64,000 bases of DNA. It comes from Faecalicatena contorta (GTDB lineage: Bacteria; Bacillota; Clostridia; Lachnospirales; Lachnospiraceae). Within the stretch, counting starts at the first letter, position 1. Each line of letters starts with the position of its first letter. The notes below the pieces were generated by a model. The model was not told the origin of the DNA. It saw only the letters and a list, made by a program, of their open reading frames with translations, and did no database searches. The stretch spans positions 124,001 through 188,000 of the forward strand of contig NZ_JAFBIY010000006.1 in NCBI RefSeq assembly GCF_021531975.1, given 5' to 3'. The translations under genes were made by a program, and so were the position numbers. Below are positions 1 through 64,000 of this stretch, in pieces.

Positions 1-1693
1 CAAGCTCTTCTACCAGTTTCTTCAGTGCATTAACTGCCTCATCTGGTAACTTGTCGTATCCGTCTTTTGCTACTGCAAAGTTTTCTACTTCGTTTACACG
101 ATCCTGCATACGAGCTTTTAACTGAGCCTTGTAGTCTGCATCATCAAGATCCGGGATGAATCCTTCCCAATCCATGATCTCGATATCAGAGAATGGTCCC
201 CACTGATGGAAATCTGCTCTCTTCTCTACAATTGCTTCCAGAACACCAAGTGTATCTTTTGGCTGAACCTTCTTGCCCATGAAATCACCGGTATTAACGA
301 TATAGCAATCTACGTTCTTTTCTTCAACTAACTTTTTGAACTTCTCATAATCGTTAGCAAGTGGATATGTTCTGAATGGATTAGCATATGGTACAACAAC
401 AAGCTTGTTCGGGTCAACGCCAGGTGCGAGTCTCTCTGCAGAAGAACGTTTGGTAGCAAGTGTTGCTCCCATTACGGATGCAAGTGCAGCACCTTTCAGT
501 TTTACTACCGGCGGAATTGTCGGGTCTTTCATAATCCAGAAAATAGCATTTACTGGTGCTTCAATCTTATCTACACGGTTTGGTGACCATAATTTAGACT
601 TGATCGCACGTCCATTACCATTTCTGATATCTTCTGTTACTAACTGAACCTTACCTTCATCATCTAAAGTAGCTGAACAGTTCTGTGCTGTCAGAAGATA
701 TTTGTTATCCGGACATCCTGTCGGATAGTCTGCTGTCTTATCAAAATAAGTAGGCTCAATTGCGATAGATGAACATGTATCTGTGTTGATAATGAACGCA
801 TCATCGTGAAGAACCTTGATCTCATATTTTCCGCCATGTTTTGCATGTGTAAGTGTGGACTTACCGGATCCTGACAGACCATATACAGATGCAACGTATT
901 TAGATCCATCTGGAAGTAAATACTCTTTCTGTCCACCATGGCAGGAAGCATATCCGTTACGGTTAGCGATTGCCCATACCATAGTCAGAGTACCTTTCTT
1001 ATGCTCACCAAAATATCTCATACCAAGGATACATGCACAGTTTGTCTCTGTATTAAAGTAGCACAGAGTCTTCTTTGCAGGATCACTTAAGCAGTCAAAG
1101 CTTACGCCCGGAGCTTCTTCCGGAATCCACTGTGGATCGGAGAAAATATAGATATCAGCTTCTTTTCCATCCCCAACTGGTTTGGATTCTTTGTACATCT
1201 TCACATATTCATCAGACATGTACTGGAAGTTCAGCATCCAGTTATACATGATATTCTCTTCGCCTTCTGGAATCAGCAGATGACACTTAACCATAAATTC
1301 CGGATCAAGTCCTGCAAATACAGTTGCATGATACATCTTTTTATAGCGTGATTTGTAAACAGCATCCATTGCAACCTTATCCAGTGCCTCACAGTCTACT
1401 CCCGGCTCTCCTGCGATACGACGTGCTGTTGCGTAACGACCTGTGATTGCTCCATCGTTAAATAACAGAACTTTCGCATCTTTATCAAGTCCGAACTCTT
1501 CTCCTCTATATACAGGCATATCTGTAACGATTGTTCCCGGTGAATTCTTTGCAAGATTGTATGCCTCTTTTAATGTCTCAACCTTAACTACATTATTTCC
1601 ATAAAATGCCGCCTCAATAATAGCTCTGGTTTTTGAAAATCCTGGTTTGCCTTTTCCAATTTCTTCAATTGGATAGTATGCTTTTGTTGCCAT
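1..1693 (-). CDS. pckA: Phosphoenolpyruvate carboxykinase (ATP), 3' end outside window
   Basis: ATP-dependent PEP carboxykinase interconverts oxaloacetate + ATP and PEP + CO2 + ADP in the cytosol. In anaerobes it often runs in the PEP-carboxylating direction. The frame is open from an ATG at 1693 (MATKAYYPIEEIG) to the window edge, so the C-terminus is missing: 564 codons are present. Residues 272-281 read GLSGSGKSTL, the kinase-1a P-loop of this family, followed by the metal/nucleotide region KVLHDDAFI. An AAGGAGG lies 11 nt before the start, and a strong promoter (TTGACT, 17 nt, GATAAT) lies at 1730-1758. The gene stands alone. Family assignment is secure; the preferred direction in vivo is not shown by sequence. 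Confidence 0.95.
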   Translation of the reverse strand, partial: MATKAYYPIEEIGKGKPGFSKTRAIIEAAFYGNNVVKVETLKEAYNLAKNSPGTIVTDMPVYRGEEFGLDKDAKVLLFNDGAITGRYATARRIAGEPGVDCEALDKVAMDAVYKSRYKKMYHATVFAGLDPEFMVKCHLLIPEGEENIMYNWMLNFQYMSDEYVKMYKESKPVGDGKEADIYIFSDPQWIPEEAPGVSFDCLSDPAKKTLCYFNTETNCACILGMRYFGEHKKGTLTMVWAIANRNGYASCHGGQKEYLLPDGSKYVASVYGLSGSGKSTLTHAKHGGKYEIKVLHDDAFIINTDTCSSIAIEPTYFDKTADYPTGCPDNKYLLTAQNCSATLDDEGKVQLVTEDIRNGNGRAIKSKLWSPNRVDKIEAPVNAIFWIMKDPTIPPVVKLKGAALASVMGATLATKRSSAERLAPGVDPNKLVVVPYANPFRTYPLANDYEKFKKLVEEKNVDCYIVNTGDFMGKKVQPKDTLGVLEAIVEKRADFHQWGPFSDIEIMDWEGFIPDLDDADYKAQLKARMQDRVNEVENFAVAKDGYDKLPDEAVNALKKLVEEL

Positions 1694-1729
1694 ATCCTAT
1701 TTTTCCTCCTTAAAATCCAAATTTGGTTT

Positions 1730-1758
1730 ATTATCTCATTTTTCCCAGGAAAAGTCAA
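1730..1758 (-). promoter_or_regulatory. pckA promoter
   Basis: On the minus strand a -35 TTGACT (1758-1753) and -10 GATAAT (1735-1730) are separated by 17 nt, about 37 nt before the start codon. This is a near-consensus vegetative promoter. Confidence 0.75.
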
Positions 1759-1846
1759 TAGTTTAACAATGTTTTTACGAAAGTTTTTGGCTCGTATTAT
1801 TCATTTATTTTTTTATTATTGTATTAAATTGTTTTATTAATTACAA

Positions 1847-1880
1847 AAAATGCAAGATTTTCTTTCAAATCTTGCATTTT
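1847..1880 (-). terminator. Rho-independent terminator of the leuCD-thrC operon
   Basis: A 14-bp perfect stem (1847-1860 with 1867-1880) with a 6-nt loop sits just past the stop of the 115-aa gene at 1893. A T-rich tract follows on the minus strand. Confidence 0.8.
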
Positions 1881-1892
1881 ATAATTATTTTA

Positions 1893-2240
1893 TTAAATTC
1901 CGAAATATTTTTGATTACATTTGCGTACCCGTATGATAAAAAACACAAGTGCGACAAAGAAGAGGATCAGCATAACCGTAAACAGCTTATCCGCTCCACC
2001 TACATACGTATTATAGAGATCTGAGACACCGTAAAGCGTTGTCGAAAGCCCCAGTACCAGAAGAGGAAGCGATGCCTCTTTGCAGTACGCATCAAGATCC
2101 TTACATTTTTTCACATCAACGTCCTTCGGGAGCAGGATTGTTCGATTGACTTTCTTTTTTGTTTTTATCATAACATATCCATACAGGCAATATAATCCGC
2201 AGGCTACGGCGAAGATCCCAAAGATTCCTTCTATATTCAT
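1893..2240 (-). CDS. Small membrane protein of unknown function
   Basis: A 115-aa protein that I do not recognise by name. It has three apparent membrane segments: about residues 4-24, 55-75 and 85-105. A charged loop after the first (KTKKKVNR, then a KDVDVKKCKDLDAYCKEA stretch) and a basic tail (RVRKCNQKY) suggest a small integral membrane protein of the kind found across Clostridia. It lies 15 bp behind thrC on the same strand and ahead of the operon terminator, so it is cotranscribed with leuCD-thrC. A link to amino acid metabolism is only a context guess. Confidence 0.75.
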   Translation of the reverse strand: MNIEGIFGIFAVACGLYCLYGYVMIKTKKKVNRTILLPKDVDVKKCKDLDAYCKEASLPLLVLGLSTTLYGVSDLYNTYVGGADKLFTVMLILFFVALVFFIIRVRKCNQKYFGI

Positions 2241-2255
2241 ATGCGTTCACACCTC

Positions 2256-3743
2256 TTATACTTCTAATATAGCTCTTACCGTTTCTTCCATCTTGTCAAC
2301 ATCACATTCGATATCATGCAATACTTTTGCATCCAGAATATCCCGGATCGCCTGCGGCATTTCAACACCTGACACTTCCTTAAGTTTTTCAAGAAGTGTA
2401 AGCTCGTCGCCTTCTGCATTCTTTTCATCTACAGCACGCATTACACTCTTAACAAACTTATATGGGCTTGCCGTAGAGGCAATGACACATTTCTTATCAT
2501 CCTTTGTATTCTTTCGATATTCATCACAGACATGAGACGCAACAGCAGTATGTGTATCAATCACGTATCCCGTTCTGTTGTATAATGTGCGGATACTATC
2601 CAGAGTTTCCTTCTCTGTCGCATATCCCGCCGCAAAATCAGAAAGCTTTTCTTTCATCTCCGGCGTTATTGTATAGCTTCCGCCATTTTTCAGCTCTTCC
2701 ATAAACGCTCTGGTCTGCTCACAATCTTCTCCTGTAATCAGGTAGATCAGACGTTCCAGATTGCTGGAAATAAGAATATCCATAGACGGTGATGTTGTCA
2801 GCATAAACTCTCGATTCCTGTCATATGTACCAGTCTGAAAGAAATCAAACAGAACCTTATTCTCATTGGAAGCACAGATCAGTTTATCAATCGGAGTACC
2901 CATCTGTTTTGCATAGTAAGCAGCCAGAATATTTCCAAAGTTTCCGGTAGGAACTACTACATTAATCTTCTCACCTTCCGCTACTTCATCATTTGCCAGA
3001 AGTTTTGCATACGCATACACATAATACGCAACCTGCGGCACAAGTCTTCCTATGTTAATAGAATTCGCAGAAGAAAACTGATAACCTTTTGCAGCCAGAT
3101 CCTCCGCCAGCTTCTTATCTTCAAACATTGCCTTCACACCACTTTGCGCATTGTCAAAATTACCATGGATCGCAACGACATCTACATTACTGCCCTTCTG
3201 TGTTATCATCTGCAATTCCTGCACCTTACTGACACCATTCTTTGGATAAAATACAATGATCTTTGTTCCCTCAACGTCCGCAAAACCTGCCATTGCAGCT
3301 TTTCCTGTATCTCCGGATGTCGCTGTCAGGATTACAATCTCATTTTTTACATTATTTTTCTTTGCTGATGTCGTCAAAAGATGTGGCAAAATAGAGAGCG
3401 CCATATCCTTAAATGCAATAGTTGCTCCGTGGAACAGTTCCAGATAATAATCATCATCCACCTTTACAAGCGGCGCGATCTCTTCTGTATCAAACTTACT
3501 GTCATACGCTTTTTCGATACAGGCTTTCAGTTCTTCCTCTGTAAAGTCTGTCAGAAACTGTTTCATAACAGTATATGCTGTCTCCTGATAGCTCATATCC
3601 TTTAGTTCCTTCATAGAAACATCCAGTTTTGGAATACAATCCGGTACAAACAGACCGCCATCCGGAGCAAGTCCGGTAAGAATCGCCTGTGAAGCTGTTA
3701 CTTTCACATCAGAGTTTCTTGTGCTTTTGTAATGTAGATTCAT
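2256..3743 (-). CDS. thrC: Threonine synthase
   Basis: A PLP enzyme that converts O-phosphohomoserine to threonine, the last step of threonine synthesis. The protein has 495 aa from the ATG at 3743 (MNLHYKSTRNSDV). It carries the N-terminal substrate region, the PLP-lysine motif HGATIAFKDMALS and the glycine-rich phosphate-binding VPTGNFGN, which is the usual fold-type II layout and size. I chose the ATG at 3743 over the GTG three codons upstream because AAGGG lies 8 nt before it, while the GTG overlaps that ribosome site. The stop is 15 bp before the small membrane gene and leuD ends 21 bp upstream, so leuC, leuD and thrC form one operon of branched-chain and threonine synthesis. Confidence 0.95.
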   Translation of the reverse strand: MNLHYKSTRNSDVKVTASQAILTGLAPDGGLFVPDCIPKLDVSMKELKDMSYQETAYTVMKQFLTDFTEEELKACIEKAYDSKFDTEEIAPLVKVDDDYYLELFHGATIAFKDMALSILPHLLTTSAKKNNVKNEIVILTATSGDTGKAAMAGFADVEGTKIIVFYPKNGVSKVQELQMITQKGSNVDVVAIHGNFDNAQSGVKAMFEDKKLAEDLAAKGYQFSSANSINIGRLVPQVAYYVYAYAKLLANDEVAEGEKINVVVPTGNFGNILAAYYAKQMGTPIDKLICASNENKVLFDFFQTGTYDRNREFMLTTSPSMDILISSNLERLIYLITGEDCEQTRAFMEELKNGGSYTITPEMKEKLSDFAAGYATEKETLDSIRTLYNRTGYVIDTHTAVASHVCDEYRKNTKDDKKCVIASTASPYKFVKSVMRAVDEKNAEGDELTLLEKLKEVSGVEMPQAIRDILDAKVLHDIECDVDKMEETVRAILEV

Positions 3744-3764
3744 TTTTTTCACCCTTTATTTTTC

Positions 3765-4253
3765 TTATTTTTTGCTATTCGTATATTTTACAAGACCGCC
3801 TGCCGCAATCAGCTTCTGCATAAATTCCGGGAACGGCTGTCCCTGAAACTCAGTTCCCTTTGTACGATTGTAGATTTTTCCACTGTCAAAATCTACTTCT
3901 ACCTCATCGCCGGCTTCAATCCCTCTTGCAGCCTCCGGACACTCAATGATCGGAAGACCGATATTGATCGCGTTACGATAAAAAATTCTAGCAAACGTCT
4001 CAGCGATCACACAGCTGACACCTGCTGTCTTTAAGCAGAGCGGTGCATGCTCTCTGGAAGATCCGCATCCAAAATTCTTATTGGCAACAATCAGATCGCC
4101 CGGCTGTACTTTCTTCACAAAATCCGGATCAATATCAACCATAGCATGACTCGCCAACTCCTGTGCATCGAAGGAATTCAGGTATCTTGCCGGAATGATA
4201 ACATCCGTGTCTACATTGTCTCCGTATTTAAATACATGTCCTAATGCTTTCAT
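3765..4253 (-). CDS. leuD: 3-isopropylmalate dehydratase small subunit
   Basis: Small subunit of isopropylmalate isomerase, which with LeuC converts 2- to 3-isopropylmalate in leucine synthesis. The 162 aa match the short HacB/LeuD2 type. Conserved stretches are [10 protein letters not shown] near the N-terminus and the swivel-domain loop [12 protein letters not shown], which reaches into the LeuC active site. The start ATG shares one base with the leuC stop (TAATG), implying translational coupling of the two subunits in equal amounts. Confidence 0.95.
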
Positions 4254-5527
4254 TATCTGTCACCTACTTTCTCTGGATTTGCAATACATCCTGCAATTGC
4301 ACTTGCTGCTGCCACTTCCGGTGAAGCAAGATAAATAAGTGAATCTACATGTCCCATTCTTCCTACAAAGTTACGATTTGTTGTAGATACACATTTTTCT
4401 CCGGCTGCCATAACACCCATATGTCCTCCCATACACGGTCCACAGCTTGGGGTATTTACTGCGCAGCCAGCATCTACAAAAATGTCCAGAAGACCTTCTT
4501 TGATACACTGCTTGTAAATCTTCTGTGTTGCAGGTACTACCATAACGCGTACATCCGGATGCACCGTATGGCCTTTCAGAATCGCTGCTGCCTTTCTCAT
4601 ATCCTCCATACGTCCATTCGTGCAGGATCCAATAACTACCTGATCGATCTTAATCGGCTCCATCGCCTCAATCTCATCAATTGTCTTTGCATTGCCCGGA
4701 AGATGTGGGAATGCAACTGTAGGGCGGACTTCCGCAAGATTAATCTCAACCACTTCATCATACTGCGCATCTGCATCTGCTTCGTAAACTTTATACTCTT
4801 TTGTTGTATGTTCTTTCAGATATGCCTCTGTCTTTTCATCAACCGGGAAAATTCCGTTCTTGGCACCCGCTTCAATTGCCATATTTGCCATTGTAAAACG
4901 ATCATCCATAGACAGATTTGCAATGCCGTCGCCTGTAAATTCCATTGATTTGTACAGTGCTCCGTCAACACCGATCTTTCCGATGATATGAATGATCACA
5001 TCCTTACCACTTACATAAGGTCCCGGCTTTCCTGTCAATACAAATTTAATCGCACTTGGAACTTTAAACCAGAGTTCTCCTGTTGCCATACCTGTTGCAA
5101 TATCAGTTGTTCCTACACCTGTGGAAAATGCTCCCAACGCTCCATATGTACATGTATGTGAATCCGCGCCAATGATACATTCTCCGGCTGCCACTACTCC
5201 CGCTTCTGGAAGAATCGCATGTTCTACACCGGATTTTCCCTGTTCGAAATACCACTTAAGTCCCTGTTCTTTCGCAAACTCACGAATTGCTTTTGAGTTC
5301 TCTGCGGACTTGATGTCCTTATTCGGAGTAAAATGATCCGGTACAAAAACCACTTTATCCTTATCAAATACTGTATCTGACATCTGTTTTAATATTGGCA
5401 GTGCCATCGGTCCGGTAATATCATTTGCCATTACCACATCTAATTTCGCTTCGATCAACTGACCTGCTTCCACAGACTCTAAGCCCGCATGAGCTGCCAG
5501 TATCTTCTGCGTCATTGTCATTCCCAT
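4253..5527 (-). CDS. leuC: 3-isopropylmalate dehydratase large subunit
   Basis: The aconitase-like [4Fe-4S] subunit of isopropylmalate isomerase, 424 aa, the size of the LeuC2/archaeal-type enzyme. The cluster cysteines are visible in IGSCTNGR and in [17 protein letters not shown], and [15 protein letters not shown] holds the third. The open frame runs 41 codons further upstream, but AGGAGG at 7 nt before the ATG at 5527 ([11 protein letters not shown]) and family alignment fix the start there. It begins only 50 bp after the stop of a surface-protein gene with no clear promoter between, so part of its transcription may come from upstream. Confidence 0.95.
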
Positions 5528-5577
5528 TACGAACAACCTCCTATTCTTCTTCGTTAGCAATCGGCAGGCGCTACCTT

Positions 5578-7092
5578 CTAACGGTCTTTCGCCCGTCGCC
5601 ATGCGTCCATTGTAACACAGGTAATTATTGCGACGCAAGAAAGAATCCATAATACTGCCACAGGCACTGTATTTTGTGAATCTCCGGTCTTTACGGAGGC
5701 CGCTTTCACAGAAACAGGATTTTGCTGAGGCATCGGTGCTTCAGGCTTAAGTGTCTCAGGCGTCACTTCTTCCGGTTCTTTCTCCGGTTCCTCTTTGACG
5801 GTCACTTTTTCCCAGTCTTCTTTTTCCTGTGCATTATCAGAACGCACGATGACCTGATTCTCCACTTCTTTTCCGATCACTGCCGCATCTGTGATCGCCA
5901 CCTGATATTCCACCGTATACTTTTTTCCTGTTTCAATCCCCTGCAGAAATTCTCCAGCTTCTATCGTATAACTGTTTCCCTTGACTGTGATAACTGCATC
6001 AGAAATGATGCTTTGATTTTCATCCAGAAGAACGATTGAATTTTTCTGAAGTTTCACTCCTTCTGTAAGAATAGTGTCTGTAATTACTACATTTTTGGCC
6101 ACGGCCTTTTCTATCTGCTGCGTGACATCCATTGTATAAGTAATAATGTCTCCCAATCTGTATTCCTTTCCGGTCTTGTCTGCAAACTTATCTACCAGTA
6201 GTTCCGGTTTCGGAAGCCAGTTTACCTGCAAAGAAGCGGGTGTCGTCTTCTTTACTTCCAGATAGCCCATGCCCAGATGTTGTCCCTCTGCTCCTGTACT
6301 TATTACAAAGGAATCCCATCCCTGTTGTACAGCACCGTAAAGATTTGTTCTGCTTAAGTTCTCTCCATTATATAATGCTACATCTGCACACAAATAGAAA
6401 ACATCATTCCCCCAGACTTTTCCCCGCGTCTGCTCTCTGGTGCCTTTCGTCTTATTTACCAGTACGACTCCTTCCGGAAGTTCTATTTCCACATAGTTTC
6501 TGCTGTCTCCTGTACATAAGATTTCTTCTGTACGCTGCACCTTTTCCTCTTCATCAAAATATGCTGTTACATCCGTCTTTGAAAAGCTGATTTCCGGTTC
6601 AACCGGATCCGGGAATGTACGAATATAACCCACACTCTCTCTGACAGTCTGCTTCATCTGTTCACTGAGACCCTTAAATGCGTCGCTGCTCTCACTGCAA
6701 TTATCATATACATATGCAAGAATACAATGACTCAGGCAATAGGCATCTGCATCCTTTTTCCAGCTCTCCGGAATTCTTGGTTTTAAATACGCTTCATATC
6801 CCGGTGCCCCATACACGTAGTATAACGTTTTACTCAACAACTGGTTCTTATCCAAAAGCTGCGCAGTAAAGTTGCCCGTATGCGGTGACGCTTTATCCGG
6901 TTCCAGACAATACGACAACTTTCCATCCACATAATAATAAAATGTGGAATACTTTTCATAAAACACCTCCTCTCCTCTTTCCATATGCACCTCTTTTGCA
7001 TACACCTTTACTGTCATCAGACACAGAAGCACTGACACAAAAACAGGTAACAAAAACAGAAGCTGCACAAAACAACCCTTTCTTTTCTCCAT
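5578..7092 (-). CDS. Thioester-domain (TQXA-like) cell-surface protein with sortase-type tail
   Basis: A 504-aa secreted protein. A signal peptide (residues 1-33, basic start then a hydrophobic run ending VYA) is followed by a domain with [14 protein letters not shown] at about residues 60-75, which matches the cysteine half of the thioester adhesin domain. The second half of such domains normally carries a TQ pair; the equivalent stretch here seems to read [11 protein letters not shown], without the glutamine. One or two beta-sandwich repeats follow ([16 protein letters not shown] and the TYTMDVTQQ region, typical of isopeptide/DUF11-like stalks), then a Pro/Glu-rich wall-spanning stretch. 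The end is SVKTGDSQN, a membrane helix and RRAKDR, a clostridial sortase-type signal. Probably wall-anchored; ligand unknown. AAGGAG precedes the start. Confidence 0.75.
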
Positions 7093-7397
7093 AATACGAC
7101 TCTCCTTTTTTTGAAATAAAACAACAGTTACGTTCTGCCCCTAAGCCTCCTTTCGTACCTTTTCTCGTTTTGGAAATCTGGGAAGAAACATTTTTCCCAT
7201 TTGGGGGAATTCCCCTGAATTTTGTTTTGAAACATAGAATTTCTTAGACGAGTGCTATTATCATAAATAGTTTTCCTGCGTTTGTCAATACATTTTTCAG
7301 GCAACTTTTTTACAGGAAAAAAATCACAATATTTTCTTTCATTTTTACAATTCTCTATACAAATCTCATAAACTTTGACAAATTCTTAACATTTTCA
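7093..7397. other. Divergent intergenic region between surface protein and glnB
   Basis: About 300 bp of AT-rich sequence without a gene. It contains a perfect 12-bp palindrome GGGGAATTCCCC at 7204-7215, between the presumed promoter of the surface gene and that of glnB. I see no match to a named operator. The run from 7260 to 7400 is strongly A/T-rich. Confidence 0.5.
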
Positions 7398-7425
7398 TTT
7401 ACAAACGTTCTCATCTGTGTATAAT
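7398..7425 (+). promoter_or_regulatory. glnB-amt promoter
   Basis: -35 TTTACA (7398-7403) and a consensus -10 TATAAT (7420-7425) with a 16-nt spacer. The predicted start near 7432 places the leader hairpin at 7441 almost at the transcript 5' end. Confidence 0.75.
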
Positions 7426-7440
7426 AAATGACATCAAAAC

Positions 7441-7478
7441 GAGGGTGTTTTCTTGAAACGGAAAACATCCTCTTTTTT
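7441..7478 (+). terminator. Leader terminator/attenuator ahead of glnB
   Basis: A 12-bp stem with one G-U pair (GAGGGTGTTTTC with GAAAACATCCTC) is followed directly by seven T. It lies between the promoter and the glnB start, and no upstream gene on this strand needs a terminator. The natural reading is conditional attenuation of the nitrogen operon. Confidence 0.7.
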
Positions 7479-7511
7479 TATTTATTCTTAAGGAATGAGG
7501 AGGTAAATGCT

Positions 7512-7850
7512 ATGAAGAAACTTGAAATCATTATCCAGCCGGAAAAACTCGAGTCCCTGAAGAGCATCCTGGATGAAAATCATGTAAATGGTTTAATGAT
7601 TACAAATGTAATGGGATATGGTAACCAGAAAGGTCACAAAAAAGTATACCGCGGTGCAGAATACAACGTAAATCTGCTTCCGAAAGTAAAAGTCGAAACA
7701 GTAATCGAACCTGAAATCGCCGAAAAACTGATCGAAGATATAACATCTGAAATCCGCACCGGCACATATGGAGACGGAAAAATCTTCGTATATGAAGTTG
7801 AAGATGCTGTACGTATCCGTACCGGTGAACGTGGAGTTGATGCATTATAA
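7512..7850 (+). CDS. glnB: Nitrogen regulatory protein P-II
   Basis: A PII signal protein that senses ATP/ADP and 2-oxoglutarate and controls ammonium uptake by docking to the neighbouring Amt channel. The 112 aa are the normal length from the ATG at 7512, which follows GAGGAGG; an open frame reaching back to 7428 would run through the leader hairpin and is rejected. The T-loop QKGHKKVYRGAEY puts a tyrosine exactly at position 51, the uridylylation site of enteric GlnB, and the C-terminal signature TGxxGDGKIFV is present. The gene is 42 bp upstream of amt. Whether Tyr51 is modified here is unknown. Confidence 0.95.
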   Translation: MKKLEIIIQPEKLESLKSILDENHVNGLMITNVMGYGNQKGHKKVYRGAEYNVNLLPKVKVETVIEPEIAEKLIEDITSEIRTGTYGDGKIFVYEVEDAVRIRTGERGVDAL

Positions 7851-7892
7851 TTATTCTTTGATTCCAGAAACAGTTAACAAGGAGGTACTTTT

Positions 7893-9143
7893 ATGGATTT
7901 GACAACTTTAATTGAAAATGGAATGGATGTCGCAGAAGCATCCGGGCTTCTTATGAATATTATGTGGACAATGATAGGAGCGATCCTCGTATACTTTATG
8001 CAGGCTGGTTTCGCTATGTGTGAGGCTGGTTTTACGAGAGCCAAAAACACCGGAAATATCCTGATGAAAAATATGATGGACTTTGTTCTTGGAAGTTTAT
8101 TCTTCTTTGTCTTTGGTTTTGCGATCATGCATGGAACAGACTGGAATGGTATCATCGGTATCAAAGGATTTTTTAATCCATCTGTACTCGCAGATGCCGA
8201 TGGAATGGTCAATGGTCTTCCACTTGGCGTATTTATGATCTTCCATACTGTATTCTGTGCCACAGCAGCAACAATTGTATCCGGTTCTATGGCTGAGCGA
8301 ACCAAATTTGCAGCTTATCTCGCATACAGCGCAGCCATCAGCATCTTTATCTATCCTGTATCCGGTCACTGGATCTGGGGCGGCGGTTTCCTTTCACAGT
8401 TAGGTTTCCACGACTTTGCAGGATCTACAGCAGTACATATGGTCGGCGGTCTCTGCGCCTTAGTCGGAGCTAAGATACTTGGACCTCGTATCGGAAAATA
8501 CACCAAAGACGGAAAGGCACGGGCTATTCCTGGTCACAATCTTCCGATCGCTGCACTTGGTGTCTTCATTTTATGGTTCTGCTGGTTCGGATTCAACTGC
8601 GGATCAACTACAGCTGCATCAACAAGCCTCGGACACATTGCAATGACAACAAATCTTGCCGCTGCCGCTGCCACCTTACTGGCAATGATCGTAACATGGG
8701 TACGATATGGCAAACCTGATGTTTCCATGACTTTCAACGGCTCACTTGCCGGTCTTGTAGCAATCACTGCAGGCTGTGATGTCGTAAATGAATGGGAAGC
8801 AATTATCATCGGTGTGATCGCCGGAATCGTCGTTGTATTTTCAGTAGAAATATTTGACCAGAAAATCAAGATTGATGACCCGGTAGGTGCGATCAGCGTA
8901 CACGGTGTATGCGGTGCCCTTGGTACAATTCTGACAGGAGTCTTCGGAGACGGATGCTCATTCACAACACAGGTCATCGGTGTCGGTGCAACAGCAATCT
9001 ATGTACTTGTCATGGCATTTATCGTCTTCACGATCATCAACAAGACCATTGGTCTTCGCGTAACATCCGAAGAAGAAATCGATGGTCTCGATGTACACGA
9101 ACACGGCTCCAGCGCCTACGCAGACTTCAACTTTCGCATATAG
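7893..9143 (+). CDS. amt: Ammonium transporter (Amt family)
   Basis: A trimeric membrane channel/transporter for ammonium, 416 aa with about eleven hydrophobic segments. Family signatures include MQAGFAMCEAGFTRAKN near the N-terminus, the pore-region DFAGSTAVHMVGG with one of the twin histidines, and CGALGTILTGVFGDG with its partner histidine in SVHGVCGA. AAGGAGG lies 8 nt before the ATG. It pairs with glnB as in most bacteria, consistent with PII gating when nitrogen is abundant. Its TAG stop is the first base triplet of a palindromic region (9141-9209), probably its terminator. Confidence 0.95.
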   Translation: MDLTTLIENGMDVAEASGLLMNIMWTMIGAILVYFMQAGFAMCEAGFTRAKNTGNILMKNMMDFVLGSLFFFVFGFAIMHGTDWNGIIGIKGFFNPSVLADADGMVNGLPLGVFMIFHTVFCATAATIVSGSMAERTKFAAYLAYSAAISIFIYPVSGHWIWGGGFLSQLGFHDFAGSTAVHMVGGLCALVGAKILGPRIGKYTKDGKARAIPGHNLPIAALGVFILWFCWFGFNCGSTTAASTSLGHIAMTTNLAAAAATLLAMIVTWVRYGKPDVSMTFNGSLAGLVAITAGCDVVNEWEAIIIGVIAGIVVVFSVEIFDQKIKIDDPVGAISVHGVCGALGTILTGVFGDGCSFTTQVIGVGATAIYVLVMAFIVFTIINKTIGLRVTSEEEIDGLDVHEHGSSAYADFNFRI

Positions 9144-9152
9144 CCGGACGAG

Positions 9153-9209
9153 CAAAGTTAATGAAGTAGCAAGAATATGTTTACATATTCTCGCTACTGA
9201 ATAACTTTG
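9153..9209 (+). terminator. Long stem-loop after amt
   Basis: An interrupted inverted repeat pairs CAAAGTTA...AGAATATG (9153-9179) with CATATTCTCGC...AACTTTG (9184-9209), enclosing a tiny loop. No long T-run follows, so it may act as an mRNA-stabilising end rather than a strict terminator. Confidence 0.55.
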
Positions 9210-9214
9210 TGAGT

Positions 9215-9413
9215 GGCAACGAAACCGAAAGACCGGCAGGTCTTGAGGTTCTCGTCCGGCTATATCTGTATCGGCAACGAAACCGAAAGACCGGCAGGTC
9301 TTGAGGTTCTCGTCCGGCTATATCTGTATCGGCAACGAAACCGAAAGACCGACAGGTCTTGAGGTTCTCGTCCGGCTATACCTGTATCGGCAACGAAACC
9401 GAAAGACCGGCAG
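9215..9413. repeat. 58-bp tandem repeat, 3.4 copies
   Basis: Units begin with GGCAACGAAACCGAAAGAC at 9215, 9273, 9331 and 9389, spaced exactly 58 bp. The fourth is cut after 25 bp. Copies differ at single positions only (GACAGG for GGCAGG at about 9351, CCTG for TCTG at 9381). Each full unit ends with CTCGTCCGGCTA, the reverse complement of 9141-9152 at the amt stop, so the region can form alternative hairpins. Confidence 0.95.
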
Positions 9414-9436
9414 TTTCACTCTCCTGCCGGTCTTTC
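9401..9436. terminator. Bidirectional terminator between amt and DUF1667 gene
   Basis: A perfect 13-bp stem (GAAAGACCGGCAG at 9401-9413 with 9424-9436) and a 10-nt loop. It abuts the minus-strand stop at 9437. Its left arm is the truncated last copy of the 58-bp repeat. Confidence 0.8.
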
Positions 9437-9808
9437 TTATTCATTCACCTTCCATACACTCTTCGTCGCCACAACATCGACTCCTGTCCCGGCAACATCT
9501 TTCACGATCACATCCCCGATTTTTACAGGCGCCTTTACCGTCACTTCCCGCAGCACCTGCATACAGGCCATAATCTTATCCTTCGGGATATCTGTTCTGG
9601 TTTTTACCGATATAACTGGCTGATTCCCTTCTTCCACCAGAACTGTTGAAGTAACGATCCTGGTCGGATTCGTCACTTCTTTTCTGGCATAAACATCTCC
9701 ACGTTTACATGTATTTCCCGTAACGCTTTTCACTGTATCATCCGCCATTTCTACCTTCAGAGGACAGCCCAGTGGACACCCGATACATATGAGCTCTCGT
9801 ATTTCCAT
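9437..9808 (-). CDS. DUF1667 iron-sulfur-type redox protein
   Basis: A 123-aa DUF1667 protein with a cysteine-rich start, CIGCPLGCPLKV, plus CKRGDVYARKE further on. This pattern suits a small Fe-S or zinc site. The family is nearly always found behind a GlpA-like dehydrogenase and an FAD/NAD oxidoreductase in Clostridia and Thermotogales, as here (4 bp after the oxidoreductase). The trio is believed to act as an electron-transferring glycerol-3-phosphate (or similar) oxidase complex. The exact role of this subunit is not established. Confidence 0.85.
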   Translation of the reverse strand: MEIRELICIGCPLGCPLKVEMADDTVKSVTGNTCKRGDVYARKEVTNPTRIVTSTVLVEEGNQPVISVKTRTDIPKDKIMACMQVLREVTVKAPVKIGDVIVKDVAGTGVDVVATKSVWKVNE

Positions 9809-9811
9809 CTC

Positions 9812-11086
9812 CTATCCCTCCTCTATCCGTATCTGAATCCTCTGCATTTGTGGATGCTTCAGAATATCCTCTTTTTTCAACACGACCTGTTCCATCTCTC
9901 CCGGTGTCATAATCTTATGCTTTCTGCGAAAAACTCTTTCTTTGTCATAATACACACTGACGTAACAGTTCTTGTACACTTTTGCGACACGGAAACGTAC
10001 CACCAGATCTGTCTCCATTTTATCCAGACGGACCATTTGTGGAACGCTGTAGCGTACTCCACCCTCTGCATATATTGGAACGCCGACGGATTTCTGTTGT
10101 TCCACCAGCCCAAAGTTTCTCTTCACATAGCGGGCAGCGTGCTCTCCCGCCAGCTTTGCTTCCCCTGAAACATAGTCCACCAGATCGTGCACATGAAGGA
10201 CATTTCCACATGCGAAAACACCTGCAACCGTTGTCTCCAGACTTTCATTTACAGCCGGTCCCTTTGTCACCGGATCCAGACAAATGCCACACTCTCTGGA
10301 CAACTCATTCTCCGGAATCAGGCCAACGGACAGAAGTAACGTATCGCATATGATCTTTTCTTCTGTACCCGGTATTGGCTTTCCGTTACCGTCAACTTCT
10401 GCGAGTGTAACTGCTTCCAGCCTTTCTCTGCCATGAATCTGCGTTACCGTGTGGCTGAGCTTCAGCGGAATACCATAATCATCCAGGCACTGTACGATAT
10501 TCCGTTTCAAGCCGCCGGAATAGGGCATAATCTCTGCCACGACTTTTACACTGGCCCCCTCCAGCGTCATTCTTCTTGCCATAATTAGCCCAATATCACC
10601 AGAACCCAGGATTACTACTTTTCGTCCCGGAAGATAACCTTCTATATTAACAAGCCGCTGCGCTGTTCCAGCTGAGAAAATTCCTGCCGGGCGATATCCT
10701 GGTATATTCAAAGCTCCTCTGGGGCGTTCTCTGCATCCCATCGCCAGAACGATTGCCTTCGCCTGTATCTCGAAAATCCCTTCTTTACTATTCAGGGCAA
10801 GTATCCTCTTATCCTCACTGATCTGCATGACCATCGTATCCAGTCTGTACTCGATCTCAAGTTCTTTCACCTGCCGGATAAAACGCTCTGCATATTCCGG
10901 ACCTGTAAGCTCCTCCTGAAATGTATGCAGCCCGAAACCATTGTGAATACATTGATTCAGTATTCCTCCAAGCTCATGATCCCGTTCCAGAATCAGTATT
11001 TGCTCTATCCCGTTCTCTCTTGCCGAAATAGCAGCTGCAAGTCCTGCAGGGCCTCCGCCGATAATGACGATATCATATTTTTTCAT
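9812..11086 (-). CDS. FAD/NAD(P)-dependent oxidoreductase
   Basis: A 424-aa two-dinucleotide-domain flavoprotein. The FAD site is at the very start (DIVIIGGGPAGLAAA) and a second Rossmann motif is VVILGSGDIGLIMARR around residue 160. The region FACGNVLHVHDLVDYVSGEA is typical of NADH-oxidoreductase partners of GlpA-like enzymes. The start at 11086 follows AAGGAGA and overlaps the upstream stop by 4 bp (ATGA), showing tight coupling; the open frame extends 20 codons further but lacks a ribosome site. It probably passes electrons from the dehydrogenase to NAD+ or another carrier. Confidence 0.88.
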   Translation of the reverse strand: MKKYDIVIIGGGPAGLAAAISARENGIEQILILERDHELGGILNQCIHNGFGLHTFQEELTGPEYAERFIRQVKELEIEYRLDTMVMQISEDKRILALNSKEGIFEIQAKAIVLAMGCRERPRGALNIPGYRPAGIFSAGTAQRLVNIEGYLPGRKVVILGSGDIGLIMARRMTLEGASVKVVAEIMPYSGGLKRNIVQCLDDYGIPLKLSHTVTQIHGRERLEAVTLAEVDGNGKPIPGTEEKIICDTLLLSVGLIPENELSRECGICLDPVTKGPAVNESLETTVAGVFACGNVLHVHDLVDYVSGEAKLAGEHAARYVKRNFGLVEQQKSVGVPIYAEGGVRYSVPQMVRLDKMETDLVVRFRVAKVYKNCYVSVYYDKERVFRRKHKIMTPGEMEQVVLKKEDILKHPQMQRIQIRIEEG

Positions 11087-12531
11087 CTGCCTGTCTCCTT
11101 GTCCATTCTTCCAGATCCGGTAATGATTTTCGATTCCCCTCCGCATTTGGTAATCTCCTGCTGCCGTATCTTAAGCTCACGGGCAAGAATCTCCATCGTT
11201 CTCGGCATGCAAAATCCTGACTGGCACCGTCCCATCCCGGCTCTTGTCCGTTTTTTGACTCCATCCATGGAACGAGCTCCTAAGGGTCTTCGAATTGCAT
11301 CGATAATTTCTCCTTCGGTAATCATTTCACAACGGCAAATCATATTTCCATAAGCCGGATTCTTACGAATCAGTTCGTTTCTTTCTTCAATACTTAATTT
11401 CTGCGGATTTAAAATCCCCTTCCTCCTGCCGTCATATTCCGGATCATCCGGAAGTTCCATCTTCTCTTTCAGAAGCTCTGCTATCGTATAACCAATTGCC
11501 GGTGCACTGGTAAGTCCCGGTGAGGCGATGCCCGCACAGTCATAAAATCCTGGTGCGTCCTCTACTTCCCCGATAATAAAATCTTCTCCTGCTTCATGTG
11601 CACGTAGCCCGGTAAAAGATGTAATCACATCCCGCATCGGAAGACCGTGCACACTTTTTTCTGCTTTTTCAGCCAACTCTTCCATACCCTCGCAAGTCGT
11701 AGAAACATCCTCTTTATCCATAATATCAGTTGAAGTCGGCCCCACCAGCAGATTGCCATGCACAGTCGGTGTTACCAGCACTCCTTTGCCGTATTTCCCC
11801 GGAAGTGTAAAGATGGTTCTTGCTACATGCCCACCCGCACTTTTATCTAACAGGCAATACTCGCCCTTCCTGGGTGTAATCGTAAGTTTCTGACTACTGA
11901 CCATATTATGAAACCGGTCAGCATAGACACCGGCGGCATTTACCACACATTTTGCAGCAAAATCCCCTTTTGCAGTCCGGATCTTATATTGGCCTTCTTC
12001 TCTTGTAATTTCCTCTACTTCTGTATCAAACTGAAATTCCACACCATTCTTCACTGCATTTTCTGCGAATGCTATATTCATTGAGAACGGACATACAATC
12101 CCGGCTGTCGGAGCATACAATGCTGCCACCACGTTTTCCGTTACATTTGGCTCCATCTCAAGAACCTCTTCTCCAGAAAGAATCCGAAGCCCCTGCACGC
12201 CATTTTCCATGCCTCGTTCATACAGACTTCGCAAATGGTCCATTTTCCCTTCATCCGTACAGATCACAAAAGATCCAATTCTTTCAAACGGAAAATCCAG
12301 TTCTTTTGACAAAGGTTCCATCATTTCATTTCCCAGAATATTCATCTTCGCTTTCAACGTTCCCGGCAGTGCATCATACCCCGCATGAACAATCCCACTG
12401 TTTGCCTTTGAGGTACCACAGCACACATCCTCCTCTTTTTCAAGGACGCATATCTTTGCCTTATAACGCGACAGGCTTCTCGCAACCGCACACCCGGTCA
12501 CACCAGCTCCTATGATGATAATGTCATACAT
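11083..12531 (-). CDS. GlpA-like FAD-dependent dehydrogenase with BFD-type Fe-S domain
   Basis: A 482-aa DAO-family flavoprotein (DIIIIGAGVTGCAVARSL at the N-terminus). It resembles anaerobic glycerol-3-phosphate dehydrogenase subunit A and 2-hydroxyglutarate oxidase-like enzymes. The C-terminal 90 residues hold CRCEMITEGEI and CQSGFC, a BFD-like [2Fe-2S] module. The start is set at 12531 because AGGAGG lies 7 nt before that ATG. It is cotranscribed with the next two genes (4-bp overlap and 4-bp gap). Glycerol-3-phosphate is the likely substrate by family, but no glpK or glpF is nearby, so this is inference. Confidence 0.85.
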   Translation of the reverse strand: MYDIIIIGAGVTGCAVARSLSRYKAKICVLEKEEDVCCGTSKANSGIVHAGYDALPGTLKAKMNILGNEMMEPLSKELDFPFERIGSFVICTDEGKMDHLRSLYERGMENGVQGLRILSGEEVLEMEPNVTENVVAALYAPTAGIVCPFSMNIAFAENAVKNGVEFQFDTEVEEITREEGQYKIRTAKGDFAAKCVVNAAGVYADRFHNMVSSQKLTITPRKGEYCLLDKSAGGHVARTIFTLPGKYGKGVLVTPTVHGNLLVGPTSTDIMDKEDVSTTCEGMEELAEKAEKSVHGLPMRDVITSFTGLRAHEAGEDFIIGEVEDAPGFYDCAGIASPGLTSAPAIGYTIAELLKEKMELPDDPEYDGRRKGILNPQKLSIEERNELIRKNPAYGNMICRCEMITEGEIIDAIRRPLGARSMDGVKKRTRAGMGRCQSGFCMPRTMEILARELKIRQQEITKCGGESKIITGSGRMDKETGR

Positions 12532-12535
12532 AACC

Positions 12536-13360
12536 TTACCTCCTGTTTCTCGCACGTTCTTTCAACTCCTCCAGTAGTTCTTTGTGTTTTCTGGATTCCA
12601 TCTTCGGGAACGCTTTTACAAGACGCCTTGCAACACGGTTTCTCTCTGCAGAAATCTCTTCATACTTACGCCGCAGCTCTTCTTTGCGCGCCTCGTACTT
12701 CTGCCGATTCTCCTCTGCCAGCTCTTCCAGCTTCTGTTTGCCTTCCTCCCCGATTTCCATTGTATCCATGACAGTCTCGGAAATATTTTCTCCCACCTTG
12801 TCGGAGAATTCGCGTAACTCTGCTGCAATTTTTTCCATCGCTTCCAGCTTCCGGTTCAGTTTAAGAATACCAGATGCAGTCACATATAGATCAGCAAATA
12901 AAGCGATACTTAGAACACATAATATCACCACTCCCGCAACAACCGGAATCATAGCAAGCACTTTGTGAATCAACGGATGAATTCCTTTTACAATAGCCAC
13001 ACACGCTACTCCCCAGACAAGAGAAAAAATAAGGCATACGTATCCACCGATATTGAGCGGCTGATTCGAATAGTCCCACCACTTATGATGAAAAATCTTA
13101 TCCATAAAATATCCGGTCAGCCCTTCCAGAACAGTAACCAGAATCGTTGATGTCACATACAGAAAAATAAGATTCCCGGATAATGGTGTCAGAAAATAGA
13201 TGACCACACTTACACCGACACCATAGATCGGACAGATTGGTCCATTTAAAAAGCCTCTGTTTACAAATTTCCCTTGTTTTGTCGTTGCATAAGCAACCTC
13301 TGTACACCATCCAAGGAAACCATATGTAAAAAAATATAATAACAAATAATATACCTGCAT
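12536..13360 (-). CDS. CmpB-like putative ABC-transporter type IV membrane protein
   Basis: A 274-aa protein. The first 165 residues form about five membrane helices with the family hallmark FFTYGFLGWCTEVAY and RGFLNGPICPIYGVG, as in the 'putative ABC-transporter type IV' (CmpB) family. The rest (about 165-274) is highly charged coiled coil rich in E/K/R. No ATPase gene is adjacent, and the family's transporter role is unproven. It is the first gene of the redox operon, with a good promoter at 13403-13431. The stop lies 4 bp before the GlpA-like start. Confidence 0.8.
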   Translation of the reverse strand: MQVYYLLLYFFTYGFLGWCTEVAYATTKQGKFVNRGFLNGPICPIYGVGVSVVIYFLTPLSGNLIFLYVTSTILVTVLEGLTGYFMDKIFHHKWWDYSNQPLNIGGYVCLIFSLVWGVACVAIVKGIHPLIHKVLAMIPVVAGVVILCVLSIALFADLYVTASGILKLNRKLEAMEKIAAELREFSDKVGENISETVMDTMEIGEEGKQKLEELAEENRQKYEARKEELRRKYEEISAERNRVARRLVKAFPKMESRKHKELLEELKERARNRR

Positions 13361-13402
13361 AATAAGACCCCATTTTCAATTCAAATCATATATTTTCATA
13401 AA

Positions 13403-13431
13403 AGTATACTTCACATTGCCAATTTCGTCAA
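13403..13431 (-). promoter_or_regulatory. Promoter of the CmpB-GlpA-like operon
   Basis: Minus-strand -35 TTGACG (13431-13426) and -10 TATACT (13408-13403) with a 17-nt spacer. It overlaps the divergent feo promoter. Confidence 0.75.
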
Positions 13432-13444
13432 ATAGTGATATACT
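13416..13444 (+). promoter_or_regulatory. feoAB promoter
   Basis: -35 TTGCCA (13416-13421), 17-nt spacer, -10 TATACT (13439-13444). The start point near 13451 falls at the edge of the Fur box. Confidence 0.7.
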
Positions 13445-13451
13445 CCTTATG

Positions 13452-13470
13452 GATAATGATTCTCATTATA
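13452..13470 (+). promoter_or_regulatory. Fur box
   Basis: GATAATGATTCTCATTATA matches the 19-bp Fur consensus (GATAATGATAATCATTATC) at 16 positions. It lies just downstream of the predicted feo start point and 26 bp before the feoA ATG. Binding here would block feoAB when iron is plentiful. Confidence 0.85.
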
Positions 13471-13495
13471 TTAATTATGATAAAGGAGTAATCCC

Positions 13496-13744
13496 ATGAC
13501 ACTAAAACAAGGAAAAAATCATCACATTTACCGGGTGCTCTCTATCCATATTGAACTGGAACTGGAGCGGCGTCTGGAAGCGCTTGGCCTGACCGAAGGG
13601 TCTCTTGTCACGGTAATGAATAATGATAAAAAAGGTGCTCTCACCGCAAAGTTCCGCGGCACACGCTTTGCCCTCGGCAAACGTATCGCGGATAACATCG
13701 AAGTAAAGGAGGTGGAAGGCACATGTCCGGAACCATCAATGTAG
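13496..13744 (+). CDS. feoA: Ferrous iron transport protein A
   Basis: An SH3-like 82-aa accessory protein for FeoB, probably modulating its GTPase or assembly. The typical central pattern is present (RLEALGLTEGSLVTVMNNDKKG and FRGTRFALGKRIADNIEV). The ATG lies 9 nt after AAAGGAG. The last 22 bp overlap the start of feoB, coupling the two genes. Control by iron through the Fur box 26 bp upstream is strongly implied. Confidence 0.92.
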   Translation: MTLKQGKNHHIYRVLSIHIELELERRLEALGLTEGSLVTVMNNDKKGALTAKFRGTRFALGKRIADNIEVKEVEGTCPEPSM

Positions 13745-15768
13745 GTTTTATCGGAAATCCGAACTGCGGGAAAACAACTCTGTTTAACGCTTATACCGGC
13801 GCCAATCTAAAGGTTGCAAACTGGCCGGGCGTAACTGTTGAAAAGAAGGAAGGACATACCAGATACGAAGGGCAGGACTTCAATCTGATCGATCTCCCGG
13901 GTATTTACAGTCTCACCTCTTATACTATGGAAGAAACCGTTTCCCGTGAATGCATTATGAGTGATGAAGTCGACATTATCGTTGATGTCATTGATGCTTC
14001 CTGTCTGGAACGCAACCTGTACCTCACACTTCAGCTACTGGAGCTTGGAAAGCCTGTTGTGCTGGCACTGAATATGATGGACGTAGTAGAAGAAAGGGGC
14101 ATGGAGATTGACCTGCATCGTCTTCCGGAGATGCTTGGCATCCCGGCCATTCCAGTATCAGCCCGTAAGAAAACCGGACTGTCTATTCTTATGCATGCTG
14201 TTGCACACCACAGTGAATACAGCAAACAAGGGCCTTATATTCATCATCATTCCGGCAAATCATCCAGCCATCCGCACAATCACCATGATGAATATGCAAT
14301 GGTATACGAAGATTATATAGAAGATAAAATTGATATTATAACCACTGCTCTTGCCGAGAAATATCCAGACATAACCAACAGCAGATGGCACGCTATTAAA
14401 CTTCTGGAAAAGGACAAGAATGTAACAGAAAATCATCCGCTCCCACTGGATGATGTCATTGACCGCAGCTACGAAAAAGATATCATCAACCAGAAATATG
14501 ATTTTATTGAGGAAATCATCTCGGAGGTCCTTGTTAACAAATCAGAAAAAGAAGCCTCTACAGACAAAATCGACCGATATCTGACAGATAAATGGCTTGG
14601 GCTCCCGATTTTCCTTCTTATAATGGCATTTGTTTTCTTCTGTACCTTTATGATCGGAGACTGGCTGAAGGGGTATTTTGAGATCGGGCTGGAAGCATTC
14701 TCGAGTCTGGTTGCAGGCGCACTTGCCACAATCCACACCAATCCGATGCTGACCTCTCTGATCGTAGACGGCATTATATCCGGTGTCGGCGGAATCCTTA
14801 CATTTCTGCCAAATATATTTATTCTCTTTCTGGCTCTTGCTATTCTGGAAGACAGTGGATATATGTCAAGAGTCGCCTTCGTCATGGATGATATCATGAG
14901 TCATCTTGGATTGTCCGGCAGAGCATTTCTTCCGCTTCTTCTGGGATTCGGATGTACAGTACCGGCTGTCATGGCTTCCCGGGCACTGGAAAACAAAAAA
15001 GACCGTTTTAAGACGATACTGGTAACACCTTTTATGTCCTGCAGCGCAAGACTACCGATATATGTACTCTTCTCATCCATGTTCTTCGGAAAGTATGCAC
15101 TGTTTGTGTGCTATTCCATGTATCTGCTTGGAATCATCATGGCAATCGGCACTGCATACATATTATCGAAAATAGACGGCAGCAAAGCAGAACATGCGCT
15201 TATGATAGAGCTTCCGGAATACAAATCTCCGAACGCAAGAACAATCGCCATCTATGTATGGCAAAAAATCAAGGATTATCTTACCAAGGCCGGAACAGTT
15301 ATTTTCATTGCTTCCGTCATTATGTGGATCATCCTGAACTTCGGTCCAGCCGGATATGTAACCGATATTGCCCAGAGCTTTGGCTCACTGATCGGAAAAG
15401 CGGCTGTTCCAATCTTTAAACCGGCCGGACTTGGATACTGGCAGATCATCGTTGCGCTCATTTCCGGTATTGCTGCAAAGGAAGTGGTTGTATCCAGCTG
15501 CAGCGTCTTATTCGGAATCCAGAATATTACAACCGCCCATGGCATGCAGGCAATGGTAACTACCCTTGGCAGCATAGGATTCGGAGCTGCTAATGCTTAT
15601 GCACTTATGGTATTCTGTCTGCTCTACATACCTTGTACAGCAACCATTGCTACCATTCACAGAGAACTGAAAAGCTGGAAATCCACCTTCGGTATTCTGG
15701 CCTTCCAACTGCTTGTCGCATGGGGTATGAGCTGTATCGTATATCATATCGGATTGTTAATTGTATAA
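13723..15768 (+). CDS. feoB: Ferrous iron transporter B
   Basis: A 681-aa Fe2+ transporter. The N-terminal G-domain carries G1 GNPNCGKTT (residues 11-19), G3 DLPG (57-60), G4 NMMD (117-120) and G5 SARKKTG. It is followed by a helical spacer and a membrane domain from about residue 285 with the duplicated Gate motifs (LLLGFGCTVPAVMA and SCSARLPIYVLF). A histidine-rich stretch at residues 162-188 (ten His) sits after the G-domain. Start at 13723 follows AAGGAGG inside feoA. No feoC is found; the next gene is on the other strand after a strong terminator. Confidence 0.95.
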   Translation: MSGTINVGFIGNPNCGKTTLFNAYTGANLKVANWPGVTVEKKEGHTRYEGQDFNLIDLPGIYSLTSYTMEETVSRECIMSDEVDIIVDVIDASCLERNLYLTLQLLELGKPVVLALNMMDVVEERGMEIDLHRLPEMLGIPAIPVSARKKTGLSILMHAVAHHSEYSKQGPYIHHHSGKSSSHPHNHHDEYAMVYEDYIEDKIDIITTALAEKYPDITNSRWHAIKLLEKDKNVTENHPLPLDDVIDRSYEKDIINQKYDFIEEIISEVLVNKSEKEASTDKIDRYLTDKWLGLPIFLLIMAFVFFCTFMIGDWLKGYFEIGLEAFSSLVAGALATIHTNPMLTSLIVDGIISGVGGILTFLPNIFILFLALAILEDSGYMSRVAFVMDDIMSHLGLSGRAFLPLLLGFGCTVPAVMASRALENKKDRFKTILVTPFMSCSARLPIYVLFSSMFFGKYALFVCYSMYLLGIIMAIGTAYILSKIDGSKAEHALMIELPEYKSPNARTIAIYVWQKIKDYLTKAGTVIFIASVIMWIILNFGPAGYVTDIAQSFGSLIGKAAVPIFKPAGLGYWQIIVALISGIAAKEVVVSSCSVLFGIQNITTAHGMQAMVTTLGSIGFGAANAYALMVFCLLYIPCTATIATIHRELKSWKSTFGILAFQLLVAWGMSCIVYHIGLLIV

Positions 15769-15775
15769 AGAAACA

Positions 15776-15819
15776 CCCCGGGGTAAAATGAAATTTCATC
15801 ATTTCATTTTACCCCGGGG
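15776..15819. terminator. Strong bidirectional terminator after feoB
   Basis: A perfect 19-bp inverted repeat (15776-15794 with 15801-15819) starting CCCCGGGGTAAAATG, with a 6-nt loop and T-runs on the plus side. It serves feoB and the convergent PHP gene. Its length and symmetry recall the REP-like palindromes elsewhere in the window. Confidence 0.85.
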
Positions 15820-15845
15820 TACTTTTTAATTTTACTACGTCCCTT
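15818..15845. repeat. Half copy of the GGGACGTAG REP-like element
   Basis: On the minus strand this reads AGGGACGTAGTAAAATTAAA. It is identical over 20 nt to one arm and loop of the palindrome at 44767-44809. The other arm is missing, replaced by the terminator at 15776-15819. The stop codon of the PHP gene (15835) lies inside it. Confidence 0.65.
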
Positions 15846-16671
15846 TTTTGTGTTGCAGATACGGAATTTCAATCGGATCAATCGGATCCATCGGATTCTC
15901 GATTTCTCCTTTCAGCTTCCTCTTGCGACGCTTCAGAAGCTCTCCGCCTTTATTATAGAACCAGAATGAATAAGTCAGTATCTTGTCCGCCTTCCCCATC
16001 TTGTCCTTTGTCGTCTTCCCATACAAGGTACCACCAGACTCAATTGGTGCTTTACTCCGGATCAGAGAGATAAGCTCTGTCTCACAGGTTACATATTCCG
16101 GAAGCTCTGTATAACCAAGCCCTACGCATTCCAGTTTGTGCGCATCACTTCCGCCGATTCCAGGCTTCTTATATTTTTTCGCAAGCTTCATCGCTCCTTC
16201 ATTCGACTCGGCCGGTTCACATGCGTTAAATGCTTCAATAAAATCAAAGCGCTTAATGATCTCCGGAGATTTGTAAAAACGTTTTGTATTTGTAAAGCTT
16301 AAGTATTTCCCGCCGCATGGATGCGCCGGTCCGAGAATTCCGCCATGTCGATGTACAAAATCGATCAGTTTACTGACAGACATCCCTCTAAGCTCCAGAA
16401 GCCGCATCCTCACACCTTCCGGCATTATACAGATAATATGCCCGGCATCACTGGTATCGTATTCGATTCCTTTGAGCACTACGAAATCCTCATGCATATT
16501 TCCCTTCATCTTATACTTCCAGTGTCTATATCCTTTATAAGTATCGTGATCGGTAATGAGCATACCGTCAAATCCCAGCTCCTTAAGCCTTGTAATGTAT
16601 TCGTCCAGTCCGATTTTACTGTCTATGGATCCTTCCTTTACGTGGCAATGCATATCCAGTTTCATATGCAA
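15835..16671 (-). CDS. PHP-domain metal-dependent phosphoesterase
   Basis: A 278-aa PHP-family hydrolase. Metal-binding motifs are in order: DMHCHVKEGS near the N-terminus, LITDHDT, GIEYD, GPAHPCGG and GGSDAHK. These match the COG0613-type phosphoesterases that act on nucleotides or phosphates, but the substrate is unknown. After about residue 225 comes a basic tail (LLKRRKRKLKGE, then a Pro/Ile-rich end). The C-terminus KKGT and its stop are encoded by a fragment of a REP-like repeat, so the tail may have been altered by that insertion. AAGGAGG precedes the start (MHMKLD; the second ATG is also possible). Confidence 0.85.
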   Translation of the reverse strand: MHMKLDMHCHVKEGSIDSKIGLDEYITRLKELGFDGMLITDHDTYKGYRHWKYKMKGNMHEDFVVLKGIEYDTSDAGHIICIMPEGVRMRLLELRGMSVSKLIDFVHRHGGILGPAHPCGGKYLSFTNTKRFYKSPEIIKRFDFIEAFNACEPAESNEGAMKLAKKYKKPGIGGSDAHKLECVGLGYTELPEYVTCETELISLIRSKAPIESGGTLYGKTTKDKMGKADKILTYSFWFYNKGGELLKRRKRKLKGEIENPMDPIDPIEIPYLQHKKGT

Positions 16672-16686
16672 GCCTCCTTCCCCGAT

Positions 16687-17454
16687 TTATGCTTCATCAT
16701 CTTCTTCCTTCTCTTCATCATCCAGATCCAGAATAATTCTTGCCTTTTCTACTTCAGACTCTACAGAGTCTTTTTCCTTTATCTCATCTGAAAATACTTT
16801 CTCTTTCTTACCGATCTTTCTTGACTGCATCATAAATTGCGTACCCATTCCGACCAGTGCGACAACTGCGCCAATCACATACCCTGCCCAGCCGATATGA
16901 TTCAGTCCTGCCACCTGAGAAACCATATTTCCGACCGTCATTCCGCCGCTAAGTGCCGTCACAATGATAATCAGCGGATCTACAAATATAGCAGATAAAA
17001 TTGCCAGGATAAGTGCCACTACAAGTACGATCCCCATACCGATCATAGTTGACGTACCGATCACAACACTCGTCGACATTCCACATACCAGCAAAGTGCC
17101 AAACGAAATACTATACAAAAATGTCAGACAGAAAACACCAAACCGATATAAAACAACTGACAGTACCGCAAGCGCAATCGCACATCCAAGTACAACAGCA
17201 AGTGCCACCATTCCTTCCAGCCCAGTCAGGGCAACCACCCCGATACCGACTGCAGCTCCGATACAAAATCCAACAATTCCGACAAGCACCCTCGCGATCT
17301 TCAATCCGAAAAAACAGATCAGAAGGCCAACGACAATGGCTATGATCATCGTCACCATATCTGGTCCGGATCCTGCAAGAAAAATTGATGTAGGTCCGTC
17401 AGCTCCTCCTATAACAGCATTTCCCATTCCGACAGCCTCTATTAACTCGTTCAT
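16687..17454 (-). CDS. Polytopic membrane protein (DUF4203/TM7S3-like) with decarboxylase-beta-like motif
   Basis: A 255-aa protein with seven or eight closely packed hydrophobic segments between residues 30 and 210, full of glycine, resembling the DUF4203 (TM7S3/TM198) fold. The C-terminal 45 residues are highly charged and acidic, ending in a run of E and D. At residues 12-28 it carries VIGGADGPTSIFLAG, almost the ion-pathway motif of Na+-pumping decarboxylase beta subunits, although the rest is not a decarboxylase subunit. Function unknown. It lies 15 bp upstream of the PHP gene on the same strand and is probably cotranscribed with it. Confidence 0.7.
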   Translation of the reverse strand: MNELIEAVGMGNAVIGGADGPTSIFLAGSGPDMVTMIIAIVVGLLICFFGLKIARVLVGIVGFCIGAAVGIGVVALTGLEGMVALAVVLGCAIALAVLSVVLYRFGVFCLTFLYSISFGTLLVCGMSTSVVIGTSTMIGMGIVLVVALILAILSAIFVDPLIIIVTALSGGMTVGNMVSQVAGLNHIGWAGYVIGAVVALVGMGTQFMMQSRKIGKKEKVFSDEIKEKDSVESEVEKARIILDLDDEEKEEDDEA

Positions 17455-17505
17455 GTTTTTTCTCCTTTGCCCCTTATTTTTATGTCGTAAAAACTTTCTG
17501 GTTTT

Positions 17506-17534
17506 ATTATAGCAGTATTGAAAACAACAGTAAA
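17506..17534 (-). promoter_or_regulatory. Promoter of the DUF4203-like gene
   Basis: Minus-strand -35 TTTACT (17534-17529), 17-nt spacer and -10 TATAAT (17511-17506). The -35 overlaps the base of the terminator stem at 17531. Confidence 0.65.
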
Positions 17535-17577
17535 GACGGGTATCTATTAATAATTACTTAAAAGATACCCGTCTTTA
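17531..17577. terminator. Terminator of the DUF6465-like gene
   Basis: A 15-bp perfect stem (17531-17545 with 17563-17577, TAAAGACGGGTATCT arm) with a 17-nt AT-rich loop, 29 bp past the stop at 17606. Confidence 0.8.
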
Positions 17578-17605
17578 CGATTATTCGTTATTTGATTTCT
17601 TCCTG

Positions 17606-17950
17606 TTAAAACTCAACAGAACCTGTAGCTGTGTCATTGATTACATAGTAAACAGCTGCTTCCTCTGGTTTTATGTAAAGTTCCATAGTTTTGATGTCTC
17701 CAACTTTTTTGCCTGACTTTGTCCATGCTTTTTTTACATTTGCGATTATTTCTTTTTCCTCTACCTGTTTACCAAAACACTGTACAACTGTTTTTACTTT
17801 CATTTCTTTCTTTACAGTTGATTTTTTTGCAGTAGATTTCTTTTCTGCCGTTTTCTTTGTAGTTGCTTTTTCTGTTGTGGAAGATTTAGCCGGCTCAGCT
17901 TTTACAGCCTCGGTTGCTTTTGTTACAGTTGTTACTTTTTTAGTCGCCAT
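17606..17950 (-). CDS. DUF6465-like protein with basic, Lys/Thr/Ala-rich tail
   Basis: A 114-aa protein in two parts. Residues 1-50 are a low-complexity Lys/Thr/Ala/Ser tail (repeated TKK and AKKS) reminiscent of histone H1 tails. Residues 51-114 form a compact domain (VVQCFGKQVEEKEII...ELYIKPEEAAVYYVIND), as seen in the DUF6465 family of Clostridia. The basic tail suggests nucleic acid or polyanion binding, but no function is known. AGGAGG lies before the ATG, and a TATAAT box is visible near 17994. The gene stands alone between terminators. Confidence 0.75.
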   Translation of the reverse strand: MATKKVTTVTKATEAVKAEPAKSSTTEKATTKKTAEKKSTAKKSTVKKEMKVKTVVQCFGKQVEEKEIIANVKKAWTKSGKKVGDIKTMELYIKPEEAAVYYVINDTATGSVEF

Positions 17951-18083
17951 GATAATTCCTCCTAATATCTAACAAATAACTAACGCAGTATATTATACCA
18001 TATCGTGGAAAAAAAGCAATTTCGTATTCGTGAAACTTTTGTCGATATTTAACAAAAAACTATACATATTGCTGTATAAAATG

Positions 18084-18932
18084 CTAAATCACTTCCAGTA
18101 TGACACCGTCTGCTACCGCAAAACAATATAAAAGTCCAAGTATTTTCAGATTCTCATACTTGTTCTTATTCATCCGGAACAATACAACAAGTCCAATTCC
18201 GGCGCCGGAACATAGCCCGGAAATTACCGATGCGAAGGATATGGCCTCGTTCAAATACAGCTGGGTCAGCATAACAGACGCTGCACAATTCGGAATCAAT
18301 CCGATCAGTGCTGCAATTGCCGGCTGGAGCAGTGAATTCCCAAGCAAAACTTCCGACAGCTTCTGTATCCCCATTACCTCTATACACAGATTTAATGCCG
18401 CAGTAAATAAAAACAGATATATGGTCACTTTCACCGTATGGTTCCAGGCCGATTTCATGATACCAGCTCCACTTTTGTGACACCCACAGTGCTCACATAA
18501 TCCTCCGCTTTCCTTATGCACAGCAACGTATCTGCTCAGGAAAATATCAGTAATGTATCCTGCCACAACTGCAAAAACAATCTTTATTCCAAGCAGAGGG
18601 AGCACCTTACCGGTGCATCCCGGATTCCCAATCATAATCAGTATCGCTTCATCTGAAGTCGCAATAAACACAGCCAGAAGCGTTCCTGTCGATATGATCC
18701 CGCCGGCATAAAGATTCGCTGCCATAACCGAAAAACCACATTGTGGTATGCATCCTGCCAGTGCTCCAACAACTGGTCCGGCTTTTCCGACCTTCTTCAA
18801 TATCTGCTCTGTAAAATCTGTAGAATAATGCTCCAACGCTTCAATTAAAATAAATGCCACATATAAAAATGGAAGCATTTTTACGACATCTATGCATGCA
18901 TCGATACATATATCTGCCATCATTCCAAACAT
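18084..18932 (-). CDS. Putative 10-TM heavy-metal/manganese permease (ArsP_2-like)
   Basis: A 282-aa polytopic membrane protein with about eight to ten helices in two halves. Each half has a similar cysteine-bearing motif: GALAGCIPQCGFSVMAANLYAGG near residue 60 and IGLIPNCAASVMLTQLYLNEA near residue 215. This internal repeat and the cytoplasmic CEHCGCHKSG loop (about residues 145-155) fit the 'putative manganese transporter/heavy-metal exporter' family. The substrate is not determined. It is a single gene; the region upstream holds the terminator of the regulator gene behind it. Confidence 0.75.
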   Translation of the reverse strand: MFGMMADICIDACIDVVKMLPFLYVAFILIEALEHYSTDFTEQILKKVGKAGPVVGALAGCIPQCGFSVMAANLYAGGIISTGTLLAVFIATSDEAILIMIGNPGCTGKVLPLLGIKIVFAVVAGYITDIFLSRYVAVHKESGGLCEHCGCHKSGAGIMKSAWNHTVKVTIYLFLFTAALNLCIEVMGIQKLSEVLLGNSLLQPAIAALIGLIPNCAASVMLTQLYLNEAISFASVISGLCSGAGIGLVVLFRMNKNKYENLKILGLLYCFAVADGVILEVI

Positions 18933-18967
18933 TGCCGCCTCACCTTCCTGTTGCCTTTCCCTTCATC

Positions 18968-19001
18968 AAGAACCCCTCTGCTATATAACAGAGGGGTTCT
19001 T
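18968..19001. terminator. Hairpin between permease and XRE-FadR regulator
   Basis: A 13-bp stem (AAGAACCCCTCTG and its complement) with an 8-nt loop, 25 bp past the stop of the regulator gene at 19026. It marks the end of the allantoin operon. The T-run is weak on the minus strand. Confidence 0.7.
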
Positions 19002-19025
19002 TTGTAACTATATCTTGTAATTATA

Positions 19026-20024
19026 TCATCTGTAATTGTATCTGGCAATGGATTTTTCCAAATGCTCTTTCATTGCATTTGCAGCACCGTCTGCATCACT
19101 TGCAAGAATAAGACCATATATTTTCTGGTGCTCATCATATATTTCATGCAGCTGATCATCATCTACCATACCGCTTCCACTGACATGTTTCATGAGATTA
19201 CTGATCGTCTGTATCATACTGTATATGACCTGATTCCCGGAACATTCTGCTATACAGATGTGAAATTCCAGATCTGCACTCAGAAAATCTTTATAATCCC
19301 GTGCCACATACGCATTCCGTATTCTGTGAGAAATATCATATAATCTGTTCAGGCATTCCTCCTGCGTACAGCTTGCCGCAAGGTAAGCAGCCTTAAATTC
19401 AAGGAGGTTCCTTACTTCAATAATACTGTCAATCTGACTTCCGTTCAGGAATAATGACCAGGAGAGCGGAATAATGAAGAAATTCGCTTCATTACTACTG
19501 ATATACGTTCCCTGTCCCGGACGGATATCTATCATCCCCAGAACATCCAGAACCTTCAGCGCTTCACGAATCGCCGAACGACCAACACCCAGCTTGACAG
19601 CAAGTACTCTGTCAGATTCGATCTTGTCGCCTTTCTTCAGCTTTTTATCAAATAGCTGCTCCGCAAAATACATAGTCAGCCGGCTTAAAAGCTGATTGAT
19701 ACTTCCTTTTTTCCCATTTCCTCTGGCATTTGCGTCATTCCCCATATTATCAGGAAGGAGAATATTAATCTTTTCCACAAATTCCTCCGGAGGCATAGAA
19801 AATATCATCGAATCAATACCAAGCTCATCTGATACTGCCAGTATCACTTCATTCATTCTCGCCCCGCCTTTGGACTCAAGATTCGAAAGTGTGGCAATAC
19901 TCATAAGCGGTGCGCCGTCTGCTGTACTCAGAAAACGTGTGATAAATTCTTTCTGCGTCAGTCTGAGCGTTCTTCGAAGCAGACGAAGGTTTTCTTTTTT
20001 ATGTACTGCATTCAGTTCTCCCAT
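19026..20024 (-). CDS. XRE-GntR (FadR/FCD) fusion regulator of the allantoin operon
   Basis: A 332-aa regulator with an unusual build. Residues 10-75 form an XRE-like helix-turn-helix (LRLTQKEFITRFL ... SIATLSNLESKGG). After a linker comes a GntR winged helix (about 125-180, ESDRVLAVKLGVGRSAIREALKVL and PGQGTYI), then an FCD ligand domain whose metal/ligand residues (D/H-rich AADLEFHICIAECSGN, DEHQKI) are present. The start at 20024 follows CGGAGA; the earlier TTG lies in the end of allC. It closes the allantoin operon and is the likely repressor responding to a pathway intermediate. Confidence 0.85.
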   Translation of the reverse strand: MGELNAVHKKENLRLLRRTLRLTQKEFITRFLSTADGAPLMSIATLSNLESKGGARMNEVILAVSDELGIDSMIFSMPPEEFVEKINILLPDNMGNDANARGNGKKGSINQLLSRLTMYFAEQLFDKKLKKGDKIESDRVLAVKLGVGRSAIREALKVLDVLGMIDIRPGQGTYISSNEANFFIIPLSWSLFLNGSQIDSIIEVRNLLEFKAAYLAASCTQEECLNRLYDISHRIRNAYVARDYKDFLSADLEFHICIAECSGNQVIYSMIQTISNLMKHVSGSGMVDDDQLHEIYDEHQKIYGLILASDADGAANAMKEHLEKSIARYNYR

Positions 20025-20061
20025 ATGTTTCTCCGTTTCTCCCCTGCCTGCCTGACAATTA

Positions 20062-21300
20062 TTAAGCGAGAAGCTCCTTTGCAAGTTCAGCCATGATTAC
20101 AGATGCCTTTGCAAAATCACTGTACTTTGTAAATTCTACCGGGCAGTGGCTTCTTCCATCTTTACTCGGAACAAACAACATAACTGTCGGGATAACCTGA
20201 CCGATCTCAAGAGCATCGTGACCAGCACCACTTAAGATACGTTTATAGCTGTATCCTCTTTCCTTACATTTCTCTTCCATGATACCAAGCATCTTCTGAG
20301 AAAGTTCAACAGGTGTAATCGTCAGTTTGTTTTCCATCTCATAGCTTCCGCCCATTGCTTTTACTTCTTTGTCAAGAGCCGCACGGATTCTGTTTGTAAT
20401 ATCATTAATATTATCGTTGTTTCTGGAGCGAATGTCTACAGTAAATTCAACTTTTTCTGCAACAATATTCATTCCGCCCGGAGTTGTACGGATAAATCCT
20501 GTTGTTGCAACTGTTCCGTCTGCTTTTTCACGTGCCCAGTCAGGAATCTTGGAAATAACCTTTGTTGCAGCATCTACTGCATCCATACGCATATCCATAG
20601 GAGTTGTTCCTGCGTGGTCTGCTCTTCCGTGAACAGTTACCATGTAACGCTGAATACCAACGATACAGTCTACAAGACCAAGCTCAATGTTCTCAGCATC
20701 GAGAACCGGTCCCTGCTCAATGTGTGCCTCAAGGAATTCACCGATCTTGGAAATATCCCATCTCGCATCCTCGATCTTCTCCGGATCCAGTCCGTATCCC
20801 TTCATAGCATCGTAGATAGAAATTCCGTCTGTATCTTTAAATTTCTTACAATATTCTACATCTCTGTTTCCGAGCATTGCGCCTGAGCCAAAGTATCCTG
20901 TTCCAAAACGCATACCTTCTTCATCACAGAAACCAACAGCCACGAAATCTCTCTTTGGTGTGATTCCACTCTCTTTTAACTGTCTTGCAACCTCAACTGC
21001 ACATACAGCACCAGCAATACCGTCAAAATCTCCTCCGTTATATACAGAGTCATAATGGGAACCCATCATTACACAAGGTGCCTCAGGATCTTCTCCTCTT
21101 AATACACCAATGATATTTCCTGCAGCATCCTCTCTTACTTCAAGGCCTGCTTCTTCCATGATACTTCTTAAATAATTAACAGCATCTCTTGCTTCCGGTG
21201 TAAATGGAAGTCTTGTACATCCATCTCCCGGTGTAGCAGTAAACTGTTTCAGGTGTTCCAGATCTCTTGCAACTCTGCCTGTGATTTCTTCAATACCCAT
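20062..21300 (-). CDS. allC: Allantoate amidohydrolase (M20 amidase family)
   Basis: A 412-aa binuclear metal amidohydrolase. By context it hydrolyses allantoate to ureidoglycine + CO2 + NH3. The M20 metal ligands are visible in GSHYDSVYNGGDFDG, CDEEGMRF and EAHIEQGP, and the last in DGRSHCPVEF. The dimerisation-domain segment is GRADHAGTTPMDMR. Sequence alone does not separate allantoate amidohydrolase from N-carbamoyl-amino-acid hydrolases; the neighbours (allD, allE, allK, fdrA-ylbE) make AllC much the best call. It lies 20 bp after the 68-aa membrane gene. Confidence 0.88.
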   Translation of the reverse strand: MGIEEITGRVARDLEHLKQFTATPGDGCTRLPFTPEARDAVNYLRSIMEEAGLEVREDAAGNIIGVLRGEDPEAPCVMMGSHYDSVYNGGDFDGIAGAVCAVEVARQLKESGITPKRDFVAVGFCDEEGMRFGTGYFGSGAMLGNRDVEYCKKFKDTDGISIYDAMKGYGLDPEKIEDARWDISKIGEFLEAHIEQGPVLDAENIELGLVDCIVGIQRYMVTVHGRADHAGTTPMDMRMDAVDAATKVISKIPDWAREKADGTVATTGFIRTTPGGMNIVAEKVEFTVDIRSRNNDNINDITNRIRAALDKEVKAMGGSYEMENKLTITPVELSQKMLGIMEEKCKERGYSYKRILSGAGHDALEIGQVIPTVMLFVPSKDGRSHCPVEFTKYSDFAKASVIMAELAKELLA

Positions 21301-21320
21301 ACTATTTACCTTTCCTTTTC

Positions 21321-21527
21321 TTATTTATCCTGTTTCCCTGGTTTCAGTATATATACCTTTACCGGTGAATACAGCATAGCTGCTACCATAATAACGAACC
21401 CTGCCATACATACGGCACTGTTTGCCATGTTAAGCCCTGCCATTATGATAAAAAAAGCAACCATGATTACTATAAATGCGATTGTAAGTCCGCCTTCTTT
21501 TGTCTTAAAAAAACTCTTCTTTTCCAT
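21321..21527 (-). CDS. 68-aa two-helix membrane protein
   Basis: A small protein with a basic N-terminus (MEKKSFFKTKEGG), two hydrophobic helices (about residues 14-30 and 36-55) and a basic C-terminal tail (LKPGKQDK). No family recognised. It lies between lctP (27 bp) and allC (20 bp) with its own AGGAGA site, so it is a genuine operon member. The position suggests an accessory subunit of the transporter, which is inference. Confidence 0.75.
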   Translation of the reverse strand: MEKKSFFKTKEGGLTIAFIVIMVAFFIIMAGLNMANSAVCMAGFVIMVAAMLYSPVKVYILKPGKQDK

Positions 21528-21554
21528 TTTGTCAGCGTCTCCTATCCTTCAGAT

Positions 21555-23165
21555 CTATATCGCTACCAGTACATATAAGATTGCACCGATAACAATAGCA
21601 GCCGGTATCGAAATTACCATAATCTTCTTAAGAACCTCTCCCTCTCTTCCGAGAATATTCGCAGTCGTTGTTCCAAGAATGATCTTACTTGGGCTGACTG
21701 CACTTCCGATTGCTCCACCTGCAGACTGTGCACCCAGTACTGCAGAAGTATTTACTCCCAGAAGATTAGCAGTTGTACTCTGGAATCCTCCGAACAGAAT
21801 GTTGGAGCTCATATTGCTTCCTGTCATAAATGTTCCGAGAAGTCCTACAAATGGTGCGAAGATCACATAAATCTTACCAAGCACATTTGCGATACCGTTT
21901 GCAAGTACTACCGTCTGTCCTGTACCATCCATGATCTTGGACATGATAACAAGACCAATTACGGAAATACCTGACGGCATTGTCATAGAAACTGACTTTA
22001 CAAAAATTCTTTTTACTCCGCCTTCTTTTATCCAGCCATGCTTCTTATAATACAGAAGACCTGCAATGGCAGATAAAAAGAGGAACATGCTGGCATGTGT
22101 AAATGGATGGAATGCAGAGAAACAATCCACTGCTTCATTCACATATCCATATCCTGTAGATGTCTCCGGGAATGACAGGCCGAAAGACACCTTGTTAAGC
22201 ACTGTGTTAATTGGTTTTACCAATAATACAACGAGTGTGAGGATAGAAAGGAGGAAATATGGTACAAAAGCCTGTACCAATGTCATATCCTCTGGTGCAT
22301 CATTACTGCCGGATTCTGCGAAATCACGATTCATGATCACACTGTCCTCCACACACCACTCTTCCTTGTACATCTTTGTTCTTCCCAGTAACAGAATAAC
22401 GATCAGAGAAACAACAGCAGGTACAAAACAGGAAATAGTAGTATTTACCTGGGTAAGCAATAACTCTCCACCGCCCTGGATCACAGATAAGATCAGCACT
22501 GCCGGCAGACCTTTCTTTATAGCCTTTCCTTTTCCATAGAACCAGCAGAATGCAAAGCCGGCAATTGTACTCCAGAACCAGATAAATGCTGCTGTCCAGA
22601 GTGCTGTTTTCAAATACTCAGGGCTGCCTGCGCTTAAATTCGCAGACATTGCCAGTGAGTCCCATGCAGCTCCCAGTGTTCCAAACGTATTTCCCCATGC
22701 CTGTCCTAAAAGCGGAATAATAACTGCCCATAAAGGCTTCACTCCTATCCCAATCAACAGTGGTGCACCTACTGCTACCGGCACACCGAATCCTGTGATT
22801 CCCTGAAGGAAGCTCTCAAAGATCCAGCCCATAGCCAGCACGAGTAAGAGCTCATTAGGCAGAAGCTTACGCATTCCATTTCGTATGACAAGAAATGCTT
22901 TTGCTTCATCGCCGACCTGATACATAAGTATCGCCGTCCAGACAATAATCATAATAATGAGCGCATTCCATATTCCTTTTGCACTTTCCGATGCCAGAAG
23001 GGTAATGTCTGCCTTATAGAATACAACACCTGTAAATATTGTGATCAGAACACCGACCGGTGCTGCTTCTGTTGCTCCCCATCCACATTTAATCATTAAA
23101 ACTAACAGTACGACAATCGGCAAAAATGCCATTATCCACATAAATAAATTGACTGGTATATTCAT
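21555..23165 (-). CDS. L-lactate permease-family carrier, possible oxamate transporter
   Basis: A 536-aa LctP/LldP-family permease with about 12-14 helices. Family signatures include WIFESFLQGITGFGVPVAVGAPLL and AGGAIGSAVSPSKIILGTTTA. In other bacteria the family carries lactate or glycolate with protons. Here it is embedded in the allantoin operon, 15 bp after the carbamate kinase gene. The pathway's end product, oxamate, is a close structural analogue of pyruvate/lactate, so an oxamate (or glyoxylate-type) exporter is a reasonable inference. Substrate is unproven. Confidence 0.85.
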   Translation of the reverse strand: MNIPVNLFMWIMAFLPIVVLLVLMIKCGWGATEAAPVGVLITIFTGVVFYKADITLLASESAKGIWNALIIMIIVWTAILMYQVGDEAKAFLVIRNGMRKLLPNELLLVLAMGWIFESFLQGITGFGVPVAVGAPLLIGIGVKPLWAVIIPLLGQAWGNTFGTLGAAWDSLAMSANLSAGSPEYLKTALWTAAFIWFWSTIAGFAFCWFYGKGKAIKKGLPAVLILSVIQGGGELLLTQVNTTISCFVPAVVSLIVILLLGRTKMYKEEWCVEDSVIMNRDFAESGSNDAPEDMTLVQAFVPYFLLSILTLVVLLVKPINTVLNKVSFGLSFPETSTGYGYVNEAVDCFSAFHPFTHASMFLFLSAIAGLLYYKKHGWIKEGGVKRIFVKSVSMTMPSGISVIGLVIMSKIMDGTGQTVVLANGIANVLGKIYVIFAPFVGLLGTFMTGSNMSSNILFGGFQSTTANLLGVNTSAVLGAQSAGGAIGSAVSPSKIILGTTTANILGREGEVLKKIMVISIPAAIVIGAILYVLVAI

Positions 23166-23180
23166 GATGTATCTCCTAAA

Positions 23181-24116
23181 TTACTGATGTATTACGGTTC
23201 CTGTTTTTCCTGCAATTCCTTCTGCTGCTTTATCAAGAAGCGTGATCAGTGCACGGCGTCCTTCGCCGGATTCTGCAAATCTGACTGCAGCTTCCACTTT
23301 TGGAAGCATAGAGCCTTTTGCGAACTGCTCCTGCGCGATATATTCTTTTGCCTGTTCTACTGTAAGATCAGAAAGCCATTCCTGATTTTCTTTTCCCCAG
23401 TTGATCGCAACTTTTTCAACAGCAGTAAGAATAACGAGGAAATCAGCACCAAGTTCTGCTGCAAGAAGACTACTTGCGTTATCTTTATCAATAACTGCAT
23501 TCGTTCCTACCAGCTTACCATCCTGGCTGACAACCGGAATTCCGCCGCCGCCGCAGGTAATAACGATATGTCCCGCACCAACAAGGGTCTTAATCGTCTC
23601 TAACTCACGGATTCTCTTCGGCATCGGTGAAGCCACTACGATCCTGTAACCTCTTCCGGCATCTTCCATACAACGGATACCATTTGCTTCGTTTTCTTCA
23701 GCTTCTTCTTTTGTCATAAATCTTCCGATAGGCTTTGTAGGATTCTCAAATGCCGGATCATCCGGATCAACTTCTACCTGTGAAAGAATGGTAGATACTT
23801 TTCCGTCGATTCCACGGCTAAAGAGCTCATACTTGATTGCATTCTGCAGATCAATTCCGATATAACCCTGACTCATTGCCACACTTGTCGGAAGTGGAAC
23901 TTGTTTATAATTCTGCTGCATAACGATCAAATTGTCCATCGCATTCTGAATCATACCTACCTGAGGTCCATTTCCATGTGTAACGATGATATCGAGACCC
24001 TGCTGAGCAAGGTCTACGATAACTTTCGCAGTATTGGCAACTGCTTCTTTTTGTTCTTCAATATCTTTACCAAGGGCATTTCCCCCAAGGGCAATGACAA
24101 CTTTTTTCTTTTCCAT
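23181..24116 (-). CDS. allK: Catabolic carbamate kinase
   Basis: A 311-aa amino-acid-kinase-fold enzyme that converts carbamoyl phosphate + ADP to ATP + CO2 + NH3. The N-terminal phosphate-binding VIALGGNALG, the HGNGPQVGM loop, and CGGGGIPVV with DKDNASSLLAAELGAD are diagnostic of carbamate kinase. Its position 16 bp after the fdrA-ylbE fusion shows that it harvests the carbamoyl phosphate made by the oxamate carbamoyltransferase, the energy-yielding step of allantoin fermentation. Confidence 0.93.
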   Translation of the reverse strand: MEKKKVVIALGGNALGKDIEEQKEAVANTAKVIVDLAQQGLDIIVTHGNGPQVGMIQNAMDNLIVMQQNYKQVPLPTSVAMSQGYIGIDLQNAIKYELFSRGIDGKVSTILSQVEVDPDDPAFENPTKPIGRFMTKEEAEENEANGIRCMEDAGRGYRIVVASPMPKRIRELETIKTLVGAGHIVITCGGGGIPVVSQDGKLVGTNAVIDKDNASSLLAAELGADFLVILTAVEKVAINWGKENQEWLSDLTVEQAKEYIAQEQFAKGSMLPKVEAAVRFAESGEGRRALITLLDKAAEGIAGKTGTVIHQ

Positions 24117-24132
24117 AGCTGACTCCTATCTG

Positions 24133-27100
24133 TTATGCCTCAAAGCCTAACTTCTTAGCATAAGCAACAATTGCTTTCTCGAAGCACTCGATCGGCGGGT
24201 GAACTGTACCTGCACCAATCTGTCCTCTTCCAGCTACCTTATTAGCAATACCCGTATTGATAACCGGTGTAATACCTTTTTCAACAACAAGTCTTGCATC
24301 GATACCAAGACAGATTCCCTGGAAGTTCCATGTTGGAACAGTGAAGTTCGGATTTCTGTCAATAACAATTTCCATCATCTCATTACTTGTACGAAGGGCA
24401 TCCTCGTAACCGCCTGCACCTACGAATCTTGTAACAGCAGGAGCTGCGATCATAGCCATACCACCGACACCAAATGTCTCTGTGATAGCACTGTCACCCA
24501 TATCCGGACAAGCATCTTCTGCATCATAGCCTGTGAAGTACAGACCCTGTGGTGTGTTAACCGGACCTGTGAACCACTCGTCACCCATACCAGCGATACG
24601 GATACCGAATTCATATCCGTTACGGCACATAGCTGTAACGATTGTTCCGTCTGTTCCCTTGCGGGCATCATCCATAACAGCCTTACCTGTAGCCATCATG
24701 ATGTTCAGGAAGAACTGATCTGTATCAGCAAGGAACTTGATTACGTCGTAACGATCCTTCTCGTCCATATCCATAGCAGTGATGATTGGAGCCATCTCTT
24801 TTAAGAATGCAAGAGATGCAGCGATATTTCTCTGATGGAACTCATCACCCATTGCAACTGCCTTTGCTACTAATGGATTAATTGCAAGTCCGTTCTCCAT
24901 AGAACGAAGTGCTTTTCCAAGTGTTGGGCCAAGAACGTCTCTCATCCAACGAAGTCTGTTTACAACTTCTTCATCATATGCTCCGAAACGAAGAACTTTA
25001 CCGATACCTTCATTCATTGTACAGTAAGCTCTGTTTCCGCCTGTTTCATTTTCCACTACAAATACTGCCATGTTTGGAGATGTGATACCACCCATCGGTC
25101 CAACTGCATCACAGTGGTGACATGGGATGAACTTAATCTCACCGTTCTCAAGCATTCTTCTTGCTTCTTCCTCTGTGTCTGCCCACTCTTCGAACATTAC
25201 AGCACCAACACAGGATCCCTGCATCGGATCTGGCATGTTTTCGTAAGCTACCGGAGGACCTGCATGAAGGATAACTTTTCCATTGTTCTCTGCAAACTGC
25301 GGGATTACCTCTTTTGCACGAACGTTATCCTTAAGCACCGGCTGACTTGCAACAACCTTTGCAATTACCTGACGGTTAAGTTCATCAATTCCCTCGTAAT
25401 TTCTTAAGAAATTCAGAGTCTTGATCAGTTTTACATTTCCGCCTGCCGGTGGCTGCCAGTCATACTGTACCACTTCACATCCAAATTCTTCTACAACTTC
25501 TGCGAAGCTCTTAAGACCAATATTGATAATGTTTGGTTTCTCAGAAAGTAATGCACGAAGCTTTTCAGAAGGTGCTGCCTTCTCTACTTCCACTACTTCT
25601 TTCGCACGGATTTCTTTTACCGGCTCCTCGAAATCTCTTCCGATTGCACGGATTGCTGTACGGCACGCAAGCTTGTTGTTCTCACATACGATTACGCCAG
25701 CTTCTTTTAATTTATTTACAGCTTCATCATATCCCTGGAAGTCAAGTCTTGTACCACAAACTGTTGCGATAAAGAATACTTTTCTTCCGGCAGCTTCTGC
25801 TTTTTCTTTCAGTTCAACGATGGTTGGAAGCAATGCTCCTGCCATATCTTCGTGTGAACCATAACCAAGCATGATATCCAGAAGTACTACTCCTGTTGTC
25901 TCGTCATCAACTGCACTCTTCATGCACTGGATACGCATAGCCGGATCGATCATTGGGTGTGGTTTGCCCTGTGTATAAGCATCATCCCCAAGGTCAACTA
26001 CTACGTTTCCATCTAACTGAAGCATATAACCTTCGATATCTTCTGGTGGAACTTTACAGTTCATAGCATCTTTGATCAGCATAGCTGCTTCATTTGCAAG
26101 TGTACCACCTGAGTAGTATGCTTTGATTGTTTTTCCATCTTCTGCTTTATAGAATTCAGATTCATCAACATCAAGTGTCGCTTCTGGAATTTCAGTTCCT
26201 CTTGCAAGACTTACTGCAAGACGAGCTGCCTCATCCAATGTATATGCATGATAGAAGTTTTCCTCATGATACTCTGGTTTTTCTCCAACAAACAGTGTAA
26301 CTACCGGTTTGCTGTATGTTGAAAGTCTTGCAGCGATTTTATCTCTAACTTCTTTTGCTGGCGGTTTAGAAACGATCAATAATACTTTTACTGTGTCGTC
26401 TTCTTCCATTGCATCGATCATATCCATCATTGTAATACCACCGATCTCAGCTCTTAAGTCACGTCCACCGATTCCGATTGCATTTGTAACACCTTCACCA
26501 AGTCTGTCGATAATCGTTGTTACTTCCTGGATACCAGTTCCTGAGGCTCCGATCACACCGATAGAGCCTTTTGATACTTTGTTTGTAAATGCGATTGGAA
26601 CACCCTGAATGATTCCCGTACCACAGTCAGGACCCATAACTGCAAGTCCCTTTGCATGAGCTTTTTCTTTTAACGCTTTCTCATCTTCAACAGTTACATT
26701 GTCAGAGAACATAAATACATTTAATCCCTCATCAAGGGCACGGTCAGCTTCTAATGCTGCATATGCTCCAGGAATAGAGATAACTGCAAGATTCGCTTCC
26801 GGTGCTTTCTTAAGCGCTTTATCCCATGATTTCACACTCTCAGTACCTTTTTTTCCTTCACTTGCTGTAGCCTGTTTCTTTAAAAATTCTTCTACTTTCT
26901 CCATTACTACATCGAGAACAGCATCTTCCTCGATATCCGCAACAACTACCATGTCATTCGCAGTAGCAGCCATCAGCTCTTCTGTATCAAGTCCACTTGT
27001 CTTGAAGATATCTTTGTTGGCAGGAGTAGCCATCATAACCTGAATCTTGTTTACTCCTTCCAGAGAAGAAATCTCATTTGTCAAAAGCATCAGAACAACG

Positions 27101-27141
27101 GAATCCTGATAACTGCCTTTTTTTACAACTGTTTTTAACAT
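24133..27141 (-). CDS. Oxamate carbamoyltransferase subunits AllF (FdrA) and AllG (YlbE) fused
   Basis: A 1002-aa natural fusion. Residues 1 to about 515 are FdrA-like, a succinyl-CoA-synthetase-like fold with nucleotide loops GVIGASGTGIQE and MGPDCGTGII, plus LDIMLGYGSHEDMAGA. A charged linker (about 516-532) leads to residues 533-1002, a full YlbE/DUF1116 domain with CHHCDAVGPMGGI. In E. coli these are separate adjacent genes which, with YlbF (AllH), form the enzyme that phosphorolyses oxalurate to oxamate + carbamoyl phosphate. There is no frameshift sign; the frame is continuous. The third subunit is the DUF2877 gene at 34099. Confidence 0.9.
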   Translation of the reverse strand: MLKTVVKKGSYQDSVVLMLLTNEISSLEGVNKIQVMMATPANKDIFKTSGLDTEELMAATANDMVVVADIEEDAVLDVVMEKVEEFLKKQATASEGKKGTESVKSWDKALKKAPEANLAVISIPGAYAALEADRALDEGLNVFMFSDNVTVEDEKALKEKAHAKGLAVMGPDCGTGIIQGVPIAFTNKVSKGSIGVIGASGTGIQEVTTIIDRLGEGVTNAIGIGGRDLRAEIGGITMMDMIDAMEEDDTVKVLLIVSKPPAKEVRDKIAARLSTYSKPVVTLFVGEKPEYHEENFYHAYTLDEAARLAVSLARGTEIPEATLDVDESEFYKAEDGKTIKAYYSGGTLANEAAMLIKDAMNCKVPPEDIEGYMLQLDGNVVVDLGDDAYTQGKPHPMIDPAMRIQCMKSAVDDETTGVVLLDIMLGYGSHEDMAGALLPTIVELKEKAEAAGRKVFFIATVCGTRLDFQGYDEAVNKLKEAGVIVCENNKLACRTAIRAIGRDFEEPVKEIRAKEVVEVEKAAPSEKLRALLSEKPNIINIGLKSFAEVVEEFGCEVVQYDWQPPAGGNVKLIKTLNFLRNYEGIDELNRQVIAKVVASQPVLKDNVRAKEVIPQFAENNGKVILHAGPPVAYENMPDPMQGSCVGAVMFEEWADTEEEARRMLENGEIKFIPCHHCDAVGPMGGITSPNMAVFVVENETGGNRAYCTMNEGIGKVLRFGAYDEEVVNRLRWMRDVLGPTLGKALRSMENGLAINPLVAKAVAMGDEFHQRNIAASLAFLKEMAPIITAMDMDEKDRYDVIKFLADTDQFFLNIMMATGKAVMDDARKGTDGTIVTAMCRNGYEFGIRIAGMGDEWFTGPVNTPQGLYFTGYDAEDACPDMGDSAITETFGVGGMAMIAAPAVTRFVGAGGYEDALRTSNEMMEIVIDRNPNFTVPTWNFQGICLGIDARLVVEKGITPVINTGIANKVAGRGQIGAGTVHPPIECFEKAIVAYAKKLGFEA

Positions 27142-27168
27142 GTTATTTCTCCTTTCCCATCCTCTTAA

Positions 27169-28221
27169 TTAATCTGCAAATCTGTTCTTGTGATCCCATC
27201 TGTCATAGTGGATGTCATCACTCTTAAGGTAAGCAACAATATCATCTACAACTTCGATTCCACCATTTGCGTAGTTCTTATCTCTTCTCATAACAGCTCT
27301 TTCGCCTGGATAATATACTTTGTCAAATCCTGGTGCCGGTTTCATTGCATCCAGCTCATCACATGTCTGAGACATATTCTTCTTGAACTGTTCAGCGCCA
27401 CAGAATCTCTCCGGATCCATAACGATGATCATCTGTCCAAGCTCACGTCCCTTGGAGCAGTCATGGTACATGGAGCTTACATGCTTACCAAACGGAACGC
27501 CAAGAAGCACACCAGAGAATACGTCTACCATCATCATAAGACCATATCCCTTTGCACCTGCGATAGGTGTCAGAGCATTTACTTTGTGCGGATCTGTTAC
27601 AGGAGCCCCATCTTCATCTACTGCCCAGTCTGATGGAATCTCAGCACCCTGAGATCTCTTATCAAGGATCTTGCCCCATGCCTGTACTGTAGTAGCCATA
27701 TCAAATACAACGATACGGTCATCTGCTGTCGGAGCTGCGAAAGAAATCGGGTTTGTTCCATAATACGGTTCTGCTCCGCCATATGGCACTGCCATCGGGT
27801 CTGACTGGCAGAATGTAATAGCTGCAAGTCCCTGTTTTGCACACATCTCTGTGTAATATCCGATAGAACCTGTATGAGAAACGTTTGCCATACCTACTAC
27901 AGCAACACCGTTTTCCTTAGCCATCTCGATTGCTTTCTCTGTAGCCTTTGTAGCTACCCAGTAACCGATACCGTTATCTCCATCCATGATACCGGAACAA
28001 GGACCTGTCTGGTTCCATGTAATATTTGGTTCATGAGTGATACCACCCTTATAGATTCTCTCGCTGTAATACTCTACACGTACTGCACCGTGTGAAGCAT
28101 ATCCACGTTCATGCGCCCATGTAAGAATCTCTGCTGTCTGCTCAGCATGATCCTCACGAAGTCCTGCCTGAATCATCTTATTTTTCATTAATCCTTTTAA
28201 TTCTTCTCTTGAAAGTCTCAT
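27169..28221 (-). CDS. allD: Ureidoglycolate dehydrogenase (NAD+)
   Basis: A 350-aa member of the LDH2/malate-dehydrogenase-like family that oxidises (S)-ureidoglycolate to oxalurate. The catalytic-histidine region is NVSHTGSIGYYTE, the cofactor loop DGDNGIGYW and the C-terminal YPGERAVMR. Members also include malate and ureidoglycolate enzymes, but the operon fixes the substrate. A product oxalurate feeds directly to the FdrA-YlbE enzyme encoded 27 bp downstream. Confidence 0.9.
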   Translation of the reverse strand: MRLSREELKGLMKNKMIQAGLREDHAEQTAEILTWAHERGYASHGAVRVEYYSERIYKGGITHEPNITWNQTGPCSGIMDGDNGIGYWVATKATEKAIEMAKENGVAVVGMANVSHTGSIGYYTEMCAKQGLAAITFCQSDPMAVPYGGAEPYYGTNPISFAAPTADDRIVVFDMATTVQAWGKILDKRSQGAEIPSDWAVDEDGAPVTDPHKVNALTPIAGAKGYGLMMMVDVFSGVLLGVPFGKHVSSMYHDCSKGRELGQMIIVMDPERFCGAEQFKKNMSQTCDELDAMKPAPGFDKVYYPGERAVMRRDKNYANGGIEVVDDIVAYLKSDDIHYDRWDHKNRFAD

Positions 28222-28250
28222 TTTGCGTCCCCACCATCCTTCGTTTTTTC

Positions 28251-29045
28251 TTATAAGCGAACATCTCTGTTGCAGTCTTTGGAGTAGATGTAAGTAAGCA
28301 CATCGTCGCGTCCTTCATCTCCTACTGCGTAGCAAGCCTGCGGGCAGTAAGCATCCATAAATACATAATCATCTTTCTTTACCGGAACCCACTGATCATC
28401 CAGTCTGTACATACCTTTTCCGGAAAGGAAGAGCATACCATGTTCCTGAACATGTGTCTCAATATATCCGTGAGAAGCTCCAAGATGGAATTTCAGGATA
28501 TGCATATTCATATCAAATCCGAAATCATCTGTTGGAAGGAAGTTCTGAATGTAGCAGTTTTCCATACCTTCATAAGAAATCCACTCAAGTTCATTTGCAT
28601 TACCAACAACTGTATATGCGCTGTATCCTTCGATTTTCTCATATCTACGTCTGTATAAGTACAGTTTTGCATCTGCACCGCTCTTGTTTTCAAAAGAAAC
28701 CGGCTTATCTTCTGGTGAGAAGATATATCCGCCCTGTGTAAGGACTTCATCCTTATCTGCATTTTTAACAGCAACTTCACCTTCCATAACATATAAGAAA
28801 GTCTCGATTCCGTCTCCACCAATGCTGTCTTTTTTACCACCTGCATGCGCAGTTACAAGATAATCTGCGAAAGATGCTCCCATTGCCGGAGAGCCAAGAA
28901 TTGTTACATCACAGTTCTCATAGCCTGGGATGCTGTTTTTTACAAGTCCGTCTGGTTCAAGAAGTACCCAGTTATTTGTTTTAACAACTGAACGTGTCTC
29001 TAACAGCCCATCGCGATATCCTAATTGATTGTTTAAGTAACTCAT
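28251..29045 (-). CDS. allE: (S)-ureidoglycine aminohydrolase
   Basis: A 264-aa bicupin (YlbA/AllE) that releases ammonia from ureidoglycine to give (S)-ureidoglycolate. The two cupin halves are residues about 40-130 (GGDGIETFLYVMEGEV) and 165-250 (HVQEHGMLFLSGKGMYRLD). In the second half the metal-binding H/E residues are ETHVQEHG. It is the first gene of the main operon, which runs for seven more genes to the regulator. The promoter and a putative operator lie within 100 bp upstream. Confidence 0.92.
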   Translation of the reverse strand: MSYLNNQLGYRDGLLETRSVVKTNNWVLLEPDGLVKNSIPGYENCDVTILGSPAMGASFADYLVTAHAGGKKDSIGGDGIETFLYVMEGEVAVKNADKDEVLTQGGYIFSPEDKPVSFENKSGADAKLYLYRRRYEKIEGYSAYTVVGNANELEWISYEGMENCYIQNFLPTDDFGFDMNMHILKFHLGASHGYIETHVQEHGMLFLSGKGMYRLDDQWVPVKKDDYVFMDAYCPQACYAVGDEGRDDVLTYIYSKDCNRDVRL

Positions 29046-29093
29046 GTGAATTCCTCTCTTTCTTTGTTTAAAATAGTTCTTTATTCAGTTTTG

Positions 29094-29103
29094 TGGTCAA
29101 CCA
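29094..29103. promoter_or_regulatory. Putative operator TGGTCAACCA upstream of allE
   Basis: The TGGTnnACCA inverted repeat lies just after the predicted start point of allE. The core GGTCAACC recurs at 33801-33808 in the same relative position for allB. The GT..AC layout suits a GntR-family regulator such as the product of the gene at 19026. Confidence 0.5.
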
Positions 29104-29117
29104 GTTTTTATACTCTA

Positions 29118-29146
29118 ATTATGGCAATCTCTGTCAAATTTTTCAA
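29118..29146 (-). promoter_or_regulatory. Promoter of the allE operon
   Basis: Minus-strand -35 TTGAAA (29146-29141), 17-nt spacer, -10 CATAAT (29123-29118). The 312-bp gap up to the divergent hydrolase gene at 29358 holds three copies of TTTGTCTA (one inverted), possible extra regulatory sites. Confidence 0.55.
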
Positions 29147-29357
29147 TTGACAATTTAGACAAATCCATACAACTTATTTTGTCTATTCTGTGGTACTTTT
29201 CAGAAGATATCCGCCTTGTATTTATCGTGTTTTGTGATATACTTATGTTGTTGTAAGGCTTTTTGTCTATTTGACGACATTTAAAATCGACAATAAACAT
29301 TTTTTATAATACAGCTACTTTTCAACCGCTTTTTAATAAGCAGTACAGGAGGAAAAC

Positions 29358-30212
29358 ATGTTAATACAAAAGATTATACCGATTTTCAACAAACTTTTTG
29401 AGAAAAACGCAACTATATATGAAGATTCTGCTGTAAGTCCAAAAGCAAACATCCTTTATTTTCACGGAGGAGGGCTCCTCTACGGACACAGAGAAGATCT
29501 CCCTAATCTTCATCTGGAAACTCTGACATCTTCCGGATACCGTATCATTGCTTTTGATTACCCACTCGCACCCGCAGCAAAGCTGGATCTCATTATGGAA
29601 GACGTGCTCTCTTCCATCAACGATTATCTGGACCACCCGGAACAATACGGAAGCGAAGCCCTGCCTTACTTCCTCTGGGGACGTTCCGCAGGCGCGTATC
29701 TCTGTCTGCTTGCCGCTGCAAGCGGCAAATGTAAAAAGCCGCCGAAAGGTGTCCTTTCCTATTACGGATACGGTTTTCTCTGCGACGGCTGGTTCATGAC
29801 ACCAAGCAAATACTACTGTACATTTCCTCCAGTAAATGATACAGCACTCAGCGCGATTCCTTCCGGCATTCACGCAAGCGGCGGACTCGATACCCACTAC
29901 AGCATTTACGTATATGCCAGACAAAAAGGTTCCTGGATTGACCTCATCTATGCCGGACGCCAAAAATACTTTTATCTCGATTACACACTCCGGACATGCG
30001 ACAAAATGCCTTGCCCACTGTTCTGCGCACACAGTATCGGAGACACCGATGTGCCATACTCCGAATTCCTGGAACTGTGCAATCACTATCTAGCCAAACG
30101 ATTCATTGCCACAAGCAACACCCACGATTTCGACCGGGACGAAACAAATCCGGTGACTGTGCAGCTGCTGAATGCAACCATCGAATTTATGGAGCAGAAA
30201 ATGGAAATTTAA
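29358..30212 (+). CDS. Alpha/beta hydrolase (esterase-lipase-like)
   Basis: A 284-aa soluble alpha/beta hydrolase. The oxyanion hole HGGG is at residues 35-38 and the nucleophile elbow GRSAGA is around residue 107. A late aspartate in SIGDTDVPY and a histidine in NTHDFD complete a plausible Ser-Asp-His triad. This resembles hormone-sensitive-lipase-type carboxylesterases. It is transcribed away from allE with AGGAGG 7 nt before its ATG. Nothing in known allantoin pathways requires an esterase, so its role here is unknown. A long palindrome begins two bases after its stop. Confidence 0.82.
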   Translation: MLIQKIIPIFNKLFEKNATIYEDSAVSPKANILYFHGGGLLYGHREDLPNLHLETLTSSGYRIIAFDYPLAPAAKLDLIMEDVLSSINDYLDHPEQYGSEALPYFLWGRSAGAYLCLLAAASGKCKKPPKGVLSYYGYGFLCDGWFMTPSKYYCTFPPVNDTALSAIPSGIHASGGLDTHYSIYVYARQKGSWIDLIYAGRQKYFYLDYTLRTCDKMPCPLFCAHSIGDTDVPYSEFLELCNHYLAKRFIATSNTHDFDRDETNPVTVQLLNATIEFMEQKMEI

Positions 30213-30213
30213 T

Positions 30214-30416
30214 GTAGTAAGTGATACGCAGCATCGGCAGGAGGAAGTGCCTCGACGCATTCGCCCCTGCAACTAACCCACGAATCTATAAGAGCGCGAA
30301 AAGCAGACGATAAATCAACGCCTGTTTTTCGCGCTCTAACAGCTTCGGGGCGGATTTTCCGGAGCTCTTGCTTACCTCGTCACTTTCTCCTGCCAATATC
30401 TGCTACCATTTACTAC
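30214..30416. repeat. 203-bp imperfect palindrome (MITE-like or structured RNA)
   Basis: The outer arms 30214-30249 and 30381-30416 are about 80% complementary, starting GTAGTAA and ending TTACTAC. They enclose a strong hairpin (AGAGCGCGAAAAGCAG with CTGTTTTTCGCGCTCT, about 30290-30338). No coding capacity is evident. It follows the hydrolase stop immediately and may also terminate it. Confidence 0.65.
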
Positions 30417-30525
30417 ACGGCAAATTTCTGGGCAAAAGGTGTATGCTATAGTTTCCCGATATAGTAACATTTCTAACGCCTGCACATTCTATCCAGAAAT
30501 TTCAGTGTAAAGATCTGAGGTTTTA

Positions 30526-30790
30526 AAAGAACAGGCTGTAAGACTGGGAACCTGGTGCTTTGTTTCCGTAGAAGAGTGGTACAATCCGTTACTGAAAAAG
30601 GACAAAATATACAGACCGAGTCTTGTACTTCAGGTACAAGACGAGAAGACAGCTGAACGGATGAACTCATCGGGAGTTCTCCGTGAATCTATCTGGTGTC
30701 TGTCATATTTTGTCCTTTTGAAATTATGGATTGTAAGCGACTGGTCAGGAAACAAAGCATCAGATTCCCAGTCTTACAACCGTCCTTTTT
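30526..30790. repeat. 265-bp imperfect palindrome with two inner hairpins
   Basis: Arms of about 80 bp (from about 30534-30615 and 30697-30783) pair with roughly 75-80% identity. Shared blocks include TGTAAGACTGGGAA, GCTTTGTTTCC and AAGGACAAAATAT. Between them lie two perfect-to-near-perfect hairpins (GTCTTGTAC...GTACAAGAC at 30620-30642 and ACGGATGAACTC...GAGTTCTCCGT at 30657-30684). Open frames across it are shadows of the repeat. Confidence 0.7.
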
Positions 30791-30949
30791 CATACCTTAA
30801 ATGTTCTTTAGCACTTATTATCCCCTTATCGCAACAGTTTTCACTCACATTCAGAATTTTTTTGTTTTCTGTTAATACAGTCAAAAGGCAGTCACTGTTG
30901 CACTCTTTACATGTGATCATCTTAAAATCCATATTTTCTCAAAATATAC

Positions 30950-30988
30950 ATTGGGGACGGGGAAAAATTAATTTTCCCCGTCCCCAAT
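30950..30988. terminator. Palindromic terminator of the allB-permease transcript
   Basis: A 17-bp perfect stem starting ATTGGGGACGGGGAAAA with a 5-nt loop, 18 bp past the permease stop at 31006. Its GGGAC...GTCCC ends recall the REP-like family near 44 kb, although the inner sequence differs. Confidence 0.8.
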
Positions 30989-31005
30989 TATCATGGCAAC
31001 TTGAA

Positions 31006-32367
31006 TTATTTGTCAAAAATAGTTCCTTTGCGGAATGATTTGCTTGACGGCATAACCTTCATCAGTAAATAATATGCAACACCTGTTGGAATCAAGCTTA
31101 CATACCAGGACAACTGCATTACAAGTAATGAGCAAAGTGAGCCAAAGATAATAGCGATAACTGCAGCCCAGTTAATTCCTTTGAAGCATCCTTCCTTGTC
31201 ATACATATCGTTGATATCCAGTTTCTTCTTACGAAGAATGAAGTAATCAACTGCCATAACTGCGAAGATAGGTCCAAGGAATGCTGAGTAGAACTGTGTA
31301 AACAGGTTCAGTCCTGCAGCAGATTCATCTGTAACAAGCTTCCAAGGCATAACACATGCAGAAAGCACACCTACAAGGATTGTTGCATGTGACCATTTCA
31401 TCTTGAAAGATTCCATAAGTACATATGAAGGTGGAACGATATTGTTCAGTACGTTTGTTGTAACCTGTGCAAATGCGATGAAGAGCAGAGTTACAATTGT
31501 AAGCACTTTGCTTCCCATTGTTGTAGAGAATACAACTACCGGATCACTGTTTCCTGTTGCTGCTGTTACAAGAAGTCCGATAAGACCCATGAACAGTGTT
31601 ACAGGAAGAATAGCGATTGTATAAATGCTTGCAGCTTTTACCGGTTTAATATCATCTGTCGCATTACGTGAATAGTCAGATGCATTAATAATCATTGTAG
31701 AATAAATTCCAAGGAAGGAAGTTGTCGCTGCCCAGAATGGCATTCCCCATGTTCCCTCGATTCCAGAGAACACATCACCAATCTCTGTTGCAAACTGTGT
31801 CTTAACTACATATAACATGTAAATCAGGATGGCAATAATAAATACACATGAAATATTCTCAAGCCATTTAATTCCTTCAAATCCCTTGATTGCAAGAACA
31901 ACCTGCAGAAGTGTGAAAAGTGCATATACAACCGGAAGATTATCAATGCCAAACAGGATCTTAAAGCAGCTGTTGATTGCTCCTGCACCTACCCAGCTCT
32001 GGAAACCAAACCATACGATTGCCGGAAGTCCACGAAGAACACCTGGGATTTTAACACCCGTTGTTCCAAAACTACTTCTTAACTGAACAGTGAACGGAAT
32101 ACCATATGTATGTCCACATTCACCGACGATTGCCAGCGCGATTGCAATAACAGCACATCCGATTGCCATAGCAATGATAGCCTGTGTTACCGTCAGCACT
32201 CCAATCAGTCCTGCTCCCATGGAAAATGTACCGATAGACACACATCCACCCATGAAACTTGCCGTGTAAGACAGTGGTCCCATGATACGTTTTTTCGTTG
32301 GCTGTAAATCCGGATCAACATTCTTTACAAGTTCCGGGTTTAAGTTTTTGTTTTCAACCATACTCAT
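31006..32367 (-). CDS. NCS1-family allantoin permease
   Basis: A 453-aa NCS1 transporter with about 12 helices, which by context imports allantoin (PucI/AllP role). The typical early region YTASFMGGCVSIGTFSMG and the substrate-site helices WFGFQSWVGAGAIN and ATTSFLGIYSTMIINASDYSRN are present. Family members also carry cytosine or hydantoins, but it is cotranscribed 29 bp behind allB. AGGAGA precedes the start (MSMVENK; either of the first two ATGs is possible). Confidence 0.88.
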   Translation of the reverse strand: MSMVENKNLNPELVKNVDPDLQPTKKRIMGPLSYTASFMGGCVSIGTFSMGAGLIGVLTVTQAIIAMAIGCAVIAIALAIVGECGHTYGIPFTVQLRSSFGTTGVKIPGVLRGLPAIVWFGFQSWVGAGAINSCFKILFGIDNLPVVYALFTLLQVVLAIKGFEGIKWLENISCVFIIAILIYMLYVVKTQFATEIGDVFSGIEGTWGMPFWAATTSFLGIYSTMIINASDYSRNATDDIKPVKAASIYTIAILPVTLFMGLIGLLVTAATGNSDPVVVFSTTMGSKVLTIVTLLFIAFAQVTTNVLNNIVPPSYVLMESFKMKWSHATILVGVLSACVMPWKLVTDESAAGLNLFTQFYSAFLGPIFAVMAVDYFILRKKKLDINDMYDKEGCFKGINWAAVIAIIFGSLCSLLVMQLSWYVSLIPTGVAYYLLMKVMPSSKSFRKGTIFDK

Positions 32368-32396
32368 CTTTAAACTCTCTCCTTCTCTTTTGATGC

Positions 32397-33770
32397 TTAT
32401 TTAATTTTCTTTACAAGCTCCCCTACACCCTTCTGGGCAACGATCTTGCCATCTTCGGCAATCACATTACCACGAACAAGAGTCATAACCGGAAGTCCTT
32501 TTCCCTTCAGACCAACAAAGGCTGAAATTTTATTTACATAAAGAAGGGACTCCGCTGTGATCTCCCATTCTTTCTCAGGGTCAACAATTAAGAGGTCAGC
32601 GTCAAATCCAACTTTGATATCACCTTTCTTACCGTAGATACCAAATGCTTTTGCCGGCTGTACAGACATTGTGTTTGCAATCACTGTCGGACATACACCA
32701 CGTTTTACAACGCCTTCGCTGAATGTTGCCTGGAAACCACTCTGGATACCAGAGCATCCACCCCATACGTCAAATACAGTTTCGATTTTATTACCAAGAA
32801 TCTCATTATACTTCTCATCGTAAGAGCATGGTGAATGGTCAGAAGCGATTCCGCTGAACACGCCTGCCTTCACATACTCCCACATCTCTTCAACAGCTTC
32901 TTTCGGCTGAAGAATCGGCGCACATTTGTAAAGAGGTCCTTTTTCAATCACATCATCACTGGAGAATGTCAGATAATGTGTACATGTCTCAGCTGTAATA
33001 TCGTAACCTTCATCCTGTGCTGCTTTAATCTTCTTAGCAACAGCCGGGTGAGATACATGACAGATATGCGCTTTACATCCTGTAGCTTTTGCAATCTCGA
33101 TAATCGCATCTGTAGCAACAATCTCAGCAACTACCGGACGAGATTCCAGGAATGCTTTCCAGTCATTACGTCCTGCTTCTTTCATTCTCTTTTCCTGATT
33201 CTTGATGATTGCATAGTCTTCGCAGTGGAATCCCGCACGTCCGTCAAACTGCTTAATGATGTCCATAGCTTCCATAGCCTGTCCATAATTCAAAGACTCA
33301 TAATCAGGAGATACCGGTCCGATAAAGGACTTAAAAGAAACGCATCCTTTCTCATCCAGATCTTTCAGATCATCAAAATTATAACTTGTAAGTCCGCCCC
33401 AGAAGCAATAGTCTACGTATGCATTTGGTGAAACTTTATTCTCTTTAAAATCAAAAGCTTCTGCGTTTGTCATACAAGGGTCGTTCTGAAGAGGCATATC
33501 GATAACCGTTGTATAACCGCCCAGTGCAGCAGCAGCTGTACCATGCTCATAATCTTCACGCCACTCAAATCCCGGATCATTCAAATGTGCATGTGTATCA
33601 ATTGCACCTGGGAATACATAATTTCCCTTTGCATCGATCACTTTTTCTGCTTCTGGTTCTACACCAGGTGCCAGAATTGCAGCGATCTTACCATCTTTCA
33701 CAGCAATATTACCTTCTGCCACACGTTCAGCAGTAACAAGCTTGCCGTTCTTAATCATTAAATCAAACAT
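32397..33770 (-). CDS. allB: Allantoinase
   Basis: A 457-aa cyclic amidohydrolase that opens allantoin to allantoate. Binuclear metal site: DTHAHLND, the probable carboxylated lysine in VSFKSFIG, ICHVSH and ASDHSPC. These are in the order expected for the dihydroorotase/allantoinase family. The start at 33770 follows AAAGGAGG; the open frame extends 12 codons upstream without support. It is the first gene of a two-gene unit with the permease. Confidence 0.93.
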   Translation of the reverse strand: MFDLMIKNGKLVTAERVAEGNIAVKDGKIAAILAPGVEPEAEKVIDAKGNYVFPGAIDTHAHLNDPGFEWREDYEHGTAAAALGGYTTVIDMPLQNDPCMTNAEAFDFKENKVSPNAYVDYCFWGGLTSYNFDDLKDLDEKGCVSFKSFIGPVSPDYESLNYGQAMEAMDIIKQFDGRAGFHCEDYAIIKNQEKRMKEAGRNDWKAFLESRPVVAEIVATDAIIEIAKATGCKAHICHVSHPAVAKKIKAAQDEGYDITAETCTHYLTFSSDDVIEKGPLYKCAPILQPKEAVEEMWEYVKAGVFSGIASDHSPCSYDEKYNEILGNKIETVFDVWGGCSGIQSGFQATFSEGVVKRGVCPTVIANTMSVQPAKAFGIYGKKGDIKVGFDADLLIVDPEKEWEITAESLLYVNKISAFVGLKGKGLPVMTLVRGNVIAEDGKIVAQKGVGELVKKIK

Positions 33771-33799
33771 CTTTAGTGTTCCTCCTTTTTTTAGATTAC

Positions 33800-33858
33800 C
33801 GGTCAACCTTTTTTTAACTCTCTGGTAAGATTATAACCTATACATTCTCAAAGCACAA
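33800..33858 (-). promoter_or_regulatory. allB promoter with putative operator
   Basis: Minus-strand -35 TTGTGC (33858-33853), 17-nt spacer, -10 TATAAT (33835-33830). The core GGTCAACC (33801-33808) lies about 15-22 nt after the predicted start point, as at allE. The rest of the 328-bp gap to allH is AT-rich; a weak TTGTTA-17-TGTAAT at 34045-34073 may serve allH. Confidence 0.6.
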
Positions 33859-34098
33859 TATCCATATCACTCAAATGTTATTGGAAGTTTTTGTATATTT
33901 TTCACAATATTCCCTTATTTTTTTCACTATTTGGGAAAAAATACATTGAAATATATCCATTGTTCCTAAAATTTTTTCACGCAGTAATTAAAATAATTCA
34001 AACCAGTTTTTAAAAAAACAAAACATTGTACTTTCTTCTCTTTTTTGTTACCATAAATATTAGTATATGTAATCTTTTCACACAAGGAGTCTTTCAAA

Positions 34099-34962
34099 AT
34101 GAAGCCATCTTATATCACCCTGTTGAAATCAAGCGATTATGCGAAGAAAAAACTTTCCAAATGCCATACTGGGCAGATACATTCTGTATACCGCAAAACA
34201 GTCAATATTCTTACAGATCAGGGATTGCTCGCACTTCAGTCTGACCATTCCCCGCTTTCACCCATAAGTCTGATTACTGCACTTTCCGAAAGCGAAATAC
34301 AGCTTCTTCCTATCTCCAAAGGAGATCGCATTCATTTTTCTGAAAACAGTCTGGAAATCGAAAGTGCAAAGAATACCTACATTTTTTCATATGAAAAAGC
34401 TGCCATTTATAACCTCAAGATTTCTGCTCCGCTCAGCCACGCAGAATCGCCTGTACTGATCGACAGACTTGAAAAAGTCATCAGCAACTGTTCTTCCGGC
34501 GGGTTTGATATGATATTTTCACACCAACAAGAAAAAGAGTTACCAATAATGTTTACCGTTGCAAAAAATCGTATTGATACTTCCCTGCAACTACTTAGCA
34601 TTAACAATCCCACAGATGCTGCCAGAGAACTCGTCAGACTTCTCGGGCTTGGTATTGGCCTTACACCAAGCGGAGATGATTTTTTGTGTGGAGTTTTGGC
34701 AGGGCTCACACTGGCGGAACAGGAAAACAGCCTTTTCTGTCGCACTCTAAAAGAAGAAATCTCCACACATCTTGGTGATACCATTGATATCAGTGCCTCT
34801 TTTCTTGCATGTGCACTGGAAAATCAATACAGCCTTGCAGTCAACAGTCTTTCCAGTCTCCCTTCTGCTGATGAAATACAGACCCTCTTTTCTGAAATCG
34901 GGCATTCATCCGGAACAGATACTCTCTGCGGCATATTGTATGCTCTGAGGCTTCACCGGTAA
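34099..34962 (+). CDS. allH: Oxamate carbamoyltransferase subunit AllH (DUF2877, YlbF-like)
   Basis: A 287-aa DUF2877 protein with the family hallmark LLGLGIGLTPSGDDFLCGVLAG around residue 190. It is the homologue of E. coli YlbF/AllH, required with FdrA and YlbE for oxamate carbamoyltransferase activity. It is encoded alone on the plus strand, divergent from allB and about 5 kb from the operon carrying the fused other two subunits. ACAAGGAG lies 11 nt before its ATG. A convergent terminator follows. Confidence 0.85.
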   Translation: MKPSYITLLKSSDYAKKKLSKCHTGQIHSVYRKTVNILTDQGLLALQSDHSPLSPISLITALSESEIQLLPISKGDRIHFSENSLEIESAKNTYIFSYEKAAIYNLKISAPLSHAESPVLIDRLEKVISNCSSGGFDMIFSHQQEKELPIMFTVAKNRIDTSLQLLSINNPTDAARELVRLLGLGIGLTPSGDDFLCGVLAGLTLAEQENSLFCRTLKEEISTHLGDTIDISASFLACALENQYSLAVNSLSSLPSADEIQTLFSEIGHSSGTDTLCGILYALRLHR

Positions 34963-34974
34963 AACAGCAAAAAA

Positions 34975-35007
34975 CAGAGCCACGGAAACATGCCTTCCCT
35001 GGCTCTG
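34975..35007. terminator. Terminator between allH and niaR
   Basis: An 8-bp outer stem CAGAGCCA (34975-34982) pairs with TGGCTCTG (35000-35007), with further partial pairing (CGG...CC) inside. It serves two convergent genes. Confidence 0.65.
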
Positions 35008-35031
35008 GATTATCTTATACACATTAACCAA

Positions 35032-35538
35032 CTATTCAACCAGTATCTTCTTCTCGCGCAACGCGTCTTCTATCAGATTCAGCGTCTCTTCACTGTCTGC
35101 GCTTACCGTATGATAATGATAATTTGACGTAATATTCTTAAGCGGACTGGACTTGCCACTTCGTATATCCTTCAGAAACTCAGATACCTTTCTTCGGGAA
35201 TTAATGCCAAGCTCCGCTTCCATTCGCCCATATACATGGTGGTTGACCATTACATTTTCCACACAGCCTCCGAGATCAACAATTGCACACAGTTCCTCTT
35301 CCAGCTGTTCATCTGTATGATGTACCTTATATATCCTGTCAACTTTCTTCACACCCTGTAGAACATATCCCCGGTTTGTCGATATGATCTCATAACCAGA
35401 TGCACGTATCAACGCTATATCCTGAACAATGACCTGACGACTCACACCAAAATGCGCAGCCAGTTCCTTCGCCGGTACCGGAGCACTGCTTTTTTGTATC
35501 AGTCGTACAATTTCTGTTCTTCTATCGGAACCTGTCAT
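35032..35538 (-). CDS. niaR: NiaR-type transcriptional repressor with 3H domain
   Basis: A 168-aa regulator: HTH_11 domain at residues 5-60 (VPAKELAAHFGVSRQVIVQDIALIRASGYEI), then a 3H domain with its histidine clusters (KVHHTDEQ, NHHVYGR, NYHYHTV) that bind nickel and nicotinic acid. In Firmicutes NiaR represses NAD synthesis and niacin uptake genes. None of these is adjacent, so its targets are elsewhere. The ATG at 35538 follows AAGGAG; the longer frame upstream runs through the promoter and is rejected. Confidence 0.9.
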   Translation of the reverse strand: MTGSDRRTEIVRLIQKSSAPVPAKELAAHFGVSRQVIVQDIALIRASGYEIISTNRGYVLQGVKKVDRIYKVHHTDEQLEEELCAIVDLGGCVENVMVNHHVYGRMEAELGINSRRKVSEFLKDIRSGKSSPLKNITSNYHYHTVSADSEETLNLIEDALREKKILVE

Positions 35539-35572
35539 ACTTCTTTCTCCTTCGAAAATATTAACCATTTCG

Positions 35573-35601
35573 ATTATATAACAAACAATCGTATAATGCA
35601 A
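35573..35601 (-). promoter_or_regulatory. niaR promoter
   Basis: Minus-strand -35 TTGCAT (35601-35596), 17-nt spacer, -10 TATAAT (35578-35573). Confidence 0.7.
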
Positions 35602-35624
35602 AGATTTTGTTGCAGTCGCAAAAA

Positions 35625-35643
35625 CCCCGCCATTAAGGCGGGG
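35625..35643 (-). terminator. Terminator of the alcohol/aldehyde dehydrogenase chimera
   Basis: CCCCGCC-ATTAA-GGCGGGG followed by five T on the minus strand, 17 bp past the stop at 35661. It was probably the original terminator of the pruA-like gene. Confidence 0.85.
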
Positions 35644-35660
35644 CATAAGCATCACATGAA

Positions 35661-36482
35661 CTATGAATTCAAATCTTCTGTGATTGATTTTAAATTAAGG
35701 AAATTTGTCAGATAATCTTTTGTTCCTGTCTTGGCATCTGTTCCGGACATATTAAATCCTCCAAACGGATGCTGAAGAACTACCGCGGCTGTTGATTTAC
35801 GGTTAAAGTACAGATTTCCTACCTGGAACTCAATCTTTGCTCTCTGGATATTCTCTCTTGTCTCACTATATACAGAACCTGTCAGACCATATTCTGTCTG
35901 ATTTGCAATATCCAATGCCTCATCAAAGGAATCAACCTTAATTACCGCAAGCACAGGTCCAAAGATTTCTTCATTCGCAATTCTGGCATCTCTCTTGATA
36001 TCATGGATAACAGTCGGATCAATATAGAACCCTTCTGCGTCGCTGTATGTTCCTCCATATGTCAGCACACAGCCCACTGGAATTATCTCACACGAGGGTT
36101 CCTCAAATCTTAGATAATACTTTTCCCACGGATCTTCCACACAATAAACAGATACGGAAACTGCCTTGGCATAATCACATACGGAACCACCACCAACTGC
36201 AAGCAGCAAATCTACTTTATGGTTTCTTGCTATCGCTACACCTTCATACAGTTTTTCAAGGGTTGGGGTTGGCATTACGCCTTCAATCTCTGCAACGTTC
36301 TTTCCCTCTTCTTTGAGGATAGCCATTACTTCATCATAAATTCCATTTATTTTGATAGAACCGCCGCCATATATAAGTACCACATTCTGTCCATATTTCT
36401 TAAGCTCTGTACTTAAATTTGAAAGAGAATCCTCCCCAAAATATAACTTTGTTGGATTACAATAAGTAAAATTTCCTAACAC
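35661..36482 (-). pseudogene. In-frame chimera: iron-containing alcohol dehydrogenase N-terminus + PruA-type aldehyde dehydrogenase C-terminus
   Basis: A 273-aa open frame made of two unrelated enzymes. Residues 1 to about 141 are the start of an Fe-dependent alcohol dehydrogenase (FTYCNPTKLYFGEDS, NAD site AVGGGSVCDYAKAVS, ending IIPVGCVLT). From about 142 on it is the C-terminal third of a glutamate-semialdehyde dehydrogenase (EGFYIDPTVI, NEEIFGPVLAVI, HPFGGFNMSGTDAKTG). The iron ligands of the first and the catalytic cysteine of the second are both absent, so neither activity is expected. AAAGGAG and a terminator are intact, so it may still be expressed. A deletion joining two genes explains it; an assembly error is the alternative. 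Confidence 0.85.
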
Positions 36483-36545
36483 AATTTGCTCCTTTCACTT
36501 TACACAAAGTCATTTCTTTGTTATTTTTTGCAAAGAGAGGTTTTT

Positions 36546-36997
36546 ATGTATACAATCGGTCAGATCTCAAAAATGTTTGATTTGCCTATTTCAACACTTA
36601 GATACTACGACAAAGAAGGACTTTTTCCAAATATGGAACGTTCTTCCGGCATCCGCAAATTTTCAGAATCCGAGATAGAGGCTCTTCATGTGATTGAATG
36701 TCTCAAGAAGTCTGGAATGGAAATCAAGGATATCAAACAGTTTATGGACTGGTGTGCCGAAGGTCCCTCTACTTATTCCAACCGAAAAAACTCTTTGAGG
36801 ATAGAAAGAAAGCCCTTGAAGAACAACTTCGAGAGCTTGAAAAAAATATGGCAATGATTAAGTTTAAATGTTGGTATTATGAACAGGCTATTTCTGACGG
36901 TAATGAAGAACATCTTAATACAATAATTTCGGACAATCTTCCTACGGATATAAAATCTTTGTATGAGTTAGCGGAGACTATGAAGAAAAGTCTGTAA
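36546..36997 (+). pseudogene. MerR-family regulator broken by a one-base frameshift
   Basis: The first frame (36546 to about 36790) encodes a MerR N-terminus: YTIGQISKMFDLPISTLRYYDKEGL, the winged helix and KKSGMEIKDIKQFMDW. At a run of six A (36785-36790) the homology passes to another frame, which continues KKLFEDRKKALEEQLRELEKNMA to 36997. One extra A would restore a single 151-codon gene of normal length. It lies divergent from the chimeric dehydrogenase it may once have controlled. Either a recent pseudogene or a homopolymer sequencing error. Confidence 0.8.
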
Positions 36998-37021
36998 ATT
37001 AGATTCTTCTATGATAATGAT

Positions 37022-37054
37022 GGGCGAAAGGCTTGAAATATCAGCTTTTCGCCC
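37022..37054 (+). terminator. Terminator of merR
   Basis: A 12-bp stem with one G-U pair (GGGCGAAAGGCT at 37022-37033 with 37043-37054), 25 bp after the merR stop. Confidence 0.7.
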
Positions 37055-37094
37055 TTGGTTTATATATAACAGTTACTAAAACGCATGTCAAGAG

Positions 37095-37113
37095 CAGGCG
37101 GTTCTACCGCCTG
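37095..37113. terminator. Small terminator-like hairpin by the IS256 remnant
   Basis: CAGGCGG-TTCTA-CCGCCTG followed by TTTT, 20 bp beyond the transposase stop. Confidence 0.6.
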
Positions 37114-37133
37114 TTTTAGCGATGGAATATTAC

Positions 37134-37424
37134 CTATTCTGGAAGACGTCCTTCGTACATAATACTTAGCTCTCCATAGACCTGTCCCCAGTTCCGGATT
37201 GTGGAAGTCCACTTTTTTGTTGCTTCAAAGGTTGCCAAGTACAAGGCTTTCAGCAGTGCTGTATCGCTCGGAAATACACTTCTTTGGCGATTGAGTTTCC
37301 GATAGGTGGAATTCAGCGATTCAATGGCATTGGTCGTATAAATGACCTTTCTGACGGTTGCTGAAAACTGTTTTGCCATCAATGGATAATGTTTCAGAAA
37401 GGATATTTCTTTTATGCCCTTCAT
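37134..37424 (-). pseudogene. IS256-family transposase remnant (C-terminal 96 codons)
   Basis: Only the tail of a mutator/IS256-type transposase remains: IYTTNAIESLNSTYRKLNRQR is the conserved block before the C-terminus, and the frame ends properly at 37134. The N-terminal three quarters, with two of the DDE residues, is gone. Upstream at about 37425 the sequence changes abruptly to a fragment of an ATPase gene. No inverted repeats are recognisable, so the element is dead. Confidence 0.85.
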
Positions 37425-37752
37425 CTAGAAATACACCTAAATCCATTCTTATTTCATACTGAATACAATATCCATTTTCCAAAAATTCTACTGAAAACTC
37501 TACAGGTTCAGGATGTGTAAAATTATTGTTTGGAATCAGTTTCAATAAAGATGACGCTGCATTTGGCGAAGACTTTTCCTCCGCATTTGGTCCGTATATA
37601 ACAGATGAACAAAACAATTTTGCTTTCTTTCCTTTTACCTTTGTATTCCATACACTATAGTTTAAACCTGACTGTTTAGGGGCTGCAACCATGGAAAATC
37701 TTGCTTCTTCCACAAATGATTTATAATTCTTAGTCTTAAATTCAAGCAACAT
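37425..37752 (-). pseudogene. AAA_15/AAA_21-type ATPase, N-terminal fragment
   Basis: About 109 codons from the start of an OLD/SMC-like ATPase of the type found in abortive-infection proteins: LLEFKTKNYKSFVEEARFSMVA is the standard opening. The Walker A that should read GPNAxGKS is GPNAEEKSSPNAAS. The repeated CCAAATGC 24 nt apart suggests a small tandem duplication that destroyed the P-loop. It is cut by the IS256 remnant, leaving no signature or Walker B. Confidence 0.75.
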
Positions 37753-37865
37753 ATACTCATACCTCCATTCTGCAAATTTCTTGCAAAATCAATTCAAAAA
37801 AAAGGAAGTAGTCAATCTCCACCATTTAAACCATACAGGAAGATAAGATAAGATAATAGAATAAA

Positions 37866-37901
37866 GCTCTGACAACCAATCTTTCAACTGGTCATCAGAG
37901 C
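37866..37901 (-). terminator. Terminator downstream of the XRE cassette
   Basis: A 13-bp stem with one mismatch (GCTCTGACAACCA with TGGTCATCAGAGC) and a 10-nt loop. On the minus strand it follows the 249-aa gene by about 155 bp. The remaining gap 37753-38057 is otherwise AT-rich and empty apart from the ppdK-like stretch. Confidence 0.65.
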
Positions 37902-37986
37902 CTTTCATTATTCCAAATTCAACTCACATTTTCACATGCGTTTTCAATTTAGAAATCCATATTCAAATTTTCTCAAAAACAGTAAC

Positions 37987-38012
37987 CTACCTCTGAGCGA
38001 TAGCTGCCTGTG
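37987..38012 (-). repeat. 26-bp near-copy of the ppdK 3' end
   Basis: This stretch matches 40534-40559 (last codons and stop of ppdK) at 23 of 26 positions and would encode QAAIAQR-stop on the minus strand. Homology ends abruptly on either side. It could be an att-like direct repeat flanking the 38.0-40.5 kb cassette or the last trace of a second ppdK. Confidence 0.6.
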
Positions 38013-38057
38013 GGGTTTTAGATGGATGGTAATGCATTACAAATAATGCTTATATTA

Positions 38058-38807
38058 TTACTTTTTAAACAGACTACCTAAGCCTTTACTTATTTTAGAA
38101 AATGATGATTCCTTCCCATAGTATTCTTCATATTCTTTTTTCTTTAAGTATTCCATTGCATCAGTAGCTTCTGCTTCTGTAATTCCTATCTCTGGAAAAT
38201 ACTCTCGTAATAATCTAAGTGCTTCTTCCCTCTTTTCTTTTGTAGATGTATCCTGTTTCTTCAAAAAGTTAACCGCTTTAGCTTGTGCCGCTTCTTTCCT
38301 TGTACCTTTCTTGAATAAGGAAATCGTACAGAACAGCTTATCAAAATCAAGTAAATATTTATCAATTACAGCTAAATATTTATCTTTTAACTTGGAATGG
38401 AATTTCTCTTCAAACTCAGCACGTTTTGTCTTTAGCTCTTCTTCGTATTTTAGAGTATCTTCTTTGGTTGGCTGTTTGATCGTACTCATAAATGCTTGGA
38501 TATCTGGTAATTCCTCTTTTGCTATATCGGCATCTTCTCTTGTGTCAATCAGTACACCATCCACCATCCGATATTCAATATCGAATTTTTCCAATGTACT
38601 CATAATATGCTGATATGACGGAAGGTTCTCATACTCATACAAGCCAACCTTTTTATAATATTCCAGCAGGCTTTCTTTCGCAGTTTTCGCTTCTTCTTCG
38701 GTTGTTCCTATATTCCCCAATAATCTTTCCTCTTTTTCTATCTCTTCTTTTCTTGGGAAATCCCAAGCACAGATATTTAACTTATCAAGCAGGAAATCCA
38801 TCAGCAC
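38058..38807 (-). CDS. Hypothetical 249-aa charged helical protein
   Basis: I do not recognise a family. The protein is rich in E, K and L, with predicted long helices (about 10-60, 105-150 and 170-235) and no signal peptide or membrane segment. Segments such as NIGTTEEEAKTAKESLLEYYKKVGLYEY and EIGITEAEATDAMEYLKKKEYEEYYGKE look like two copies of one helical motif (G[IT]TEEEA...Y). The C-terminus is basic (GLGSLFKK). It is the third gene of a unit with the XRE-type regulator and the Met-rich protein, 31 bp after the latter. Confidence 0.7.
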   Translation of the reverse strand: MLMDFLLDKLNICAWDFPRKEEIEKEERLLGNIGTTEEEAKTAKESLLEYYKKVGLYEYENLPSYQHIMSTLEKFDIEYRMVDGVLIDTREDADIAKEELPDIQAFMSTIKQPTKEDTLKYEEELKTKRAEFEEKFHSKLKDKYLAVIDKYLLDFDKLFCTISLFKKGTRKEAAQAKAVNFLKKQDTSTKEKREEALRLLREYFPEIGITEAEATDAMEYLKKKEYEEYYGKESSFSKISKGLGSLFKK

Positions 38808-38838
38808 AAAGTGTCGATTCCTTATGGTTCAAATGTTC

Positions 38839-39018
38839 TTAGTCGTCCTCGTCATCCCTCTCCCAAGAGGAAACCATATGCACTTCTCCAGAGTCCATAT
38901 CCATGGCCATGTTGTCCCCCATACGCATCATCATATGCCCATCAGAATCCATAGCCATATTATCTGACATCGAAAAGCAGATGTCCCCATCTTCCATATC
39001 CATAAAACTTTTACACAT
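38839..39018 (-). CDS. 59-aa Met/Asp-rich microprotein
   Basis: A small open frame with AAGGAGG 7-8 nt before its ATG, starting 3 bp after the stop of the XRE-type gene. Of 59 residues 14 are Met and 17 are Asp or Glu. It contains a duplicated motif, DNMAMDSDGHMMM and DNMAMDMDSGEVHM, and ends in an acidic run (ERDDEDD). Two cysteines occur near the N-terminus. No hydrophobic segment. The composition could bind soft metals or be an interaction tag, but no function is known. Confidence 0.7.
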   Translation of the reverse strand: MCKSFMDMEDGDICFSMSDNMAMDSDGHMMMRMGDNMAMDMDSGEVHMVSSWERDDEDD

Positions 39019-39021
39019 GCC

Positions 39022-40245
39022 TTAGCCCTCCTTATAATTGAAATTCTTAATCTGATCATAAGACGCATTTACATCTTCTATTAGAGACATTACATACTTG
39101 TCCTTCGATGATGCATTTACACGAATAACATTTGAAAACAACCCCTGGAAGTTCTCTGCTTTAATAATTCCTGTATGAAAGGCTACTGTATCATTTTCAT
39201 CATAGAAATGAAACTCTCCCATCACTCTTTCCTGGATTGTCTTGTCATCCATGTACTGCGCAATATAATCAAACGATTTCACTGAAATGTCCGCAATCTT
39301 TTTTAGCGTCTCTAATACATCTATATTATGCCTCAAGGCATTCTTAAGCATCTTTGCAGTTGCCTTGCACTCATTCTTTAATACCATCTCGATTAGTTTG
39401 CCAAGATACGGAAACGTGTATCTGCAGATAGCCTTTCGATTCGTCTCTATCTCAAATTCTTCCGAGAAATAGATTAAAATATCATCAGATGCTTGTGGTA
39501 TAGCCTCCATCATCTGCTGATTGTAATACTTCTTAAAATCTAAAGCCTTACTATAAAAATATGTGCCTTCATATAGAGACGGAATCTCTCTAGCTTTCAT
39601 CTCACCAAGAACATCATAATCCTGGTTTTCAAGAGCCAGCGCAATCAGGTTCGTCCTAAGACTATCACACTCCTTCATCCTAACATCAAGAAGATCATGA
39701 TCATATGACATCCTTCTTTCTATCTTTGTCCCCGCAGCAAATGTTCCCCAATACTTTTGCCGATCATCATCTATAAAATAGATATAATCGTTATCCATCA
39801 AATATTTTAAAAAGGCATAATTACCGAACTCAAGCGCATAATCGATTACATTCTTCCCATATTCATCTTCATTAAGAATAAGTTTATCTGGGCGCTCAAC
39901 ATACTCTTTCCAGGTCTTCTTGTCTTTAGAAAAAGCCACAGAATAGTTTGTCATTCTTGTAGACGCAGGTTTTAATACCTTTCCTGCGCTTAGGAGGCTG
40001 TCAATAGACACCTCCAAGAGTTCAGCAAATAACGGAAGATCCGTAATCTGTATTCCCTTGCCACCTTTTTTAATCTGACAAACTTTATTTGCCACTCTCT
40101 GGATTTCATCAGAGTCCGGTTCGTCTTCAAGCCTGTCTCTCAACTTAATATAAGCAATGGCAAACTGTCGATCCCGTCCAAACTTCCTAGAAATCAGCTT
40201 ACCAATATACTCTCCAATTTTTTCGTTTTTTTCCACCTTATACAT
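39022..40245 (-). CDS. XRE-type regulator with long ankyrin-like C-terminal domain
   Basis: A 407-aa protein of a Lachnospiraceae-typical type. Residues 1-85 look like a helix-turn-helix domain (IQRVANKVCQIKKGGKGIQITDLPLFAELLEVSIDSLLSAG). The remainder is helical, with an ankyrin-like start (NVIDYALEFGNYAFLKYLMDNDYIYF) and no known catalytic motif. The ATG at 40245 follows GGAGGAAG. It heads a three-gene unit. Two inverted repeats overlap its promoter, so it probably controls its own cassette. Confidence 0.75.
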   Translation of the reverse strand: MYKVEKNEKIGEYIGKLISRKFGRDRQFAIAYIKLRDRLEDEPDSDEIQRVANKVCQIKKGGKGIQITDLPLFAELLEVSIDSLLSAGKVLKPASTRMTNYSVAFSKDKKTWKEYVERPDKLILNEDEYGKNVIDYALEFGNYAFLKYLMDNDYIYFIDDDRQKYWGTFAAGTKIERRMSYDHDLLDVRMKECDSLRTNLIALALENQDYDVLGEMKAREIPSLYEGTYFYSKALDFKKYYNQQMMEAIPQASDDILIYFSEEFEIETNRKAICRYTFPYLGKLIEMVLKNECKATAKMLKNALRHNIDVLETLKKIADISVKSFDYIAQYMDDKTIQERVMGEFHFYDENDTVAFHTGIIKAENFQGLFSNVIRVNASSKDKYVMSLIEDVNASYDQIKNFNYKEG

Positions 40246-40316
40246 AGCAGAACTTCCTCCATGGTATTTTCTTAAAACAAGCATACTCTCTTATTCTTTG
40301 CCCGTATATAACAAAT

Positions 40317-40378
40317 AAGCATATGCTATTCACATATGCTTATTATACTATATTTTTATATATGCTGATAGCATATAT
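40317..40378 (-). promoter_or_regulatory. Promoter and twin palindromic operators of the XRE cassette
   Basis: A TATAAT on the minus strand (40347-40342) is flanked by two inverted repeats: AAGCATATG-7-CATATGCTT (40317-40341) and ATATATGCT-3-AGCATATAT (40358-40378). They share the half-site GCATAT and cover the start point and the -35 region, as expected for autorepression. Confidence 0.65.
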
Positions 40379-40456
40379 GTTTATATCTAAGAGCTAGCCC
40401 GTTTTCATTTCCTTAGCCACTTCATCCTGCGATAAATTTGTCTATAATTAAACAAA

Positions 40457-40491
40457 AAACTCCCATCACATAATAAACGCAATGGGAGTTT
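40457..40491 (-). terminator. ppdK terminator
   Basis: A 10-bp stem (AAACTCCCAT with ATGGGAGTTT) followed on the minus strand by TTTTTT, 44 bp past the ppdK stop. Confidence 0.85.
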
Positions 40492-40534
40492 CTGTGTAAA
40501 CTAATTAATATCTTATATCTTTATGCCCGGTGTA

Positions 40535-43159
40535 CTACTTCTGAGCAATAGCAGCCTGTGCTGCTGCAAGACGAGCGATCGGTACACGGAATGGTGAGCA
40601 GGATACATAGTCAAGACCAATCTTGTTGCAGAACTCTACAGAAGATGGATCTCCACCGTGCTCTCCACAGATACCAATGTGAAGGTTTGGATTAACTGGC
40701 TTACCTAACTTGATAGCAGTCTCCATTAATTTACCAACACCTGTCTGGTCAAGCTTAGCAAATGGATCATTCTCGTAAATCTTAGCATCGTAGTATGCCT
40801 CAAGGAACTTACCAGCGTCATCACGGGAGAATCCGAATGTCATCTGTGTAAGGTCATTTGTACCGAAGCAGAAGAAGTCAGCTTCTTTTGCAATCTCATC
40901 AGCTGTAAGAGCAGCTCTTGGGATCTCGATCATTGTACCAACTTCATACTCAAGCTCAACACCTGCTGCAGCGATCTCAGCATCTGCTGTCTCTACAACG
41001 AATTTCTTAACATATTTCAACTCTTTGATCTCGCCTACAAGCGGAATCATAATTTCCGGTTTAACATTCCAATCCGGATGAGCTTTCTTTACATTGATTG
41101 CTGCACGGATAACAGCCTTTGTCTGCATCTTGGCAATCTCTGGATATGTAACAGCCAGACGGCATCCACGATGTCCCATCATTGGGTTGAACTCGTGAAG
41201 AGAATCAATGATTGTCTTGATTTCTTCTACTGTCTTGCCCTGAGCATCTGCCAGTTTCTTAATATCTTCTTCCTCTGTAGGAACAAACTCATGAAGCGGC
41301 GGGTCAAGGAAACGAATAGTAACCGGATTTCCTTCCAGAGCTGTATAAAGTGCTTCAAAGTCTCCCTGCTGATATGGAAGGATCTTCTCAAGTGCTGCTT
41401 CTCTTTCTTCAACTGTATCAGAACAGATCATCTCACGGAATGCAGCAATTCTGTCTTCCTCAAAGAACATATGCTCTGTACGGCAAAGTCCAATACCTTC
41501 TGCTCCAAGCTCAACAGCTTTCTTAGCATCTGCAGGTGTATCAGCATTTGTACGAACCTTCATTGTTCTGTATTTATCTGCCCAAGCCATGATTCTTCCG
41601 AACTCACCAGCGATTGTGGCGTCAACTGTAGGAATGATTCCATCATAGATGTTACCTGTTGTACCATCGATAGAGATTGCGTCTCCTTCATGGAATTCTT
41701 TTCCTGCTAATGTAAATTTCTTATTTGCTTCATCCATAGCGATATCGCCACATCCGGATACACAGCATGTACCCATACCACGAGCAACAACGGCAGCGTG
41801 AGATGTCATACCACCACGTACTGTCAGGATACCCTGAGCAGATTTCATACCAGTAATATCTTCCGGAGATGTCTCAAGGCGAACAAGAACAACCTTCTCG
41901 CCTCTTGCAGCCCACTCTACAGCGTCATCTGCTGTAAATACAACCTTACCACAAGCAGCACCCGGAGAAGCTCCAAGTCCTTTGCCCATCGGTGTAGCAG
42001 CCTTAAGTGCAGCTGCGTCGAACTGTGGGTGAAGCAGTGTATCCAGGTTACGTGGATCGATCATTGCAACTGCCTCTTCCTCTGTTCTCATACCTTCATC
42101 TACAAGGTCACATGCAATCTTCAGAGCAGCCTGAGCTGTTCTCTTACCATTACGTGTCTGCAGCATGTAAAGCTTTTTATTCTCAACTGTAAACTCCATA
42201 TCCTGCATATCTCTATAGTGATCTTCAAGAGTTTTGCAAACCTGTGTGAACTGTGCAAATGCCTCCGGGAATTCCTCTTCCATCTTAGCGATCGGCATTG
42301 GTGTACGTACACCAGCAACTACGTCTTCGCCCTGAGCGTTGATCAGGAACTCACCCATAAGCTTCTTCTCACCTGTAGCAGGATCACGTGTAAATGCAAC
42401 ACCTGTACCACAGTCATCACCCATATTACCAAATGCCATGGACTGTACGTTAACAGCAGTTCCCCATGAATATGGAATATCATTGTCACGACGATATACA
42501 TTAGCACGTGGGTTGTCCCATGAACGGAATACAGCTTTAACTGCACCCATTAACTGCTCCTTCGGATCATCTGGGAAGTCTGCACCGATTTTCTCTTTGT
42601 ACTCTGCTTTAAACTGTGAAGCCAGCTCTTTCAGATCATCAGCTGTCAGTTCAACGTCAAATGTAACACCTCTGTCAGCTTTCATCTTATCAATCAGCTC
42701 TTCGAAGTATTTCTTTCCTACTTCCATAACTACGTCAGAATACATCTGGATAAATCTTCTGTAGCAGTCCCAAGCCCAACGCGGGTTGCCGGATTTCTCA
42801 GCAATAACGTTAACAACAGTCTCATTCAGACCAAGGTTCAAGATTGTATCCATCATACCAGGCATAGAAGCTCTTGCTCCGGAACGAACAGATACAAGAA
42901 GCGGATTCTCACTGTCGCCAAACTTCTTACCTGTTACTTCTTCCATCTTAACGATAGCTTCCATAATCTGTTCCATAATCTCGTCATTAATCTTTCTTCC
43001 GTCCTCATAGTACTGTGTACAAGCTTCTGTTGTTATTGTGAAGCCCTGTGGTACCGGAAGACCTAAGCTTGTCATCTCTGCAAGGTTTGCGCCCTTACCG
43101 CCAAGAAGGTTTCTCATGGTTGCGTTACCTTCTGTAAACATATAAACCCATTTTGCCAT
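40535..43159 (-). CDS. ppdK: Pyruvate, phosphate dikinase
   Basis: An 874-aa enzyme interconverting pyruvate + ATP + Pi and PEP + AMP + PPi. Many clostridia use it in PPi-linked glycolysis. N-terminal ATP-grasp (LLGGKGANLAEM, RSGARASMPGMMDTILNLG), the phosphohistidine swivel domain (GGMTSHAAVVARGMG) and the C-terminal PEP-binding barrel (GTNDLTQMTFGFSRDD, GICGEHGGDP) are complete. Promoter TTGACG-18-TAAAAT at 43202-43231; AGGAGG is 9 nt from the ATG. A REP-like repeat lies upstream at 43244. Confidence 0.97.
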   Translation of the reverse strand: MAKWVYMFTEGNATMRNLLGGKGANLAEMTSLGLPVPQGFTITTEACTQYYEDGRKINDEIMEQIMEAIVKMEEVTGKKFGDSENPLLVSVRSGARASMPGMMDTILNLGLNETVVNVIAEKSGNPRWAWDCYRRFIQMYSDVVMEVGKKYFEELIDKMKADRGVTFDVELTADDLKELASQFKAEYKEKIGADFPDDPKEQLMGAVKAVFRSWDNPRANVYRRDNDIPYSWGTAVNVQSMAFGNMGDDCGTGVAFTRDPATGEKKLMGEFLINAQGEDVVAGVRTPMPIAKMEEEFPEAFAQFTQVCKTLEDHYRDMQDMEFTVENKKLYMLQTRNGKRTAQAALKIACDLVDEGMRTEEEAVAMIDPRNLDTLLHPQFDAAALKAATPMGKGLGASPGAACGKVVFTADDAVEWAARGEKVVLVRLETSPEDITGMKSAQGILTVRGGMTSHAAVVARGMGTCCVSGCGDIAMDEANKKFTLAGKEFHEGDAISIDGTTGNIYDGIIPTVDATIAGEFGRIMAWADKYRTMKVRTNADTPADAKKAVELGAEGIGLCRTEHMFFEEDRIAAFREMICSDTVEEREAALEKILPYQQGDFEALYTALEGNPVTIRFLDPPLHEFVPTEEEDIKKLADAQGKTVEEIKTIIDSLHEFNPMMGHRGCRLAVTYPEIAKMQTKAVIRAAINVKKAHPDWNVKPEIMIPLVGEIKELKYVKKFVVETADAEIAAAGVELEYEVGTMIEIPRAALTADEIAKEADFFCFGTNDLTQMTFGFSRDDAGKFLEAYYDAKIYENDPFAKLDQTGVGKLMETAIKLGKPVNPNLHIGICGEHGGDPSSVEFCNKIGLDYVSCSPFRVPIARLAAAQAAIAQK

Positions 43160-43201
43160 TTGTCATGACCTCCTACAATAATTATTCTAAGTTGCGCAAA
43201 T

Positions 43202-43231
43202 ATTTTACTACTTTTTACCATGTTTCGTCAA
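43202..43231 (-). promoter_or_regulatory. ppdK promoter
   Basis: Minus-strand -35 TTGACG (43231-43226), 18-nt spacer, -10 TAAAAT (43207-43202). It lies just inside the edge of REP-like copy A. Confidence 0.6.
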
Positions 43232-43243
43232 GTAGTGGGGAAG

Positions 43244-43330
43244 AATTTGGGACGTAGACTTTTTAAAAAAGTCTACGTCCCAAATTAACAAATGTGGTGT
43301 CCCTTTTTGAAAAATGTCCTGTACCTTTTT
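43244..43330 (+). repeat. REP-like element, copy A
   Basis: A perfect 17-bp inverted repeat around GGGACGTAGACT (43244-43286) is followed by a tail with two related blocks, AAATGTGGTGT and AAATGTCCTGTACC. It lies between ppdK and the convergent end of the M18 gene, where its stem can terminate the M18 transcript. Confidence 0.85.
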
Positions 43331-43332
43331 AA

Positions 43333-44730
43333 CTACATTTCTTCCAAAAATGCTTTATACCCTTTATATGCTTCATACACGTCTGCTTTACTGGTCACTT
43401 CCCATGGTGCATGCATACTCAAAACTGCTACTCCGCTGTCGATTACTTCCATGCCATAATTCGCCATAATATATGCAATAGTGCCACCGCCGCCGACATC
43501 TACTTTTCCAAGCTCTGCAAACTGATATGCCACATTCTGTGCCTCCATAGCCCTGCGGATCTGTGCCAGATATTCGGCATTTGCATCATTTGAGCCATTC
43601 TTTCCACGACTTCCGGTAAATTTATTAAATACAAGTCCTTTTCCAAAAAAGGCTGAACTTCTTTTTTCAAATGCTTCTGCAAACATCGGATCATATGCAG
43701 CACTGACATCGGATGAAAGCATCTTGGAATTTTGAAGTGCTCTGCGGACAATCAATTCCGATTCATTTCCGGAAAGTGCAACAAGTTCTGCAACCGCATT
43801 TTCGAAAAATCGAGAATGCATGCCTGTTGCTCCCACACTGCCAATTTCCTCTTTATCTACAAGAATGCAACATGAAGTTCTTTCCACCTTTTCCACATCC
43901 AGCATAGCCAACAACGAGGTGAACGCACACACGCGATCATCTTGTCCGTATGCAAGAATCATACTTCTGTCGATGCCGCACTCTCTCGCTCTTCCGGCAG
44001 GAACGATTTCCAGTTCTGCAGAAGCAAAGTCATCTTCTTCTATTCCATAATAATCCTTTAATATGTCTAATACGTTCGCTTTGACTGCCTCTTTTTCTTC
44101 CTTTTCAAGAGCCTCATTTTTCTCTATCGGGCGACTTCCAAAAAGAAGATCCAGTTTTTCACCCTCAATAACTGCATTTGCCTTTTTCTCCATCTGCTGC
44201 GCAGCAAGATGTACCAAAAGGTCTGTAATAACAAATACCGGATCTTCTTCTTTCTCGCCAATATTTACCCTGACAACTGTGCCATCCTTTTTGGCAATCA
44301 CTCCATGTAGCGCAACAGGCATTGTTACCCACTGATATTTTTTGATTCCGCCATAATAATGCGTATCCAGATATGCCAGTTCTTCATTTTCATACAACGG
44401 ATTCTGTTTTACATCAATACGAGGTGAATCAATATGTGCACCAAGAATATTCATACCATTTTCCAAAGGCTCACTACCAATGTTAAAAATAGCAATGCTT
44501 TTATTCATACATACAGCATATACTTTATCCCCCATTGTCAACGTGATTCCCTCTTTTTTCATTTCATCCAGGTTTTTGTACCCTTTTTCTTCAATCATTT
44601 TAACTGCTAACGCGATACACTCCCGTTCCGTTTTACCAGCGTCCAAGCACTCTCGGTAAACACTATTGATGTGTTCCAGCTCTCGAAGCGCCACATCATC
44701 ATAAGATTTCCATACATTTTCTCTGTCCAT
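43333..44730 (-). CDS. M18-family aminopeptidase
   Basis: A 465-aa cytosolic dizinc aminopeptidase removing N-terminal residues from peptides. Metal and catalytic motifs of M18: GAHIDSPRIDVK, VDKEEIGSVGATGM (the base glutamate and a ligand), LSSDVSAAYDP and the final ligand in SMHAPWEV. The length fits the bacterial ApeA/LAP4-like group. An AGGAG site lies 8 nt before the ATG. It is a single gene bracketed by REP-like copies A and B. Confidence 0.92.
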   Translation of the reverse strand: MDRENVWKSYDDVALRELEHINSVYRECLDAGKTERECIALAVKMIEEKGYKNLDEMKKEGITLTMGDKVYAVCMNKSIAIFNIGSEPLENGMNILGAHIDSPRIDVKQNPLYENEELAYLDTHYYGGIKKYQWVTMPVALHGVIAKKDGTVVRVNIGEKEEDPVFVITDLLVHLAAQQMEKKANAVIEGEKLDLLFGSRPIEKNEALEKEEKEAVKANVLDILKDYYGIEEDDFASAELEIVPAGRARECGIDRSMILAYGQDDRVCAFTSLLAMLDVEKVERTSCCILVDKEEIGSVGATGMHSRFFENAVAELVALSGNESELIVRRALQNSKMLSSDVSAAYDPMFAEAFEKRSSAFFGKGLVFNKFTGSRGKNGSNDANAEYLAQIRRAMEAQNVAYQFAELGKVDVGGGGTIAYIMANYGMEVIDSGVAVLSMHAPWEVTSKADVYEAYKGYKAFLEEM

Positions 44731-44766
44731 AACATCGTTCTCCTTTCATAAGCATAGTATAACACA

Positions 44767-44850
44767 AATTAGGGACGTAGTATTCTTTAATTTTACTACG
44801 TCCCTAATTAACAAATGTGGTGTACCTTTTCGCCAAATGTCCTGTACCTG
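44767..44850 (+). repeat. REP-like element, copy B
   Basis: Palindrome AATTAGGGACGTAGTA with its complement (44767-44782 and 44794-44809), 11-nt loop, then tail blocks AAATGTGGTGTACC and AAATGTCCTGTACC up to the transposase stop. The loop differs from the other copies and matches the half copy at 15818. Confidence 0.85.
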
Positions 44851-44851
44851 T

Positions 44852-45619
44852 TTATTTATTCTCCACATAATTCATAGTTGCATCACACAATTGTCTTGCT
44901 TTTCTTAATGATATTTTCAGCGTCCGTTTTAATTGACCAATATACTCCTCACGAATTCTTTTTTCTTCAAACACCTGCATCAACAAAGGCAACTGATATT
45001 CCTCAAACATTTTCTCAGCTATAAGAAATGCTAATTCCTTCTGTTGAATCTCAACTTCATCGGGAATGTCATCGAAAACTTCTACTTCCTTTTCCGCATG
45101 AAATTCCACAAAACTTTTAGTATCAGAAAAATTTTTTCGATACATTGCTATTGCTTTTTCATGAAGAAGGATCGGTGTTTCTGAAATATACTCTGCCATA
45201 CTGCTGTTTTTATATCGTTCTGGTTTCTTTATCATGCCAGCTTTTACTGGATTCATATGAATATAACGAAGACATGTCCAAAAATATTTTTCATCTTCAA
45301 TGCATTCACTTGTGAAGCGATTCTGAAAAACATGTCCATTTCTGTGATGTTTATAGTTGTAATACGATGCATATTCTGCCAATATAGCAGCCATGAATGT
45401 TGATAAAATCTGAATTTCTGCCCGGACAATAAAGTGGGCATGATTTGACATAATACAATAACTATAGATTTCTACATGATATTTTTTTAGATGTTTTAAG
45501 ATTATATCTTTGAAATAGAGTTTCTCTCGCTGTTGGTAAAATATCTTTTCTCGATTAATACCTTTGACGATAATGTGGTAAATGCCTGTGCGGCTTTCTC
45601 GTCTTCTTTGTGTTGGCAT
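44852..45619 (-). CDS. REP-associated tyrosine transposase (Y1_Tnp, RAYT)
   Basis: A 255-aa single-strand transposase of the IS200/IS605-like Y1 superfamily. The HUH metal-binding motif is NHAHFIV at about residue 60. The catalytic-tyrosine helix and following block read YYNYKHHRNGHVFQNRFTSE, and RYIHMNPVKAG is highly typical of RAYTs. A C-terminal helical extension (about 185-255) ends in a helix-turn-helix-like LKRTLKISLRKARQLC. The start is at 45619 because GGGGAGG lies 5 nt before it. All motifs look intact, so it may be active on the flanking REP-like elements. Confidence 0.88.
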   Translation of the reverse strand: MPTQRRRESRTGIYHIIVKGINREKIFYQQREKLYFKDIILKHLKKYHVEIYSYCIMSNHAHFIVRAEIQILSTFMAAILAEYASYYNYKHHRNGHVFQNRFTSECIEDEKYFWTCLRYIHMNPVKAGMIKKPERYKNSSMAEYISETPILLHEKAIAMYRKNFSDTKSFVEFHAEKEVEVFDDIPDEVEIQQKELAFLIAEKMFEEYQLPLLMQVFEEKRIREEYIGQLKRTLKISLRKARQLCDATMNYVENK

Positions 45620-45640
45620 CCTTCCCTCCCCTTTCATTTA

Positions 45641-45722
45641 GGGACAGGACATTTTTCATTTGGGTACACCACATTTTTTAATTTAGGACGTAGACTTTTT
45701 TAAAAAGTCTACGTCCTAAATT
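45641..45722 (-). repeat. REP-like element, copy C
   Basis: Reverse orientation: tail blocks (complements of AAATGTCCTGTCCC and AAATGTGGTGTACCC) first, then the palindrome around TAGGACGTAGACTTTTT (45680-45722). It is two bases from the kbl stop and can serve as kbl's terminator. Confidence 0.85.
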
Positions 45723-45724
45723 TA

Positions 45725-46918
45725 CTATTTCATTTCTTCTCTTACTTCTTTGAAGCATTTAACGATGAAATCAATATCTTCTTTTGTATGGCTTGCGCAT
45801 ACCTGTGTACGGATTCTTGCTTTTCCCTTTGGTACTACCGGATAGGAGAATGCTACTACATATACTCCCTTATCCATCATACGTTTTGCGAATTCAGCAG
45901 CTGTCTTTTCATCATACAGCATAACTGGTACGCATGGATGTGTGCCCGGGATTATATCAAATCCATTATCAACCAGTTCTTTACGATAGTATGCTGTCAC
46001 TTCCTCAAGGTGGTCACGGAGTTCTGTGCTTTCATCCAGCATATCGAACAATTCGATACTTGCTCCGGCAATTGCTGGTGCAAGAGAGTTGGAGAACAGA
46101 TACGGCCGGCTTCTCTGCCGGAGCAGATCGATAATCTCCTTGCGTCCGGATGTATATCCGCCGGATGCTCCTCCGAGAGCTTTTCCTAATGTTCCGGTGA
46201 TAATATCAACTCTTCCCTGTACACCGCAGTACTCTGCTGTTCCACGTCCAGTTTTTCCAACAAAGCCAACTGCATGGCTGTCATCAACCATTACAAGTGC
46301 ATTATACTTATCTGCCAGGTCACATACGCCTTTTAAGTTACAGATGATACCATCCATAGAAAAAACACCATCTGTAGCGATTAATTTGATTCTTGCTCCT
46401 GCCTCGTCAGCTTCTTTTAATTTTGCTTCCAGATCTTCCATATTGTTGTTTTTATAGCGGAAACGTTTTGCTTTGCAGAGACGCACACCGTCAATAATGG
46501 AAGCGTGGTTTAATTCATCACTGATTACAGCATCTTCTGCTGTTAAGATTGTCTCGAATAATCCTCCATTTGCATCGAAACAGGAAGAATACAGAATTGT
46601 ATCATCTGTGCCGAGGAAATCAGAAATCTTCTTTTCCAGTTTCTTATGAATATCCTGTGTACCGCAGATAAAACGTACAGATGCAACTCCATATCCTTTT
46701 TCATCATAGGTTCTCTTTGCCGCCTCGATCAGACGCGGATTATCGCCAAGTCCGAGGTAGTTATTTGCACACATACACAGAAGTTCTCTTCCATCTTCCA
46801 TCTTAACTCTTGCGCCCTGTGGGGAAACAAATGGAGCCTCACCTTTGAAAAGACCAGCTTCTTTAATCCCTTCTACTTCTTTTGTATAAATACTTAAAAT
46901 ATCATCTTTACGTGCCAT
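45725..46918 (-). CDS. kbl: 2-amino-3-ketobutyrate CoA ligase
   Basis: A 397-aa PLP enzyme that cleaves 2-amino-3-ketobutyrate with CoA to glycine + acetyl-CoA, the second step of threonine degradation. PLP-lysine in [14 protein letters not shown], substrate region ANNYLGL and [10 protein letters not shown] typical of the alpha-oxoamine synthase family. It lies 48 bp after tdh in one operon. Start MARKDDILS follows AAGGGCG. Confidence 0.95.
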
Positions 46919-46966
46919 TTTAAATCGCCCTTTCTCAAATTAAATATGTCTGAAATACATTTATAA

Positions 46967-48028
46967 TTAGTCATTCACATGTGCCCAGTCAAGAATAACC
47001 TTACCAGACTGTCCGGAAATCATTGCTTCAAATCCCTTTTCATAATCTTTGATATCGAAGTGATGTGTGATGATCGGGGAAATGTCAAGTCCTGCCTGAA
47101 TCATTGTTGACATCTTATACCATGTATCCCATACTTTTCTTCCATAGATACCACGAAGATTCAATCCGTTGAAGATTACTGTCTCAAGGTCTACCTTTGC
47201 ATCTGTTCTCTGAAGACCGAGAAGCGCAATATTTCCGCCATGCTTCATATTGTGGATCATGTCATGAAGTGCGATCTGTGAACCGGACATTTCAAGACCT
47301 ACATCAAATCCCTCCGTCATACCGATGTCCTTCATAACCTCCTTAAGATTCTCATCCTTTAAATTAACAACCCTTGTAGCACCAAGCTTCTTCGCAAGAT
47401 CCAGACGATATGGATTCAGATCTGTAACAACAACATGTCTTGCTCCTGAGAATTTTGCAATAGCAGCCGCCATACATCCGATCGGGCCTGCTCCAGCGAT
47501 CAATACGTCCTCGCCCAACATATCATAGGAAAGAGCTGTATGTGTTGCATTTCCAAATGGATCAAAAATAGCATACATTTCTTCTGGAATGTTTGGATTA
47601 CATGGCCATACATTAGAAGACGGAATTACCAGATACTCTGCAAATGCTCCGTTTCTGTTAACACCGACACCTTTTGCGTCTTTGCAGTTCTCCTTATGCC
47701 CTTCCAGACAGTTTCTACATTTTCCACAAGTAATATGACCTTCACCAGATACAAGATCACCGATCTTAAATCCTTTTACGCCTTCTCCGACTTCGCAGAC
47801 TTCCCCAACATATTCGTGTCCCGCTGTCAGTCCTACGGGAATTGTGTGCTGTGCCCAGTCATTCCACTGATAAATATGTACATCTGTTCCACAAATCGCT
47901 GTTTTGTGAATCTTGATCTTCACATCATTTGGTCCTACCTCCGGAATCGGAACACGCTTCATCCACAATCCTTCCTCTGGTTTTTCCTTCACGAGTGCCC
48001 ACATCATTCCATCGTTTCTTTCGCTCAC
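46967..48028 (-). CDS. tdh: L-threonine 3-dehydrogenase
   Basis: A 353-aa zinc MDR dehydrogenase oxidising threonine to 2-amino-3-ketobutyrate with NAD+. Catalytic zinc: CGTDVHIY and GHEYVG. Structural zinc: [18 protein letters not shown] site [10 protein letters not shown]. The start is GTG at 48028 (VSERNDG), with GGGAGG 8 nt upstream. Operon with kbl. It is transcribed away from sstT, a serine/threonine importer, so the pair forms a threonine uptake and catabolism locus. Confidence 0.95.
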
Positions 48029-48084
48029 TTTATTGTCCTCCCATTTCTACCGTCTCCCCAGACGATGTTTTCATTATCGCTGTC

Positions 48085-48113
48085 ATTATAGCACTCATCT
48101 ATATTATGCACAA
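48085..48113 (-). promoter_or_regulatory. tdh-kbl promoter
   Basis: Minus-strand -35 TTGTGC (48113-48108), 17-nt spacer, -10 TATAAT (48090-48085). Confidence 0.7.
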
Positions 48114-48197
48114 TCTATTTTTGTATATTTTTTGTTCATATTGACAATTTTTTCACATATAAATCACTTTTTTGTGTCATAATTAACAATTTTTTTG

Positions 48198-48226
48198 TTT
48201 ACAAACATGTTATCCTTCTATATAAT
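48198..48226 (+). promoter_or_regulatory. sstT promoter
   Basis: -35 TTTACA (48198-48203), 17-nt spacer, -10 TATAAT (48221-48226). The 5' untranslated region is about 97 nt. Confidence 0.75.
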
Positions 48227-48291
48227 GATGATATTGGATTGGGAAATTTATACTATCGGGGACCCAATTATAAAAAAAGAAAGAGAGGGAA

Positions 48292-48317
48292 GCAGATATA
48301 TAGCTGGATATATCTGC
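48292..48317 (+). promoter_or_regulatory. Hairpin between Shine-Dalgarno and start codon of sstT
   Basis: A 10-bp stem (GCAGATATAT with ATATATCTGC, loop AGCTGG) stands between AGAGAGGGA (48282-48290) and the ATG at 48330. Linear spacing is 39 nt, but about 13 nt if the hairpin is folded. Confidence 0.6.
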
Positions 48318-48329
48318 GAAAAACACAGT

Positions 48330-49574
48330 ATGAAAAATGTATTTCAAAAATGGAACAGTATCAGCCTTGTGCTGAGAATCATCTGCGGTCTTATCATCGG
48401 TATCATTCTCGGAATGGTAATTCCACAGATAACCGTAATTGCACTTCTTGGGGACTTATTTGTTGGTGCTTTGAAGGCTATTGCTCCACTTCTGGTTTTC
48501 TTCCTTGTTATGAGTGCTCTTGCTCACATGGGCGAAGGACAGAAGACAAACATGGGATTCATTGTAATGCTTTACATGCTTGGCAACGTAATGTCAGCAC
48601 TCGTATCCGTAGTTGCATGTAAGTTATTCCCAGTTACACTTACACTTGCAGAAGCTGCCGGAGAAGACATGGCTCCGCCAAGTGGCGTAGGCGAAGTACT
48701 GAAGAATTTATTATTGAATGTTGTATCCAACCCTGTAGGTTCTATCGTTAATGCAAATTATATCGGTATCCTTGCATGGGCTTGTATTTTCGGTATTGCA
48801 CTGAAATGTGCTTCTGATTCCACCAAGAAAATGCTTGATGACTTTGCAGCTGCTATTTCAACAGGCGTTAAGTGGGTAATCAGTTTTGCTCCATTCGGTA
48901 TCATGGGATTAATATTCAACGTTATCTCAACATCCGGACTCAGTGCTCTGTTATCTTACGGAAGACTGATCCTTGTACTTGTAGGAAGTATGGCATTCGT
49001 AGCACTGGTTATGAACCCGATCATCGTATTCCTGTGCATCAGAAAGAATCCATATCCACTCGTATTCAAGTGCCTGTCACGAAGCTTTATTACCGCATTC
49101 TTTACACGTAGTTCCGCAGCTAACATTCCTGTAAATATGGAACTCTGTGAAGATCTCGGACTGGATGAAGAACAGTATTCAATCTCCATTCCACTCGGAG
49201 CAACTATCAACATGGCAGGTGCCGCTATCACAATCTCTGTAATGGCTTTATCCGCTGCCCACACAATGGGAATCAGCGTAGATTTTGGAACAGCTCTTGT
49301 TCTTTGTGTACTTGCAGCACTCAGTGCAGCCGGAGCTTCCGGTGTTGCCGGTGGTTCCTTGTTACTTATCCCTATGGCATGTAGCTTATTCGGTATTCCA
49401 TCCGAAATCGCTATGCAGGTTGTAGGTGTCGGCTTCATCATCGGTGTTATTCAGGATTCCTGTGAAACAGGTCTTAACTCTTCCACAGACGTTCTCTTTA
49501 CAGCAGCTGCTGAATTCAGAGACAGAAGATTACATCCTGAATATTATGCAAACAAAGCAAAGAAAGAAGCATAA
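48330..49574 (+). CDS. sstT: Serine/threonine:Na+ symporter
   Basis: A 414-aa DAACS-family symporter, the same length as E. coli SstT. The Ser-rich hairpin region [36 protein letters not shown] and [21 protein letters not shown] are characteristic. About nine membrane segments. The open frame extends 45 codons upstream through the promoter, so the start is set at ATG 48330 (MKNVFQKWN), although the only Shine-Dalgarno is 39 nt away behind a hairpin. A terminator follows at 49592. Confidence 0.92.
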
Positions 49575-49591
49575 AGATAATAATTACATAC

Positions 49592-49622
49592 AAAAAGCTG
49601 CCTCATCTGCAGGCAGCTTTTT
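49592..49622 (+). terminator. sstT terminator
   Basis: A perfect 12-bp stem AAAAAGCTGCCT with AGGCAGCTTTTT, 7-nt loop, running into the T-run of REP-like copy D. Confidence 0.9.
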
Positions 49623-49688
49623 CATTTAGGTACACCACATTTTGCAATTTGGGACGTAGACTTTTTTAAAAAGTCTACGTCCCAAATT
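49623..49688 (-). repeat. REP-like element, copy D
   Basis: Tail with one block only (complement of AAAATGTGGTGTACC), then the palindrome around GGGACGTAGACTTTTTT (49646-49688, 17-bp arms). It ends two bases from the glyQS stop and separates two convergent genes. Confidence 0.85.
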
Positions 49689-49690
49689 GA

Positions 49691-51082
49691 TTACCACTCA
49701 AACTTTTTCTCAAAGTAAGCGGCAAGATCTTCAATTTTAACTCTTTCCTGTTCCATTGTATCGCGATCACGTACAGTAACTGCTCCGTCTTCTTCAGACT
49801 CGAAATCGTATGTTACACAGAACGGTGTTCCGATCTCATCCTGACGACGGTAACGTTTACCGATATTTCCGCGCTCATCAAATTCGCAATTGTACTTCTT
49901 GGAAAGCTGTGCATATACCTTCTGGGCACCTTCGCTCAGCTTTTTGGAAAGTGGAAGCACACCGATTTTTACCGGTGCGAGTGCCGGATGGAAATGAAGC
50001 ACTGTTCTCACATCTCCGCCTTCCAGTTCTTCTTCGTCGTATGCACTGCAAAGGAATGCAAGCACCATACGGTCAGCACCGAGTGACGGTTCGATAACGT
50101 ATGGAATATATTTTTCTTTCTTCTCATCATCAAAGTATGACATATCCTGCTTAGATACGTTCTGATGCTGTGTAAGGTCATAATCTGTTCTGTCTGCGAT
50201 TCCCCACAATTCACCCCAGCCGAATGGGAAGAGGAACTCAACATCTGTTGTAGCACGGCTGTAGAAGCATAACTCTTCCGGAGAATGATCTCTTGGGCGC
50301 AGTTCTTCATCTTTAATTCCAAGTGCCTTTAACCAGTCCAGACAATATTTCTTCCAGTAAGCATGCCACTCAAGGTCTGTTCCAGGCTCACAGAAGAACT
50401 CAAGCTCCATCTGTTCAAACTCTCTTGTACGGAAAGTGAAGTTACCTGGTGTAATCTCATTTCTGAAAGATTTTCCGATCTGACAGATACCAAATGGAAT
50501 CTTCTTTCTGGATGTTCTCTGTACGTTTTTGAAGTTTACGAAAATACCCTGTGCTGTCTCCGGTCTTAAGTATACTGTATTTTTCGCATCCTCTGTTACT
50601 CCCTGGAATGTCTTGAACATCAGATTAAACTCTCTGATCTCTGTAAAATTATGTTTGCCACATGTCGGACATGGAATCTCATGATCTTTTACAAATGCTT
50701 CCATCTGCTCATGACTCCATCCATCGATGCTGTCACCAATATCAATTCCATGCTCATGCGCATAATCTTCAATCATTTTATCCGCACGGAAACGCTCGTG
50801 ACATTCCTTACAATCCATAAGTGGATCGCTGAATCCGCCAAGGTGCCCGCTTGCCACCCATGTCTGTGGATTCATAAGAATCGCGCAGTCTACTCCAACG
50901 TTATATGGATTTTCCTGCACAAACTTCTGCCACCATGCTTTCTTTACATTGTTCTTAAGCTCTACTCCGAGGTTACCATAGTCCCATGTATTGGCAAGAC
51001 CTCCGTAGATTTCAGAGCCGGGATAAACGAATCCTCTTGATTTTGCCAATGCCACAATTTTTTCCATTGTTTTTTCTACCAT
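49691..51082 (-). CDS. glyQS: Glycyl-tRNA synthetase (single-chain alpha2 type)
   Basis: A 463-aa class II synthetase of the archaeal/eukaryotic-like homodimer type used by many Firmicutes. Motif 2 and ATP-binding residues lie in [23 protein letters not shown], motif 3 in [11 protein letters not shown] zinc-type CKECH...CPTC pair is in the insertion. The start at 51082 ([10 protein letters not shown]) follows GAAGAGG; the longer frame lacks support. No T-box is seen in the short upstream region. Confidence 0.95.
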
Positions 51083-51141
51083 ATCCTCTTCCACTCCTTC
51101 TGTGTTTCGTAATGTCACTAATTATACCTTATCAGGCAAAA

Positions 51142-51167
51142 CACGTCAACCCATAAGGGCTGACGTG
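51142..51167 (-). terminator. Terminator of the M16C-era-recO transcript
   Basis: CACGTCAACCC-ATAA-GGGCTGACGTG, an 11-bp stem with one G-U pair on the minus strand and TTTT after it, 51 bp past the recO stop. Confidence 0.8.
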
Positions 51168-51217
51168 CCACAAGTCAATCATGTAAAAACATTTATATTT
51201 GAAATATGTTTCAAATA

Positions 51218-51976
51218 CTACATTAGCGTATCCAGGATTTCCAATGATTTAAACTTCTTTCCCACATACACTTCCATATACTCTGTCACAATCTCTCCTA
51301 ATTGTATCAGCACCTCATCCTTGACTACAAATGTATAGAGTTTCTCTACCGGCGATGCCACGATATACTGCAGGGTATATAAAGTAGAAGGAAGAAGCGT
51401 TCTGCCGTCATGCACGTTTTTCGCACACGCCCTGCAGACAAGGCCTCCCCGGCGCACGCTGAACATCTTCTCACTCTCCTTATCACCACAGGAAATGCAT
51501 GCAAACACCTGCGGACCTTCTCCATTAACACTGACTGCTTTTAACTCATATATATACCGGATCAGCCGGTTCGGAATATGGGGATTAACCAGTGCACGCA
51601 AAGTCTGATAGAGAAGCTTCAGAAGATCCGTCTCATCATTCGCCTCCCTGGCATAATAACCGGCAAGTTCAAGAAAATAGAATCCGTAATAAGCGCCTTC
51701 TACATCTTCGCGAAGTTCTGAAAAGTAATTGGAAATAGAGGCCGACACCAGTGTATACGATGTCCGCCCCTCGTAAACCGTGAATTGCCCGAATGAAAAC
51801 GGGCTCGTCATCCCCAGAAGTGCACTGTGTGGTCTTCTCGCCCCTCTGGCAAATGCCGCAATCTTTCCTCGCTCCTTGCTCAGAATGACCACACGCCTGT
51901 CATATTCACCGACAGGTGCTGCCGCAAGAACCATGCCTGTCACTGTAATCTGATTCGTCAACTTTCTCACCTTCAT
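51218..51976 (-). CDS. recO: DNA repair protein RecO
   Basis: A 252-aa recombination mediator that works with RecR to load RecA on SSB-coated DNA. N-terminal OB-fold (ITVTGMVLAAAPVGEYDRRVVILSKERGKI), basic GARRPHS, and the C-terminal zinc motif CISCGDKES with CRAC. Location next to era is classical in Firmicutes. Its first 71 bp overlap a small YqzL-like frame. Confidence 0.93.
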   Translation of the reverse strand: MKVRKLTNQITVTGMVLAAAPVGEYDRRVVILSKERGKIAAFARGARRPHSALLGMTSPFSFGQFTVYEGRTSYTLVSASISNYFSELREDVEGAYYGFYFLELAGYYAREANDETDLLKLLYQTLRALVNPHIPNRLIRYIYELKAVSVNGEGPQVFACISCGDKESEKMFSVRRGGLVCRACAKNVHDGRTLLPSTLYTLQYIVASPVEKLYTFVVKDEVLIQLGEIVTEYMEVYVGKKFKSLEILDTLM

Positions 51977-52076
51977 GGCGTTCTAAAACCTGTTTACATA
52001 CCGCCATTCCTTTGTAATAAAGATAGTCTGCTATCTTTCCTGTCTCCAGAAATTTTCTCCAGTATCTTTCATCCAT
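51906..52076 (-). CDS. YqzL-like small protein between era and recO
   Basis: A 56-aa frame in another phase from recO, starting MDERYWRKFLETGKIADYLYYKG. This resembles the short Bacillus YqzL, which also sits between era and recO (pattern W..F..TG.I..YL..K). AGGTGAT lies before the ATG. The last 71 bp overlap recO. Function unknown. The conserved position argues for a real gene; the C-terminal part may be unconstrained. Confidence 0.65.
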   Translation of the reverse strand: MDERYWRKFLETGKIADYLYYKGMAVCKQVLERHEGEKVDESDYSDRHGSCGSTCR

Positions 52077-52130
52077 GTCATCACCTCATCGTCTGTTGTT
52101 ACGAATAGGTTCTCCCATGCATGTCTGTTT

Positions 52131-53027
52131 TTATTCTTCTTCCCGGTAACCAAAATTTTTCATCAGGAATTCACTGTCCCGCCAATCCTTCTTTACCTTC
52201 ACCCAAAGCTTCAGATTCACCTGACAATCCAGCATTTTTTCAATCTCATAACGAGCAGTACTGCCGATCTTTTTCAACATATTTCCTTGTTTTCCAATAA
52301 TTATCCCCTTGTGAGAATCCCGCTCGCAGATTATAGTTGCATCTATGTGCATCACTTTTTTCTGCATCTTCATACGGTCAATGGCCACTGCTATTCCATG
52401 TGGAATTTCATCCTGCAGACAATGTAATGCCTTCTCCCGTATCAGTTCGGCCACAATCTGTCTCTCCGGCTGATCGGTAACTGTATCTTCATCATAAAAC
52501 TGCGGACCATACGGAAGATATTTCATCACAACACGAAGAAGCTCATCTGTATTATCCCCATTTCTTGCAGATACAGGAACAATTGCCGCGAAATCGTAAA
52601 TGTCCTTATACGCAGCAATAGCCGGAAGAACCTCTTCTTTCTTCACGCTGTCAGTCTTATTAATGACAAGAATAACAGGAGTATTGACCTTCTTAAGCTG
52701 CTTTGCAATATGCTGTTCACCCGCTCCAATAAATGTAGTCGGCTCCACAAGCCACAACACAACATCCACTTCATTCAGAGTCCGCTCTGCCACATTAACC
52801 ATGTACTCACCAAGCTTGTTTTTCGCCTTGTGAATACCCGGCGTATCTACAAATACAATCTGCCCTTCCTCTGTCGTAAGCACCGTCTGAATCCGGTTTC
52901 TTGTCGTCTGTGGTTTATTCGAGGTAATGGCAATCTTCTGTCCGATCAGATAATTCATAAGTGTTGATTTTCCCACATTCGGACGACCGATCAATGTTAC
53001 AAATCCTGATTTATAATCTTTCTTCAT
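52131..53027 (-). CDS. era: GTPase Era
   Basis: A 298-aa ribosome-assembly GTPase that binds the 3' end of 16S rRNA. G1 GRPNVGKST, G3 DTPGIHK, G4 NKTD, G5 VSARNG. The C-terminal KH domain contains IIGKQGNMLKKIGSTARYEIE. AGGAGA precedes the start. It lies between the M16C peptidase (11 bp) and recO, and cotranscription is likely. Confidence 0.97.
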   Translation of the reverse strand: MKKDYKSGFVTLIGRPNVGKSTLMNYLIGQKIAITSNKPQTTRNRIQTVLTTEEGQIVFVDTPGIHKAKNKLGEYMVNVAERTLNEVDVVLWLVEPTTFIGAGEQHIAKQLKKVNTPVILVINKTDSVKKEEVLPAIAAYKDIYDFAAIVPVSARNGDNTDELLRVVMKYLPYGPQFYDEDTVTDQPERQIVAELIREKALHCLQDEIPHGIAVAIDRMKMQKKVMHIDATIICERDSHKGIIIGKQGNMLKKIGSTARYEIEKMLDCQVNLKLWVKVKKDWRDSEFLMKNFGYREEE

Positions 53028-53038
53028 ATGCTCTCCTG

Positions 53039-55960
53039 TTAAAAACCTTTTACGGTCATAAAAACATCTTTCTCTTCATCTATCTTATCTTCACTTCCGA
53101 TCACACACAGCTGACCGGCCTTTAAAACTGCCTCCGCAACACGATACAGTGAACGGATATCATCCTGCGTTGCATCAAGAATCTGATTTCTCTCTTCTCG
53201 CAGCATATCTTCACTCACTTTGTTCATATAGAGGTTCATAGAACGTTCGCCCTTCGTAACCGGTGTCATCGGCTGATCCATATTGCTCATGGTTCCGATA
53301 ATATATTTCGTCATATCTCGCTCACTGACTGTGAAATTCTTCAAATAATCCACAACACCCTCATAAACATCAATCGTACGCTTCAGATGCGGATCACGAT
53401 AGGAAATAAAATATCCTTCCCCAATACGGTTAAAATTGCTCATACAACCATATGCACCGCCCTTTACACGGATGTTCTGCCACAGATAATCATAACTTAA
53501 AATCACCTTCAATATCTGCAGTGCTCCGGTGTAGGAAGCTCCATGATCGATAAAGTTACCGGTTCGCGCCACATACTGCACTTTAGATGCGGTCTTAAAT
53601 CCCTCATTTTTCTTTTCGCAGTGAATCACACAGGCAGTCTCTTCCGGCTTTGTATCGAACAGCCCACTTTTCAACTTCTCGATCATTTCCTCCAGACCGG
53701 CAAGTCCTTCCTTGTCAGCTGTATAACTAAGCATCATATTATCCGGACGGAAAATATTCTTTGCAAGCTGATTTAAAATCTCTGTCAATCGTCCCTTTTC
53801 TTCTTCAAAATGCTCTTCAATATATGCCACTTTCTCATAGAACTCAATACCGCTTGTCATATCCTTAAGCTTTGCAGACGGAGAAGCATAAGACATCGCA
53901 CGAAGTCCGGCAGTCGTATGACCGGAAGACTGGAACTTCATCAAAAGTCTGGACTTTAACATGGAGAGGATCTCTTTCAATCGCTTGGTATCATCTAATT
54001 TAGAAGCAGTCAGTATCTCCCGCATCATATCGAATACAACCGGTAATTTCTGATAAAGTGCCTTTCCTTTTATCTCAAATGTAGCTTTGAATGCCTTTTC
54101 ACGAATGTTTGTCACATCTGAATAAAGCTCCAGAGACGTTCCTATTCCACCAGTATACATATTAATCTCATTGAACAATTCTCCATATTCAAAATGTTCT
54201 GTATCAATAATACCGAGCACAGACTGTAGAATTCCTACATAAGGGAGCAGATCCTCCTGTACACCGGAAATGTCAAACAACACATCCATATATCCGATTC
54301 CATTTGTTCCTATTTCATGGAAAATGACAGGAACACCTGCAATCTTCATCTCTTCATTGATAATGGGCTCTATCTCTCTGGAAATATCTTCTCTTCTCAA
54401 TACCGGGATGCGATTCAGTGCCTCCTCGCTCTCCGGCTCAGACTGATATGCCTCCAGCGCAGCAGTACGTTCTACAAGATGCTGAACCTCTTCCTCCGAA
54501 AGACTTGCTTTGTACGCCTTTAGCTTTTCCTCCAGCTCTGCATCCATGCGAGCCGTACGGCCCTTCTCCGGCTTCACAACTACGATTGCGCCATGGGTAT
54601 TGTCAAGCAAATATTTCCGAATCAGTTCCTCATAATATCTTGTATTTATTTGTTTTTTAAGAAACTCAAATGTTTCTAAAGCATCAATATGCATGAACGG
54701 TTCTTCTTCATCATAAAGCCAGCTGTCCATCATCTGCAATCCGTACATCAGTCCCTTTGGATAGTTTCCAAAATCCGCCTCACGATAACGGAACTCATGA
54801 TAATTGATACCTGCCTCCAGAGCCTTCTTATCCATGCCCTGTTCAACGATTCTCGAAAGTATTTCCTCAATCTTATCTACAAATGCCTGCTTCTGATCTT
54901 CGTTGGCATTCTTTGCGATAACAGAAAAAATCGGCTGATAGATTCCATTATCATAGGATCCCATAATATCTTTACCGATACCCGCATCTGTCAACTCCTT
55001 TTTTAACGGAGCCCCCGGTGCAGAAAGAAGTGCATAATCCAGTATCTGGAATGCAAGATATAATTCTCTGTCAAGACTGGTCCCAATTACCTTATTATAG
55101 GAAAGATACGTATTATCTTCCTCCGGTTCATCACTGGCAATAGAATACGGAATAACCTTTTCCCGTACCTTCTCAAAAGGCTCCTGATACCGAATTGCCG
55201 AATCCACAAAATCCTTCTCAAAATGACTCAGATATTCACGATCGAGCCATGCAAGCTTCTCTTCCATGTCCATATTTCCATACAGATAAATATAACTATT
55301 GGAAGGATGATAATATTTTCTGTGAAAATCCAGAAACTGCTCATAAGTAAGTTCCGGGATCACCTCCGGGTCACCTCCGGATTCATTCGCATAAGAAGTA
55401 TCCGGGAATAAAGTATTTAAGACCACTCTGTCCAGAACACCCTCCGGAGAAGAAAATGCCCCCTTCATTTCATTATATACAACACCATTGTAACTCAGCT
55501 TGTCCTCTGCCGATGCAAGGCTGTAACTCCAGCCCTCCTGTCGGAATGTTTCCTCATGTTCATAGATATTTGGATAAAACACCGCATCCATGTATACATG
55601 CATCAGATTCTGAAAATCCTTGTCATTACAGCTTGCCACCGGATAAACCGTCTTATCCGGATAAGTCATAGCATTTAAAAATGTATTAAGAGACCCCTTT
55701 ACCAGCTCTACAAAAGGATCCTTTGCCGGAAAATTCTTTGAGCCACACAGCACAGAGTGTTCCATAATATGCGGTACACCGGTACTGTCAGATGGCGGTG
55801 TCCGAAAACCGATACTGAACACCTTATTATTATCATCATTTTCTATAAGAAGCACTCTTGCTCCACTTTTCACATGTCTGAGAAGCACTCCTTTTGACTG
55901 AATCCCTGAAAGCTCCTCTTCCTTTATAATTTCATAAGTCGTTAAATCCCTGATACTCAT
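53039..55960 (-). CDS. M16C (presequence-protease-like) metallopeptidase
   Basis: A 973-aa clamshell zinc peptidase. The inverted HxxEH motif is HIMEH at about residue 64, with the third ligand in VYNEMKGAF. Length and the internal M16C_assoc region are as in PreP and related bacterial enzymes that degrade peptides. No signal peptide, so cytosolic. It heads the era-recO run. Confidence 0.92.
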   Translation of the reverse strand: MSIRDLTTYEIIKEEELSGIQSKGVLLRHVKSGARVLLIENDDNNKVFSIGFRTPPSDSTGVPHIMEHSVLCGSKNFPAKDPFVELVKGSLNTFLNAMTYPDKTVYPVASCNDKDFQNLMHVYMDAVFYPNIYEHEETFRQEGWSYSLASAEDKLSYNGVVYNEMKGAFSSPEGVLDRVVLNTLFPDTSYANESGGDPEVIPELTYEQFLDFHRKYYHPSNSYIYLYGNMDMEEKLAWLDREYLSHFEKDFVDSAIRYQEPFEKVREKVIPYSIASDEPEEDNTYLSYNKVIGTSLDRELYLAFQILDYALLSAPGAPLKKELTDAGIGKDIMGSYDNGIYQPIFSVIAKNANEDQKQAFVDKIEEILSRIVEQGMDKKALEAGINYHEFRYREADFGNYPKGLMYGLQMMDSWLYDEEEPFMHIDALETFEFLKKQINTRYYEELIRKYLLDNTHGAIVVVKPEKGRTARMDAELEEKLKAYKASLSEEEVQHLVERTAALEAYQSEPESEEALNRIPVLRREDISREIEPIINEEMKIAGVPVIFHEIGTNGIGYMDVLFDISGVQEDLLPYVGILQSVLGIIDTEHFEYGELFNEINMYTGGIGTSLELYSDVTNIREKAFKATFEIKGKALYQKLPVVFDMMREILTASKLDDTKRLKEILSMLKSRLLMKFQSSGHTTAGLRAMSYASPSAKLKDMTSGIEFYEKVAYIEEHFEEEKGRLTEILNQLAKNIFRPDNMMLSYTADKEGLAGLEEMIEKLKSGLFDTKPEETACVIHCEKKNEGFKTASKVQYVARTGNFIDHGASYTGALQILKVILSYDYLWQNIRVKGGAYGCMSNFNRIGEGYFISYRDPHLKRTIDVYEGVVDYLKNFTVSERDMTKYIIGTMSNMDQPMTPVTKGERSMNLYMNKVSEDMLREERNQILDATQDDIRSLYRVAEAVLKAGQLCVIGSEDKIDEEKDVFMTVKGF

Positions 55961-56051
55961 ATAGTATTATATAATCTCCTTTCGCTGTTCTGATCCATTA
56001 TCTACTAAGATTATAACCATTAAAAGATATTATAACATTTTTCCTCAAAAT

Positions 56052-56103
56052 AAAAAAGACTGGAAATACGCGATCTCTACATCTTGTATCTTCAGTCTTT
56101 TTT
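56052..56103 (-). terminator. Terminator of the NhaC-family gene
   Basis: An 11-bp stem AAAAAAGACTG with CAGTCTTTTTT and a large loop, 17 bp past the stop at 56120. Confidence 0.75.
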
Positions 56104-56119
56104 CATAATATGAAATCTC

Positions 56120-57736
56120 TTAAGCTGTTTTTCCAGCTGTCATCTTCTTAATCACAATCAGTGTACCAACCATCAGCACAATTCCAATTGGCAGACAGAT
56201 AAATGCATTCTGCACAAATCCTGCAATGATATATGTAACAAATGATACTGCCGCTGCTGTAATCGCATATGGAAGCTGTGTCGAAACATGGTTGACATGA
56301 TTACACTGGGCTCCCGCTGATGCCATGATCGTCGTATCGGAAATCGGTGAACAATGGTCACCACACACAGCACCTGCCATACATGCGGAAATAGAGATGA
56401 TCATCATTGTCTCGTTTGTTCCGGAAAATACAGCAACAACGATCGGAATCAGGATACCAAAAGTTCCCCATGATGTTCCTGTTGCAAATGCAAGGAAGCA
56501 TGCTACAAGGAAGATAATTGCAGGAAGAAGATTCATAAATCCTCCGGCGGCATTTTCAACTACTCCAGCCACATATTCTTTTGCTCCAAGGCTGTCTGTC
56601 ATAGCTTTTAATGTCCATGCAAATGTAAGGATCAAAATTGCAGGCACCATAGCTTTGAATCCATCCGGAATACAGGACATAGACTCAGAGAACTTCAGCA
56701 CCTTGCGAAGTGCATAGAAAACAATTGTAATAACAAATGCAAAGAAACTTCCAAGCATCAGTCCTACAGAAGCATCACTACCGGAAAATGCTTCAATAAA
56801 TCCTGCTCCGCCAAAGAAACCACCTGTATAAATCATACCAATAACACAACATACGATCAGAACAGCTACAGGGAAAATCAAATCAATAACCCCGCCTTTA
56901 CTGTCAACAACATCCTCTTCTGCATTCGCATACGGACGATCCGCAGTTGTATAAAGGTCTCCTGCTACCGCATTTGTCTCATGCAGCTTCATCGGGCCGT
57001 AATCCATCTTTAATAATACAATTGTAACCATCATAACAATCGTAAGCAACGCATAATAGTTAAACGGAATGGCACGGATGAAAATAGAGAACCCGTCTTC
57101 TCCCTCAACAAATCCTGTAACAGCTGCTGCCCATGAAGAAATCGGAGCAATGATACATACCGGTGCTGCTGTTGCGTCAATCAGGTATGCCAGTTTTGCT
57201 CTGGATACATTATGCTTATCTGTTACCGGACGCATAACACTTCCGACTGTCAGACAGTTAAAATAGTCATCAATGAAAATCAACACTCCCAGAAGGATTG
57301 TCGCAAGTTGTGCTCCCACACGGCTCTTGATATGTTCACTTGCCCAACGTCCAAATGCAGCTGAACCACCGGCTTTGTTCATCATACATACCATAATTCC
57401 AAGAATGACAAGGAATACCAGGATTCCCATGTTATAGCTGTCTGTAAGGACTCCTATGATACCATCCTGGAACACATGGAGAACCGTCGTCTCAAATGTA
57501 AATCCAGAGTAGAATACTCCACCAATTAAGATACCAATAAATAATGAACTATATACTTCTTTCGTAATAAGCGCAAGTACAATAGCTACAATAGGTGGTA
57601 CCAGTGACCAGAAGGATGCGTACATCTTTGGCACATACTCTGCTGCTTCATCTGCTGCAAACACTGTCATAGAGCTGCAAAGAAGAATGCAGAGAAGTGT
57701 CAGCACACCCCACATTGCTTTTTTCTTTCCTCTCAT
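56120..57736 (-). CDS. NhaC-family transporter under lysine riboswitch, probable lysine carrier
   Basis: A 538-aa NhaC-superfamily secondary transporter with about 12 helices. A signal-like N-terminal segment ends TVFAADEA. Conserved family stretches: LIFIDDYFNCLTVGSVMRPVTDKH, APISSWAAAVTGF, and FATGTSWGTFGILIPI with GAVCGDHCSPISDTT near the end. NhaC proteins exchange Na+ and H+ with a substrate. The presence of an L-box just upstream makes lysine the probable substrate, as proposed for LysW-type transporters. GAGAGGAAG precedes the start. Confidence 0.88.
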   Translation of the reverse strand: MRGKKKAMWGVLTLLCILLCSSMTVFAADEAAEYVPKMYASFWSLVPPIVAIVLALITKEVYSSLFIGILIGGVFYSGFTFETTVLHVFQDGIIGVLTDSYNMGILVFLVILGIMVCMMNKAGGSAAFGRWASEHIKSRVGAQLATILLGVLIFIDDYFNCLTVGSVMRPVTDKHNVSRAKLAYLIDATAAPVCIIAPISSWAAAVTGFVEGEDGFSIFIRAIPFNYYALLTIVMMVTIVLLKMDYGPMKLHETNAVAGDLYTTADRPYANAEEDVVDSKGGVIDLIFPVAVLIVCCVIGMIYTGGFFGGAGFIEAFSGSDASVGLMLGSFFAFVITIVFYALRKVLKFSESMSCIPDGFKAMVPAILILTFAWTLKAMTDSLGAKEYVAGVVENAAGGFMNLLPAIIFLVACFLAFATGTSWGTFGILIPIVVAVFSGTNETMMIISISACMAGAVCGDHCSPISDTTIMASAGAQCNHVNHVSTQLPYAITAAAVSFVTYIIAGFVQNAFICLPIGIVLMVGTLIVIKKMTAGKTA

Positions 57737-57797
57737 CGTAAAACTTCCTCTCTTTTCTTCGTTTTATCTTCATATTGTTCACAAGACCTTGAACAAA

Positions 57798-57835
57798 AAA
57801 ATACCATGAACAACGCTCACCGGGCGCGCTCATGG
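57798..57835 (-). terminator. Expression-platform terminator of the L-box
   Basis: CCATGAGCG pairs with a complementary arm ending TCATGG (two G-U pairs), followed by seven T on the minus strand. It lies between the riboswitch aptamer and the transporter start. Confidence 0.8.
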
Positions 57836-57884
57836 CATATTCTTTACTCTCAATAATATAAATTGACATTTATGTAAATTCTAC

Positions 57885-58056
57885 CTGTGATAGCGCTCCA
57901 CTGTTGTGACAGTCCGCAGCATCTTCTGCCTGCGTCCCAGAGATCATACCCGGGCGGTCATAATCCCTTCGGCGGCTTCCCCTTTCATCCGCAACAGCTT
58001 CCCACACTCTTGTTCCGGAATACTGATGAAATCCGCGCCTCTACCAAGTTCTGTTA
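57885..58056 (-). ncRNA. Lysine riboswitch (L-box)
   Basis: The minus strand carries the conserved lysine-aptamer blocks in order: GGTAGAGGCGCG, AGTA, GAAAGGGGAAGCCGCCGAAG, GGACTGTCA and the closing GGAGCGCTATC, whose CTATCA pairs with TGGTAG at the 5' end to form P1. This matches the Bacillus lysC L-box block for block. Lysine binding should allow the terminator at 57798 to form and shut off the transporter. Confidence 0.93.
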
Positions 58057-58069
58057 TTCATATAGTACA

Positions 58070-58098
58070 GTTTTAACACGTTTATATTGAAATGTCAA
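58070..58098 (-). promoter_or_regulatory. Promoter of the L-box/transporter transcript
   Basis: Minus-strand TTGACA (58098-58093), 17-nt spacer, TAAAAC (58075-58070). The start point is close to the riboswitch 5' end. Confidence 0.6.
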
Positions 58099-58129
58099 CC
58101 AGTGATAGTCTTTTAACACCTTACTTTCT

Positions 58130-58900
58130 TTACTCATATAAAAAACTGACATATTCATATATTTCTGCAAAGTCCACCTCGCACTCCCCGTCAAACAATG
58201 CCACAGGTACTTTTGCGTCGAATCCATAAATCGCCGGAAGCTCATCATGGGCAAAGTCATATACAACAACAGTCTTCTTATCCGGATCGACGATCCAGTA
58301 CTCTGCTACTCCTGCTCCAATATACTTCTTAAGCTTAATGCTGATATCTTTCTTCCTTGTAGATGGAGACAGTATCTCAACAATCAGATCCGGCGCTCCA
58401 TAAGTACACCTTTTGATGATCTTGCTCCTGTCACACACTACAAATACATCCGGCTGCACCATCGTCTTATCGTCACAGTCAAGCTGTACATCTGCGGGAG
58501 CAACAAAGGGGATGCAGTCTCCTCCTTTTTCCCGAATATAGCTTTTCAATTGATCTCGTATCTCAGAACCAATCAACTGGTGAACATTATTAGGCGACGA
58601 CATATCATATATCACACCATCGATCAGTTCTATCCGACGTTCATCCGGCAATGCATAATAATCTTCCAGTGTATATTCTCCCTGCTCTCTTACCTGATAA
58701 GGAGTTACTGACTCTGATACATGGTTATTCCTCTCATCAAATATGTACTCAAGCGCCATAAGCGTATCATACCGTGGAGTAGATGTTACTCCTGCAAAAA
58801 TCTTCTGTACTGTTCCTACCGGAACTCCGGAGAGTTCGGAAATCTTCTCATTTGTATAGCCCAGTTCCTTTTTCTTCCTTCTCATCTCTTCAACGGTCAT
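58130..58900 (-). CDS. XRE helix-turn-helix fused to Uma2-family nuclease-like domain
   Basis: A 256-aa protein. Residues 1-60 are an XRE HTH (KELGYTNEKISELSGVPVGTVQKIFAG). Residues 85-245 are a Uma2/DUF820 domain of the PD-(D/E)xK fold: ERRIELIDGVIYDMSSP, VQPDVFVVCDRSKI, DLIVEILSPSTRKKD with the likely metal ligands D and E, and YWIVDPDKKTVVVY. The ATG at 58900 follows AAGGAGA. Function of such fusions is unknown. It stands alone, convergent with nothing. Confidence 0.85.
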   Translation of the reverse strand: MTVEEMRRKKKELGYTNEKISELSGVPVGTVQKIFAGVTSTPRYDTLMALEYIFDERNNHVSESVTPYQVREQGEYTLEDYYALPDERRIELIDGVIYDMSSPNNVHQLIGSEIRDQLKSYIREKGGDCIPFVAPADVQLDCDDKTMVQPDVFVVCDRSKIIKRCTYGAPDLIVEILSPSTRKKDISIKLKKYIGAGVAEYWIVDPDKKTVVVYDFAHDELPAIYGFDAKVPVALFDGECEVDFAEIYEYVSFLYE

Positions 58901-59027
58901 GGCTATCTCTCCTTTTGTTTGTTTCCATAATATTACCATTTAACATACCATTTGTCAACCATTTTCAATCGTATATTTCCATATTCTTTCCATTTATTCC
59001 AATATTGATCGCCGAATGCAATCAAAA

Positions 59028-59051
59028 AGGCGGCCGCTTTCGCGACCGCCT
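59028..59051 (-). terminator. nifJ terminator
   Basis: AGGCGGTCGC-GAAA-GCGGCCGCCT followed by TTTTT on the minus strand, 22 bp past the nifJ stop. Confidence 0.9.
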
Positions 59052-59072
59052 ACATCAGCATAAAATTAATTC

Positions 59073-62000
59073 TTATTCTTCTGTTCCGTACAGAGTAACA
59101 AGTTTCTTCAGATATGCATATCTGTCCATAGCCTCAGCCTCATTCTTAGCGAAGAGTTTTTCAGCCTTTTCTGGATTTGCTCTCTTCAGTGCATTGTAAC
59201 GAACTTCTCCGTCAAGGAATGCCTGATATCCTTCCTGCTTAGGTTCTTTGCTGTCCAGAGTGAACTTAGCACCTTCTGCTGCAGGATTGAATCTGAAGTT
59301 ATTCCAGTATCCACATTCTACTGCTAATGCTTCCTCAGTCTGAGCTTTGCTCATACCTTTCTTGATACCATGGTTGATACATGGAGCGTAAGCAATAATG
59401 AGTGATGGTCCCGGATATGCCTCAGCCTCTGCGATAGCTTTTACAGTCTGGTTGAAGTCAGCACCCATAGCAATCTGTGCAACATATACATAACCGTAGC
59501 TCATTGCAATACCTGCAAGGTCTTTCTTCTTCGTCTCTTTACCACCAGCTGCAAACTGAGCTGTAGCACCTGTCTTGGTAGCCTTGGAGGACTGTCCACC
59601 TGTATTGGAGTAAACCTCTGTATCGAATACCATGATATTGATATCTTCTCCACTTGCTAATACGTGGTCAACACCACCGAATCCGATATCGTAAGCCCAT
59701 CCGTCACCACCGAAGATCCACTGGGACTTCTTAGCGAGGAAGTCTTTATTATTAACGATGTCTTTGCATACTTCGCAATCGCATCCGTCTAATGCAGCAA
59801 CAAGCTTATCTGTGGCATCTCCGTTTGTTACACCACAGTTAAATGTGTCAAGATATTCCTGACATGCAGCTTTTACTTCTGCCGGAGCTTCCTCAGATGC
59901 TGCAACAGCTTCAACCTGTGCTTTTAATCTCTTTCTGATTGCCTTCTGAGCAAGTAACATACCATAACCAAACTCAGCATTGTCCTCGAACAAGGAGTTA
60001 GCCCATGCAGGACCCTGTCCCTTAGCATTTACTGTATATGGTGTAGATGGTGAGGAGTTACCCCAGATAGAAGAACATCCTGTTGCGTTTGCAATGTACA
60101 TTCTGTCACCGAATAACTGTGTGATCAGTTTCGCATATGGTGTCTCTCCACAACCTGCACATGCGCCTGAGAACTCAAGGAGTGGCTGTTTGAACTGGCT
60201 TCCCTTAACTGTCTCTGGTTTGAACTTGGCAACTACTTCTGGTTTTACCGGAATCTCTCTGCCAAAGTCAAATACTTCCTGAGAAGCAACATTTGCTTCC
60301 ATATTTTCCATAACAAGAGCTTTTTCACCCTTCTTACCTGGACATACGTTAGCACAAGAACCACATCCTGTACAGTCCAGTGCGGATACTGTCATTGTGA
60401 ACTTCATTCCCGGCATACCGATCATATCGATTGCTTTTGTTCCTTCCGGAGCTTTTGCAAGTTCATCCTCTGTCAGAGCTACCGGACGGATAACAGCGTG
60501 TGGACATACGTATGCACAACGATTACACTGGATACAGTTCTCTTCTTTCCAAACCGGAATATCAACTGCAATACCACGTTTCTCGTATGCAGATGCACCT
60601 GATGGTGTGGAACCATCTACATATTCATTAAATGCAGATACCGGAAGTGTATTACCTTCCTGAGCATTCACTTTAGCCTGGATATTCTTAACGAAATCAA
60701 CAACGTCTTCTCTTCCGCCCTTAACTTCTGGTGAGAATAATCCTTCATCTTCACAGGATTTCCATGAATCCGGAACAGCTACTTCTACTACCTGTTTTGC
60801 ACCGGCATCGATAGCATCGTAGTTCATCTGTACGATCTTATCACCTTTTCTTCCGTAAGTAGCCTTAGCTGCTTTCTTCATAAGGTCGATAGCTTCTTCT
60901 TCTGGAATGATTGCTGCCAGTTTGAAGAATGCTGACTGAAGTACTGTATTGATACGTCCGCCAAGTCCGATTTCCTTACCAATCTTGATACCATCGATTG
61001 TATAGAACTTGATGTTGTGGTCTGCGATAAATGCTTTCACCTGTCCTGGAAGATGTTTCTCAAGACCTTCCATATCCCATGGGCAGTTCAGAAGGAATGT
61101 TCCACCGTCTACTAATTCCTGAACCATGTTATATTTATTTACATAAGAAGGATTGTGGCAAGCAACAAAGTTAGCTTTATGGATTAAGTAAGTGGACTTA
61201 ATCGGTTTCTTACCAAAACGCAGGTGAGACATTGTAACACCACCAGACTTCTTGGAGTCATAATCAAAGTAAGCCTGTGCATACATGTCTGTGTTATCAC
61301 CGATGATCTTGATAGAGTTCTTATTAGCACCAACAGTACCGTCTGCTCCAAGTCCCCAGAACTTACAGTTGATCGTTCCTTCCGGAGTTGTAACAAGAGG
61401 TGCTCCTGTTTCAAGAGAAAGATTTGTTACATCATCTTCGATACCGATTGTAAATCTTGCTTTCTCTGTATTATTGAATACTGCAACGATCTGTGCAGGT
61501 GTTGTATCCTTGGAACCTAATCCGTAACGTCCACAGTTGATCGGAACTGCGTCGAACTTGCTTCCCTTTAATGCGGAAACAACATCGAGGTATAATGGCT
61601 CGCCCTGAGCTCCAGGCTCTTTTGTTCTGTCAAGTACGTTAATATACTTAACAGTATCCGGAATTGCATCAATAAGTGCCTGTGCGCAGAATGGTCTGTA
61701 AAGACGAACTTTAACAACACCGACTTTTTCGCCTGCAGCCATCAGATAATCGATAGTCTCTTCGATTGTGTCACATACAGAACCCATAGCAACGATAACT
61801 TTCTCAGCATCCTCTGCTCCATAGTAATTGAACAGCTTATAGTTTGTGCCGATCTTAGCGTTAACCTTGTCCATATATTCCTGTACGATTGCCGGCATAG
61901 CATCGTAATATGGGTTACATGCTTCTCTTGCCTGGAAGAAGATATCCGGATTCTGAGCAGAACCTCTCTGGCATGGATGGTTTGGATTCAGCGCATGCTT

Positions 62001-62612
62001 TCTGAATGCGTCGATTGCATCCATATCTACCAGATCTTTCAGGTCTTCATAATCCCATGTCTCAATCTTCTGAATCTCGTGAGATGTACGGAATCCATCA
62101 AAGAAGTTGATAAATGGAAGTTTTCCTTTTAATGCTGCACAGTGAGCAACAGGTGTTAAATCCATAACTTCCTGTACGCTGGATTCACAAAGCATAGCAG
62201 CACCTGTCTGACGACAAGCATATACGTCGGAATGATCTCCGAAAATGGAAAGTGCATGGCTTGCAAGCGCACGTGCGGATACGTGGAATACACCTGGAAG
62301 CTGTTCACCTGCTACTTTATATAAGTTAGGAATCATCAACAATAATCCCTGAGATGCTGTAAATGTTGTCGTCAGGGCACCTGCTGCCAGTGATCCGTGT
62401 ACCGCTCCGGCTGCACCTGCCTCAGACTGCATCTCTGTTACCTGGACAGTCTGTCCAAATATGTTCTTTCTACCTTCGGTAGCCCACTCATCTACATGTT
62501 CCGGCATAACAGATGATGGGGTGATTGGGTAAATAGCTGCAACTTCAGTATAAGCATATGATGCATGAGCTGCTGCCTGATTACCATCCATGGTCTTCAT
62601 TTTTCTTGCCAT
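59073..62612 (-). CDS. nifJ: Pyruvate:ferredoxin (flavodoxin) oxidoreductase
   Basis: A single-chain 1179-aa PFOR that decarboxylates pyruvate to acetyl-CoA and reduces ferredoxin, the central step of clostridial fermentation. Domains in order: pyruvate-binding N-terminus (YPITPSSVMPEHVDEWA), CoA/gamma region, two [4Fe-4S] clusters in CIQCNRCAYVCPH and CTGCGSCANVCPGK (about residues 690-760), and the TPP domain (CAGCGETPYAKL, GDGWAYDIGFGGVDH, NTGGQSSKAT). Start at 62612 follows AAGGAGG; promoter at 62667-62695. Confidence 0.97.
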   Translation of the reverse strand: MARKMKTMDGNQAAAHASYAYTEVAAIYPITPSSVMPEHVDEWATEGRKNIFGQTVQVTEMQSEAGAAGAVHGSLAAGALTTTFTASQGLLLMIPNLYKVAGEQLPGVFHVSARALASHALSIFGDHSDVYACRQTGAAMLCESSVQEVMDLTPVAHCAALKGKLPFINFFDGFRTSHEIQKIETWDYEDLKDLVDMDAIDAFRKHALNPNHPCQRGSAQNPDIFFQAREACNPYYDAMPAIVQEYMDKVNAKIGTNYKLFNYYGAEDAEKVIVAMGSVCDTIEETIDYLMAAGEKVGVVKVRLYRPFCAQALIDAIPDTVKYINVLDRTKEPGAQGEPLYLDVVSALKGSKFDAVPINCGRYGLGSKDTTPAQIVAVFNNTEKARFTIGIEDDVTNLSLETGAPLVTTPEGTINCKFWGLGADGTVGANKNSIKIIGDNTDMYAQAYFDYDSKKSGGVTMSHLRFGKKPIKSTYLIHKANFVACHNPSYVNKYNMVQELVDGGTFLLNCPWDMEGLEKHLPGQVKAFIADHNIKFYTIDGIKIGKEIGLGGRINTVLQSAFFKLAAIIPEEEAIDLMKKAAKATYGRKGDKIVQMNYDAIDAGAKQVVEVAVPDSWKSCEDEGLFSPEVKGGREDVVDFVKNIQAKVNAQEGNTLPVSAFNEYVDGSTPSGASAYEKRGIAVDIPVWKEENCIQCNRCAYVCPHAVIRPVALTEDELAKAPEGTKAIDMIGMPGMKFTMTVSALDCTGCGSCANVCPGKKGEKALVMENMEANVASQEVFDFGREIPVKPEVVAKFKPETVKGSQFKQPLLEFSGACAGCGETPYAKLITQLFGDRMYIANATGCSSIWGNSSPSTPYTVNAKGQGPAWANSLFEDNAEFGYGMLLAQKAIRKRLKAQVEAVAASEEAPAEVKAACQEYLDTFNCGVTNGDATDKLVAALDGCDCEVCKDIVNNKDFLAKKSQWIFGGDGWAYDIGFGGVDHVLASGEDINIMVFDTEVYSNTGGQSSKATKTGATAQFAAGGKETKKKDLAGIAMSYGYVYVAQIAMGADFNQTVKAIAEAEAYPGPSLIIAYAPCINHGIKKGMSKAQTEEALAVECGYWNNFRFNPAAEGAKFTLDSKEPKQEGYQAFLDGEVRYNALKRANPEKAEKLFAKNEAEAMDRYAYLKKLVTLYGTEE

Positions 62613-62666
62613 TTTTGTTGTTCCTCCTTTTAAAATATACAAATCTAAAATTTTGCATGTACAATC

Positions 62667-62695
62667 ATTATATCCTTTGGAATGTGAAAAGTCTA
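62667..62695 (-). promoter_or_regulatory. nifJ promoter
   Basis: Minus-strand -35 TAGACT (62695-62690), 17-nt spacer, -10 TATAAT (62672-62667). Confidence 0.7.
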
Positions 62696-62796
62696 GCATT
62701 CTTGCGGTTATTTTTGTTCCTTTTTATGTACAACGCTTTTTCTTCCCAGACATTTTTTTGATTTTTTTGATTCATTTTTAACTGATTGATAATTTC

Positions 62797-62825
62797 TTGA
62801 CTTTTTTTCACATCTAGGATATACT
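62797..62825 (+). promoter_or_regulatory. Promoter of the Na+ symporter gene
   Basis: -35 TTGACT (62797-62802), 17-nt spacer, -10 TATACT (62820-62825). The predicted start is about 16 nt before the leader hairpin. Confidence 0.75.
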
Positions 62826-62847
62826 GTAAAAGAGGATTGAATCAAGC

Positions 62848-62886
62848 AAGGATGCTCTCACTACCGTCGTGAGTGCATCCTTTTTT
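62848..62886 (+). terminator. Leader terminator/attenuator ahead of the symporter
   Basis: A 12-14-bp stem with one mismatch (AAGGATGCTCTCAC with GTGAGTGCATCCTT), 7-nt loop and six T. Flanking GAGGATTGAAT (62832-62842) can pair with ATTCAACCCTC beyond the T-run, an outer helix that would enclose the hairpin. No upstream plus-strand gene exists. Confidence 0.75.
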
Positions 62887-62925
62887 AATTCAACCCTCCC
62901 TAAAACAAGAGATTGGAGTGTTGTT

Positions 62926-64000
62926 ATGAGTAGTGAGGCAAAGAAACCTGCAGCTAATTTTGGTTCAAGATTTGGCTACATTATGGTTGCGGCCGGTGCA
63001 GCTATCGGCCTTGGAAACATTTGGAAATTCCCTTATCTGGCATACGGCGGAGGCGGAGGAGCTTTTATCGTAGTATACATTATCCTTTGTATCGTCCTTG
63101 GACATCCGGTTGTAGAGATGGAGACTGCTATCGGACGTTATGCCAAGACAAATGCAATTGACGCATACGGTGTTGTAAATCCAAAATGGAAATTCGCCGG
63201 ATTTGTCAATGTGCTCTGTACATTTATGATTGATATGTATTATATCATCGTCAGTGGTTATGTATTAAAATATGCGATCGCATTCCTCCTTGGCGGTAAG
63301 TTCGGAGCGGATAAGACAGCCTATTATATGGATTTCATATCCGACCCTGTTCAGCCTTTGATTTTTGCAGGCATCCTTATGGTTGTCATTGTTCTTCTTC
63401 TTTCCAAAGGTATTACCGAACTTGTTGAGAAGGTTACAAAGGTTATCATGCCACTTTTATTTGTACTTCTCCTTATTTGTGGATTCTGGGCTTTATTCGC
63501 ATTTGATGGTGCGATTGACGGTTTAAAGTTCTACCTGATTCCTGATTTCAGTAAATTTACATGGAAGACATTTGCAGATGCATGTATGCAGGTTATGTTC
63601 TCTGTTGGTATCGGTTGGGCAATCTTCGTTACACTCGGTGCCAGCGTAAAAGACAGTGCTAACATCCGTAAGGATTCCATGATGGTAACGATCTGTGATA
63701 CAGCCGTTGCTCTTACAGCCGGTTTCGTAGTAATTCCTTCTGTAGTAGGTGCAGGTTCTGAGATGGCTGCTGGTCCATCCCTTGTATTCCTTGCCATGAC
63801 AGAGATTTTCACAACTTTACCGGGTGGTAATATTTTAGGATTCTTCTTCTTTAGTGCACTTATATTTGCCGTTCTTTCTACATACTTTACGATTTTGGAA
63901 ATTCCGGTTAAATGTATTGAAGAAAAATTCCACATCAACCATCGTATAGCCACATGGATCACTGCAGCGCTTATTTTCATCGGTGGTATCTTCTGCTCAC
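62926..64000 (+). CDS. Neurotransmitter:sodium symporter (NSS/SNF) family transporter, 3' end outside window
   Basis: The first 358 codons of a bacterial NSS transporter (LeuT-like, probably an amino acid:Na+ symporter); the usual length is about 440-450. The family signature GYIMVAAGAAIGLGNIWKFPYLAYGGGGGAF is cut here to GAAIGLGNIWKFPYLAYGG at about residues 24-42, containing the Na+ sites. Ten membrane segments are visible. The start at 62926 follows TTGGAGTG. Substrate is unknown; tryptophan, tyrosine and alanine carriers exist in this group. Confidence 0.92.
   Translation, partial: MSSEAKKPAANFGSRFGYIMVAAGAAIGLGNIWKFPYLAYGGGGGAFIVVYIILCIVLGHPVVEMETAIGRYAKTNAIDAYGVVNPKWKFAGFVNVLCTFMIDMYYIIVSGYVLKYAIAFLLGGKFGADKTAYYMDFISDPVQPLIFAGILMVVIVLLLSKGITELVEKVTKVIMPLLFVLLLICGFWALFAFDGAIDGLKFYLIPDFSKFTWKTFADACMQVMFSVGIGWAIFVTLGASVKDSANIRKDSMMVTICDTAVALTAGFVVIPSVVGAGSEMAAGPSLVFLAMTEIFTTLPGGNILGFFFFSALIFAVLSTYFTILEIPVKCIEEKFHINHRIATWITAALIFIGGIFCS

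Follow-up and report, generated by a model that had tools for sequence, protein, structure and literature searches.

REP-like repeats pose the question of how they spread and are maintained, and RAYTs that are inherited vertically that of their use to the host cell. Both questions apply to a locus at which a Y1 transposase gene stands between two inverted copies of a dispersed hairpin element. Here we describe such a locus in a 64,000-nt stretch of DNA (the window) from the Lachnospiraceae genome of a gut bacterium, 2.44 Mb in 34 contigs (the source genome), and ask what kind of system it is and how its hairpins come to occupy their sites. The window contains the following features:

43244–43325, plus strand, dispersed element copy between an M18-aminopeptidase-like gene and the next gene
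44767–44848, plus strand, element copy downstream of the RAYT gene; palindrome 44767–44809, tail units 44813–44826 and 44835–44848
44852–45619, minus strand, gene of a RAYT-type Y1/HUH transposase of 255 aa, likely start ATG 45617–45619; the longest ORF starts at 45637
45641–45722, minus strand, element copy upstream of the RAYT gene; palindrome 45680–45722, tail units 45663–45676 and 45641–45654
49629–49688, minus strand, dispersed copy at the 3' end of a glyS-like gene, with a single tail unit
15818–15845, minus strand, half palindrome abutting a CCCCGGGGTAAAATG palindrome
30950–30988, no strand assigned, tailless palindrome of a second family (GGGACGGGG); the stop of the minus-strand ORF 31006–32367 is 17 nt away

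The four copies proposed in the initial annotation were recovered by a repeat search (at 43244 and 44767 and, inverted, at 45680 and 49646), with pairwise identities of 74–89% over 61–88 nt in matching orientation. Two details of that annotation needed correction: the copy at 49629–49688 has one tail block where two had been described, and the GGGACGTAG palindrome said to occur in every full copy reads AGGACGTAG at 45680–45722. The window contains 10 occurrences of GGACGTAG vs 0.62 expected from shuffles; one of them, at 14079, lies within an ORF and outside any element copy. The tail blocks match exactly at 7 places and with at most two mismatches at 9, vs 2.45 in shuffles, a count equalled by 1 of 100 shuffles. 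The half copy noted at 15818 is real. It abuts the CCCCGGGGTAAAATG palindrome (15776–15819), at the end of what we take from reading to be a FeoB-like gene, as though this palindrome had replaced the missing half of the element; a pairing of the half copy with the occurrence at 14079 was rejected, the latter being inside an ORF. The second-family palindrome is overlapped by a plus-strand ORF of 125 aa (30661–31038).

Copies beyond the window, which the initial annotation expected, are numerous: the source genome has 38 GGACGTAG palindromes by pattern, and 36 distinct intact copies were present among the fetched loci, as selected by a script that required exact 8-nt arms and excluded degraded copies. 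The palindrome core, GGACGTAG-15 nt-CTACGTCC, is 31 nt long in 36/36 copies and is extended by about six further pairs in most of them. Its scheme is GGGAC-GTAG-(AT-rich arm)-CTAC-GTCCC, with the GTAG word inside a paired stem of at least 16 pairs, opposite CTAC. Of the 23 pair positions, six covary at p<=0.001 and a seventh does so at p=0.009 (shuffling of the 36 copies, kinship not corrected). The palindrome is followed by tail units, AAATGT(GG/CC)TGT(A/C)CC, at 22-nt spacing, and the double-block tail described earlier is, genome-wide, an array of zero to three units (none in 4 copies, one in 10, two in 21 and three in 1). Read on the other strand, the units are GG(T/G)AC...ACATTT, and palindrome arm and tail units have GG(G/T)AC...AC(T/A)TTT in common.

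The gene between the inverted copies encodes an intact Y1 transposase, as first described. The protein, RAYT A, matches Pfam Y1_Tnp (3.4e-11) and NCBIfam REP_Tyr_transpos (NF047646; 76.1 bits, just below the cut-off of 80). In the 255-aa form the HUH motif is H60-A-H62, and Y119 and N123, which align with Y115 and N119 of 4er8, are also intact. Translation probably begins at 45619 (MPTQ...), because the ATG at 45637 is part of a Shine-Dalgarno-like run of purines and the proteins of most relatives start with M/L-P at that place. The C-terminal fragment of 86 aa is predicted to form a helical domain (pLDDT means 88–97 from residue 21), for which there was no Pfam HTH hit and only weak fold matches, none decisive. 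The structure model of the full-length protein (mean pLDDT 59.1) was too poor for use; in a fold search with it, Y1 transposases ranked highest, and no match reached E<=0.001.

A second RAYT gene of the source genome (C11:62423–63181) encodes a protein 42% identical to the first, and each type is present in a single copy. The arms on its two sides are inverted, 55 nt long and built in the same way, except that GGGG stands in place of GTAG, the two families being GGGAC-GTAG and GGGAC-GGGG. The arms around RAYT A are 84 nt long and 74% complementary, and those at loci L033, L034 and L036 measure 77, 100 and 111 nt. The genome contains 53 GGGACGGRG palindromes, one of them the palindrome at 30950–30988 in the window. 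Both genes are flanked by their own family, one gene per repeat family.

Orthologs of the two RAYTs adjoin the same neighbours across several genera, as seen in translated flanks. Locus A was found in seven sources (the source genome, a F. contorta genome used for comparison, a Dorea MAG, G035, G036, G147 and G128), next to a gene that we take, from reading the translated ends, to be kbl- or glyS-like and, in most cases, to one that we take to be M18-aminopeptidase-like; this identification excludes the downstream neighbour in G147. Locus B, next to proS-like and cca-like genes (named in the same manner), was likewise found in seven: the source genome, G035 (with a stop), G214 (cca side only), G169, G148 (proS side only), G109 and F. 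contorta. In a tree of 22 proteins, which left out F. contorta B and has 10 of its 19 inner branches open, the seven locus-A proteins form one clade (97/96) and six locus-B proteins another (92/86). The word at locus A is GTAG on at least one flank in 7/7 sources, with the AGGACGTAG reading in G035 and G128 and a degenerate arm on one flank of G128 and one of G147; at locus B it is GGGG or GGAG in 6/7 sources and GTGG in G035, and some arms differ. Protein clade, locus and word co-segregate. Two cognate systems in one genome, with same-locus orthologs across genera and differing words, offer built-in specificity controls.

Under a rule of 7/7 in clade A and at least 5/6 in clade B, the clades are separated by residues 21, 96 and 105 only, two of which are in the GTAG-loop (p about 0.009, kinship not corrected). 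A code in which residues 96 and 105 specify the word is clean between the two clades and does not hold beyond them, where H96/E105 occurs with other words in more distant RAYTs. Repeats of the form GGG(A/T)C-word with other words flank such distant RAYTs (L041, L042, L053, L055, L083), which suggests that the outer motif may be widespread while the word varies.

The gene and the repeat are also associated among genomes. The strict GTAG palindrome was found in 7 of 200 genomes of the family, each of them one of the 17 in which a RAYT is present at E<=1e-40 (p 8.5e-9, kinship not corrected). Three of the seven hold a single copy, which may be chance because the reversed control pattern also occurs once each in 3/200 genomes. 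Ten of the 17 RAYT carriers are without the strict palindrome; G035 among them has 28 under a looser pattern, which yields 50 in F. contorta, 26 in G186, 16 in G214, 8 in G036 and 6 each in G147 and G128. GGRG palindromes occur in 18/200 family genomes vs 3/200 for the control; seven genomes have at least five, and six of these have a RAYT, among them G035 with its stopped locus-B gene. The initial annotation had named repeat families in genomes lacking the transposase as evidence that would speak against its proposal, and such families were found in part. G214, one of four genomes with at least five strict GTAG palindromes, has 16 GTAG palindromes and no clade-A RAYT, only the locus-B RAYT and a distant one (34%), and G101, one of the seven with at least five GGRG palindromes, has six and no RAYT at E<=1e-3; in the other repeat-rich genomes a RAYT is present. 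At class level the strict GTAG palindrome occurs in 2/391 genomes, the source genome and G586, and the genus-level search set consisted of the source genome alone. The seven matches in G586, a member of another family, are GGGACGTAG palindromes with longer and different interiors.

The nearest known kind of system is the TIRtron/TIRYT (RAYT group 1, TnpA_Y1 subclass 2.1). TIRtrons are described as a RAYT-like gene between long inverted repeats, some of them self-complementary, with moderately abundant dispersed copies (PMC3733652), and long inverted repeats are present on both sides of the gene here. The genome of Stenotrophomonas maltophilia K279a has two TIRYT genes and two TIR families that match them (Di Nocera et al. 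2013, PMC3733652). Subclass 2.1 is likewise described with a C-terminal extension, non-canonical GTAG-loop residues and a link to TIRs (PMC6006769); the C-terminal HTH types given for TIRtrons and this subclass are Bac_DnaA_C, HTH_23 or HTH_28. By informal comparison, the TIRtron motif GGGGWSAS is approached by GGGACAGG, which some tail units contain, and by GGGGACG, which some palindromes contain. In contrast, the main text of PMC3733652 contains no word match for Firmicutes or Clostridium, and the cross-genus conserved loci, 22-nt unit array and in-place turnover described here have no counterpart in that account as far as it was available. Subclass 2.1 was linked to TIRtrons, and in the available text no REP-like sequences were found near its genes (Quentin et al. 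2018, PMC6006769), whereas both RAYT genes of the source genome have a dispersed hairpin family. Our literature search found no dispersed family tied to TIRtron/subclass 2.1 genes in Firmicutes, no report of two RAYT loci conserved across Lachnospiraceae genera, and neither a 22-nt unit array nor evidence of site-by-site turnover; the vertical inheritance of single-copy RAYTs is already in print (PMC8049555).

We consider it probable that the locus is a TIRtron-like RAYT system, in which a position-locked Y1/HUH enzyme would be encoded between two copies, inverted to each other, of the element that it recognises, with the dispersed, non-autonomous copies as its substrates. The enzyme would most likely recognise the word-bearing hairpin as single-stranded DNA, nick it and rejoin it, and hairpins would in this way be copied or swapped among resident sites. 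Copies would persist where they are least harmful or somewhat useful, chiefly just after stop codons.

The REP/RAYT identity given in the initial annotation holds in that a RAYT-like gene with an inverted, dispersed family is present in a Firmicute; it does not extend to a canonical REP system. Canonical REPtrons (E. coli TnpA_REP, 4ER8) resemble the locus in their single-copy Y1 enzyme, in flanking dispersed palindromes near gene 3' ends, in GTAG/GTGG words and in a separate repeat family for each enzyme. That GTAG serves here as the guide tetranucleotide at the hairpin foot, read as in E. coli TnpA_REP, is nonetheless unlikely. The words GTAG and, at locus B of G035, GTGG are canonical (PMC6006769), and the clade-splitting residue 105 aligns with H101 of 4er8, but the word lies inside the long stem and not as an unpaired 5' GT[AG]G at the hairpin foot, tail units are present, and 6/7 locus-B sources carry GGGG or GGAG. 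The GTAG-loop residues listed for TnpA_REP, W94, Q95, E100, H101 and R104 (PMC6006769), correspond to F, Q, S, E and E in RAYT A (alignment E 0.22), with only Q95 kept. GTAG may, alternatively, belong to a short inner hairpin as its 'double foot'. An origin as a simple insertion sequence of the IS200/IS605 type, with remnants, agrees with the Y1_Tnp domain and is otherwise highly improbable: each type has one copy with the same neighbouring genes in several genera, no movement as a unit to several sites was seen, and the IS200 model scores 19.8 bits vs a cut-off of 55.

The hairpins might, on the other hand, be a host signal at gene 3' ends, a terminator or mRNA stabiliser under selection, with a secondary link to the RAYT. 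Their position is indeed striking. One of the 36 intact copies was flagged inside a rough ORF; the other 35 sites are arranged as 3' end-palindrome-tail-5' end in 25 cases, in reverse in 4, convergently in 4 and divergently in 2. At 29 sites a gene 3' end faces the palindrome, with the stop codon within -23 to +20 nt in 28/29 and formed by a TAG inside the palindrome in 6/29 (distance -13); distances were taken to first-ATG ORFs, were copied by hand and have a crude null. In all, 28/36 hairpins lie within about 20 nt of a stop codon, in agreement with the earlier statement that copies fall near gene ends. The terminator role proposed with it was not borne out, as a U-run behind the hairpin is absent in 3/4 window copies and only the copy at 45680–45722, read on the plus strand, passes a simple rule for intrinsic terminators. 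An Rfam search gave two weak matches, both below gathering. A host signal would account well for the position beside stop codons, for sites common to different genera, and for another hairpin that was seen by eye at two F. contorta sites without the element. We regard it as improbable, however, given the single copy in four that passes the terminator rule, the restriction of the GTAG family to 7/200 family genomes, all with some RAYT, and 2/391 at class level, and the separate family of each RAYT. E. coli REPs near stop codons affect translation termination, and hairpins at such places may bear on mRNA ends and translation termination in Firmicutes as well.

The presence or absence of copies at individual sites, a comparison suggested initially, was determined against 958 kb, about a third, of the F. 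contorta genome, in which 17 sites of the source genome were testable (C11:102666 ran off its contig and was left out). Ten of the 17 are occupied in both genomes and seven are not. All ten shared sites, both RAYT flanks among them, have the same orientation, and unit number differs between genomes at some. The 15-nt interiors are nearer to copies elsewhere in the source genome at seven shared sites (one marginal, 10 vs 10.7), tied at one and nearer to the ortholog at two. The copy downstream of RAYT A and the orthologous one in F. contorta have identical interiors; the copy upstream of RAYT A is of the source-genome type ACTTTTT, found in 25/36 copies. Shared sites with source-genome interiors in 7/10 cases suggest turnover of hairpins in place, and in-place replacement would be the simplest reading of these sites. 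In G186, a genome of the same family as the source genome and with repeats at positions equal to those in G225 (the genome of the Dorea MAG, of which a contig is labelled Lachnospiraceae), four sites appear shared (two aligned on one flank only), with two genome-specific and two ortholog-like interiors. At the seven sites unoccupied in F. contorta, no exact palindrome was found up to 260 nt from the corresponding position:

both flanks aligned: C26:167250; C33:26180; C26:173652 (flanks about 5 kb apart in F. contorta)
one flank only: C11:474680; C21:228485; C16:94958; C21:256171

None of them is a clean empty site with exact borders; where F. contorta lacks the element, the intergenic sequence differs altogether, and at C26:173652 a tail unit persists beside a rearrangement.

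Independent insertion at hot spots could also produce shared sites with differing interiors, and is an explanation that we consider possible, if doubtful. Places just 3' of stop codons are clearly preferred or tolerated, and one locus pair of the source genome and G186 (L127/L064), dropped for this reason as a fifth shared site (5/20 became 4), holds copies in opposite orientation; against it stands the common orientation at 10/10 sites shared with F. contorta, RAYT flanks included. An extension of the turnover reading is offered only tentatively: two ancient, position-locked Lachnospiraceae RAYT loci might overwrite resident hairpins (hairpin exchange) rather than mainly insert new ones, so that each family would evolve in concert and its word would drift with the recognition loop (residues 96 and 105). 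That REPs evolve by gene conversion is an idea reportedly brought up in a review of 1988. Comparing strains at shared sites whose hairpins are genome-specific allows a direct test of in-place turnover, and hairpin exchange, if true, would give a natural series for decoding word recognition.

Some further observations concern single sites. At the place in F. contorta corresponding to 43244–43325 there is no palindrome. The one-unit copy at 49629–49688 adjoins a GC-rich hairpin with a T-run (about 49592–49624), and F. contorta has a corresponding hairpin, followed by a lone tail unit, at the edge of a rearrangement. TTGACA was seen by eye after the tail in four copies, as if element ends might provide -35 boxes, but TTGACAAAT beside the C4 copy looks native because it also stands by the G186 copy. 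At locus L003 (G000:C25:27536, compared with G224:C13 from about 2926), identity to F. contorta is 99.4% over 886 nt to the right of the element and 72% in the left flank, and the copy in F. contorta is of the source-genome type; judged from these identities, the pattern is apparently a recent DNA transfer ending near the element.
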